Below, one piece after another: positions 1 through 42,307 of a stretch of DNA of 42,307 bases. The position numbers were made by a program, and so were the translations under genes. The DNA lies in NCBI GenBank assembly GCA_039804165.1, contig JBDRZZ010000016.1, forward strand, positions 1-42,307, read 5' to 3'. Numbering within the stretch: the first letter of the stretch is position 1; each line of letters opens with the position of its first letter. Under the pieces are notes generated by a model. The model was not told the origin of the DNA. It saw only the letters and a program-made list of their open reading frames with translations, and did not search any database. The DNA comes from a candidate division WOR-3 bacterium. Its GTDB lineage: Bacteria > Hydrothermota > UBA3072.

Positions 1-404
1 TCCTTAAGTATGGCAAAGAAATATTTTTGCACTACGATTACAATGGGAATTATCTTGGAGAAGTTAAAGAGCCTGAGGGAATAGTTGAAGAAAGGATAAG
101 GATGCCTGATGGAAGGGAGAAGATAATCTGGAGCGAAAAACCTATTAGGATTTTTGGTGAGTATTATACTTTTAAGAAAGAAGGTAATAAATATAAAGTT
201 AAATTAGATAATAAGGAATATTATTTACCTGAGGGTTTAGACATAGGAGAGTTAAAAGGAGAGTTACGGTTCAATAAGAAAAAGCAGACACTTGAGTTGT
301 GGAAATTAGAGTATCGAGGAGAATTAGATAGCCTTGGTTACGGAGACCTTTGTATAATAAGAAGCGACATAAAACTAAAAGAGGTTGACACTAAAAAAAA
401 CTAA
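1..404 (+). CDS. C-terminal part of an unknown protein (5' truncated by window edge)
   Basis: The frame is open to the left edge of the window (codons from position 3 read LKYGKEIFLHYDYNGNYLGE), so the TTG at 27 is probably internal and the gene starts outside. The visible 130 or so residues are charged and rich in Tyr, Glu and Lys, with alternating hydrophobic stretches that suggest beta structure, and have no membrane segment. The HYDYNGNYLGEVKEPEG segment resembles strands of beta-propeller or periplasmic proteins, but I do not recognise a family. It ends in TAA just before a hairpin that could be its terminator. It lies next to gene debris and may itself be part of a decayed gene. Confidence 0.5.
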   Translation, partial: LKYGKEIFLHYDYNGNYLGEVKEPEGIVEERIRMPDGREKIIWSEKPIRIFGEYYTFKKEGNKYKVKLDNKEYYLPEGLDIGELKGELRFNKKKQTLELWKLEYRGELDSLGYGDLCIIRSDIKLKEVDTKKN

Positions 405-424
405 ACATCTGGGGTAGGATGTTT
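403..424 (+). terminator. Terminator-like hairpin after the first gene
   Basis: AAACATC (403-409) and GATGTTT (418-424) form a perfect 7-bp stem around an 8-nt loop. The stem follows an A-rich tract and is followed by TTAAATT. It overlaps the stop codon of the preceding gene. The stem is AU-rich, so strength is uncertain; the A-rich 5' side could make it act in both directions. Confidence 0.45.
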
Positions 425-439
425 TAAATTAAATATTAA

Positions 440-763
440 TTGAAATTTGAATCCGTATCTAAAGGATGTATCCTTGTTGCAGCTGCAGGTAATGACAATA
501 CCTCTCAATCTTTATATCCTGCTTCTTATTCCAAAGTAATAGGGGTTTCAGCAACGGATAAAGATGACAGAAAAGCAAGCTTTTCCAATTTTGGCACTTA
601 TGTTCATTGTTCTGCTCCTGGAGTGGGCATTTATACCACGATGTTAGATGGAGAATACGGACTTATGAGTGGGACTTCTGCATCCTGTGCCTTTGTCTCA
701 GGTATGGTAGGACTTCTTTTATCCCGAGAACCAAATCTTGCTCCAAATCAAGTAATAGATTAG
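440..763 (+). pseudogene. Fragment of subtilisin-like (S8) serine protease
   Basis: About 107 codons encode the second half of a subtilase catalytic domain. VAAAGND contains the oxyanion-hole Asn. It is followed by YPASYSKVIGVSATDKDD, SFSNFGTYVHCSAPG and the serine motif GTSASCAFVSG, where the normal GTSMA-PH-V/A-G pattern has lost the Pro and His. The catalytic Asp and His regions are absent: the frame is closed by TAA three bases before the TTG at 440, and the sequence upstream belongs to another gene. It also stops early (VID then TAG). I read it as a dead fragment of a secreted protease. No signal peptide is present. Confidence 0.75.
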
Positions 764-800
764 TATTGAGAGTGTAAGATAATACTATTCAAGGGCATAA

Positions 801-1045
801 ATTGAGGAACTTCTTTCTGGAGTTAGCTTTAGAAACATTAAACTTATTTTAGGAGATACCAATAAGTTTGCCGAAGATTATTCTCTTTTTGGCTTCCACG
901 AATTTAATACAGCCACCAAAAACTTAAAAATAGGGAAGAGCTAAAGCACAATAATTTTGTTATTTGCACACATAAATACCAGTTCGCCAATACTAAATTG
1001 GCAAGCAAGATAATCGCACCAGCATCGCTAAAAACTAATTCTTAA
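801..1045 (+). pseudogene. Remnant of an unidentified coding sequence, two frames
   Basis: Two open stretches in different frames look like one protein broken by a frameshift. Positions 801-944 encode 47 codons (including IKLILGDTNKFAEDYS and FGFHEFNTATKNLK). From about 935 a second frame continues to TAA at 1043-1045 (including HNNFVICTHKYQFANTKLAS). Both have protein-like composition and neither has a start codon with a ribosome binding site. I do not recognise the family. It may be the tail of the same decayed locus as the subtilase fragment. Confidence 0.4.
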
Positions 1046-1167
1046 TATAAGTTTTGATATAAGTTTACATAATATATCTTATCAGACATTGCTTTTTAAG
1101 CATTTTTGTGGGTTTTATTTTGGTTTAAGTTCTTTTCTTTTAATGGCTTATGGCTTTTGAGTTCGAC

Positions 1168-2850
1168 TTACCATCCGCCTCCGCCGCCTCCTCCGCTTCC
1201 GCCTCCAGAAAATCCGCCTCCTCCGAATCCGCTTGAGCTTCCTCTTGGTGAGCTTGAGGCAGCTGAAAAGGCACTTATAGAATCGCCGATTGAGTGTGAG
1301 ATATGAGTTATCTTAATGGGTCCGTAAACGCCGTATGTCTTATACCAAGTTGGAGGCATAAGTTCAAATTCTCTAAATTTTTCTGCCCATTCATCTACAA
1401 CACCTAAAGCTATTGCGTATGAGAGAAAATCAAAGAAAATTGTAGGATTCTGGTCAAGCATTTTCTTTAATCTTTCTTTCTCGACTCTTATTAGAAATTC
1501 TCTGAACCCAAGGATATCTATTAATAATTCTCTCCCTTTGGATGTTCGTTTTGGCATTATTGGTGCAAAACATATAGTTATTAAACCGCTGATTACAATC
1601 CCACCCATAATTCCAGGGATAACTGGGATTGATAAAATTGAAGAAAATATCATCCCCATAAAACCTATGATTACAGAAGAAGAACCTATACCGAGATATC
1701 TCATTCGCACTTCTATAGGATTTCCATAAAAATAGTTTTCTTCTTTTGCTAATTTATATAATTCTTCCCTTATAGAATCAACATATATATAAAATTCACC
1801 TTTTAATTTAGATAATAAAAACTCTTCTCCGCCTTTTTCTTTTAGCCCTTTTAAGAACGTCCTTAAATGCTTTTTCTCGTTTAAGTCTATGTCTTTCAAA
1901 ATCTTAATTTTATAATCTTTATTTTTAAGAAATAGAAATTTTTCTGTTTGGATTTCTTCTATTGATAGATATCCCATCCTTGCAAGATCAAATAAGATAG
2001 ATGTGATGTCTGCCATATCCACTTTTTGGTCTAATATTGTGCCTGCTTCCGCCGCAGTTAAGTTTTCGGGGGGCTTATACTTAACTGAAATGGTTCCTGT
2101 AGGGAGGTCTTTTCCCTCTTTGAGCCATTTCTTAAATAGAAAGATGAAGGATGTTAATGGTAATAAAATAGCAAATGTAAGGCCTAAGTAGTTTTTCAGG
2201 TTTAGGAAAAAATTGGTGAGAAAAGGAGGGCTAGTTAAGTAGCCTTTTGGGAATCTTATAGCAAGAGTAGTCCCATATCCCGGGTATAATGAACCTGTTA
2301 CAAAAGAAAGGGAATCGAAAGTAAGAATGTAACTTTTTATTGTTTCTTTAGAACCGTATGAACCCACGAATATTCTTATATCCTTTTCTGATAGTTTTAT
2401 TGGAGAAGGAAATATTACAGTGCAGATAGAAGAATCAATTCTGAATTCCCATCTATTCCCTGTTACATTCCAATATAATTCATCCCAATCTTTGAAGTAT
2501 CTTACTCCAAGAGCAACAGAATATTTAATTGTGTATAAGTGAATTCCAGTAATTAGCTTATTTGGATCTCCAATTCGAAGGCTTAAGTCTGTTCCTCCTC
2601 TATACCGATTTTTAGTTTGTTTTACAGAAACTTCTTCTCCATCCATTAAAATTTGATTCACATCGAAACCTAACGAATAATTATTTGTCATACCTCTAAG
2701 TTCAATAGGGATAATTCTATAAATTCCATGGTGATAACCACCTTCAAAATTTACTAATATTTTTTCCGTTATATTCAAAGAACCATCCTTATTTAATCTT
2801 ATTTCATTATCAAATAACTGTATATATAAGCCTATGAATAACAATAACAT
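1168..2850 (-). CDS. DUF2207 membrane protein with glycine-rich tail
   Basis: This 560-residue protein matches the DUF2207 layout. A short N-terminal hydrophobic signal or anchor is followed by an extracytoplasmic beta domain that begins LNKDGSLNITEKILVNFEGG. A membrane helix lies near residues 218-240, then a cytoplasmic part, and a hydrophobic hairpin near 390-430. The C-terminal tail after about residue 538 is almost only Gly and Ser and ends in Trp. Such low-complexity tails are characteristic of the family. The function is unknown. It lies 2 nt after the LemA gene, a pairing seen in many bacteria, and is the last gene of the tyrS-ftsY run. The start shown is the first ATG after the LemA stop. 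Confidence 0.85.
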   Translation of the reverse strand: MLLLFIGLYIQLFDNEIRLNKDGSLNITEKILVNFEGGYHHGIYRIIPIELRGMTNNYSLGFDVNQILMDGEEVSVKQTKNRYRGGTDLSLRIGDPNKLITGIHLYTIKYSVALGVRYFKDWDELYWNVTGNRWEFRIDSSICTVIFPSPIKLSEKDIRIFVGSYGSKETIKSYILTFDSLSFVTGSLYPGYGTTLAIRFPKGYLTSPPFLTNFFLNLKNYLGLTFAILLPLTSFIFLFKKWLKEGKDLPTGTISVKYKPPENLTAAEAGTILDQKVDMADITSILFDLARMGYLSIEEIQTEKFLFLKNKDYKIKILKDIDLNEKKHLRTFLKGLKEKGGEEFLLSKLKGEFYIYVDSIREELYKLAKEENYFYGNPIEVRMRYLGIGSSSVIIGFMGMIFSSILSIPVIPGIMGGIVISGLITICFAPIMPKRTSKGRELLIDILGFREFLIRVEKERLKKMLDQNPTIFFDFLSYAIALGVVDEWAEKFREFELMPPTWYKTYGVYGPIKITHISHSIGDSISAFSAASSSPRGSSSGFGGGGFSGGGSGGGGGGGW

Positions 2851-2852
2851 AT

Positions 2853-3404
2853 CTAAAAATCAACTTTTGGAGTAGTTCTCTCCCCCATCTCAGCTTCAAA
2901 AAATTCTCGTTTTTTAAATTTGAAAATTGAGGCGACTATATTTGAAGGAAAGGAATCAACTTTTATATTATTGTCACGAACTAAAGCGTTATAATACCTT
3001 CTTGCGTTTTGAATATCGTTTTCAATTTGAAATAGATTTTGTTGGAGTTCAAGGAAGTTTGTGTTTGCTTTTAATTCAGGATAATTTTCTGCAACTGCGA
3101 ATAGCTGGCGGAGAGCTCTGGTTAACATGGTTTCGGCTTTAGATTGTTCTATGGGTGTCTTTGCTATGGTAGTTTCTGCCCTTGCTTTTGTAATATTTTC
3201 AAAAACCTCTTTTTCGTGTTTTGCATATCCTTTAACTGTATTAACTAAGTTATGAATAAGGTCATATCTTCTTTTAAGTTGAACGTCAATGTCACTCCAA
3301 GCATTATCACAAAGATTCCTTAAGCGAATAAGAGAATTATAAGTGACAATCACAAAGATGGCACCAATAATTGCGATGAGTGTAATTCCTATAAAAATAA
3401 TCAT
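2853..3404 (-). CDS. lemA: LemA family protein
   Basis: The protein has 183 residues. One N-terminal membrane helix (about residues 2-22) is followed by the long helical LemA domain, recognisable from YNSLIRLRNLCDNAWSDIDV, LKRRYDLIHNLVNTVKGYA and the C-terminal ARRYYNALVRDNN. LemA proteins are anchored with a short outside N-terminus; their biochemical role is not settled. A strong AAAGGAGG lies 6 nt before the ATG. The stop is 2 nt from the DUF2207 gene, so the two are surely co-transcribed and probably act together at the membrane. Confidence 0.92.
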   Translation of the reverse strand: MIIFIGITLIAIIGAIFVIVTYNSLIRLRNLCDNAWSDIDVQLKRRYDLIHNLVNTVKGYAKHEKEVFENITKARAETTIAKTPIEQSKAETMLTRALRQLFAVAENYPELKANTNFLELQQNLFQIENDIQNARRYYNALVRDNNIKVDSFPSNIVASIFKFKKREFFEAEMGERTTPKVDF

Positions 3405-3417
3405 AAGTTGCCTCCTT

Positions 3418-4527
3418 TTACAGTAACTCTACAAGAGGATTTAATCCAAACCATTCTGCAGCTGTAATAACTCTTTTCCCTATCTTTTCTACGAGAATGT
3501 AAAAATCTCCCATATGTTCTTTGTAAGTTTTTTCTCTTAGTAAATGGTGATCATAAATCATAATGTCAAAATTTGTCTCTTTTATTATTCTTGAAACGTT
3601 TTCTATACATCTATCTAAATTAACTTGATTGAACATATAACCTAAAAGATACGTAGAAGGACCATCAAGAATTATCACGTTTGGATTTTCATCTATTATC
3701 CACCATGCGTAATCTTCAATGTTTGGACCCATAATGTCTGATGAGAATAAAATTTTTACTCCTTTTCTTTCTATTAAAAGAGGCTCTACCCAACCAGTTT
3801 TAGCATATTCTATTCCGTGGAAAAAAGGACCTGGAAAATAAATATTTGTTAACCCGAAACTTATAATTCCTTTTTTAATGAAATTTATTTTGGTTTTTTC
3901 TACTTCAAATTCTCTTAACCAGAGCTCTTTTTTCCAAAAAGTTGCATTGCTAAACATATTGTTTCTCCAAATTTTTAAAAGTTGTTCTCGTCTTTTACTA
4001 TAATCTCCAAAATCTTTCTTTTGCACCAATTTTAAATCCTCATAAGGATCTTTATATTCTTTCTCCTTTGGTTCTTCATATAAGTCTTTTGTATTCAAAA
4101 ACTTACCTAATATATTTATCAGGTCCTCGTACATTATTCTTGTTCTTTCCCATTGAGAGTAATTTATCCATTCATTAGGATTTTTTATATAAAGTGTTTT
4201 ATTTATATAGCTTTCTGGGAACTCTATTGGTCTTTTGTGGTGGTCGTAGTGGTAATGAGTAATTATTACTATTTCAGCCCTTTTTGTAAATTCTTTTACT
4301 CTTTTTTCCGCTGCTTCAAGAAAAAGGAGTTTTTCGTTCTCTTTTAAAGGATAGGAGGGTTGCATTATTGCAAATCCCGGATCTATAATTATTTTGACTT
4401 CTGGAGATTCAATGAATGTGCACATAGATTTTGCTCCCATTGAATCAAACCAAACTGGTGTGACTTTAAGGTTTTCTATCTCTATAGATTTATTAAGATC
4501 TTTTTTGAAATATTCTTCTGGTGTCAT
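3418..4527 (-). CDS. UPF0282-like metallo-beta-lactamase-fold hydrolase
   Basis: This 369-residue soluble protein has the MBL-fold signature. DSMGAKSMCTFIESPEVKI and IIIDPG near the N-terminus are followed by the metal motif THYHYDHH, which supplies two His, Asp and His ligands. FSSDIMGP and IYDHHLL appear later as probable further metal or substrate residues. The SMGAKSMCTF opening and HYHYDHH motif resemble the UPF0282 family, found mostly in archaea and thermophilic bacteria, whose substrate is unknown. It is longer than usual by an insertion of about 80 residues between the motif and ILFSSDIMGP. Its ATG overlaps the ftsY stop (ATGA), which suggests translational coupling. Confidence 0.8.
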   Translation of the reverse strand: MTPEEYFKKDLNKSIEIENLKVTPVWFDSMGAKSMCTFIESPEVKIIIDPGFAIMQPSYPLKENEKLLFLEAAEKRVKEFTKRAEIVIITHYHYDHHKRPIEFPESYINKTLYIKNPNEWINYSQWERTRIMYEDLINILGKFLNTKDLYEEPKEKEYKDPYEDLKLVQKKDFGDYSKRREQLLKIWRNNMFSNATFWKKELWLREFEVEKTKINFIKKGIISFGLTNIYFPGPFFHGIEYAKTGWVEPLLIERKGVKILFSSDIMGPNIEDYAWWIIDENPNVIILDGPSTYLLGYMFNQVNLDRCIENVSRIIKETNFDIMIYDHHLLREKTYKEHMGDFYILVEKIGKRVITAAEWFGLNPLVELL

Positions 4528-5414
4528 TCTTCTAAAATTGCTTCTATAAAATCTTCTGGAGAGAATGGCATTAAGTCTTCTTTTTTTTCCCCTAAACCTA
4601 TATATTTCACAGGAACTCCTATTTCGTTCACAATAGCAAAGATTATTCCTCCTTTAGCAGTCCCATCTAGTTTAGTCAAAACAATTCCTGTTATTCCTAT
4701 TTCTTCGTTAAATTGTTTTGCTTGCTGAAGAGCATTTTGTCCTGTTGTTGCGTCAATTACTAGAATAGTCTCCTGTGGTAGATCTTCTCTTTTCTTTTTT
4801 AGAACCTTTTTTATTTTTTTCATCTCTGTCATAAGGTCATTCCTTGTGTGGAGCCTACCTGCAGTATCTATTAGAAGGTAATCTACTTTTCTTGCTATTG
4901 CAGCATCTACAGCGTCAAAACAAACAGCAGCAGGATCTGCCCCATATTCTGATTTGACAATATCTGCTTCAATTCTACTAGCCCATATAGAAAGCTGTTC
5001 TTTTGCTCCAGTTCTATAAGTATCCCCTACAGCTAAAAGGACTTTTTTCCCTTCTTGTTTAAGGAGCCAACCCCTTTTCCCTATCGTTGTGGTCTTCCCT
5101 ACCCCATTGACTCCAACATATAGTTCTACAATTGGTTTATTATAAGATTTAGTTTCACAAATAGGTTTTTTGAGAATCTTTAAAAGTTCTTCTTTCAATA
5201 AAGACAAGTATCTATCTGGAGTGGTTTTTTCTAATAAATCAATCAGAGATCTTGTTGTATCAACACCAAAGTCTGCCTCTAACAAAAGATTCTCAATATC
5301 AAATAGAGCCTTTGGATCCCTTCTTCCAAAAATTGTTCGTAATTTTTTGCTAAAACTATCTCTTGTTTTTTGAAGTTTTTCTCTTAGGCTCACGAGAGAT
5401 AATTTCCCTTTCAA
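4524..5414 (-). CDS. ftsY: Signal recognition particle receptor FtsY
   Basis: FtsY is the SRP receptor GTPase that docks ribosome-nascent chains at the membrane. The 296-residue protein has the N domain followed by the G domain: P-loop GVNGVGKTTT (residues 101-110), DTYRTGAKEQL (usually DTFRAAA-EQL), DTAGR (183-187), TKLDGTAKGG (247 on) and the C-terminal GLGEKKEDLMPF. It lacks the acidic A domain, as in many bacteria. The listed start is TTG inside the preceding glycosyltransferase gene, a 59-nt overlap. GTG at 5393, giving MSLREKLQKTRDSF, fits the family better and has a distant GGGA upstream. It is transcribed with the upstream glycosyltransferase gene and the downstream UPF0282 gene. Confidence 0.95.
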   Translation of the reverse strand: MKGKLSLVSLREKLQKTRDSFSKKLRTIFGRRDPKALFDIENLLLEADFGVDTTRSLIDLLEKTTPDRYLSLLKEELLKILKKPICETKSYNKPIVELYVGVNGVGKTTTIGKRGWLLKQEGKKVLLAVGDTYRTGAKEQLSIWASRIEADIVKSEYGADPAAVCFDAVDAAIARKVDYLLIDTAGRLHTRNDLMTEMKKIKKVLKKKREDLPQETILVIDATTGQNALQQAKQFNEEIGITGIVLTKLDGTAKGGIIFAIVNEIGVPVKYIGLGEKKEDLMPFSPEDFIEAILEE

Positions 5415-6306
5415 GCCTTTTTATATCTTCAGATAAAGCAGTTAGTGCTTCAGATATAAATCCTATTGTGAAAAGAACTAATCCTGAGATAACAAGAAGA
5501 ATAACCAAATATAAGAGAGGCCTATAGCCATGGTGATAAACAAATCTTTTAATAATTCCATAAATTCCTACTATCCCTCCCAAGAGAATCATAACACTTC
5601 CAGAAGTTCCAAAAAACAAAAAAGGTTTCCTTAATAGAGAGATTTGAATCTTTACTGCTAAAAGATCCATAATTCCTATTACTACTCTTTTTTTCCCAGT
5701 ATATTTAGATTTTCCAAACAAACGTTCTCTTAAAGTAACTTTTACTTCTGAAACCTTAAACCCTTTATTTACAGCTAAGGCGACTATATAACGATGCCAA
5801 TCCTTTCTTAAGTTTATTTCTTCTAATATGTTGCTTCTCAAAGCCTTAATTGCATTTTGGTCGTGTATTGGTAGATGAAAAATCCATCTTGAAATTAAGT
5901 TATAGATAGAAGAAACAAATCTTTTTTCATAAGCTCCTTGTTTCCATCCTGTGACTATATCGTAACCTTTTTCAAGTTCATCTAAGAGCTTAGGAATGTC
6001 GTTGGGATCGAATTGGAGATCTGCATCCATAATTACTAAAATTGGCGCCTCTGAATTTCTAAAACCAGTTAATATTGCTTCTGTTTTCCCAAGATTTGTT
6101 TTGTGTCTAAGAATTCTTAGATATTTATATTCTTTCTTTAGTCTATTGCCTTCCTCAAATGTTCCATCTTCACTACCATCATCCACAATTATAACCTCAT
6201 AATTCCTTTTATCTCTCTTTACCATAGAATCTATTTCTTTCATTAAGGGAGATAAATTCTCTCTTTCGTTGTAAGCTGGGACTATAATTGAAATTTTATT
6301 TCCCAT
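5356..6306 (-). CDS. Membrane-anchored family 2 glycosyltransferase
   Basis: The 316-residue protein has a GT-A fold N-terminal half with IIVPAYNERENL, VDDGSEDGT, the LGKTEA loop and the metal-binding MDADLQFDP. Two membrane helices follow near residues 230-255 and 265-290, and a basic tail ends the protein. This layout matches the DPM1/ArnC/GtrB group that makes polyprenyl-phosphate sugars or modifies lipid-linked sugars at the inner membrane. The donor and acceptor cannot be told from sequence. The ATG follows the tyrS stop by 2 nt without a clear Shine-Dalgarno, so translation probably depends on coupling to tyrS. Its 3' end overlaps the start of ftsY. Confidence 0.88.
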   Translation of the reverse strand: MGNKISIIVPAYNERENLSPLMKEIDSMVKRDKRNYEVIIVDDGSEDGTFEEGNRLKKEYKYLRILRHKTNLGKTEAILTGFRNSEAPILVIMDADLQFDPNDIPKLLDELEKGYDIVTGWKQGAYEKRFVSSIYNLISRWIFHLPIHDQNAIKALRSNILEEINLRKDWHRYIVALAVNKGFKVSEVKVTLRERLFGKSKYTGKKRVVIGIMDLLAVKIQISLLRKPFLFFGTSGSVMILLGGIVGIYGIIKRFVYHHGYRPLLYLVILLVISGLVLFTIGFISEALTALSEDIKRLEREIISREPKRKTSKNKR

Positions 6307-6308
6307 TT

Positions 6309-7496
6309 TTATTCGACTTTAATTTTAAGAAATTTTCTTTTTCCTAATTTTATAACAGTATCCTTTTCAAAAGACAAATTCAAAGTAGAATCTACCATTT
6401 TTTTACTGTCTATCTTAAGAGCCCCACCTTCTATAAGTCTTCTTGCTTCTCCTCGGGATTTTACTAAACCTGCTTTACTAAGAAGTTCTACAATCCAAAT
6501 TTTCTCTCCTTTTTTAACTTTTATTTCTTCAATATTCTCAGGAACTTCTCTTTTTGAGAAAACTTTTATGAATTCTTCTCTTGCCCTTTTTGCTTCTTCT
6601 TTATTGTGATAATAAGAGACAATTTTTTCGGCGAGTTCTAACTTAAGATCTCGTGGGTTTTCCCCTTTTTCCAATCTTTCTTTCAAAGCTTCTAAATTTT
6701 CCTTACTGGAAGAAAGACATAATTCAAAATACCTTAAAATTAACTCATCTGGAATAGACATTATTTTTCCAAACTGTTCTTTAGGAGATTCAGCAATGCC
6801 TACATAATTTCCATAGGATTTACTCATTTTTCTCTTACCGTCTAAGCCTTCAAGGATTGGCATTAAGATAATTACTTGAGGTTCTTGTCCAAAACTCTTT
6901 TGCATTTCTCTTCCAAGGAGGTGATTCCAATGTTGATCAGTTCCGCCAAGCTCTACATCTGCTTTAACAGCCACAGAATCATAGGCCTGGAATATTGGAT
7001 AGAGAAACTCATGCAGAGCTATAGGTTGTTCGTTTTTATACCTTGTTGCAAAATCATCTCTTTCCAACATCCTTGCCACAGTTATTCGAGAAGCGAGTTT
7101 TACAATCTCTGAGGGTGTCAATTTTGTAAGCCATTCAGAGTTATATCGGACTTCAGTTTTTTCTTTATCTAAGATTTTGAAAATTTGCTCCTCATAACTT
7201 TCCATATTTCTCTTAACCTCTTCTTCACTTAAAGGAGGACGAGTTTTTGATCTTCCCGAAGGATCTCCAATCCTTGCGGTGAAATCTCCCACAATGAGAA
7301 CTGCTTTATGCCCAAGATCTTGAAAGTCTTTTAGCTTATGAAGCACAACAGCAAAACCAAGATGAATATCAGGAGCAGTGGGGTCTATTCCAAGTTTTAC
7401 TCTTAAGGGACGATTTTTTTTAAGTTTTTCCCTTAATTCTTCTTCTGTTATTACAGTATCAACTCTTGCTAATATTTTCTCTATTTCAGGGTTTAT
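6309..7496 (-). CDS. tyrS: Tyrosyl-tRNA synthetase, apparent ATA start
   Basis: Class I tyrosine-tRNA ligase of 395 residues. Visible parts are [14 protein letters not shown] (the HIGH-type motif, here HLGF), [18 protein letters not shown], the tyrosine-site region [24 protein letters not shown] (KMSKS at about 223-227) and a C-terminal S4 RNA-binding domain ([16 protein letters not shown]). The first GTG in frame (7346) falls after the HIGH motif and cannot be the start. The frame continues upstream to (I)[10 protein letters not shown], matching the usual MNPE-type beginning, and the codon there is ATA at 7496-7494, 5 nt after a perfect GGAGG. It heads the minus-strand run toward ftsY and DUF2207. 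Confidence 0.93.
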
Positions 7497-7548
7497 TTTT
7501 ACCTCCAGGAATATAAGTTTATAAAAAGTATTATATTCCCTTTATTTG

Positions 7549-8307
7549 TCAAGGTTTTATAGAAAGAGTAAATAATCTCATCCCTTCTTTGAAAATTTTC
7601 TTTTGTAATTTTATAAGTCCTGTCTCAAAAAGAAAATTGTATACAAAATTTAGATATATAGGTTCTATAATTTTATAAAATCTTGGGAATTTGATAAAAG
7701 GGAGAACAAACTTACCCCACCCCCTAAGTTCATTTTCAATCGAATAAAGTTCTACGATTTCAAAACCAGTTTTTTTTAATAAACTTGCAATTTCTTCTTT
7801 TGAGAAATTCCTGTGTATATATTTATTCCCATAAGTTCCTTCTTTTATTCCATATTCACGTAAAGGTTTGATATCCTCATATTCAATAGCCCTTCTTAAT
7901 CTGTGGGGGACAGTAAGAAGTAGCTTTCCAGAAGGTTTTAAGATATTAAATATGTTTTTTAGGGCTTTTTCAGGAAATCTCAGATGTTCAAGAACTTCAG
8001 AAAATAAAACAAAGTCAAAAGAATTATCTCTAAAACAAAGTTCTCCTTCTATATCTAAATTAATAAGGAGTGAGAGATTTCTTTTCTTTTTAGCTTTTTT
8101 AAGCTTTTCTATTGAGATATCCGCACCTATTATATTTTCTTTTAAATATCTTCCTTCTCCACACCCAATGTCAATTATAAGCCCTTTTTCTCTTTTTAAA
8201 TATTCTTTAATTAGTTTTTCTCTAATGCGACTGTTAGGTTTAGAATAATTTATTTTTTCTTCAGGGTAATACTTCCCAATGAGTTCGTAAAACTTTCTAT
8301 ACTCCAT
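7549..8307 (-). CDS. SAM-dependent class I methyltransferase
   Basis: The 252-residue protein has a Rossmann methyltransferase core: IIDIGCGEGRYL (motif I, about residues 44-55), GADISIEKL, then FDFVLFSEVLEHLRFPEKAL and LKPSGKLLLTVPH. This matches the Methyltransf_11 type; the substrate cannot be identified. A longer frame reaches 8352 but would begin inside the tRNA gene, so I start at the ATG at 8307. That ATG is 15 nt after the tRNA 3' end with no Shine-Dalgarno, so the message may come from the tRNA transcript after processing. The last stop codon overlaps a TTGACA that could serve tyrS. Confidence 0.85.
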   Translation of the reverse strand: MEYRKFYELIGKYYPEEKINYSKPNSRIREKLIKEYLKREKGLIIDIGCGEGRYLKENIIGADISIEKLKKAKKKRNLSLLINLDIEGELCFRDNSFDFVLFSEVLEHLRFPEKALKNIFNILKPSGKLLLTVPHRLRRAIEYEDIKPLREYGIKEGTYGNKYIHRNFSKEEIASLLKKTGFEIVELYSIENELRGWGKFVLPFIKFPRFYKIIEPIYLNFVYNFLFETGLIKLQKKIFKEGMRLFTLSIKP

Positions 8308-8322
8308 AAAATATATAAAAAA

Positions 8323-8396
8323 TAGCGGCGCAGGGACTCGAACCCCGGACACGTGGATTATGATTCCACTGCTCTAACCAGCTGAGCTACGCCGCC
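8323..8396 (-). tRNA. tRNA with CAU anticodon (elongator Met or Ile2)
   Basis: Read on the minus strand it folds as a full cloverleaf of 74 nt: acceptor GGCGGCG with CGCCGCT, D-arm GCTC-AGCTGGTTA-GAGC, anticodon arm GTGGA-ATCATAA-TCCAC with CAT at 34-36, T-arm CGGGG-TTCGAGT-CCCTG, discriminator A. CCA is not encoded. The three G:C pairs and 1-72 mismatch of initiator tRNA are absent, so it is elongator Met or the lysidine-modified Ile2 that reads AUA. Pair 1-72 is G-U, which is unusual. A promoter sits directly upstream. Confidence 0.93.
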
Positions 8397-8405
8397 TTAA
8401 CTTAA

Positions 8406-8433
8406 ATTATATTGAAATAAATAAGAAAGTCAA
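8406..8433 (-). promoter_or_regulatory. Promoter of the tRNA/methyltransferase unit
   Basis: On the minus strand, TTGACT (8433-8428), a 16-nt spacer and a consensus TATAAT (8411-8406) lie 9 nt before the first tRNA base, so transcription should start 2-3 nt before the mature tRNA. Confidence 0.75.
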
Positions 8434-8453
8434 GCTTTTATTTAAGAGCAACC

Positions 8454-8860
8454 TCAATTCTTTTTCGAAACACAAAACTCTTTGTTACAAAAATCTAAAT
8501 AAAGTAAGAGCCTACTTCTTTTAACTTCTATAATTTCATAGAGACAGAGACAATAGCATTGTGGACTAAAATGATCTTCATAAAGCCTTATATTATCTTC
8601 TACTATAGGCATTTTCTCCCATAATAGAATCGAGACAACAATTTAATAATGCGTTTCTATGAAAGATATGAATACCAAAGCTATCCACTTCGATTTTCAC
8701 CTTGGCGCTGTCTTCATATCTCGTTTTGGGAAAGAGAGAAGAATTACTATAAGGAGTAGCTAAGTAACTTCGTATTTTCGTAAGGGCTTTCTTTGCTAAG
8801 AGGCTTCTTTAAACAGGTGTTAATGAAGAACAAAATTAAAATTCTCAGAAATATTTTTAA
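8454..8860 (-). pseudogene. Decayed Cys-rich lipoprotein-like gene
   Basis: Three minus-strand frames join into one protein. Frame 1 (8860-8747) gives a lipoprotein-like leader, KIFLRILILFFINTC, then LKKPLSKESPYEN. Frame 2 (ends 8593) gives FPKTRYEDSAKVKIEV and IHIFHRNALLNCCLD. Frame 3 (ends 8454) gives NIRLYEDHF and QCYCLCLYEI. The HRNALLNCC plus C-x-C-x-C-x-Y layout looks like a small secreted domain that I recall from related genomes but cannot name. There are at least two frameshifts, and the codon after the AGGAG is TTA rather than a start codon. An intact-looking promoter and Shine-Dalgarno remain upstream. This debris fills most of the gap between the tRNA and the gene at 9011. Confidence 0.65.
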
Positions 8861-8882
8861 TTTTTCTCCTTAATAAAATTTT

Positions 8883-8909
8883 ATTATAAGAAGGAAGATA
8901 AAAAGTTAA
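8883..8909 (-). promoter_or_regulatory. Promoter of the decayed lipoprotein gene
   Basis: On the minus strand, TTAACT (8909-8904), 15-nt spacer and consensus TATAAT (8888-8883) are followed by AGGAG (8870-8866) in front of the pseudogene. Confidence 0.5.
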
Positions 8910-8958
8910 GTTTGTTTAGAAAAAACTTCCTGAGTTTATATGGAGTCACAAAAACATC

Positions 8959-8987
8959 TTGACAAATTTAAAAAATATTTATAAAAT
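8959..8987 (+). promoter_or_regulatory. Promoter of the secreted protein gene at 9011
   Basis: TTGACA (8959-8964), 17-nt spacer, TAAAAT (8982-8987). The predicted transcript start leaves a leader of about 17 nt that carries AAGGAAG before the ATG at 9011. Confidence 0.75.
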
Positions 8988-9010
8988 TTTCTTATAAAAA
9001 GGAAGTTTAT

Positions 9011-10063
9011 ATGAAAAAGTTATATTTTATTATGTTATTTTTTACTTTTTGTGTATTTGCCCAAATTCAAATTGATTGGGATGAAATACCTCACGAAATA
9101 GGGACTCAAATTACTCAGAATAGCGCAGGGAACGTAACTGTTAATCTTGGAACTACAGGTGGCCCCCAGGAGTGGAATTTCTTACAACCCATGGGTAGTG
9201 AAGAGGGAACAGCAATAATAATAGAATCTTCTTCCGCTCCATTTATAGATTCATTTCCAGGAACAAATCTTGTTGATTATTCACCATCTGACACGGGAGA
9301 AGTTTATCTATATCATGTTCTTGATAATAACTTTATTAAAACTCTCGGAATGGTTGGAATAGTTGAAGGTGATACTTTCCTACATAAATACGAACCTCCT
9401 TTTTTACAACCACTACCTTTAAAATACGGAGACTCTTGGAGATACTCTTGGGGATTCCAAATGAAAGAAGAAACGGGTACAATAGAATATTTTTATTTTG
9501 GAACTAAAAATATTAACGCCTTTGGAACTGTTAATATACCTTATGGAAGCTATGAATGTCTTCGCGTGTGCTCTTACGACACTATTGTTATGAAAATAAC
9601 TATACCTGGATTTTCTTACTCTGACACTGTGACTTCTATCTCCTATCAATTTTTAGCTGAAGATTATGGAACAGTTGTGAGTGTATGGAGCTTTCCAGAA
9701 GAAACAGACCCGAATTTCACTAATGCTTTAACCCTTGATAGACTTACCTCCTTTACAGGTAAAGCAGAGGAGACTGAGAATCTAAATAGGATCAAATGTC
9801 TCTCCTTTCCGCAGCTATTCTCAGATTATGTAACAATTCGGTATTCTCTTTCAGAAAAAGGTTATGTTGAGTTGACTTTACACGATATTTCGGGAAGAAT
9901 AGTAAAAACGCTAGTTAATACACCTCAAGAAAAAGGTGAGTATACATATAAATGGTATGGAGAAGATTCTATAGGCAATTTACTTCCTTGTGGTATCTAC
10001 TTTTATAAGTTGAAGGTAGATAATAATAAGATTCACACAGGTAAAATCGTATTAATGCGATAA
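9011..10063 (+). CDS. Secreted protein with C-terminal T9SS-type sorting domain
   Basis: The 350-residue protein starts with a signal peptide (MKKLYFIMLFFTFCVFA, cleavage likely after FA). A beta-rich middle of unknown function follows, with many Gly, Thr and aromatic residues. The last 85 or so residues are a classic C-terminal sorting domain: FSDYVTIRYSLSEKGYVEL, LHDISGRIVKTL, GEYTYKWYGEDSIGN, LPCGIYFYKLKVDN and the final TGKIVLMR. In Bacteroidetes and other FCB phyla such domains direct outer-membrane export and surface attachment by the type IX system. This gene is alone behind its own promoter. The export machinery is not in the window. Confidence 0.85.
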   Translation: MKKLYFIMLFFTFCVFAQIQIDWDEIPHEIGTQITQNSAGNVTVNLGTTGGPQEWNFLQPMGSEEGTAIIIESSSAPFIDSFPGTNLVDYSPSDTGEVYLYHVLDNNFIKTLGMVGIVEGDTFLHKYEPPFLQPLPLKYGDSWRYSWGFQMKEETGTIEYFYFGTKNINAFGTVNIPYGSYECLRVCSYDTIVMKITIPGFSYSDTVTSISYQFLAEDYGTVVSVWSFPEETDPNFTNALTLDRLTSFTGKAEETENLNRIKCLSFPQLFSDYVTIRYSLSEKGYVELTLHDISGRIVKTLVNTPQEKGEYTYKWYGEDSIGNLLPCGIYFYKLKVDNNKIHTGKIVLMR

Positions 10064-10172
10064 TTGTATAGAATGCTTTTCATTTTATGGATTTTCAAGA
10101 TGTATGAAATTAGTATGGTGAAAAATAAATGGGATTATCTTAAACTTAGAGAAGTTTACTAAAAATGAAAGG

Positions 10173-10201
10173 TTGACAAAATTAAAATTTTTTATTAAAT
10201 T
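10173..10201 (+). promoter_or_regulatory. Promoter for leaderless MBL hydrolase gene
   Basis: TTGACA (10173-10178), 17-nt spacer, TAAATT (10196-10201). Only 6 nt separate the -10 box from the ATG at 10208, so the transcript should begin at or next to the start codon. Confidence 0.75.
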
Positions 10202-10207
10202 CAGTAT

Positions 10208-11038
10208 ATGAAAATTAGACTTTTAGGAACAAGGGGTTCTATACCAACACCCGGACGAGATACAGTTAAATATGGAGGTAACACAACTTGTGTAGAGATA
10301 ACTATAAAAAGCGGGAAGAAAATTATAATAGATGCAGGTTCTGGAATAAGAGTTCTTTCAAATCATATCATATCAGAAAATATAAATCAGATTAATTTAT
10401 TTCTTACTCATTCTCATTGGGATCATATTCAAGGATTCCCTTTCTTTGTTCCTATTTATAATCCGAATTTCTCAATAAAGATATTTGCTGCCTCCCCTAC
10501 TTATGAAAGATTATTGGATATTCTAAAAGGACAAATGAAATCTCTTTACTATCCTGTTCCATTTAAACAAGTTGGAGCTAAGATTGAGTTTGAAAAGATT
10601 AGAAAATCAGGCATTTCAATTGATGGAGTGAAAATTTGTTCTATCCTAACAAATCATCCTCTTGAGACTCACGCTTTCAAGTTTGAGGAAGATGGAAAAG
10701 TTTTTGTATTTATGAGTGATAATGAACTTGATCATCAGGATATTGCCATTACTCCTTATGAGAGACATCTAAATTTTATAAGAAATGCAGATATTCTTAT
10801 TCACGACTCTCAGTATGAAAGAAGTGAAATTGAGAAACATAAGGGGTGGGGGCATTCCTCATGGGAAGAAGCTGTAGAATTTGCAAAAGAGGGTAATGTG
10901 AAAAAACTTTATCTTACTCATTATGATCCTACAAGAAAAGATAAAGAAATAGATAGGATCGTAAAATTGGCAAATAGAATTACAGGAAATGAATTAAAGG
11001 TGTTCGGAGCTCGAGAAGGTGATGTTATTGAATTGTAA
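10208..11038 (+). CDS. MBL-fold metallo-hydrolase
   Basis: The 276-residue soluble protein has the metallo-beta-lactamase fold. MKIRLLGTRGSIPTPG and GGNTTCVEI open it, LTHSHWDHIQGFPFF carries the H-x-H-x-D-H metal site (H68, H70, D72, H73), and NHPLETHAF, MSDNELDH, HDSQY and LTHYDP supply likely further ligands. The nearest kinds are RNase Z/PhnP-like phosphodiesterases of the uncharacterised MBL group. It lacks any Shine-Dalgarno and appears leaderless. The next gene, a response regulator with HD-GYP domain, starts 20 nt after its stop, so a role in nucleotide signalling is possible but unproven. Confidence 0.85.
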   Translation: MKIRLLGTRGSIPTPGRDTVKYGGNTTCVEITIKSGKKIIIDAGSGIRVLSNHIISENINQINLFLTHSHWDHIQGFPFFVPIYNPNFSIKIFAASPTYERLLDILKGQMKSLYYPVPFKQVGAKIEFEKIRKSGISIDGVKICSILTNHPLETHAFKFEEDGKVFVFMSDNELDHQDIAITPYERHLNFIRNADILIHDSQYERSEIEKHKGWGHSSWEEAVEFAKEGNVKKLYLTHYDPTRKDKEIDRIVKLANRITGNELKVFGAREGDVIEL

Positions 11039-11058
11039 AAAAGGGCCAAAAAATTCCC

Positions 11059-12060
11059 ATGGAAATTTTATTGGCAGATGATGATGAAAAAATTTTAAAG
11101 TCTCTTTCTAATCTTCTTTCTATCCAAGGTCACCAGTGCAAAGCAGTATTAAATGGACAAGAAGCGGTTAAAGAATTTAAGAAGAAAACTGATTATGATT
11201 GCATTCTCCTTGACATTGAAATGCCTACTATGAATGGTATAGAAACTGCAAAAAGACTTATCAACATAAATCCTGATGTTTCAATAGTAATGGTTACAGC
11301 GTTTAAAGATATTGATGTGATAAGAAGCACAATGCGATTAGGGGTTTTTGATTATCTTGTAAAACCTGTCTTTCCCGAAGAACTTATAAGAGTCCTTGAG
11401 AAGGTTAAAGAAAGAAACTTTCTTTTAAAAATAAAGAAAAATTATCAATTAGAATTAGAAAGGAAAGTAGAAGAACAGAGACAAAAGTTAGAAAGGAGAA
11501 TGCTTGATACTATAACTTCTTTAGTTAATGCTCTTGAGGCGAAAGACCCTTATCAGGAAGGACATTCAAAGCAAGTGAAGGATATTTCTATTAAAATAGC
11601 TGAAGAACTTGGTTTTTCTGAAAAAGAAAAGGAAATTCTTGGCTATGCAGCTTTAGTACACGATATAGGAAAAGTTGGCATTCCGGATTCTATCTTATTA
11701 AAACCGCGTAATTTATCAAAAAAAGAATATGAAATAATGAAGAAACATCCTGAAATAGGGAAATTTATAATTTCTCCCTCAGTTCAAAATAAAAAAATCT
11801 TGAATTCTGTTTTATATCACCACGAGAGGTTTAATGGAAATGGTTTTCCTAAGGGATTAAAGGGAGAGGAAATACCTTTATCTGCGAGGATTCTCGCTAT
11901 TGCTGATGCAATTAGTGCGATGCTTTCAGAAAGACCTTATAGAGAAGGTCTTGAAAAAGAAAGAATTATAAAGGAACTTAAAGAAAATTCGGGAACTCAA
12001 TTTGATCCTAAATTAGTTGAAATTGCTTTAAAGTTGATTAGAGAAGGTAAGATAAGTTGA
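11059..12060 (+). CDS. Response regulator with HD-GYP c-di-GMP phosphodiesterase domain
   Basis: The 333-residue protein joins a receiver domain (residues 1-118: acidic DDD at 7-9, phospho-acceptor D52 in LLDIEMP, T80 in VTAF, K in LVKPV), a short coiled coil (about 130-150) and an HD-GYP domain. The latter shows EGHSKQV, LVHDIGKVGIPDSIL, HHERFNGNGFPKGL and ADAISAM; the usual WDGxGYP is here FNGNGFP. HD-GYP enzymes hydrolyse c-di-GMP to GMP or pGpG. No partner kinase is adjacent. It lies between the MBL gene and a GlsB-like gene, each about 20 nt away, so the three form an operon. Confidence 0.95.
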   Translation: MEILLADDDEKILKSLSNLLSIQGHQCKAVLNGQEAVKEFKKKTDYDCILLDIEMPTMNGIETAKRLININPDVSIVMVTAFKDIDVIRSTMRLGVFDYLVKPVFPEELIRVLEKVKERNFLLKIKKNYQLELERKVEEQRQKLERRMLDTITSLVNALEAKDPYQEGHSKQVKDISIKIAEELGFSEKEKEILGYAALVHDIGKVGIPDSILLKPRNLSKKEYEIMKKHPEIGKFIISPSVQNKKILNSVLYHHERFNGNGFPKGLKGEEIPLSARILAIADAISAMLSERPYREGLEKERIIKELKENSGTQFDPKLVEIALKLIREGKIS

Positions 12061-12081
12061 GACCTATAAAAGGAGGATTAT

Positions 12082-12348
12082 ATGAAGATGAATCTACTTT
12101 TGTTTTTGATTATAGGAGCGATAGCGGGTTCACTTGCAAGTAAGGTTGTGAAGAAGAAAGAAAGTTATGGAATCTTAGGGAATATTATAATAGGTTGTAT
12201 CGGATCTTTAATTGGAGGATTTTTATTTAATCTCTTTGGAATTTCATCAATTTTAGGAGTATCCGTGGGTAGTATTATTGGTTCTTTGTTAACATCTTTT
12301 ATAGGAGCTATATTGCTTTTATTTATAATTAACTGGTTGAAGAAATAA
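12082..12348 (+). CDS. GlsB/YeaQ/YmgE family small membrane protein
   Basis: The 88-residue protein is almost wholly membrane-embedded, with three hydrophobic helices and many small Gly/Ser residues: LLFLIIGAIAGSLASKVV, GNIIIGCIGSLIGGFL and GSLLTSFIGAILLLFI. The GAIAG near the start and the GNIIIGCIGSLIGG helix match the GlsB/YeaQ/YmgE (transglycosylase-associated) family, which is linked to stress responses but has no known activity. AAAGGAGG precedes the ATG. It is the last gene of the MBL/HD-GYP operon. Confidence 0.88.
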   Translation: MKMNLLLFLIIGAIAGSLASKVVKKKESYGILGNIIIGCIGSLIGGFLFNLFGISSILGVSVGSIIGSLLTSFIGAILLLFIINWLKK

Positions 12349-12354
12349 TATAGC

Positions 12355-12382
12355 TTGACAGAAATAATTTCTTGTTTAATTT
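12355..12382 (+). promoter_or_regulatory. Promoter for leaderless trmB
   Basis: TTGACA (12355-12360), 16-nt spacer, TAATTT (12377-12382), then 6 nt to the ATG at 12389 and no Shine-Dalgarno. Confidence 0.7.
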
Positions 12383-12388
12383 TTACTT

Positions 12389-13306
12389 ATGAATGTAGGG
12401 CTCAACTGGAAAGAGTTAGATAGACCCTTAAAATGGGAAAGACTTTTTGGGAACAATAATCCTATAGACTGTGAAATAGGATTTGGAAATGGAGAATTTT
12501 TAATAAAAAAGGCAAAAGCACATCCTGAAAGAAATTTTTTGGGCATTGATTATTCAGAGGAATCTTTTCGTAAAGCTAAAAAAGCAATTGAGAAAGAAGG
12601 TATATCCAGTGTTAAATTAATTTGTTTAGAAGCAAAAGCCGCTTTTGTTGTTTTAATTCCAGAAAAATCATTCTCTCACATATATGTTAACTTTCCCGAT
12701 CCTTGGCCAAAGAAAAGACATCTAAAGAATAGACTCCTTGATAGAGAGTTTCTTACAATTGCAGCAGCTTGTTCTGATGATAAAGGTAAATTGATAATCG
12801 CTACGGATGACCCTTTCTATCGTGATTTTATTCTTGAAGAAATTGCTTCTACTTATTTATGGAATTCTTTATTTAAAAAAGGTTGGACAAACGAATTATC
12901 AGGTCATTTCTCTACCAAGTATGAGAGGAAGTGGAAGAAAGAAGGCAAAGAAATTTTTTATATGATTTTTCAAAAGAAAGTTCATCCTAAGAAAAAATTT
13001 AGAATGAAAGAGTATAAGATTCCTAAAGAAATTTCTCTTCCTCATCAAAATATTTCTAAACTCTTAGAGGGATTGTTAGAAGAAGCAATTTGTAAAAAAG
13101 ATTCTGTTGCCAAATTGCTTAAATATGAAGAAAAAGAAGATAAATTTTTATTAAATATTTTCTTAAAAGATGATACTTTAATTAGAAAAGAATCAATAAT
13201 AATTGGAAAAAATAAGGATAAATGGATTCTTAAGATGCCAGAAAATCTATTCTGCACTCTCTCTTTAAAATTGTTTATAGATAAGATGAAGGCACTCACT
13301 AAATGA
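12389..13306 (+). CDS. trmB: tRNA (guanine-N7-)-methyltransferase TrmB, long form
   Basis: TrmB makes m7G46 in the variable loop of tRNAs. Residues 1-190 hold the methyltransferase: DCEIGFGNGEF (SAM site), NFLGIDYSEES, and the signature VNFPDPWPKKRHLKNRLLD. The family is often about 200-220 residues, but this one has 305, with an extra Lys-rich C-terminal domain of about 110 residues (from about 195). Similar extensions occur in thermophile TrmB proteins such as those of Aquificales and Thermotogae. The gene appears leaderless and ends convergently with cimA. Confidence 0.93.
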   Translation: MNVGLNWKELDRPLKWERLFGNNNPIDCEIGFGNGEFLIKKAKAHPERNFLGIDYSEESFRKAKKAIEKEGISSVKLICLEAKAAFVVLIPEKSFSHIYVNFPDPWPKKRHLKNRLLDREFLTIAAACSDDKGKLIIATDDPFYRDFILEEIASTYLWNSLFKKGWTNELSGHFSTKYERKWKKEGKEIFYMIFQKKVHPKKKFRMKEYKIPKEISLPHQNISKLLEGLLEEAICKKDSVAKLLKYEEKEDKFLLNIFLKDDTLIRKESIIIGKNKDKWILKMPENLFCTLSLKLFIDKMKALTK

Positions 13307-13324
13307 CTTTCTTTTTATAAAAAT

Positions 13325-14914
13325 TTAACCACTTAATCCTTTTTTTAAATTTATTCCATATTCCATTGCATCAGAAAGAGCAATCCAACTTGCTTCAATT
13401 ATGTTTGTAGAGGCACCCACTGTAGTCCAGTATTTATTGTTAAGCTGCATATCAATCATTACTCTTGTAATTGCTCCAGTTCCTTTTTCACTATTTATAA
13501 TATGAACTTTATAGTCAACAAGGTGAAATTTTTCTATATAAGGATGGACTTGTCTTAAAGCTTTACTTAAAGCGAGGTACAAAGCGTCAACAGGACCATT
13601 CCCTTCAGAAGCAACGTGTAGAACTTGATCGCCTACAAGAACTTTTACTGTTGCCTCTGCAAAAATACCTCTCTTTTCTCTATGTTCAACCACTACCATA
13701 AAGTCTAACATTTTAAAAGGTGGAGCATAATCTTTAAGCGAACGAAGTAATAGTAACTCTACTGAAGCTTCAGCTCCTTCAAAACTAAATCCTTCATGTT
13801 CTAATTCTTTTATTTTTTTAAGTATTCTTTTTAGAACCTCGTTTATATTATCAATTTTATCAAAAATCTTCATCTTTTCAATTTTACTCATCAGATTAGA
13901 TTTTCCTGCTAACTCTGAAATCAAAATTCTTGATTCGTTCCCTACAAGTTTTGGATTAATATGTTGATAAGAAAGGGGATTTCGCCGCATAGCCGATACA
14001 TGGACCCCTGCTTTATGAGCAAAAGCGCTTCTTCCGATATAAGGAGATCGGTGAGGTGGAGGTTGGTTAGCTATATAAGCTACAGCATTTGCGACTCGGG
14101 TGAGTTGAGCTAACTTTACTAGAGGCAAAACATTAAATCCCATTTTTAGTTGAAGATTAGGGATTAAAGCACTAAGATCCACATTTCCACATCTTTCTCC
14201 GTATCCATTTATAGTTCCTTGAACAAGCTCTGCTCCTGCTGAAACAGCAGCAAGAGTATTTCCCATAGCAGTTCCTGAATCGTTATGAGCATGAATCCCT
14301 ATTATTACGTCTGGAAATTTAGTCTTTACTTCCTTTGTGATTTCTTTAATTTCATCAGGGAGACAGCCTCCGTTAGTATCGCATAACACTAAAGCATCCG
14401 TTCCTCCTTCAAGAGCAGCTTCAAGGGTTTTTAAAGCATATTTACTATCCGCTTTATACCCATCAAAAAAATGTTCAGCGTCGTAGATAACCTCTTTATT
14501 CTTTGATTTTAGATATCGAATACTTTCTCTTATCATCCTTAGATTTTCATCTAAGGTTGTTCTTAAAGCGTCTTTCACATGGAGAGGCCAACTTTTTCCA
14601 AATATTGTAATCACAGGAGTTTCAGATTTAAGTAAAGCATTAATTTTTTCATCTTCCTCAGGTTTTGTGTTTTTGTGACAAGTGCTTCCAAATGCTACAA
14701 TGCGAACTTTATCCAGTTTTAATTTCTTAACTTCTTTGAAATATTCTTCATCTTTTGGATTAGATCCAGGCCAACCTCCTTCAACATAATCTATACCAAG
14801 TTCATCTAACAGCTTTGTTATTTTTAGCTTATCAGTAACAGAAAAAGAAACGCCTTCTGCTTGTGCTCCTTCACGAAGAGTAGCATCGTATATTTTTATT
14901 AATTTTTCACCCAT
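13325..14914 (-). CDS. cimA: Citramalate synthase
   Basis: The 529-residue enzyme condenses pyruvate with acetyl-CoA to (R)-citramalate, the first step of the threonine-independent route to isoleucine. The N-terminal TIM barrel begins with IYDATLREGAQAEGVSFSV and contains YVEGGWPGSNPKD, CDTNGGCLPDEI, GIHAHNDSGTAMGN (metal-binding HAH) and NGYGERCGNVDLSALIPNL. The linker KAGVHVSAM and a C-terminal regulatory domain (from about residue 400, with GNGPVDALYLALSKAL) follow. Length and the RNPLSYQHI linker fit CimA rather than 2-isopropylmalate synthase. AAAGGA precedes the ATG. It is the last gene of ilvBNC-cimA, 10 nt after ilvC, consistent with a pyruvate-based isoleucine pathway. Confidence 0.93.
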   Translation of the reverse strand: MGEKLIKIYDATLREGAQAEGVSFSVTDKLKITKLLDELGIDYVEGGWPGSNPKDEEYFKEVKKLKLDKVRIVAFGSTCHKNTKPEEDEKINALLKSETPVITIFGKSWPLHVKDALRTTLDENLRMIRESIRYLKSKNKEVIYDAEHFFDGYKADSKYALKTLEAALEGGTDALVLCDTNGGCLPDEIKEITKEVKTKFPDVIIGIHAHNDSGTAMGNTLAAVSAGAELVQGTINGYGERCGNVDLSALIPNLQLKMGFNVLPLVKLAQLTRVANAVAYIANQPPPHRSPYIGRSAFAHKAGVHVSAMRRNPLSYQHINPKLVGNESRILISELAGKSNLMSKIEKMKIFDKIDNINEVLKRILKKIKELEHEGFSFEGAEASVELLLLRSLKDYAPPFKMLDFMVVVEHREKRGIFAEATVKVLVGDQVLHVASEGNGPVDALYLALSKALRQVHPYIEKFHLVDYKVHIINSEKGTGAITRVMIDMQLNNKYWTTVGASTNIIEASWIALSDAMEYGINLKKGLSG

Positions 14915-14924
14915 TTTAATCCTT

Positions 14925-15926
14925 TTACACCTCTTTACTATCTATCCAGTCCATCATCCTACGAAGCTTTCTACCAACAACCTCAATAGGATGATTTTTA
15001 TCTCTTTCTTCAAACTTTTTTAAATTTGGTTTCCCCTTTCTCGCTTCCTCAATCCATTCCTTTGCAAATGATCCATCCTTTATTTCCCTAAGGATCCTTT
15101 TCATCTCCTTTTTTGTTTCTTCTGTAATAATTCTTTCTCCTCTTGTGAAATCTCCATATTCTGCAGTATTACTCACAGAATATCTCATATAACTCAGACC
15201 ACCCTGATAGAAAAGATCCACAATTAGCTTTAACTCATGCATACATTCAAAATATGCAACTTCTGGTTGATAACCTTCTTCAATTAAAACTTCAAAAGCT
15301 TTCTTCACCAAAGCAGATACTCCTCCACAAAGAACTACTTGTTCTCCGAATAAATCTGTTTCTGTTTCTTCGGCGAATGTAGTCTTTATAGCCCCTGCCC
15401 TTGTTCCTCCAATTCCTTTCGAATAAGCAAGAGCTAAGTCAAAAGCATTGCCACTCGCATCATTTTCCACAGCTACAAGATTAGGGACTCCCCCACCTCT
15501 TACATATTCACTCCTCACAAGATGGCCTGGACCTTTTGGAGCTACCATTATCACGTCAACATAAAGGGGTGGCAATATTTGTTTGAATCTTATATTAAAT
15601 CCGTGAGAGAAAAGCAAGGCTTTTCCTTCTTTCAAATTGGGTTCAATTGAATCTTTATAAACTTGAGCCTGAATCTCATCTGGAACTAACATTGAAATTA
15701 TATCTGCTTCTTTAGAAAGTTCTTTTGCATTTATTGGATCAAAACCGTGTTCTTTTGCTAGTTTATAATTAGGTGTTCCTTCAAGCTCTGCAACAATAAC
15801 CTTTAAGCCTGAATCTCGAAGGTTTTGAGCTTGTGCATGACCTTGACTTCCGTAACCTACAATTCCAATTGTTTTTTCTTTTAAGATTTCAAAGTTTACA
15901 TCCTTATCATAGAAAATTTCAGCCAT
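14925..15926 (-). CDS. ilvC: Ketol-acid reductoisomerase (class I)
   Basis: The 333-residue enzyme converts acetolactate or acetohydroxybutyrate to the dihydroxy acid in valine and isoleucine synthesis. The Rossmann domain has [17 protein letters not shown], followed by the cofactor loop [10 protein letters not shown] (about residues 46-55). The all-helical domain carries the Mg ligands in [12 protein letters not shown] and [12 protein letters not shown]. The loop lacks the Arg/Ser residues that usually bind the 2'-phosphate of NADPH and begins with Glu, which suggests NADH use. The first 8 nt overlap the end of ilvN. Confidence 0.96.
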
Positions 15927-16416
15927 TATTTTCCTCCTTTTTTTTATTTCTTGAAATTGCTATTTTTCCAGTCCTCACAATTTCAACAATACCAAATGGT
16001 TTAACTAATTCAATGAAAGCTTGAATCTTATTATCTCTACCTGTGATTTCTACAGTCATAGCATCTTTTCCAACATCTACAATTTTTGCCCTAAAGATAT
16101 TTACTATCTCCATAAGCTCAGCTCTTGTTTTCCTTGAAAGATTCACCTTAATTAATACCATTTCTCTTTCTACATGGTCTACACCAGTAAAATCTCTAAC
16201 TTTTATAACGTTAATCAGTTTATTTAATTGCTTCTTTATTTCTTCAAAAACTACATTATCTCCTTCAACAACGATAGTTATCCTAGATAGTTTTGAATCT
16301 AAGGTTTCTCCTACAGAAAGACTTTCAATGTTGAAGCCTCTGCTACTGAATATCTCTGAAACTCTCGCAAGAACACCAAATTTATTCTCAACCAAAACAG
16401 AAATGATTCTTTTCAT
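15919..16416 (-). CDS. ilvN: Acetolactate synthase small (regulatory) subunit
   Basis: The 165-residue regulatory subunit of acetohydroxyacid synthase binds valine and activates the large subunit. The N-terminal ACT domain reads [32 protein letters not shown], followed by the second ferredoxin-like domain ([21 protein letters not shown]). Its ATG overlaps the ilvB stop by one base (TAATG) and its end overlaps ilvC by 8 nt, giving tight coupling. The name ilvN or ilvH is used for this single subunit. Confidence 0.95.
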
Positions 16417-18167
16417 TATGCCATTCCTCCTATCATTTGTCTTAGAGAAGCTCCAGCAGGAACCATCGGGAAAACATTTTCTTCACTATCAATTATGCAG
16501 TCTATTATAACAGGACCTTCTATCTCTAAAGCTTTTTTAATAGCTCCTTTTACTTCTTCATTCTTATAGATTCTTATCCCCGTAGCCCCGTAAGCTTCTG
16601 CAAGCTTAACAAAATCAGGAGAATATTCAAGAGGCATTTCTACTTTCTTGCATTTATTAGGATTCAAGGCTCCTGTTTTGAGGCACGTAGCTGCATATCT
16701 TTTATTATAGAATAATTCTTGCCATTGTCTAACCATGCCTAAGTAACCGTTATTTAAGATAACAATTTTAACTCCAATATTTTTTGTAACCGCTGTTGCG
16801 AGTTCCTGAATATTCATTTGAATACTTCCATCTCCTGCAATATCAAAGACTGGTAATTCAGGTCTTGCAATTTTTGCTCCTATAGCTGCAGGAAAACCGT
16901 AACCCATTGTTCCAAGCCCCCCAGAGGTAAGAAGGGTTCTTGGTTTATCAAACTTGTAATATTGAGCAACCCACATCTGATTTTGTCCCACTTCCGTAGC
17001 TATAATAGCATTTCCTTTCGTAATATCTCTTATACACTCCACCACATATTGAGGAGAAACCACATTTGGTTTTTTTTCATATCGGAGAGGATATTTCTCT
17101 TTCCAAGCGTTTACAACTTTTAGCCAATCCTCGTTTTTTTTGGGTTTTACGACTTTTAAAAGATCTTTGAGAACCAATTTTGCATCTCCAACAATTGGTA
17201 TATCAACTCTGACATTCTTACCAACAGAAGCAGGATCTATATCAATATGAATAATCTTTGCATGGGGAGCAAATTCAGAAATTTTCCCTGTGACTCTATC
17301 ATCAAAACGTGCTCCTATAGCTATAATGAGGTCCGATTCCATAATGGCGTAATTTGCATATTGAGTCCCGTGCATCCCAAGCATTCCAAGGAAAAGTTCG
17401 TGTGTTCCTGGAAAGCCTCCTAATCCTAACAAAGTTGTAGTGACAGGAGTATTAATCTTTTCTGCAAATTTTATTAAAAGCTCTGAAGCTCCAGAGGTAA
17501 TAATTCCTCCTCCAGCATAAATAACTGGTTTCTTGGCTTTCTCAATAAATTCGGCTGCCTTTTTTATTTGTTTCATATTCCCTACAAGAGTTGGTTTATA
17601 ACCTGGTATATTAATTGGCCCACTCTCTATTTTGGAGGTCTTTCCTTGCTGAATGTCCTTAGGGATATCAATTAATACGGGTCCGGGGCGACCTGTTGTG
17701 GCAATATAAAATGCTTCTTCTATAATTTGAGCAAATTCATCAATGTCCTTTACTAGATAGTTATGCTTTGTAATAGCTCTTGTTATCCCTGTTGTATCTA
17801 CCTCTTGAAAAGCATCGTTTCCTATTAAACTCGTAGGTACCTGGCCAGTAATAGCAACAATTGGAATTGAATCCATATACGCAGTCGCTATCCCTGTGAC
17901 AAGATTAGTTGCCCCAGGACCAGATGTGGCTATGCAAACTCCAGGTTTCCCAGAAGCTCTTGCATACCCGTCTGCAGCATGCACTGCACCTTGTTCATGT
18001 CTAGTTAGGTAAAAATCTATGTCAGTATCGTAAAGAAGGTTAAATATATCTATAACAGCTCCCCCAGGATAACCAAATATTACTTTTATATCCTTTCCCT
18101 TTAAAGCTTTAATTAGAATTTCTGCTCCACTTAATTTCTTTTTATCTATCATTTTCTCTTTATTCAT
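16416..18167 (-). CDS. ilvB: Acetolactate synthase large (catalytic) subunit
   Basis: The 583-residue thiamin-diphosphate enzyme shows all three domains: the PYR domain with [17 protein letters not shown] and the catalytic Glu in [18 protein letters not shown], the central FAD-binding domain, and the PP domain with [15 protein letters not shown] and [16 protein letters not shown]. The C-terminal [18 protein letters not shown] is typical of the valine-sensitive biosynthetic form. It is the first gene of ilvBNC-cimA. The start ATG (18167) overlaps the TGA of a mini-ORF (18187-18164). The GGAGG within that mini-ORF lies 13 nt before the ATG, farther than usual, which favours coupled initiation. 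Confidence 0.96.
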
Positions 18168-18187
18168 TTTAAAAGTAATACCTCCAT
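18164..18187 (-). CDS. Possible leader peptide MEVLLLK overlapping the ilvB start
   Basis: ATG GAG GTA TTA CTT TTA AAA TGA encodes a seven-residue peptide with one Val and three Leu codons. AAAGGA (18200-18195) lies 7 nt upstream, an ideal distance. The stop TGA overlaps the ilvB ATG as ATGA. Slow reading of the Val/Leu codons or reinitiation after them could set ilvB translation. This is an inference from layout. Confidence 0.45.
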
Positions 18188-18311
18188 TTTGATTTCCTTT
18201 TTGAGAAGAAATAAAATTTGTCTTAAGTCTAAAGGTAAATATTTCTTAGATTTAATAATTAATTCTTTATCCTTAGAAATAACTGAACTTTTGAGGATGT
18301 ATAAACAAATC

Positions 18312-18338
18312 AAAAAGATAACATCTATGAAAGATGTT
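18312..18338 (-). terminator. Attenuator-like hairpin in the ilvB leader
   Basis: On the minus strand, AACATCT (18338-18332) and AGATGTT (18326-18320) form a perfect 7-bp stem with a 5-nt loop, followed by ATCTTTTT. It lies 16 nt after the stop of the first mini-ORF. The stem is AU-rich, so termination efficiency is uncertain. Confidence 0.4.
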
Positions 18339-18354
18339 TTTCTTTTAGAATATA

Positions 18355-18384
18355 TTAGTTTAAAATCCCCAACTCTACTCCCAT
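18355..18384 (-). CDS. Possible leader peptide MGVELGILN of the ilv operon
   Basis: This is the first ATG after the ilvB promoter. It has AAAGGAG (GGAG at 18398-18395) 10 nt upstream and reads M-G-V-E-L-G-I-L-N stop, so all three branched-chain amino acids are present and make up four of nine codons. A hairpin with a T-rich tract follows 16 nt later. This is the layout of a classic attenuation leader peptide. Confidence 0.45.
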   Translation of the reverse strand: MGVELGILN

Positions 18385-18414
18385 TTAAAAAATACTCCTT
18401 TCTTAAGTAAATTA

Positions 18415-18442
18415 ACTATAACAAAAGTTTGAAAAAAGTCAA
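18415..18442 (-). promoter_or_regulatory. Promoter of the ilvBNC-cimA operon
   Basis: On the minus strand, TTGACT (18442-18437), 16-nt spacer and TATAGT (18420-18415) lie about 250 nt before ilvB, leaving a leader of about 240 nt that holds two mini-ORFs and a hairpin. Confidence 0.75.
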
Positions 18443-18561
18443 CCCCCTCCGCCTTTAAGTTTTTCTAAAATGTAATTCTCTAATACTTAATTATTAAGAT
18501 AAAAAGAGTTTTTAGTAAATATTTCTTCTCAAAAACTCTTTAAAAATCTTTATTAAAAAAC

Positions 18562-18589
18562 TTGATTTTTACAAAAATTATTTTAAATT
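18562..18589 (+). promoter_or_regulatory. Probable promoter of rocD
   Basis: TTGATT (18562-18567), 16-nt spacer, TAAATT (18584-18589), with a leader of about 42 nt before the ATG at 18638. Confidence 0.5.
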
Positions 18590-18637
18590 GTTTAAAATGT
18601 AAAATAAGTGAATAAATATTCAAAAAGGAGAAAAAAG

Positions 18638-19828
18638 ATGAATTATTCAAGTAAAGAATTAATAAAAATGGATGATCTTTATGGAGCTCATAATTACAAA
18701 CCTCTTGATGTGGTGTTATGTAAGGGTGAAGGAGTTTGGGTGTGGGATCTTGAAGGTAACAAGTATATGGATATGCTTTCATCCTATTCTGCTTTAAATC
18801 ATGGGCATAGAAATCCTATAATAATAAAGAAGATGAAAGAGCAATTAGATAAACTAACTTTGACTTCCCGCGCTTTTAGGAATGACCAATTGCCCCTATT
18901 TCTGAAAAAGGTTTGTGAGATAACAGGTATGGAAATGGCTCTTCCTATGAATACAGGAGCGGAAGGGGTGGAGACAGCTCTTAAAGCTGCCCGAAAATGG
19001 GGATATAAAGTGAAGAAGGTTCCAAAAGATAAAGCAGAAATTATAACTGCTAAAAATAATTTTCACGGTAGAACTATCACCATAATTTCTTTTTCTACAG
19101 AAGAGCAATATAAAGATGGCTTTGGTCCCTTAACTCCTGGTTTTAAAGTGGTTCCTTATGGGGACGCAGAAGCAATAAAAGAAAAAATAAATAAAAATAC
19201 TGTTGCTGTTTTACTGGAACCAATTCAAGGCGAAGGAGGAGTTGTTGTTCCTCCCTCTGGATACTTAAAAAAAGTGAAGGAAATTTGCAAAGAGAATAAT
19301 GTTCTTTTTATCCTTGATGAAATTCAAACGGGGTTAGGAAGAACAGGAAAGTTGTTTGCCTGGGAGTGGGATGATGCAAAACCAGACGGAATAGTTCTCG
19401 GAAAAGCCTTAGGAGGTGGAGTTTATCCAATTTCTATTTTTGCTTCCTCAAGAGAGGTTCTTGGTGTTTTTAATCCTGGAGATCATGGTTCAACCTTTGG
19501 AGGAAATCCTTTAGCTGCTGCTGTTGGAATTGCAGCTATTGATTATATTATAGAAGAAGATCTACCAAAAAGAGCTCTTTCTCTTGGGGAGTATTTTATG
19601 GAGAAACTCCGTTCTTTAAAAAATCCTGTGATTAAAGAAGTTAGAGGTAAAGGACTTTTGATAGGAGTTGAGTTGAAAGAACCTGCTCGAGCTTATGCGG
19701 AAAAATTAAAGGAGAAAGGGCTTTTGTGTAAAGAAACGCATGAGTTCGTTATCAGATTTGCTCCACCTCTTATTATTACAAAAGAAGAAATAGATTGGGC
19801 TTTTGAAAGAGTAAAGGAAGTCCTCTAA
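18638..19828 (+). CDS. rocD: Ornithine aminotransferase
   Basis: The 396-residue class III PLP aminotransferase converts ornithine and 2-oxoglutarate to glutamate semialdehyde and glutamate. Family signatures include SSYSALNHGHRNPII, NTGAEGVETALKAARKWGY, NFHGRTITIISFST, EPIQGEGGVVVP, DEIQTGLGRTGKLFAWE, the PLP lysine in LGKALGGGVYPIS and GSTFGGNPLAAAVG. The NTGAEGVETA and YPIS segments match ornithine aminotransferase better than acetylornithine or GABA aminotransferase. A GTG at 18608 is in frame, but AAAAAGGAG sits correctly before the ATG at 18638. Confidence 0.9.
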   Translation: MNYSSKELIKMDDLYGAHNYKPLDVVLCKGEGVWVWDLEGNKYMDMLSSYSALNHGHRNPIIIKKMKEQLDKLTLTSRAFRNDQLPLFLKKVCEITGMEMALPMNTGAEGVETALKAARKWGYKVKKVPKDKAEIITAKNNFHGRTITIISFSTEEQYKDGFGPLTPGFKVVPYGDAEAIKEKINKNTVAVLLEPIQGEGGVVVPPSGYLKKVKEICKENNVLFILDEIQTGLGRTGKLFAWEWDDAKPDGIVLGKALGGGVYPISIFASSREVLGVFNPGDHGSTFGGNPLAAAVGIAAIDYIIEEDLPKRALSLGEYFMEKLRSLKNPVIKEVRGKGLLIGVELKEPARAYAEKLKEKGLLCKETHEFVIRFAPPLIITKEEIDWAFERVKEVL

Positions 19829-19872
19829 TCTTGTTCTATATTATATTTGGCACTTTTATGGGTATTTTTTAA

Positions 19873-20820
19873 ATGAGAGAAAGAAAATTTCTTTTTATTT
19901 TTCTATGTTTTTCTTTCCTTTTCCCTTTGCTTTTTATTTTATTCTTTATAACACTGAAGGAATTTACATTTGAAGGTTTCTATTTCGATACTTATGTAAG
20001 TGGCAAAATTTATGTAAAAAATCCAATAATTGCGAAGAATTTTATAAAAGATATAAAAAGAGAATTCGAGAGAATAAACTCTCTTGAAATAATGGGAATA
20101 AAAAATGGTGTTGTAGATACAACCATCGTTACCATATTGAAAGAAGCTCTCTTTGTTTCTAAGAATACAAATGGATATTTTGATCCTTCAGTAGATCCAA
20201 TACTAAAAAAATGGAATTATTTTAAAGAGCCTAGAATTCCCTATAAGGAAGAGATAAAAGCACTTCTTTCTTTTGTAGACTATAAAAAAATAAAATTTAA
20301 AAAAGACACTCTTTTTATGCCTGAGGAGTTTAGTATAAATATTGGAGGAGCAGCAAAAGGCTATGCTCTAAATAGAGCCAAAAGCCTATTTAATAAGTAT
20401 GGCATCTCTTCTGGATTAGTAAATGCGGGAGGAGACATCTTAGTGGTGGGGAAAAAGAGAGGAAAAAAAGATTGGAGAATTGGAATTAGGCACCCGAGAG
20501 ATTATAATGGAATAATAGGGGTTTTAAAAGTTAGCGATTGTTTTGTATTTACTTCCGGAGACTATGAAAGATATTTTATGAAAGAAGGGAAGAGATATCA
20601 TCATATAGTGAATCCCTATAGCGGATATCCTTCATTAGGAATAATAGGAGCCACAGTTATTGCAAAGGAAGGTATTAAAGGAGATTGTATTGCCACTGCT
20701 TTAATGGCTATGGAAATAGAGAAAGCTATAGAATTTGTGAAGAAGAACAAAATAGAAGCCATACTTGTTGACACAGCTATGAATATTCATAAATTTATAG
20801 ATATAAAAAAATATGAATAA
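19873..20820 (+). CDS. apbE: FAD:protein FMN transferase ApbE
   Basis: The 315-residue enzyme attaches FMN covalently to Thr or Ser of exported redox proteins, using FAD and Mg. An N-terminal membrane segment (FLFIFLCFSFLFPLLFILFF) places it outside the cytoplasmic membrane. Signatures are GYFDPSVDPILKKWNY, NIGGAAKGYALNRA, GLVNAGGDILVVG, FTSGDYERYF and HHIVNPYSGYP. It heads a run of overlapping genes (AmrS-like, NusG-II, Gx transporter), and its last 8 nt overlap the next start. A possible substrate flavoprotein is not in the window. No Shine-Dalgarno is visible. Confidence 0.93.
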   Translation: MRERKFLFIFLCFSFLFPLLFILFFITLKEFTFEGFYFDTYVSGKIYVKNPIIAKNFIKDIKREFERINSLEIMGIKNGVVDTTIVTILKEALFVSKNTNGYFDPSVDPILKKWNYFKEPRIPYKEEIKALLSFVDYKKIKFKKDTLFMPEEFSINIGGAAKGYALNRAKSLFNKYGISSGLVNAGGDILVVGKKRGKKDWRIGIRHPRDYNGIIGVLKVSDCFVFTSGDYERYFMKEGKRYHHIVNPYSGYPSLGIIGATVIAKEGIKGDCIATALMAMEIEKAIEFVKKNKIEAILVDTAMNIHKFIDIKKYE

Positions 20821-21796
20821 AAGAGAAGCGGAATATTATGAAGTGTTAGAAAATTCAAAAGTAAAATGTAAACTTTGTCCCCATGAATGTATAATACTTC
20901 CTGGAAAAGAGGGCCTTTGTTGGGCAAGAAAAAACGAAAACGGAATTTTATATGCTCAAAATTATGGTTTGACAACTTCTATTGCTGTAGATCCAATTGA
21001 GAAAAAGCCTCTTTTTCACTTTCGTCCGGGAACAGGAATTTTATCTCTTTCTCCTAACGGGTGTAATATGAGGTGTCCTTACTGCCAGAATTATACAATA
21101 TCTGCTCAAAGGACCTCTACAAGAGAAATTACCCCTCAAGAACTTATTGCTCTTGCAAGGGAATATCATGTTTCTTCCATAGCTTTTACTTATAGTGAAC
21201 CGATCATCTGGTTCGAATTTATAAAAGACACTGCAGAATACGCCCAAAAAGAAGGAATAGACCTTGTAATGGTCACTAATGGGCAGATCTTAGAAGAACC
21301 TCTTAATGATTTGCTCAAGATAATAAAAGCTATGAATATTGATCTTAAATCTATGAGTTCTGAGTATTACAAAGGAGTTCTTAAAGGTAGCCTTTCTACT
21401 GTAAAAAAGACTATTGAGAGATCATCTGAACTTATCCATATAGAAGTTACAAATCTATTAGTTCCGGGAGATAATGATGAAGAAACTGAAGAATTAGCTG
21501 AATATTTATCTTCTATTAAGAAAACAATTCCATTACACATCTCGAGGTATTTTCCAAATTATTTATATAAAAAACCACCCACACCTCTTAGCACTCTAAA
21601 AAAAGCTTACGAGATTGCAAAAAAATATCTTTATTATGTTTACATTGGAAATGCTCAAATAAAAGGTACTGAAGACACTTATTGCCCTAAGTGTTCAGGT
21701 ACTCTTGTAAAAAGAGTTGGATATTATACTGAAATTGTTGGGATTACAGAGGGGAAGTGTTCTAATTGTGGCAGGAAAGTAGATTTCATCCTTTAA
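20813..21796 (+). CDS. AmrS-type radical SAM protein (AmmeMemoRadiSam system)
   Basis: The 327-residue protein resembles pyruvate formate-lyase activase homologues of the AmrS type. The N-terminal CKLCPHECIILPGKEGLC binds metal or stabilises the fold; the radical SAM cluster motif is GCNMRCPYCQN (C-x3-C-x2-C); IAFTYSEPIIWFEF, VMVTNGQI and NLLVPGDNDE follow. A C-terminal CPKC...CSNCG pair looks like a zinc ribbon. Its own reaction is unknown. The usual AMMECR1 and Memo partners are not adjacent. It overlaps apbE at the start and the NusG-II gene at the end. Confidence 0.88.
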   Translation: MNKREAEYYEVLENSKVKCKLCPHECIILPGKEGLCWARKNENGILYAQNYGLTTSIAVDPIEKKPLFHFRPGTGILSLSPNGCNMRCPYCQNYTISAQRTSTREITPQELIALAREYHVSSIAFTYSEPIIWFEFIKDTAEYAQKEGIDLVMVTNGQILEEPLNDLLKIIKAMNIDLKSMSSEYYKGVLKGSLSTVKKTIERSSELIHIEVTNLLVPGDNDEETEELAEYLSSIKKTIPLHISRYFPNYLYKKPPTPLSTLKKAYEIAKKYLYYVYIGNAQIKGTEDTYCPKCSGTLVKRVGYYTEIVGITEGKCSNCGRKVDFIL

Positions 21797-22128
21797 AAAT
21801 AGGCGACTTATTTGTTATAATATTTTTTCTGTTGTTTATTTTCTTTATTCCAAGAAGTAAAGGGGAAAAAGTAATAATAAGTGTTGACAACAGAGATAAT
21901 TTTGTTTATCCTTTAACTCAAGATAGAGAACTTATTATAAAAGGGAAAATTGGCTATGCAAAAGTTATAATAAAAGATGGAAAAGCGAGAATTTTGGATG
22001 CACCTTGTCCTTTAAAGATCTGTGAAAAGAAAGGATGGATTTCGAAGAAAGGAGAGAGTATAATTTGCATTCCTAATAGAGTCGTAATAAAAATAACTGG
22101 AAAGGAATATGATGCAATCACTGAATAG
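21766..22128 (+). CDS. NusG domain II-containing membrane-anchored protein
   Basis: The 120-residue protein has one N-terminal membrane helix (FVIIFFLLFIFFI) and an exported NusG-II-like beta domain. Its signature is DAPCPLKICEKKGWISKKGE followed by SIICIPNRVVIKI. The Cys pair C-x4-C plus a third Cys and the CIPNRVVI end are typical of this small family, which often sits beside the Gx transporter and ApbE genes. The GTG start at 21766 lies within the AmrS gene and has GGGGAAG about 10 nt upstream. A role in electron transfer at the membrane is inferred from context. Confidence 0.85.
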   Translation: MWQESRFHPLKIGDLFVIIFFLLFIFFIPRSKGEKVIISVDNRDNFVYPLTQDRELIIKGKIGYAKVIIKDGKARILDAPCPLKICEKKGWISKKGESIICIPNRVVIKITGKEYDAITE

Positions 22129-22627
22129 AATAGGATATATAACAGTATTTTCAGCTGCTTCTATCTCTATATTTGTGATAGAAAGTTTTTTCCCAACCCC
22201 TTTACCTGGAATCCGCATTGGTTTTGCAAATATATTTATTCTTCTTGCCTTAATTTTCTTTGGTCTAAAAGAGTCTCTTCTAATAGGTATATTAAAATCC
22301 CTAATAGGAAGTTTAGTATTAGCGAAGCTCTTTTCTCCTACATTCTTATTTTCTATGAGTGGAACTTTAATAAGCACACTCGCTATGTGGACGATTTTAA
22401 AGAGCAAACTTCCTATCAGCCTTATTGGAATAAGTATAATAGGAGCTGAAGTGCATATAATTACTCAACTTTTGATTGCTACGAGTTTTTTCCTACCTCA
22501 GGTTTCTTTCTTTTACCTCTCCCCCATCTATATCTTGGTTTCTTTAATCACTGGTTCTATCACGGGTATTTTTAGCTTTCAAGTTTATACAAAATTAAAA
22601 AGGAGGATTAAAATTTGCGCAAATTAA
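22112..22627 (+). CDS. Gx transporter family membrane protein
   Basis: The protein has about 171 residues and five or six membrane helices. It contains TPLPGIRIGFANIFILLAL near the N-terminus and GLKESLLIGILKSLIGSL, the hallmarks of the Gx transporter family (formerly called heptaprenyl diphosphate synthase component I). These look like S-component type membrane proteins and may move a small molecule or flavin precursor, which is not proven. Two ATGs occur in tandem; the second (22112) has AAGGA at 5 nt and is preferred over 22109. It overlaps the NusG-II gene upstream and the DUF4321 gene downstream. Confidence 0.85.
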   Translation: MQSLNRIGYITVFSAASISIFVIESFFPTPLPGIRIGFANIFILLALIFFGLKESLLIGILKSLIGSLVLAKLFSPTFLFSMSGTLISTLAMWTILKSKLPISLIGISIIGAEVHIITQLLIATSFFLPQVSFFYLSPIYILVSLITGSITGIFSFQVYTKLKRRIKICAN

Positions 22628-22884
22628 AAGAAAAATTAGGACTCACAATATTAATTTTAATCATTGGTTTAATATTTGGAAGTTTTTTAGGAGAACTTTT
22701 AGGAAAAATTCTTCCAGATAGTGCTGTAAAGAAAGTTATGACTTCTCCTTTAGAAGTGGGTTTTCATCCTTTCACTCTTGACTTACATATTTTTACAGTT
22801 ATTATAGGCTTTATGTTAAAAGTAAATTTATTTGGTTTTATAGGGATTCTTGTATTAGGTTACCTCTTAAAATGGATTTATTAA
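22615..22884 (+). CDS. DUF4321 small membrane protein
   Basis: The 89-residue protein has two hydrophobic stretches (LTILILIIGLIFGSFLGELL and VNLFGFIGILVLGYLLKWI) flanking a loop with FHPFTLDLHIFTVIIGFMLKVN. The GSFLGELLGKILP and F-TLDL-IFTVIIGFMLKVN pattern matches DUF4321, of unknown function. Start is TTG with GGAGG 8 nt upstream, inside the end of the Gx transporter gene (13-nt overlap). Confidence 0.85.
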   Translation: MRKLKEKLGLTILILIIGLIFGSFLGELLGKILPDSAVKKVMTSPLEVGFHPFTLDLHIFTVIIGFMLKVNLFGFIGILVLGYLLKWIY

Positions 22885-22903
22885 AATAAAGGAGCGTCTT
22901 TAT

Positions 22904-23503
22904 ATGAGATTAAAACACACCCAAAATGGGCTTAAGAATATTATACTTCTAAATCTTATAGTTTTCACAGTCCAATTTTTTATGGAGATGCTTTTTCCTT
23001 CGATGGCTTCTCCTTTTATAAGACTTTTTGCTTTAATACCAAGAGATTTCATGAAAGGTCATATTTGGCAGGGAATAACATATATGTTTTTGCATGGAGG
23101 AATCTTCCATCTTTTAATAAATATGTATATCTTATGGATGTTTGGTAAGGAGCTTGAATATTTATGGGGAACAAGAGAATTCTGTAAATATTACTTTATC
23201 TGTGGGATTGGCGCTGCTTTAATATATTCCTTATTTAATTCAAAATCTGTTATTCCGGTAATAGGAGCCTCGGGAGCGGTTTTCGGGATCTTAATTGCTT
23301 TTGGAGTTACCTTTCCGAGAACAAAATTGATAATATTTCCTTTTCTCATTCCCTTGGATGCAAAATACGCGGTTTGGATATTTGGAATACTTGAATTTGT
23401 TTATTTGTTTGAGAGAAAAGGAAACATAGCTCATCTTGCACATTTAGGAGGACTTGTAGTAGGTTACTTATACCTTAGATGGAAAAGAAGAAAACTTTAT
23501 TAA
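22904..23503 (+). CDS. Rhomboid family intramembrane serine protease
   Basis: The 199-residue protein has about six membrane helices. The GlpG-type layout is clear: WQGITYMFLHGGIFHLLINMYILWMFG (conserved HxxxN region), the catalytic serine motif GASGAVFG, and the catalytic His in AHLAHLGGLVVGYLYLRW. Rhomboids cleave membrane proteins within or near a helix. GGAG lies 9 nt before the ATG. It closes the apbE operon and ends convergently with the metallopeptidase gene. Confidence 0.93.
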   Translation: MRLKHTQNGLKNIILLNLIVFTVQFFMEMLFPSMASPFIRLFALIPRDFMKGHIWQGITYMFLHGGIFHLLINMYILWMFGKELEYLWGTREFCKYYFICGIGAALIYSLFNSKSVIPVIGASGAVFGILIAFGVTFPRTKLIIFPFLIPLDAKYAVWIFGILEFVYLFERKGNIAHLAHLGGLVVGYLYLRWKRRKLY

Positions 23504-23504
23504 G

Positions 23505-23873
23505 TTAATATCCAATTTCTCTTATTTTTTCTTCATTAAAACCGAAATGATGAGCCATTTCATGAATTAATGTCTTAAGAATTTGATCCTTCATTAGAGG
23601 ATTTATCTCTTTTCCAAAGACCTTCTCAAAACTTTCTTTATAAATTTCTATCCTCGTTGGTTGGAAATGAATTCCAAAGCTATTTTTATCTTTCTTTGAG
23701 GTACCAGCAAATATACCAAAAATGATTTTACAAGGATAGTTTTCTTGTAATACATCTGGAACCTTTTCTCTACAAATGATTTCTATTGCTTCTTCTTTAA
23801 GGATTCTTAGGTATTTTTCAGGAATAGTTTTTAAAATTTCCTTCACAACCTGTTCAAAAATTTCAAACTCCAT
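23505..23873 (-). CDS. Minimal zincin-type metallopeptidase family protein
   Basis: The 122-residue protein has the MMP-like fold of the PF06262 type. The zinc motif LIHEMAHHFGFNEEKIREIGY (H-E-x-x-H-x-x-G-x-x-E/D) is near the C-terminus. Upstream, RIEIYKESFEKVFG is the strand before the helix. Such small proteins are cytosolic; their substrates are unknown. The gene stands alone, separated from the TonB receptor by 257 bp in which I see no gene. Confidence 0.85.
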   Translation of the reverse strand: MEFEIFEQVVKEILKTIPEKYLRILKEEAIEIICREKVPDVLQENYPCKIIFGIFAGTSKKDKNSFGIHFQPTRIEIYKESFEKVFGKEINPLMKDQILKTLIHEMAHHFGFNEEKIREIGY

Positions 23874-24130
23874 TGACTCTCAATCTATAAGTATATTAAG
23901 AAATATAGAGATAGGAATAATTGATTTTTGTTTTTTTATACCGAATATGGACTACTAAATTCCACAAATTTTTCATAAATTTACAAAATTCCTTATCAAA
24001 TTAAGAGGTCTTCTTTTCCCAAAAGGAATTAATTCTTTATTGGATTAGCAATATCCATTTAAGCTCAAAACATATGTCCCTTTTTGATTTATTCATAGCT
24101 ATTTTCGGATTTTGTTTAAATTACCTAACC

Positions 24131-25867
24131 TTAGAATAAAAGCTTAGCCCATAAGTTAAAACACCTTCTTAGCCCAGGATAATCCCTGTCATAGAGACTA
24201 TTACCAAATGCTGTTATGTATTTAGCATCTAAAAGATTGTCTACATTAAAACCAAAGGAAATGTTATTTATCTCTTTACTAACTCCCAAATCTACTATAA
24301 AATCACTTTCTATTTTTTTCCATCCTTCATAAAATAATTTTTTCCGTTCTCCCATCCATTTTGTTGAAATTTCAGTGTTTATAGGACCCTTATGAAAAAC
24401 AACACCATAAAGAGAATGTTTTGGATGATATTGAAGTTCTCTTTTCAGATCATCTTCTTCATCATAACCATCAAGATACGAATATCCTAAAGAATAGGAA
24501 ATGTGGTTTAATTCTCCTTTAGCACTCACATCAATTCCAAAAACTCTGCTCTTAGAGATATTCTGAGGAATCCAGAACTCATTATATCCAATTCTGTCTT
24601 TTATGTTTTCTATATGCCCAGAGATAGAAAATCCTTTTATCTTAATTCCTCCATTTAATCCCATAGAAGACTCTGGCTTAAGTTCACTATTAGAAAAATT
24701 TGGATAATAAAGATCGTTTAGAGTGGGAGCCTGAAATGCAGAGCCAATAGAAATAAAAACCTCTAAAGGATTAATGAAAACTCTACTTCCCACTGTAAAA
24801 GAAGGATGAAACCCAAAACTTCTATACCAGTCTTCTCTTAAGGAAAGAAAATTATTGAAAAGTCCATTTTCTTTAAACAAAGAGAGAGAAATTCCTGCTT
24901 TTTCCTCTTCTGGATAAAAAGAGGTTGTCTCTGGTAAATATTGAGTCCCCCAAACCTTATCTTTCTCTAAATTAATTTCTAAGGAAGCTATTTTGTATAA
25001 AAATTTTGTATTAAATTGTCCCACTATTGTATTGTATTTAGCGGATGCCTCTACAGGTTCTCCAGTTATATAATCTGAATATTTCCAGTTATATTTGAAT
25101 AATTCGCAACTAAGCACAGGTTGGATAACTATTCCAAGTTCTCCTTTTGGAAAAACCTTATTATAAGATAGATCTAGGAAATCTACTTTTTGATGATCAA
25201 ACAATGAAGTTGCAGTAGCATCGCCAAAAGTTGGAATTACTCCTTCTTGAGGAAGGGGACCGGGGACCCCTAACTTTCTATGAGATAAAACCAAATTCAA
25301 ACCTTCCCAATTAGAACTAAAAGAGTATCTTTCATAGTCCGTATTACTCCTATCTCCCTTTCCTTTTTCAAGCAATAAGTTCCCATTTACACCATATTTA
25401 TAAAACTCAATCCCTCCCATTAATGAAGAATTTGAATTAGCTTGGACTTTTAATTGATTTACTTCTTCTCCAGTAATGATATTTACAATGCCTCCAATTG
25501 CATTAGACCCTTGAAATACGGAAGAAGAACCTTTTATTATTTCAATTTTTTTTACAGCTCTTAAAGGTATTACAGAAAGATCAAAACCTCCATTTTTTGG
25601 ATCATTTATCCTATGCCCATTTAACATTATTAAAGTGTGCTTTGAAGTACAGCCATGAAGCTTCGTTTCTGTTAAAGAATTTGGCTCCCCATAACTATAA
25701 ATATAAATTCCTGCTTTTTTCTCAAGAATTTCTCCAAGATCTTCAATAGTAATTAAATCTTCCACTTCAATCACTTCAACTTGATAGGGTAAAGCTTCAA
25801 GCCTCTTTCCTATTACAGTTATCCCTTCTAATTCAAAATACATTGTCCCTATTAAAATTAACAACAT
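24131..25867 (-). CDS. TonB-dependent outer-membrane receptor, BtuB-like
   Basis: The 578-residue protein starts with a very short hydrophobic leader, then ITVIGKRLEALPYQVEVIEVE as the TonB box/plug start, and a plug domain with LGEILEKKAGIYIYSYG, TLIMLNGHRINDP, VKKIEIIKGSSSVFQGSNAIGGIVNIIT. The rest is a 22-strand-like barrel that ends in LWAKLLF, with a C-terminal Phe as needed for BAM insertion. Substrate: most likely cobalamin or another corrinoid, since the gene lies in a transcript that opens with a cobalamin riboswitch. Its ATG has GGAGG 5 nt upstream and overlaps the ECF gene by 10 nt. The leader is shorter than normal for a signal peptide. Confidence 0.88.
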   Translation of the reverse strand: MLLILIGTMYFELEGITVIGKRLEALPYQVEVIEVEDLITIEDLGEILEKKAGIYIYSYGEPNSLTETKLHGCTSKHTLIMLNGHRINDPKNGGFDLSVIPLRAVKKIEIIKGSSSVFQGSNAIGGIVNIITGEEVNQLKVQANSNSSLMGGIEFYKYGVNGNLLLEKGKGDRSNTDYERYSFSSNWEGLNLVLSHRKLGVPGPLPQEGVIPTFGDATATSLFDHQKVDFLDLSYNKVFPKGELGIVIQPVLSCELFKYNWKYSDYITGEPVEASAKYNTIVGQFNTKFLYKIASLEINLEKDKVWGTQYLPETTSFYPEEEKAGISLSLFKENGLFNNFLSLREDWYRSFGFHPSFTVGSRVFINPLEVFISIGSAFQAPTLNDLYYPNFSNSELKPESSMGLNGGIKIKGFSISGHIENIKDRIGYNEFWIPQNISKSRVFGIDVSAKGELNHISYSLGYSYLDGYDEEDDLKRELQYHPKHSLYGVVFHKGPINTEISTKWMGERKKLFYEGWKKIESDFIVDLGVSKEINNISFGFNVDNLLDAKYITAFGNSLYDRDYPGLRRCFNLWAKLLF

Positions 25868-26379
25868 AAAGCCTCCTTTCTTTTAATTTTCTTTGCTATT
25901 TGAGATAGAATCACTCCGTAAATAAAAACTTGAGTGAAAATGTGCCATAGATTAAAAGGAAGACCTGCAAGAAGATAGGCAGAAAGAGTTTTCTTTTTCG
26001 GGAAGAATAAAATGGCTCCTCCAAATGTTGTCAATAAGTCATATAGAATTGTAAGAATAAATCCTAGAAGTCCAAAAATATAACTTTTATTCCATCCTTT
26101 TTCATTACAAAAACCTCCTACAAAACCTATTAAGATTCCACCAACAATTTGAGATAAAAGAAGAGGGATAGGAGACAACCCAAGAGGGTTTAGTAAACCA
26201 AAGATCAAGAAGGTAAGACTTCCAACTAAAATGCCTACCTTTGGTCCAAATAAAACTCCAGATAGGAAAACTGTAGAAGTAGTTAACTCAAGATTTGGTA
26301 TATAGGAAAGTAAAAAACCAAATCCTAACGCTAAAGACGTAAATATTGTTATATAAGATATCTCTTTAATCCTATTAAT
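25858..26379 (-). CDS. ECF transporter S component, probable corrinoid, apparent ATT start
   Basis: The 173-residue substrate-binding membrane subunit has about five to six helices. GFGFLLSYIPNLELTTSTVF, LSGVLFGPKVGILVGSLTF, GLLNPLG, LLSQIVGGILIGFVGG and AGLPFNLWHIFTQVF fit S components of energy-coupling factor transporters. The first ordinary start in frame, TTG at 26208, lies in the middle of a conserved helix. The frame goes on upstream through NRIKEISYITIF to ATT at 26379-26377, 6 nt after a perfect GGAGG. The riboswitch ahead suggests a corrinoid or a cobalt-linked substrate. The energising T and A subunits are not in the window. Confidence 0.85.
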   Translation of the reverse strand: MNRIKEISYITIFTSLALGFGFLLSYIPNLELTTSTVFLSGVLFGPKVGILVGSLTFLIFGLLNPLGLSPIPLLLSQIVGGILIGFVGGFCNEKGWNKSYIFGLLGFILTILYDLLTTFGGAILFFPKKKTLSAYLLAGLPFNLWHIFTQVFIYGVILSQIAKKIKRKEALCC

Positions 26380-26406
26380 ATTTTTCCTCCCCTCGGAGTA
26401 CTTTTC

Positions 26407-26554
26407 GGAATAGCAGGTCTCCTGACTTATGGCCTCCTACCTACTTACTGCACCTTCCCAGGTGTAGAAACACCCAGTGGTATATTGCAGCTTTCGTTGC
26501 CAAATACAGTAGCGGGGCTGTAGCGGATTCTCACCGCTTTCCCTTAACTATTCC
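26407..26554 (-). promoter_or_regulatory. Cobalamin riboswitch
   Basis: Read on the minus strand, the region has the B12-box elements in order: AAGGGAAAGCGGTGAGAATC, GCTACAGCCCCGCTACTGT, CCACTGGGTG, GGGAAGGTGCAG and AAGTCAGGAGACC. The closing stem P1 is GGAATAG (26554-26548) paired with CTATTCC (26413-26407). It should repress the ECF and receptor genes when adenosylcobalamin or a relative is plentiful. Just after it, CTCC and GGAG can pair over a GAGG loop and so hide the ECF Shine-Dalgarno, which suggests control at translation. Confidence 0.95.
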
Positions 26555-26560
26555 AAGGAA

Positions 26561-26588
26561 AAAATAAATTATTTATCCAAAAAGTCAA
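26561..26588 (-). promoter_or_regulatory. Promoter of the cobalamin riboswitch operon
   Basis: TTGACT (26588-26583), 16-nt spacer, TATTTT (26566-26561) on the minus strand. The predicted start, 7 nt further, falls at the first base of riboswitch stem P1. Confidence 0.7.
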
Positions 26589-26599
26589 GAGGGTTATCT

Positions 26600-27664
26600 T
26601 TATATTTCAAGTAAATTCTCAACAACTAAATCTCCTACTTCAGAAGTAGAATAACCCATTTTCCCTGCAGAAAGGCTTTGAAGTTTTTCTTTAACAACTT
26701 TTTTTACGGATTCCTCAATTGCTTTACTTGCTTTCTCTTCTCCTAAAGTTTCAAGCATAAGAGATAAAGCAGATATAGCTGCTAAAGGATTAATAACATT
26801 TTTACCAGTATATTTTGGAGCACTTCCTCCAATTGGTTCAAACATAGAAACTCCTTCTGGATTTAGATTTCCTCCAGCAGCGATGCCCATTCCTCCTTGA
26901 ATTATTGCTCCCAGGTCAGTTATGATATCTCCAAACATATTGTCAGTTACAATCACATCAAACCATTCAGGATTTTTGACCATCCACATACAAGTTGCAT
27001 CAACATGAGCATAATCTGTCTTTATATCAGGATACTCTTTGGCAACTTTATAAAAGGTTCTTTCCCATAAATCAAAAGCAAAAGTGAGAACATTGGTTTT
27101 CCCACAAAGAGTGACTTGCTTTTTTTTATTTCTTTTTCTGGCATAATCAAAGGCAAATCTTATACACCGTTCAACACCTTTATATGTGTTAATACTTTCT
27201 TGAATGGCTACTTCATCTTCAGTTTCTTTCTTTAGAAAACCTCCAGCACCACAATATAGTCCCTCAGTATTCTCTCTTATAACCACAAAGTCTATATCTT
27301 TTTCTTCTTTTTCTTTTAAAGGACAAAATCTTTTATCATAAAGAATTACAGGCCTTAAGTTTATATATTGGTCAAGCTCAAATCTTAACCTGAGTAAAAT
27401 ACCCTTTTCAAGAATTCCCGGTTTTACTCTTGGATCTCCTATGGCTCCCAAATAAATGGAATCAAAAGTCTTTAGTTCTTCCAATACAGAATCTGGGAGA
27501 GTTTCTCCTGTTTTTAAATATCTTTCTGCACCTATATCATATTCAATGATTTCAGAGTTGAAGTTAAATTTATCCTGAGCAGATTTTAGGACTTTTATTC
27601 CTTCCCTTATAACCTCAGGACCTGTTCCATCTCCAGGTATTACTGCTATTTTATAAGTTTTCAT
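26600..27664 (-). CDS. leuB: Isopropylmalate/isocitrate dehydrogenase family enzyme, LeuB-like
   Basis: The 354-residue beta-decarboxylating dehydrogenase has [60 protein letters not shown], the metal site [13 protein letters not shown] and [15 protein letters not shown], where the last marks the NAD loop. The length and LRxxLDxYxNLRPV pattern match 3-isopropylmalate dehydrogenase; tartrate or methylmalate dehydrogenases are close relatives. With citramalate synthase in the window, the enzyme might also use 3-methylmalate in isoleucine synthesis. GGGGG precedes the ATG. It stands alone between the riboswitch operon and the kinase-like gene. Confidence 0.85.
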
Positions 27665-27704
27665 TTTATCCCCCTTTATTAAAATTCTTAATATTTAGGA
27701 GAAG

Positions 27705-27733
27705 AAAATATGATGAATAAACTCTCTTGTCAA
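27705..27733 (-). promoter_or_regulatory. Promoter of the leuB-like gene
   Basis: TTGACA (27733-27728), 17-nt spacer, TATTTT (27710-27705) on the minus strand; the leader of about 35 nt ends in GGGGG before the ATG. Confidence 0.65.
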
Positions 27734-27779
27734 CCCTCTAACCCTATAAGATCTTGGACAAATTTTGTTAAAATACCTT

Positions 27780-28316
27780 TCACTCGGATCTAGGAAGTTC
27801 TATAGAAACTTTATCATCTTTGAGTTTAATCTCTCCTCCCATTCTAGTTATTGTTTTATTAACAGCAAATAATGGAAGGAGTTCTATTCTATCTGGAAGT
27901 TCACGGAAGTCTTTAAGATAGAATTTTTTTAGGAAAGGAGAAATAAAATTAATAAGACAGCTTTCTTCAAATACCTCAATTGATAACTCAAATTGATTTT
28001 CACACATTTCTATCAAGGAGTCAAAGATAAATTTAAATCTCTCTTTATCAATCTCTAAGAAACAAGTTTTATTAACTTTTATATTATAAAAATCTTCAAG
28101 AAATTTTCCGATTTCTATTTTTTCTAAATTTAATGCTCTATATTTTAAATAATTCTCATAAACTTCTTGCAATTCCTTTGTTTCTTCCTCCAAATCATTT
28201 AATATTTCCTCATCAATTAAACCACGCAAAGCCACAATAAATTGCTGCACACCTCTAACTTTATGGTCAATTGTAGAAAGTAACTCTATAAGAACAAATT
28301 TATGAAATTTTTCCAT
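27780..28316 (-). CDS. Small histidine-kinase-like or phosphotransfer-like protein
   Basis: The 178-residue soluble protein begins with a long helical hairpin (residues 1-75) containing LLSTIDHKVRGVQQFIVALRG, which resembles a DHp dimerisation helix with a central His. The second half looks like a worn ATPase domain: CFLEIDKERFKFIFDSLIEMC, then LLPLFAVNKTITRMGGEIKL and the end VSIELPRSE, which mimics the last strand and MGG turn of HATPase_c. The N, G1 and G2 nucleotide-binding boxes are not visible. It could be a ChpT-like phosphotransferase or a decoy. The function is unproven and no kinase or regulator is adjacent. Confidence 0.5.
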   Translation of the reverse strand: MEKFHKFVLIELLSTIDHKVRGVQQFIVALRGLIDEEILNDLEEETKELQEVYENYLKYRALNLEKIEIGKFLEDFYNIKVNKTCFLEIDKERFKFIFDSLIEMCENQFELSIEVFEESCLINFISPFLKKFYLKDFRELPDRIELLPLFAVNKTITRMGGEIKLKDDKVSIELPRSE

Positions 28317-28343
28317 TTTGTTTCTCCCAAATAAGTTAAGTAT

Positions 28344-28371
28344 ATTATATGAGGAAAATCCGATATGTCAA
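28344..28371 (-). promoter_or_regulatory. Promoter of the kinase-like gene
   Basis: TTGACA (28371-28366), 16-nt spacer, consensus TATAAT (28349-28344) on the minus strand, then GGGAG 7 nt before the ATG at 28316. Both boxes match the consensus in full. Confidence 0.85.
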
Positions 28372-28397
28372 TAGATAAATCCAAATTAGAGAAAAAC

Positions 28398-29564
28398 CTA
28401 ATATTTTTTTGTTTTTCTTTCTTTTCTTGTTTCAAGAAAGAGTTCTTTTATTCTTTTTCTATATTTTTCATCTAATTTTATGTTTCTCCTATTCATAACC
28501 TTACTCGCGGTTTCTATAGCCTTATCTAATTTATATTCTTCTATTTCTCCACTCCACCAACTGAAAGGAGGAAGGTATTTTGGAGGAAAAGTTCTTCCAA
28601 ATATATTGCAAAAGGGTTCAATAATAGTTCCTGTATTAAAGGAAGTATTAATAGCTGTTTTTGAATGGTCTCCTATCATTACTCCAAGAAATTGCATTCC
28701 TGTTTGATATTTTTTTTCTTTTAAAATTACAGTAACTTCTCCATAATTATTTTTTAGGTCTGAATTAGTTGTTCCTGCTCCCAAGTTAACCCATTCTCCG
28801 ATAAAAGAATGCCCAAGAAATCCTGAATGTTGTTTATTAGAGTAACCTTGAAAGATGCTTTCTTCAATCTCCCCTCCTAATTTTACCACATCTCCCACTG
28901 CAACTTTATCTAAAATAGTTCCCGGTTTAGTCTTTGTTTTTCTTCCAATATAAGAGGGACCTTTAACGAAGGTGTAACTTTCCAATTCTGTTTTTTCTTC
29001 AATCCAAATAGGACCTTCCTCTGCATCTAGAACAACTCCTTCTCTAAGCTTAACATCCTTTCCTACGTAGATATTCCTTCTATTCCTTAAAAACACAAAT
29101 TTTCCTATAGGACTTTCTAACTTTCCTAAAAAACGAGCACTGTCTTTAAAATCTGAATATAAACTCTCAGTGAGATCTCGTATAATATCCCAAATAAAGT
29201 TAAAAGTCGGAAGTTCCTTTTCTATAACCTTATACCCTTTAAAATCCTTTTTCTTACTAATAAATTTCTCCCCTCTATATCCAAGAATTTCTCCTTCTTT
29301 ATTAATTATGCACACCCCCTTTTCTAACTCTTTAAAAAATCTAAAATCTTTTAGCCTTGCGTTCAAAAATAGAGTATCATCATCAACTTTGAATTCATCT
29401 CTGTAAGACTTTCTTGGAGAAAATATTAGGGGTCTTATATTAAATTGAAAAAAAACCTTTTCTTTTTGAGTGTATTTACCTGTCCTAATTTCAGTTAAGG
29501 AGTGAAGTCTTGTTATTGGGTAAAAGTTGGTAAATTTCTCGTCTTCAAATAAAACGATTTTCAT
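28398..29564 (-). CDS. GlmU-like putative sugar nucleotidyltransferase/acyltransferase
   Basis: The 388-residue protein resembles the GlmU family protein group common in Bacteroidetes. The N-terminal MKIVLFEDEKFTNFYPITR, LHSLTEIRTGKYTQKEK and DTLFLNARL stand for an altered nucleotidyltransferase domain without the usual LAAGxGxR loop. From about residue 170 a left-handed beta-helix follows: VGKDVKLREGVVLDAEEGPI, SYIGRKTKTKPG, GHSFIGEWVNLGAGTTNSDL. It may make or modify activated sugars, but the activity is unknown. The listed ATG (29564) fits the family start; the longer frame to 29630 would overlap the upstream gene. It appears leaderless from a promoter inside or just after the 932-residue gene. 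Confidence 0.82.
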   Translation of the reverse strand: MKIVLFEDEKFTNFYPITRLHSLTEIRTGKYTQKEKVFFQFNIRPLIFSPRKSYRDEFKVDDDTLFLNARLKDFRFFKELEKGVCIINKEGEILGYRGEKFISKKKDFKGYKVIEKELPTFNFIWDIIRDLTESLYSDFKDSARFLGKLESPIGKFVFLRNRRNIYVGKDVKLREGVVLDAEEGPIWIEEKTELESYTFVKGPSYIGRKTKTKPGTILDKVAVGDVVKLGGEIEESIFQGYSNKQHSGFLGHSFIGEWVNLGAGTTNSDLKNNYGEVTVILKEKKYQTGMQFLGVMIGDHSKTAINTSFNTGTIIEPFCNIFGRTFPPKYLPPFSWWSGEIEEYKLDKAIETASKVMNRRNIKLDEKYRKRIKELFLETRKERKTKKY

Positions 29565-29569
29565 ATTCA

Positions 29570-29597
29570 ATATTACCAATACAAATTCATAAGTCAA
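29570..29597 (-). promoter_or_regulatory. Promoter for leaderless GlmU-like gene
   Basis: TTGACT (29597-29592), 16-nt spacer, TAATAT (29575-29570) on the minus strand, then 5 nt to the ATG at 29564 and no Shine-Dalgarno. Confidence 0.65.
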
Positions 29598-29601
29598 GTA
29601 T

Positions 29602-32400
29602 TCAGGGATTAAAATTTGTAGTAGCACCAACCCTAATAGTATAGTAAATTTTCCCTTTACTCAAGCTATGAATAGTTGTATTGAGATGAAAGTGAAGCGA
29701 ATTAGAGAAATCAAAGGTAGTGGAAGAGCCCAAATCATAAAAAAGACCAGGTGGATAGAGTTCTTTCATCCTCACAGAAATTGAATTTCTATCTAAGTAA
29801 TAATAATTATAACCGATTCCTATTTTAATTAATCCTGTAATTCCCTTTTTGAATGGCCTATAACCTATATTTATAATAGGAGAAAATAGTGTGTCCTCAC
29901 CTTTTATAAAAACTCCTTCTATTTTAGTTTCGACCCCTTTTCCGCTCCAGAAACTTATAAACCCTCCAATTTTATTTTCTTTTAAATTCCATTCTCTTGA
30001 AATTCCAAATTCTCTACTTCCGTTAGAGCTTCTTTCCAATCCTACATCTATTTTTTTATAATCCTGAGAAGTAGTAATCAGAGAAGGATCTCCCCCACTA
30101 TATTTTAAATCACCTCTAAAAAATGCTTTGTTTATTCCTTCTTCAGGAAACTTAAAATTTAGTAAAACATTGCTAATAAGAATTAACCCTGGGCTATATC
30201 TAAGATCAAGAGATCCATTAAGGAGAATTAACTTCTCATTATTTATGCTAATATTTGCTGAATACTCTTTTGTTTCTTTTTCTATACCTGTATACACAAT
30301 TCTTTTGATATAATCTCCAAATGGATTCTCGTAATAAGTGTTAGAAATAGAATCAAAAGAGTAATTCCCTTCCCCAGGAAGAACTTTCTGATAATATTTT
30401 TCCCAAACACTTATTCCTTTTCTAGAGAGATCAAATTGAGTTCTTGTAGAAAAATAATCTTTATAGAAATTTATTTTTAAAGAACCATTTATTATTTTAT
30501 CTAATCTTCCAGATATTAAATTTTTTCTATAAATCTGAGAAGCAGAAAGAGAAAAAATTTTTTGGATTAAATTCGTTTTAATTGTATAAACTTTAGCAGT
30601 ATCCATTTCTCCTTTTCCTTCAAGACCATATTCTAAGGAAATATAAGGAATATTTAAAGAAAATTCCTTCCTATAATCTTTCTCTCTTTTTAGATTTCTA
30701 TAAGAAATGTCGTAAGTGTCGAATCTGAAACCTGTTGTTATATCCTCTTTATAATCTTTAATTCTCTCATAATAAATATAGTAAGGGAAAATAGAGAAGT
30801 TTATTTTATCTTTTCTAAGAGTGTCAGCTTCCCCATAAATATATGCAAAATTAATTTTTGAATAAGGATTTAATTTTATACTGCTTTCTAAAAACTCTGA
30901 AGGAAATTCTGAAACTTCCCATGTTTTTAGTAAATCTTTATCTCCTTCCCATTCTTTCATTACGTAGTTGTTAAACCTCTTTGAGTAATTTAAAGAAAAC
31001 CCTATAAAATCATAAGGATTAAAATCCAAGTTAACCTTTGTGCTTAATCCTTCTTTTTCATTATTTCCTAAAAGAGTAGAACTTTTTCTTCCTTTTAGAT
31101 TTCCTGAAAACTTTATTCTACCAAAATCTTTGTCTATTTCAAGAGAAATGAGATTATCCTCTTCCCCAAGAGAAACCTTTTTTTTGGGAGAGTAAGGGCC
31201 ATTACCTGTCCAGAGGAAACAATGTAAAGAATCAACAAAAATATATTCTCCCCTTCCTTCCCCAACCCAGTTAAAATAAACTTCGTAGGATCCCTTCTTT
31301 GGCCCCACATAGACGAAGATTGAATCTTGAAGTTCATAATCTCCATTCCCTTCCCCTACTTCTACTGCTGTATATCTATAACCAAAACCGGAATCAGGAT
31401 AGGACTCTATTAATTCTTTCTCCGAAATGTCTTTTTGCTGTGTAAAAGAGACAAAATACTCATCTTTTTTCAAACCAACTTTATAAAAATAATTGCTTTC
31501 TTCATAACTTGTATACTGAAAGAGAATAAGAACAACAGATTCGTTATCAAGAAAAACAGATGGGTTAAAAGTAATAGAAGATTCTGAATAATCTATTATA
31601 TAGTCCTTTCCTTCTCCTCTTTCTAATAATTTCCCATTTAGCCATACTTTTTCTGAGCCACTAATAATCACAATATCTCTTATGTCTTCATCTGGAATTA
31701 TCTTATAAGGACCTTGTTTACTTTCTGTTACTTTAAATGTGGTCTTCCCAAATTTAGACTTTGTAATTCCAACAGTTCCAAAGAAACTCCCTGCTTTAGA
31801 TGACAATCCAAGAAGTCTTTTGTCTACTCCTTCTTCTTCGCTTGTAATATCACCAAGTCTGAAAGAAATCTTAGGAGAGATTGCTTCGATAAATATTTCG
31901 TCTATTTCTTTTAAATTCTGAGAAGCATCATTTCCTCCAGGAATGTTTTCATCAGAAAGAATCCCAGAAACCTCAAAGTCTCCTGCTCTTCCTCCTATTT
32001 TCATCCATAGACTTTGAGTTACATCTCCTCTTCCAGATCGAAAATCAAAAAACAGACCTTTATTTCCTTCTATTTGAAGCTCCTCTTGTAAGCTTGAGGC
32101 TTCTTCGAATTCTTTGGAATAAATCATTTTTCCTTCCTCATTCCATTTTGAGTAATTTCTTCTTAACCCATCAAAATTTAAAAATCTTAATGTTAAAGGG
32201 GATGAATATTCTCTTAGAAGTTTAAGGATTCCTCTTTGATAATCTATTATGTACTCTGATTCTCTTAAAAGCAGTTTATCTTTTACCCAAAGACTGTCTG
32301 AACCTTTAATGATGAAAGAATAACCTAGATTTATCTGGATAGTATCTGGATTTTCAATCATTATTGTTTGAGAGGAGATAGCCAAAATTAATAAAAACAA
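29602..32400 (-). CDS. Large secreted or outer-membrane beta-rich protein, unknown family
   Basis: The 932-residue protein has a short leader (MFLLILAISSQT) and no membrane helix. The N-terminal third holds repeated beta motifs: SEYIIDYQRGILKL (about 48-61) and KDYIIDYSESSITFNP (about 265-280), then paired VGEGNGDYELQDS (348-360) and VGEGRGEYIFVDS (379-391). The rest alternates hydrophobic and polar residues with many Tyr, like a large barrel ending in IRVGATTNFNP. I do not recognise the family; the xDYxIDYxxGxIxF motif occurs in surface proteins of FCB bacteria such as SprA-like exporters, but that link is a guess. The start is TTG behind AGGAAGG. It follows uvrC by 12 nt. Confidence 0.65.
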   Translation of the reverse strand: MFLLILAISSQTIMIENPDTIQINLGYSFIIKGSDSLWVKDKLLLRESEYIIDYQRGILKLLREYSSPLTLRFLNFDGLRRNYSKWNEEGKMIYSKEFEEASSLQEELQIEGNKGLFFDFRSGRGDVTQSLWMKIGGRAGDFEVSGILSDENIPGGNDASQNLKEIDEIFIEAISPKISFRLGDITSEEEGVDKRLLGLSSKAGSFFGTVGITKSKFGKTTFKVTESKQGPYKIIPDEDIRDIVIISGSEKVWLNGKLLERGEGKDYIIDYSESSITFNPSVFLDNESVVLILFQYTSYEESNYFYKVGLKKDEYFVSFTQQKDISEKELIESYPDSGFGYRYTAVEVGEGNGDYELQDSIFVYVGPKKGSYEVYFNWVGEGRGEYIFVDSLHCFLWTGNGPYSPKKKVSLGEEDNLISLEIDKDFGRIKFSGNLKGRKSSTLLGNNEKEGLSTKVNLDFNPYDFIGFSLNYSKRFNNYVMKEWEGDKDLLKTWEVSEFPSEFLESSIKLNPYSKINFAYIYGEADTLRKDKINFSIFPYYIYYERIKDYKEDITTGFRFDTYDISYRNLKREKDYRKEFSLNIPYISLEYGLEGKGEMDTAKVYTIKTNLIQKIFSLSASQIYRKNLISGRLDKIINGSLKINFYKDYFSTRTQFDLSRKGISVWEKYYQKVLPGEGNYSFDSISNTYYENPFGDYIKRIVYTGIEKETKEYSANISINNEKLILLNGSLDLRYSPGLILISNVLLNFKFPEEGINKAFFRGDLKYSGGDPSLITTSQDYKKIDVGLERSSNGSREFGISREWNLKENKIGGFISFWSGKGVETKIEGVFIKGEDTLFSPIINIGYRPFKKGITGLIKIGIGYNYYYLDRNSISVRMKELYPPGLFYDLGSSTTFDFSNSLHFHLNTTIHSLSKGKIYYTIRVGATTNFNP

Positions 32401-32412
32401 AATGCCTTCCTC

Positions 32413-34167
32413 TTAATGAAGAGCTTCATAAATAATTTCTGCCATGACTTTACCAATTCCAGGAACTTCTGAGATTTCTTCTTTTGAAGCTGAGAGTAAC
32501 CTTTCCTTTGAGCCGAAATGTTGAATTAAAGCAACTTTGCGCTTATACCCTATTCCTTTAATCTTATCCAACTCTGAAATAGTAAGTCTTCTCCCTCTAA
32601 GATTCTTATGATATCTTAAGGCAAACGAATGAGCTTCGTTACGTATTCTCATTAAAAGTTTCAGCGCTTCTGAATGTAAAGGAAGAGAAATAACTTCTCC
32701 TTGAGGAAGATAGATTTCTTCAAATCTTTTAGCGAGAGCTATTATAGGAATTTTTAAAGAGATGTTTTCTTCCATTGCTTTAATAGCTGCATTTAGTTGA
32801 GCTTTTCCCCCATCAATCAAAATTAAATCTGGTAGATCTTTCTTTTCAGAAATCAATCTTTTTATTCTTCTTCCAACAATTTCTCCAATCATTCCAGCGT
32901 CATTTAACTCCTTAATGCCTTTTATTTTAAATTTTCTATATTCTTCCTTTGCAGGGACTCCATTTATGAATACAACGCAGGAACCCACAGAATCTTTTCC
33001 TCCAATATTGGAGATATCAAAACCCTCTATTCTGCTTGGAATTTTAGGAAGAGATAAGACATCTTGCAATTCTAAGAGGGAACCTCTTAAGCCTTTTACA
33101 GGATGGGATAATTCTCTTTCTAATTCGAGTTTAGCATTTCGTGTTGCCATTTCTAATAATTTTTTTAAATCCCCTTTTTTAGGAATTTTAATTTCGGAAG
33201 AAAGAAGTTCCTCTAACAATTCCTTATCTTCAATTTCTACTGGAATCAAAATCTCATCTGGGACATACGAAACTTTAAGATATTTCCAAAGTAGGAATCT
33301 TCTAATATATTCTTGAAGAGAAACATCTTCATTTGAATTAAGTATATATCTTTCTCCATTGATCATTTTCCCTTCCCTTATATAAAAAGCAAAAACACAT
33401 GCCATCCCAGGTCTTTGTTCAATACCAATTATATCTCTAGACTTTTTATCTTTAAGAACCATTCTCTGTTTCTTTGTAATCTCTCTTAAACTCATAAGTT
33501 GATTTCGGTAAATAGCCGCCATTTCAAAATTTAAATTTTCTGCAGCTTTTTTCATTTTCTCATAAATTATTTCCTCAAGTTTTTTTGTCTTTCCTCTAAG
33601 GAAGTCTATAATCTCCTCTATTATCTCTTTATAATCCTCCTTTGTGATTTTTCCTATACAAGGAGCAGAGCATTTATAAATGTGATATTGAAGACAAGGT
33701 TTTTCAGGTAAGTTCTTTCCCCTACAAGATCTTACAGGGAATACCGCTCTAATTGTCTTAAGAGTTTTTTTTATGGCTTTTACATCTGGATATGGACCAA
33801 AATAAAGAGAACCATCCTCTTCTATTTTTCTTGTGTAATAAATTGTAGGATATTCATCCTTAATTGTGATCTTAACGTAAGGATATCTTTTGTCGTCTTT
33901 TAATCTTATATTATACTTAGGTTGGTGCTCTTTTATTTCATTTTCTTCTAATATTAAAGCTTCTATTTCATTTGATGTTGTAGTAAATTCTAAAGAAGTA
34001 GCCTTTTGAAGAATTCTTTTTTCTTTTAGAGATACAGTAGGGCTAAAATAAGACTTCAGACGTTTTCTTAAATTTTTTGCCTTGCCAATATAAAGGATTT
34101 CTTTATCATCTTTGAAATGATATACCCCTGGAAGTTCAGGAATCTCGTTTAAAGAAATATTTATCAT
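32413..34167 (-). CDS. uvrC: Excinuclease ABC subunit C
   Basis: The 584-residue subunit makes both incisions in nucleotide excision repair. GIY-YIG nuclease at the N-terminus (PELPGVYHFKDD, ILYIGKAKNLRKRLKSYF); the Cys-containing VRSCRGKNLPEKPCLQY and KCSAPC; the UVR helix pair (LNFEMAAIYRNQLMSL, about residue 205); the RNase H-like second nuclease (EGFDISNIGGKDSVGSCVVF, DLILIDGGKAQLNAA, NEAHSFALRYH) and the C-terminal helix-hairpin-helix (KIKGIGYKRKVALIQHFG, EVPGIGKVMAEII). A longer frame to 34242 is open, but the ATG at 34167 gives the normal MINISLNEIPELPGVYHF start and appears leaderless. Confidence 0.96.
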   Translation of the reverse strand: MINISLNEIPELPGVYHFKDDKEILYIGKAKNLRKRLKSYFSPTVSLKEKRILQKATSLEFTTTSNEIEALILEENEIKEHQPKYNIRLKDDKRYPYVKITIKDEYPTIYYTRKIEEDGSLYFGPYPDVKAIKKTLKTIRAVFPVRSCRGKNLPEKPCLQYHIYKCSAPCIGKITKEDYKEIIEEIIDFLRGKTKKLEEIIYEKMKKAAENLNFEMAAIYRNQLMSLREITKKQRMVLKDKKSRDIIGIEQRPGMACVFAFYIREGKMINGERYILNSNEDVSLQEYIRRFLLWKYLKVSYVPDEILIPVEIEDKELLEELLSSEIKIPKKGDLKKLLEMATRNAKLELERELSHPVKGLRGSLLELQDVLSLPKIPSRIEGFDISNIGGKDSVGSCVVFINGVPAKEEYRKFKIKGIKELNDAGMIGEIVGRRIKRLISEKKDLPDLILIDGGKAQLNAAIKAMEENISLKIPIIALAKRFEEIYLPQGEVISLPLHSEALKLLMRIRNEAHSFALRYHKNLRGRRLTISELDKIKGIGYKRKVALIQHFGSKERLLSASKEEISEVPGIGKVMAEIIYEALH

Positions 34168-34174
34168 TAAATAT

Positions 34175-34202
34175 AAATTAAAAATATGCAAAATAATTTC
34201 AA
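34175..34202 (-). promoter_or_regulatory. Promoter for leaderless uvrC
   Basis: TTGAAA (34202-34197), 16-nt spacer, TAATTT (34180-34175) on the minus strand, then 7 nt to the ATG at 34167. Confidence 0.6.
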
Positions 34203-34235
34203 GTCTTTTATTTCGGTCTTGAGGATTTATTCCTC

Positions 34236-34263
34236 TTGACAAATAAAAAAATTTTTTTATAAA
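34236..34263 (+). promoter_or_regulatory. Promoter of the frameshifted outer-membrane gene
   Basis: TTGACA (34236-34241), 16-nt spacer of A and T runs, TATAAA (34258-34263), then GAGG 6 nt before the ATG at 34274. It is divergent from the uvrC promoter. Confidence 0.65.
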
Positions 34264-34273
34264 GAGGCTTTTT

Positions 34274-35385
34274 ATGTGTTTAATAATTTTACTTTTTTCT
34301 GAAGCTCTTATTCGGGAAGGAAGTTATCAACCTTTTGATTTTTTCTGGGAATTTTATACAGATAATCGTATTTCTTCAGAAGCCTGTGGTATGGGTTATA
34401 GCGGAGTAGCAAATACTGGTGATTTATCCAACACTTTCATAAATCAAGCTTCCCTATCTTTAGAAAATAAACAACTATATTTTGAATATGTTTACAAAGA
34501 CGATATAGAATGGATTGTGGATATAAAATACAAAAACTTAAATCCTAATTTTTCCGTGGGTTTTAGCTTGCCTATCAACGATTATTTTCAAAGCGGGATA
34601 ACATATCGGACAGAAAATTCTCTCAAAGCAGACTATGGAGAAATAACAGGAACAATAGTAGACGATACACTAGAAGAAGGATATATAGATATTGGCACAG
34701 CAAGGTTTTATAGAAATCTCAGATTTAGTTCTTTTTCTATCCCTTTTGTTTTTACCTTCAAAAATATATTAAGTATTGGTATTGATTTAAGTTACACAAA
34801 ATTTTATTCTAAAATTTTATCTTGAAACGGAAGATTCATTACTTAAAGCAACTTAATTGGCCTATAGGAATGCTTAATCAAATAAGGCCTAAATTCGGCA
34901 TTATATGTTTTCTGGCAGAAAACTCTAAAGAAAGTCTATCTTTTGGATTTACTCATCTTCCGGAGGCAAGAAAATCTGTTGTGATTGAAGGAGACACCTT
35001 AGAGCCGAATGTGTTTCCTTTAAAAGTAGGAATTGGGATGAAATCTAAAACTGATTCAATATCTTTTTTTCCGACTTTAAATATTCTAAAAATTCGGAAG
35101 AAGAGAACCTTGTGGATAGAAAAGATATCCATTTCGGAATAGAATATAATTTAAACGACGCTCTAACTTTAAAAACAGGATTTTTTACACAATTGGATTA
35201 TAGAACTTACAATTTAACTCAGAAGAATTCGGTTTAGGTAACTATCACCAGCTATTTATCACATTTGGTCTATTTTATAAAATCAATTCGTTGAAAATTA
35301 ATTTATCTTTAATGGATAGCCACTTATTTTCTCATGGTCCAATTGGACAAACTTACATAAATACAGGGTTAAGTTATTGTTTCTA
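34274..35385 (+). pseudogene. Outer-membrane beta-barrel-like gene broken by frameshifts
   Basis: Successive frames read as one protein of about 370 residues. Frame A (34274-34825) starts MCLIILLFSEALIREGSYQP and holds GYSGVANTGDLSNTFINQAS, typical of PorV/UPF0164-like barrel starts. A short third-frame piece, KFYLETEDSLLKAT, bridges about 34806-34850. Frame B, to about 35085, holds NWPIGMLNQIRPKFGI and SFGFTHLPEARKS. Frame C (KNSEEENLVDRKDIHFGIEY, FFTQLDYRTYNL) runs to 35235; the last frame (EEFGLGNYHQLFITFGLFYK) ends FSHGPIGQTYINTGLSYCF at 35385. All breaks are at or near A/T runs. It is a true pseudogene or a set of indel errors. Confidence 0.75.
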
Positions 35386-35526
35386 AAGCTTTTTATATTA
35401 ACTACTGATTTTAAAAGATTCTCAAAAATACTTTTTCTTCTTAAATTCTTTTGAATCTTGGAATATCTGTGTCTATTCGGAGCTATTTCTCTTTTTAAAA
35501 TATTAGGGTTATTTTTTATCCTTCTC

Positions 35527-35555
35527 TTGACAAAAACTTATATTTTTGATATTAA
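35527..35555 (+). promoter_or_regulatory. Promoter for leaderless ispF
   Basis: TTGACA (35527-35532), 17-nt spacer, TATTAA (35550-35555), then 6 nt to the ATG at 35562 and no Shine-Dalgarno. Confidence 0.7.
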
Positions 35556-35561
35556 TTAAAC

Positions 35562-36032
35562 ATGCGAATTGGTTTTGGATATGACTTACATCGATTGGCT
35601 AAAAACCGGAAACTCGTAATTGGGGGAGTCAAAATAAAAAGCCCTTTTGGTCTTCTCGGACATTCTGACGGAGATGTGCTCATACACTCAATTATTGATT
35701 CTCTACTCGGTGCTTTTGCTCTAAACGATATTGGAACACATTTTCCCAATACGGACGATACCTACAAAAATATTTCTAGTTTATATTTATTGAAAGAAAC
35801 AATCAAAAAAATTCCAGGTAAAGTTCTCAATATTGATGCAACAATAATTGCAGAATCTCCAAAAATGGCCCCTTATATTCCTTCTATGAGGGAAAATATT
35901 GCAAAAACTCTTGGCATTGATGTTTCATCTGTTTCCATTAAAGCCAAGACCAACGAGGGGCTTGGTCCTGTTGGAAGAAATGAAGCTATTGCTTGTTATT
36001 GTGTTTGCCTTTGCGAGGAAATAAAAAAATGA
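35562..36032 (+). CDS. ispF: 2-C-methyl-D-erythritol 2,4-cyclodiphosphate synthase
   Basis: IspF is the fifth enzyme of the MEP pathway of isoprenoid synthesis and works as a trimer with zinc. The 156 residues contain the entire family pattern: RIGFGYDLHRL (Asp and His metal ligands), LLGHSDGDVLIHSIIDSLLGA (third ligand His), DIGTHFPNTD, and the C-terminal VSIKAKTNEGLGPVGRNEAI. Other MEP genes are not in the window. The gene appears leaderless and its stop overlaps the start of the TPR gene (ATGA). Confidence 0.97.
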   Translation: MRIGFGYDLHRLAKNRKLVIGGVKIKSPFGLLGHSDGDVLIHSIIDSLLGAFALNDIGTHFPNTDDTYKNISSLYLLKETIKKIPGKVLNIDATIIAESPKMAPYIPSMRENIAKTLGIDVSSVSIKAKTNEGLGPVGRNEAIACYCVCLCEEIKK

Positions 36033-38791
36033 TTTTATTTTTAATCTTATCTCTTACACCCACCGAAGATTTTAGATACGCGAAGGGTCTTTTTGAAGAT
36101 GGATTTTACGATATTGCAGAGACAGAATTAACTGATTTTCTAAATAATTATCCAAATAGTGTCTTTGCTCCTGAAGCTTCTCTACTTCTTTTGAAATCTC
36201 TATTTAAGCAAGAAAAGTTTAAAGAATCAGTTGTTAAATGTAAGGAGTTTATTTTTAAATATCCTTCTAAAAAAGAAGAGATCCTTATTGAATGGGGTAA
36301 AGCAGAGATAAAACTCTCCAATTTTGATTCTGCAATAAAGGTAATAAATCAAATAATGGATAAAGATAAAAGAGAACTTTATCTCGGAGAAGTTTATTAT
36401 GCAAAAGGAGAATTTAGACAGGCTATAAAGCATTATTCTAAATCCAACCTTCCTTACAGTGAATTAAGTATTGGATGGACTTATTTAGAATTAAAAGACT
36501 ACAAAAAAGCAGCAGAGATTTTTTCAAAACTTAAAGGAGAATATAAAGAAGAAGGTTCTTTTCTTTACGCGAAATCTTTATTTCTTCTAAACGATAAGAA
36601 TTCTGAAAAAGCTTTTCTTTCTTATATTGAAAACTTTCCAAAAGGAAAATACAAAGGGAGAGCATATTCTTACCTTGCGGATCTTAGCGAAGCAAAGGGA
36701 AAAATTGAAGAAGCAATTAATTATCTTAAAAATATTCCGAGTGTGGATCCATCTCTTACTGGGTTTTCTTATTATAGAATTGGTATAGTTGAATACGAAA
36801 GAGGAAATTATGATACGGCTCTTGAATATTTTGACTCTATTAAGGAAGGAGATCCTTATTTCTGGGATGGAGCTTATTGGAAAGGTTTAACTTTTCAAAA
36901 ACAAAATAAAATTGATGAAGCTATTTCTCTATTTTCTCTAATTGTTAAAGAAAGTCCAAGTCTCAAAAATGAAGCTCTTTTTGAAATAGCTCAAATATAT
37001 AAAAATAGAAAAGAATATTTCAAAGCAAAAGAATTCTTTGAAAAAGTTAAAGGTGAATTAGAAGACGAAGCAAATATTGAAATAGGGAATATTTTACTAA
37101 AAGAAGAGAAATATAATGAAGCTTATTTGAAATTCAAAGAGGTAGTAGAAAATAAGAAAGGAAATGTTTCTCTTGCTTTATTCCAATCTGCAATAGCAAA
37201 AAAGAAAATGAATGATTTTGAAGGTTCCTTAAGTATATTAGAAACGTATGAGAGACAATTTCCCGAAGGCGAAGAGATTGATGAAGCGCTCCTATTAAAA
37301 GGTGATTTATATCAAAATTTAAAGGATTATAAAAGATCCTTAGAAGAGTATGGTAAAGTTAATTTAAAAAGATCCCCGGAACTAACTCCTTACGCCCTTG
37401 AAGGCAAAGCATGGGCTTTAATGGGTCTTAAGAAATATGAGGAAGCATTTAAATCCCTGGAGGAACTATCTGAAAGATTCCCAGATTTCTGTAGTAGAGC
37501 AGAAGTTTATCTCCAACTTGGGAATGCAGCTTATGCAATGGGTGACTTAAAGTCTGCAGAAAGAGCTTATCGTCAAGTAAAAGGGGAAAAGAAACCAGAG
37601 GCTTTATTTAATCTTGCAAAAATGTTCTTTGAAAGTAGAGAATACAATAAAGCAATTGAAGAATTTCTAAATATAAAGAGAAATTTTTCTCTCTCAAAAT
37701 ATAGTGAGATAAGTTCTTATTATATAGCGCTTTCTCTTAGAAAAAAGAATGATTTTCTTGCTTCAAACAGGGAACTTTACTATCTGATTTCTGAATCTCA
37801 AAATATAGAAATCTTAACACAGTCCTTTTTACTTCTTGGAGATAATTACTTTGATCAAGCAAAATTTGATTCTTCTTACAAATACTATACAAAAAGCCTT
37901 TCTTTAATAAGAGAATTACTTAAAGATGAGGACTCCTTTTCCCTATTATATGCAGCAAGAGGCATTTTACTTTCAATAAATAATTTAAAAGGCTATCGTG
38001 AAATGGAAGAAGAAGGAAAAGAGCTTATAAGACTATTAAAAGGAAAAATAGGGATTGAAGAGAAAATTAATGAACTTATAGGAGATATTCTATTCTCTTC
38101 TGGAGAATATAATAGAGCAATAAGTTATCTTGAACATTCAAAGAATCCAGAAAGTTTCTATAAGATAGGACTTGCTTTCCTCAAAATAAATAAGAAAGAT
38201 TATGCAATTCAATTTTTAGAAAAATCAGCAAGAACTCCTGAATTTAAAGACAAAGCATATTTTGAGCTTGGAAAGATAGAACTCGATAATGGAAATATAA
38301 ATAAAGCAAAAGAGTATTTTACTATGTCCTCCTTAGCAGAAGCTTCTATAATGTATGCTCTTTGTTTGAAGAAAGAAGGTAAGGAAAAAGAAGCCATTCA
38401 AAAATTACTAATCTTGAGAGATAAAACTGAAGGGGTTGCTTATCTTGAGATTGCGAAAATTCAAATAGAGCAAAAGAATTATGAAGAAGCTTTAAAAAAT
38501 CTTGAGAAAGCAATTGGTTTTCGAAAAACGGAAGCTGAAGCTTATTATCTTACCGGGAAAGTCTTGTTTGAGACAAATAAGAAGGAAGAAGCACTGAAAT
38601 TTTTACTTAAATTAAGATATCTTCATCCCGAAAGTGAGTTTATTGCTCCATCTCTTTATCTTATATCTGAAATAATGATTAGTAAAAAAGATAAAGAAAA
38701 AGCAATTCTTTATTTAAAGGAAATTATTGAAAGAAAAGAAGAACCCTGGTTAACAAAAGCTAAAGAGAAACTCTCTGATTTGAATAAATGA
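36029..38791 (+). CDS. Large tetratricopeptide-repeat protein, secreted or periplasmic
   Basis: The 920-residue protein begins with a short hydrophobic leader (MILFLILSL) and then consists almost wholly of about 25 TPR or Sel1-like helix pairs. Typical repeats are YDIAETELTDFLNNYPNS, YKKAAEIFSKLKGEY, YDTALEYFDSIKEGDPYF and YEEALKNLEKAIGFRKTEAE. This resembles YbgF/BamD-type or T9SS-linked TPR scaffolds of the periplasm. The long frame from 35993 would start inside ispF; the ATG at 36029 overlaps the ispF stop as ATGA and has GAGG upstream. It is coupled to a barrel-like protein gene downstream. Confidence 0.82.
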   Translation: MILFLILSLTPTEDFRYAKGLFEDGFYDIAETELTDFLNNYPNSVFAPEASLLLLKSLFKQEKFKESVVKCKEFIFKYPSKKEEILIEWGKAEIKLSNFDSAIKVINQIMDKDKRELYLGEVYYAKGEFRQAIKHYSKSNLPYSELSIGWTYLELKDYKKAAEIFSKLKGEYKEEGSFLYAKSLFLLNDKNSEKAFLSYIENFPKGKYKGRAYSYLADLSEAKGKIEEAINYLKNIPSVDPSLTGFSYYRIGIVEYERGNYDTALEYFDSIKEGDPYFWDGAYWKGLTFQKQNKIDEAISLFSLIVKESPSLKNEALFEIAQIYKNRKEYFKAKEFFEKVKGELEDEANIEIGNILLKEEKYNEAYLKFKEVVENKKGNVSLALFQSAIAKKKMNDFEGSLSILETYERQFPEGEEIDEALLLKGDLYQNLKDYKRSLEEYGKVNLKRSPELTPYALEGKAWALMGLKKYEEAFKSLEELSERFPDFCSRAEVYLQLGNAAYAMGDLKSAERAYRQVKGEKKPEALFNLAKMFFESREYNKAIEEFLNIKRNFSLSKYSEISSYYIALSLRKKNDFLASNRELYYLISESQNIEILTQSFLLLGDNYFDQAKFDSSYKYYTKSLSLIRELLKDEDSFSLLYAARGILLSINNLKGYREMEEEGKELIRLLKGKIGIEEKINELIGDILFSSGEYNRAISYLEHSKNPESFYKIGLAFLKINKKDYAIQFLEKSARTPEFKDKAYFELGKIELDNGNINKAKEYFTMSSLAEASIMYALCLKKEGKEKEAIQKLLILRDKTEGVAYLEIAKIQIEQKNYEEALKNLEKAIGFRKTEAEAYYLTGKVLFETNKKEEALKFLLKLRYLHPESEFIAPSLYLISEIMISKKDKEKAILYLKEIIERKEEPWLTKAKEKLSDLNK

Positions 38792-39957
38792 AAAGAAATT
38801 TCTTTTTTTCAATACTCTTATTGATTATTAGCAATGAACTTTATTCTGAGATTTTAGAGATCCCCGAAATTAGAGTATTTGGAGAAAGAAAAGTAGAAAT
38901 TAAAGCAATAAGCAAAGAACTTCTCCCATTCGAAGAGGAATATCTTGAACCTATCTTTACAAGAAATAAAAGAGATTTGCCAAAATTCGATGTTATAGAG
39001 GAAAGAGAAAAGAGAGAAGGAAATTTAGGCATTAATACTTCTTTTGGGGTTGGGACGCATTTAGAAGGGTATCTCCTTGGATATGTAAGAGATAAATTCT
39101 TTCCCTTAGAAGTAGGAATAAATTTGAAGAAGAATTTAATAAAAAAAACTTCTTTAACAGAACTATTTTCAAGAGCTTTGTTCAAAAATTTTTATCTTTC
39201 TTTTAATTTTTATGACGGAGACTTTTATAATTCAATCTACAGGTTTAGCATTGGAACTTTATATAATATTGCTAACTTAAGCTTTCTTGGAGTGTATTCT
39301 GACTCTCTAATAGGTGTTTTTGAGGCTGATTTTAACATAAATCCTTTTAGGTTTAATATTCAAATTGAGGAGGATATAGATTATAACATAAAAGCTCTTT
39401 TTGAGAAATACCCATTTCAAGTGGGTGGTTGTTGGTTTTCTAAAAAATTATATCCTGAAATAACCTATTTTTTCCCAATAAATGGTTTTTACATAAAAAG
39501 TGGTTTATTCAACAAAACAGGAATTGCCTATTTATATTGTCCATCTCCAGAATATTTAATTGAATATTCCTCTAAAAAGACATACTATAGGTTTGAGCTT
39601 GGTCAGACACTTACTGAAATACCTATATCTATAATATTCTCTCATTATTTAGAAAATTCTTCAAACTTTCTGGGTATAAAAGGAACTCATAAGACATTAT
39701 CTTTTGAAATTGGATATCCCTTAAATTCTGGTTCTTTTCTTTTCATTCAAGGATTAAATACTAAAATCCTGAAAATAATAGAAACAAGTTTATTCAGTTA
39801 TATAGAAGGCTATGGAAATTACTTTTTTGATGTTCAATTTGGATATAATTTAAGATATAACTTAAAGACTGGAATAGAATCAAGCTTTAGCCATGGTTGG
39901 GATAAAAAAGATAATTTTAGAATAAAAGCTTATTTTTACTTAAGCTTTGGAATATAA
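38788..39957 (+). CDS. Outer-membrane barrel-like protein with signal peptide, unknown family
   Basis: The 389-residue protein has a signal peptide (NFFFSILLLIISNELYS) and a segment EILEIPEIRVFGERKVE that resembles a TonB-box/plug start. A charged linker follows, then from about residue 75 alternating beta strands rich in Phe, Tyr and Gly, ending in FRIKAYFYLSFGI, which looks like a barrel with about 16 strands. There is no full plug domain, so it is not a standard TonB receptor. Its ATG overlaps the TPR gene stop (ATGA), so the two proteins probably work together in the envelope. Family unknown. Confidence 0.65.
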   Translation: MKRNFFFSILLLIISNELYSEILEIPEIRVFGERKVEIKAISKELLPFEEEYLEPIFTRNKRDLPKFDVIEEREKREGNLGINTSFGVGTHLEGYLLGYVRDKFFPLEVGINLKKNLIKKTSLTELFSRALFKNFYLSFNFYDGDFYNSIYRFSIGTLYNIANLSFLGVYSDSLIGVFEADFNINPFRFNIQIEEDIDYNIKALFEKYPFQVGGCWFSKKLYPEITYFFPINGFYIKSGLFNKTGIAYLYCPSPEYLIEYSSKKTYYRFELGQTLTEIPISIIFSHYLENSSNFLGIKGTHKTLSFEIGYPLNSGSFLFIQGLNTKILKIIETSLFSYIEGYGNYFFDVQFGYNLRYNLKTGIESSFSHGWDKKDNFRIKAYFYLSFGI

Positions 39958-39959
39958 GA

Positions 39960-40913
39960 TCACAATATAAATAGTTCTATAAAATAAAAAATATAAATTA
40001 TTATAAATATTATTCCTTCCCAACGATCTAACCTCCTTCCTTTTCCAGTAAAAATAAATATAAATAAAAGAATACTCGCAAATATATTTACTACCATATC
40101 TAAATTTGAAATCTTCTCAAATGATATTGGATTAATAATTGCTGAAGTTCCTAAAATAAAGAATGTGTTAAAAATATTGGACCCCACAATATTTCCTATT
40201 GAAATATCAACATTTTTTTTCATTGCCGCTACTACCGAAGTAGCCAACTCTGGTAAAGAAGTCCCTATAGAAACAATTGTTATTGCTATAATTCTTTCAG
40301 ATAATCCTATTTCTTCAGCGAATCTTTTTGCAAATAGAACAGTCAACTTCCCTCCGCCAATGAGTAAAATGAATCCAAGGATAATAAATAAAATTGATTT
40401 TTGTAAAGAATAATCTTTTACAGGAACTTCTTCAGTAAAAGAGCCTGATTTCATCAATTGGACATTATAAATCGTAAAAATGAGAAAGAACAATAATAAA
40501 ATGAGTCCATCTTTTCTTGTTATTAAAGAAAAAGCCGTTTTATCTATTATTTGGTCATTAGCTAAAAATAAAAGGATGATTGCTGATAAAAGACAAAGAG
40601 GTATTTCTATCCAAGTAGTGTTTGTCTTTACAGTGAGTGGATAAACAATAGATGAGAATCCAAGAACACATAAAATATTAAATATATTACTTCCAACTAT
40701 ATTTCCAAGGGCGATTTTAGGAACTTTTCCCAAAGAGGCAAATATATTAACAACCAGCTCTGGAGTTGAAGTGCCGAATGCAATAACCGTTAATCCAATA
40801 GCGATAGTTGGAACATTTAATCGTTTAGCTAAAGAAGATGCGCTATCTACAAGAAGATGGGCGCCATATATTAAAGGAAAAAAACTAACTAATAATAAGA
40901 ATAGAGTTAGCAT
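39960..40913 (-). CDS. Calcium/sodium antiporter, CaCA family
   Basis: The 317-residue protein has ten membrane helices in two inverted repeats. Each repeat has the alpha motif: TVIAFGTSTPELVVNIFASL and VSIGTSLPELATSVVAAM, each followed by ALGNIVGSNIFN-type helices. The Glu residues of PEL bind the cations. The layout matches YrbG-like K+-independent Na+/Ca2+ exchangers. It is a single gene with its own promoter (TTGACT 40956-40951, 16-nt spacer, TATATT 40934-40929) and AAAAGGTG before the ATG. It ends 2 nt from the convergent barrel gene. Confidence 0.93.
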   Translation of the reverse strand: MLTLFLLLVSFFPLIYGAHLLVDSASSLAKRLNVPTIAIGLTVIAFGTSTPELVVNIFASLGKVPKIALGNIVGSNIFNILCVLGFSSIVYPLTVKTNTTWIEIPLCLLSAIILLFLANDQIIDKTAFSLITRKDGLILLLFFLIFTIYNVQLMKSGSFTEEVPVKDYSLQKSILFIILGFILLIGGGKLTVLFAKRFAEEIGLSERIIAITIVSIGTSLPELATSVVAAMKKNVDISIGNIVGSNIFNTFFILGTSAIINPISFEKISNLDMVVNIFASILLFIFIFTGKGRRLDRWEGIIFIIIYIFYFIELFIL

Positions 40914-40928
40914 TTTAACACCTTTTAA

Positions 40929-40956
40929 AATATATTAAAGAAAATATAAAAGTCAA
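40929..40956 (-). promoter_or_regulatory. Promoter of the CaCA antiporter gene
   Basis: TTGACT (40956-40951), 16-nt spacer, TATATT (40934-40929) on the minus strand. Confidence 0.65.
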
Positions 40957-40989
40957 TAAAATATAATAAATTTTTGCAATCTAAAATCA

Positions 40990-41018
40990 TTGACATATCA
41001 CCTTAGATTGATTAACTT
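40990..41018 (+). promoter_or_regulatory. Promoter for leaderless GAF/HD-GYP gene
   Basis: TTGACA (40990-40995), 17-nt spacer, TAACTT (41013-41018), then 8 nt to the ATG at 41027. No Shine-Dalgarno. Confidence 0.65.
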
Positions 41019-41026
41019 AATTTATA

Positions 41027-42175
41027 ATGAAACTTTACGAAACACTAATAAAAATAGGAATTAATTTATCTGCAGAGAAAGATTTGGAAAGGTTGCTTAA
41101 TTTAATTCTTGAGAGTGCTTGTAGAATATGCAAAGCAGATGCTGGGACTTTCTATCTTAAGAATGATAACTTCTTAGAGTTTAAAGTTTCTCGCAATTTT
41201 ACACTTGAAAAGAAATTGGGAAAGAAACTTTTAGAACTTGTTTCTCCTCACGTCTTACCTATCTCAAATAAATCTATTGCTGGATGGAGTGCTGAAATAA
41301 AAGAAATAATAAATATAAAAGATTTATCTTCTCTTAAGAATGTCCCATATTCTCATAATACGGAATTTGAGGAAAAGACTGGTTATAAATGTAAGTCAAT
41401 GTTAACAGTTCCAATTCTTGATAGAGAAAACAGTTTAGTAGGTGTTTTTCAATTAATAAATAAAACAAAAGGAAATAAAATTACATATTTTACAAGAACT
41501 GATGAGAAAATAGCCCATTCTCTATCTTCTCAAGCTGCTGTTGCGATAAGAAGTGCTCAACTTACAGAAGAACTTAAAGCAGCTCACCTTGAAACTATCT
41601 ATCTACTGGGTGAAGCTGCAGAATATAAAAACAAAGAAACTGGAGATCATATTAAGAGAGTCGCAAGCTTCACAAAAGTAATTGCGGAAAATCTTGGTTT
41701 AGATAAGGATGTTGTTGAGATTATATACAAAGGTAGTCCTTTACATGATATTGGAAAAATAGGAATCCCAGATAAAATACTTACAAAACCCGGAAAATTA
41801 AAAAAAGAAGAATGGGAAATAATGAAACAACACACAACTTTTGGTTTTAATTTACTTAAAAACTCTACTTCTAACATAATTAAAACTGCCGCAGAAATTG
41901 CTTATACTCATCACGAGAGATGGGACGGAAAAGGGTATCCTAGAGGGCTAAAGGGTAAAGAGATACCCATTTCAGGAAGAATTGTTGCTTTATCTGATTT
42001 CTTTGATGCCTTAACTTCTAAACGATCTTATAGAAAAAAACCATTTTCTTTTGAAGAGACCCTTTCTATTATTAAGAAGGAAAGAGAAAAGCATTTCTGC
42101 CCTGAAACAACAGAGGCATTCTTTAAGGGTATAAAAAAGATAAAAGAAATCAGTAAGAACTCTCTTATTTCATAA
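41027..42175 (+). CDS. GAF and HD-GYP domain protein, probable c-di-GMP phosphodiesterase
   Basis: The 382-residue protein has an N-terminal GAF domain (about residues 15-185, DLERLLNLILESACRICKAD, SMLTVPILDRENSLVGVFQL) and a C-terminal HD-GYP domain. The latter has the complete pattern: GDHIKRVASF, LHDIGKIGIPDKIL, KQHTTFG, THHERWDGKGYPRGLKG and SDFFDALTSKRSYR. It likely degrades c-di-GMP in response to a small ligand or redox signal bound by GAF. It is the second HD-GYP protein here; the first has a receiver domain. It appears leaderless. Confidence 0.93.
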   Translation: MKLYETLIKIGINLSAEKDLERLLNLILESACRICKADAGTFYLKNDNFLEFKVSRNFTLEKKLGKKLLELVSPHVLPISNKSIAGWSAEIKEIINIKDLSSLKNVPYSHNTEFEEKTGYKCKSMLTVPILDRENSLVGVFQLINKTKGNKITYFTRTDEKIAHSLSSQAAVAIRSAQLTEELKAAHLETIYLLGEAAEYKNKETGDHIKRVASFTKVIAENLGLDKDVVEIIYKGSPLHDIGKIGIPDKILTKPGKLKKEEWEIMKQHTTFGFNLLKNSTSNIIKTAAEIAYTHHERWDGKGYPRGLKGKEIPISGRIVALSDFFDALTSKRSYRKKPFSFEETLSIIKKEREKHFCPETTEAFFKGIKKIKEISKNSLIS

Positions 42176-42307
42176 TTTTGCTGACAACCCCCCATTTTTT
42201 TCATAAAGACACCTCCATTTCGGGAAAGAGGCTTATAAATTTCGTCTTCTCGTTGGATTCCAACCGTACTCCTCGTCTGAACTGGATTTGAGTGAACCAA
42301 TAGTTCA
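42176..42307. other. Right-edge intergenic stretch with small palindrome
   Basis: Nothing coding is supported after 42175. The sequence is visibly richer in G and C than neighbouring gaps. It has a perfect inverted repeat GTTGGA-T-TCCAAC (42252-42264) and GAACT near 42280 mirrored by AGTTC at the edge. On the minus strand GGAGG stands before an ATG, but the frame there is antisense to the HD-GYP gene. It could be the beginning of an element cut off by the window edge. Confidence 0.3.

Follow-up and report, generated by a model that had tools for sequence, protein, structure and literature searches.

A predicted AUU start codon behind a cobalamin riboswitch in a CbrT-like ECF transporter gene of a candidate division WOR-3 bacterium

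The window analysed here is a stretch of 42,307 nucleotides from a candidate division WOR-3 bacterium (contig JBDRZZ010000016.1), on the minus strand of which a cobalamin riboswitch aptamer is followed by a gene for an ECF transporter S component and by a gene for a BtuB-like receptor. The window's own genome is referred to as G000 and its congener as G001, and the family comprises G000–G005. The features discussed below, including tyrS from the same window, are as follows.

26395..26567, minus strand, cobalamin riboswitch aptamer RF00174 (104.5 bits; gathering threshold 31.5)
26387..26398, minus strand, hairpin CTCC-GAGG-GGAG including the Shine–Dalgarno sequence (read from the sequence; −6.2 kcal/mol)
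26386..26390, minus strand, Shine–Dalgarno sequence GGAGG, six bases 5' of ATT (read from the sequence)
26377..26379, minus strand, proposed start codon ATT, aligned with ATA in G001 and with ATG in G002–G005
26206..26208, minus strand, TTG, residue 58, the first standard codon at which the frame could open, not accepted as the start
25858..26379, minus strand, ECF transporter S component, CbrT-like, 173 amino acids plus stop (PF12822, 2.4e-08; PF07155, 2.4e-06; family profile to 6fnp_A, 1.8e-08)
24131..25867, minus strand, TonB-dependent receptor, BtuB-like (PF00593, PF07715), which has an ATG of its own behind AGGAGG and overlaps the stop of the ECF gene
6309..7496, minus strand, tyrS, proposed ATA start at 7496-7494 behind GGAGGT, with an aligned ATA in five of the six family genomes

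The protein encoded at 25858..26379 belongs to the ECF S-component fold family (34.6 bits against a threshold of 30.7 for PF12822 and 28.1 against 26.7 for PF07155), and its matches in NCBIfam lie far below the cut-offs. As a single sequence it matched nothing in the PDB up to an E value of 1; the profile of 14 homologues gave 6fnp_A, over positions 3–161, as its sole match there with an E value not above 0.1. The accessible part of its report identifies 6FNP as ECF-CbrT, a transporter of vitamin B12 (PMC5997447). The present system resembles ECF-CbrT in its family profile and in the presence, elsewhere in the genome, of a CbiQ/EcfT-type T component (CbiQ family), whereas the window protein alone is unmatched and its substrate is predicted. 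Homologue matches were found in 16 of the 60 relatives searched; a single-sequence scan of the genome contigs yielded no relative and an alignment-based scan yielded 13 loci. The neighbouring TonB-dependent receptor is nearest to BtuB models (TIGR01779, 7.3e-43, yet below the cut-off), and a BtuB-like gene lies 3' of the ECF gene in G001–G004 with 49–61% identity and in more distant relatives with 26–29% identity, the contig of G005 ending at this point. The corrinoid link of the ECF gene proposed in the first-pass annotation is thus supported by the upstream RF00174 aptamer, the profile match to 6fnp_A and the adjacent BtuB-like gene.

The aptamer match covers the whole RF00174 model (1–189) with a score above the curated threshold and is the only match in the genome at the search threshold. 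RF00174 was also found in eight of the 15 relatives' loci scanned, including those of all five other family members. Read along the minus strand, the 3' end of the aptamer is CTCC (26398-26395), followed by a loop GAGG (26394-26391), the Shine–Dalgarno sequence GGAGG (26390-26386), a spacer AAAAAT and ATT (26379-26377). The pairing between CTCC and GGAG that had been noticed at the outset is borne out as a predicted hairpin of four base pairs, which is modest by itself: the 34-base fold has a z of −1.95, and seven of 200 shuffles were equally good. The same pairing is part of the minimum-energy structure in six of nine single-strand folds, with L007, L009 and L016 folding otherwise. In eight of the nine riboswitches compared, the aptamer ends in, or is followed by, the box sequence CTCCGAGGGGAG (CTCCGTGGGGAG in G003), L016 being different.

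The ECF frame is open from ATT to a stop ending at 25858, and it contains no ATG, GTG or TTG in the 19 codons between ATT and the preceding in-frame stop TAG. At residue 1 the alignment shows ATT in G000, ATA in G001 and ATG in G002, G003, G004 and G005, so that in both genomes of the genus a different AUN codon behind a Shine–Dalgarno sequence occupies the position of the homologous ATG. TTG 26208 is not a credible start because residues 1–57 hold seven of the 23 columns that are invariant among 14 homologues (G21, P28, N29, E31, F38, G41 and G45), all of which would be dropped, and residue 58 is not where the homologues begin. The reading of the frame from ATT stands as it was originally made, and TTG lies inside conserved protein, which the first-pass annotation took for membrane helices. 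The bare pattern GGAGGN{4,9}ATW occurs 23 times in the window against 20.3 expected, which is not commoner than chance, and the case for ATT is accordingly carried by the conserved frame and the homologues and not by the motif. On this comparative evidence, ATT 26379-26377 is very probably the true start of the ECF gene. In G001 a decayed partial copy of the ECF gene is also present (L018, 1430-1600, plus strand), which matches over 29 residues with 66% identity, also carries ATA and consists of the ECF 5' end and a remnant that resembles, as judged by eye, the end of the riboswitch; RF00174 gave no match there at E up to 1.

The distance between the box and the ECF start codon divides the family. 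In G000, G001 and G003 the spacing from the box GGGGAG(G) to the start codon is 5–6 bases, no terminator-like hairpin between box and start codon was seen by eye, and the riboswitch box doubles as the predicted ribosome-binding site. In G002, G004 and G005 the ECF ATG lies about 50–60 bases 3' of the box, and a GC-rich hairpin with a T run, terminator-like by eye, is situated between them. Control within the family may consequently have moved between transcription and translation (the loci concerned being L004 in G002, L006 in G005 and L007 in G004). Because the box is also kept far from the ECF start, it is first of all a riboswitch element, and its conservation is not evidence for a deliberately weak start.

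Other genes of the genome and family appear to begin with ATA or ATT, among them tyrS, which had been named as a second such start in the window. The codon aligned with the tyrS start is ATA in G000, G001, G002, G003 and G005, and in G004 an ATG is present one codon earlier. In several relatives the codon overlaps the stop of the upstream gene, as ATAA in G001 and G003, ATAG in G005 and ATGA in G004 (L077, L078, L079 and L081), and a change of the upstream stop from TGA to TAA or TAG would alone convert the tyrS ATG to ATA; the window tyrS (7494-7506, minus strand) is without such an overlap. What looked like a conserved tyrS leader is, in G001, G003, G004 and G005, the coding end of the upstream gene and was rejected, and the leader in the window gave no family match above threshold and two matches at chance level. 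The gene infC, the classic autoregulated gene with a non-canonical start, begins directly 3' of a strong Shine–Dalgarno sequence (L001, 1249, plus strand; L097-L105) with ATT in G000 and G001 and with ATA in G002–G005 and in the class relatives G006–G009; in E. coli, infC likewise opens as GGAGG...ATT. For a gene directly behind tRNA-Lys(ttt) that encodes a cNMP-binding protein (L039, 8090, plus strand; L117, L118, L120), G000 and G001 have ATA, G002 and G005 have an ATA placed one or two codons earlier (with a weak Shine–Dalgarno sequence in G002) and G004 has ATG; of the five family genomes with a close relative, four thus apparently use ATA. The gene feoA (L031, 2656, minus strand) apparently has ATA behind GGAGG in G000 only, the four family relatives that could be read having ATG. 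Candidates recognised in one genome each are an Rnf-Nqr subunit in G000 (L175, 1091, plus strand; apparent ATA behind GGAGG) and, in G001, a HEAT-repeat protein (L185:4178; ATA, with TTG five codons on). A comparison confined to the samples added, from G003, three genes with a strong Shine–Dalgarno sequence and apparently no standard start, namely a Clp ATPase with ATA (L198, 3938, minus strand), an IMPase with ATT (L200, 7880, minus strand) and a TatD nuclease with ATT or ATC (L208, 6028, plus strand).

The frequency of such starts was surveyed with a simple codon-score gene caller in 1,240,037 bases of G000 (944 gene frames), 642,823 of G001 (453) and 400,000 of G003 (301), using a filter on the coding score that also required no standard start upstream, the next one at least 12 codons downstream and a Shine–Dalgarno sequence of at least five letters 4–8 bases away. 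The filter kept 33 codon positions, ten of which were ATA, ATT or ATC, compared with 1,903 among the 15,728 positions examined. The binomial probability of this excess was 0.004 when counted by position and 0.001 when the positions were grouped into genes by hand (10 of 17). Omitting the two window genes gave 0.010, and omitting the G003 tyrS, the G001 infC and one weak case as well gave 0.11 (5 of 12). The survey statistics alone are not strong, and homology is the better support. In an E. coli K-12 control of 300 kb chosen for infC and pcnB (250 frames), only infC was flagged; as one of the two positive controls, pcnB, was missed, the survey counts are low estimates. In G000, five of the 944 sampled frames (tyrS, cNMP-binding, feoA, Rnf and ECF) were recovered, in addition to infC outside the sample, a frequency of the same order of magnitude as in Listeria, for which the accessible part of a report gives six of 2265 conserved genes with a fixed non-canonical start (PMC13068326). 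Among the 410 starts aligned between samples, 382 had a standard start within eight codons, and the other 28 were read as misplaced or offset starts with no convincing replacement by ATA, ATT or ATC, which argues against a loose habit. The suggestion that ATA and ATT starts are a habit of this genome is thus partly supported: the habit is real, embraces a handful of genes including the classic infC, some of them common to the family, but is confined to a very small share of the sampled frames.

In the decoding machinery, the pattern GGGCTCATAACCC, which we take to be that of the anticodon arm of initiator tRNA, is present in ten of the 11 genomes searched (G000–G009), ARAGORN places a tRNA-Met(cat) at the copy in the window's own genome, and the initiator anticodon arm predicted there is canonical. 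Arginines of the IF3 C-domain matter for fidelity, and inspection of IF3, as had been recommended, revealed an intact protein with one family-specific change: the position of E. coli R129 is Trp in all six family genomes (L096-L101) and in none of 14 others, which have R, K, M, T or F. The Trp could not be tied to the habit as its cause, the column being variable outside the family and the class relatives with an infC ATA having no Trp. The accessible portions of the literature yielded nothing fitting on these residues, and the substitution is at present only a lead.

Taken together, these features suggest that a B12 switch acting on translation is combined in series with an AUU start that is weak and sensitive to IF3. 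The vitamin B12 S component would be translated from AUU. Binding of B12 to the aptamer would favour the CUCC-GGAG hairpin, in which the Shine–Dalgarno sequence would be held and 30S binding presumably hindered; without B12 the Shine–Dalgarno sequence would be free and initiation could take place at AUU. As AUU is a near-cognate codon for the initiator anticodon CAU, with a mismatch at the third position, initiation would remain weak when the site is open and would be exposed to proofreading by IF3, provided that the ordinary initiator is used. Both the leak and the ceiling of expression would then be low, and the weakness of AUU would itself be selected and sensitive to IF3. The riboswitch, the box sequence, the open frame and the start-codon comparison are the observed part of this explanation. 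Riboswitch control at a weak initiation site, as first proposed, is plausible, and the ATA at the same spot in the nearest relative suggests a deliberately weak start. We regard the whole statement, up to and including weak initiation, as probable with moderate confidence.

The main rival is that ATT is a start without regulatory meaning, having arisen by tolerated drift behind a strong Shine–Dalgarno sequence as in other drifted genes of the lineage. The two congeners carry different codons (ATT and ATA), the feoA ATA is found in G000 alone and the tyrS ATA could have been produced by a stop-codon change in the overlapping upstream gene, all of which speak for drift; nevertheless, ATG is one substitution away and is retained in the four other family genomes, and the tyrS ATA is kept across most of the family. 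Two further points bear on deliberate weakness: the BtuB-like gene has ATG behind AGGAGG, so that weakness does not extend to the entire operon, and, because the genus is represented by two genomes, selection for weakness is not separable from drift. We consider drift without regulatory meaning a serious possibility, although an unlikely one.

Translation might instead be initiated at TTG 26208 or at some non-standard codon within the aptamer, or be coupled to a small frame further 5'; the frame is open for 19 codons 5' of ATT. This is highly improbable: conserved residues would be lost with TTG, the codons preceding ATT fall within the aptamer or immediately 3' of it and are no protein extension shared with the homologues, whose ATG aligns with ATT, and the leader (26567-26380), read by eye, has no ATG and only GTG frames that stop well before ATT. 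Also highly improbable is a sequence error or a decaying gene whose real or ancestral codon is ATG. The window does come from a single MAG contig, and G001 carries the decayed partial copy described above, but the main ECF copies are intact in both congeners, with the frame open and the invariant residues retained, and G001 is independently without ATG; two congeneric genomes that lack ATG and have different codons in its place count against sequencing error.

The proposed B12 switch at a weak AUU start can be compared with two kinds of known system. The cobalamin riboswitch of E. coli btuB acts on translation. The present arrangement is like it in having an aptamer followed by a hairpin able to hold the Shine–Dalgarno sequence of an uptake gene, and differs in having AUU or AUA and not AUG, in placing the ECF S component first and the BtuB-like gene second, and in that its ligand response is putative. 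In S. aureus, the accessible part of one report describes non-canonical starts in infC, ccpN and citZ (AUA) and in cvfC1 (AUU); relative to AUG, such starts gave about 10% in poor medium, and ccpN reached up to 30% in rich medium (PMC13009471). Compared with these genes, as far as the accessible text describes them, and with the AUU-started infC of E. coli, the ECF gene is alike in having an AUN codon behind a strong Shine–Dalgarno sequence that is kept in relatives, whereas here a nutrient transporter under a riboswitch is concerned and the use of the codon is predicted from the sequence.

Non-canonical AUN starts and cobalamin riboswitches are each known, and their pairing is less so; in the accessible parts of the open-licence literature, no fitting paper on a riboswitch paired with a non-canonical start was found. 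In practice, a gene caller restricted to ATG, GTG and TTG would cut 57 residues from the ECF transporter and 50 from tyrS. As a speculative extension, to which we assign a low probability, the family might keep a small regulon of ATA- and ATT-started genes (among them infC, tyrS, the cNMP-binding gene and the riboswitch-controlled B12 transporter) that IF3 tunes jointly, through either its level or its altered form, in which case one initiation site would answer both to a metabolite switch and to a global switch of start stringency. If the proposed control of the ECF gene is true, it would represent a natural riboswitch in series with a near-cognate start, in which it could be asked whether the strength of the start codon sets the range of the riboswitch and whether the level of IF3 co-tunes metabolite-controlled genes.
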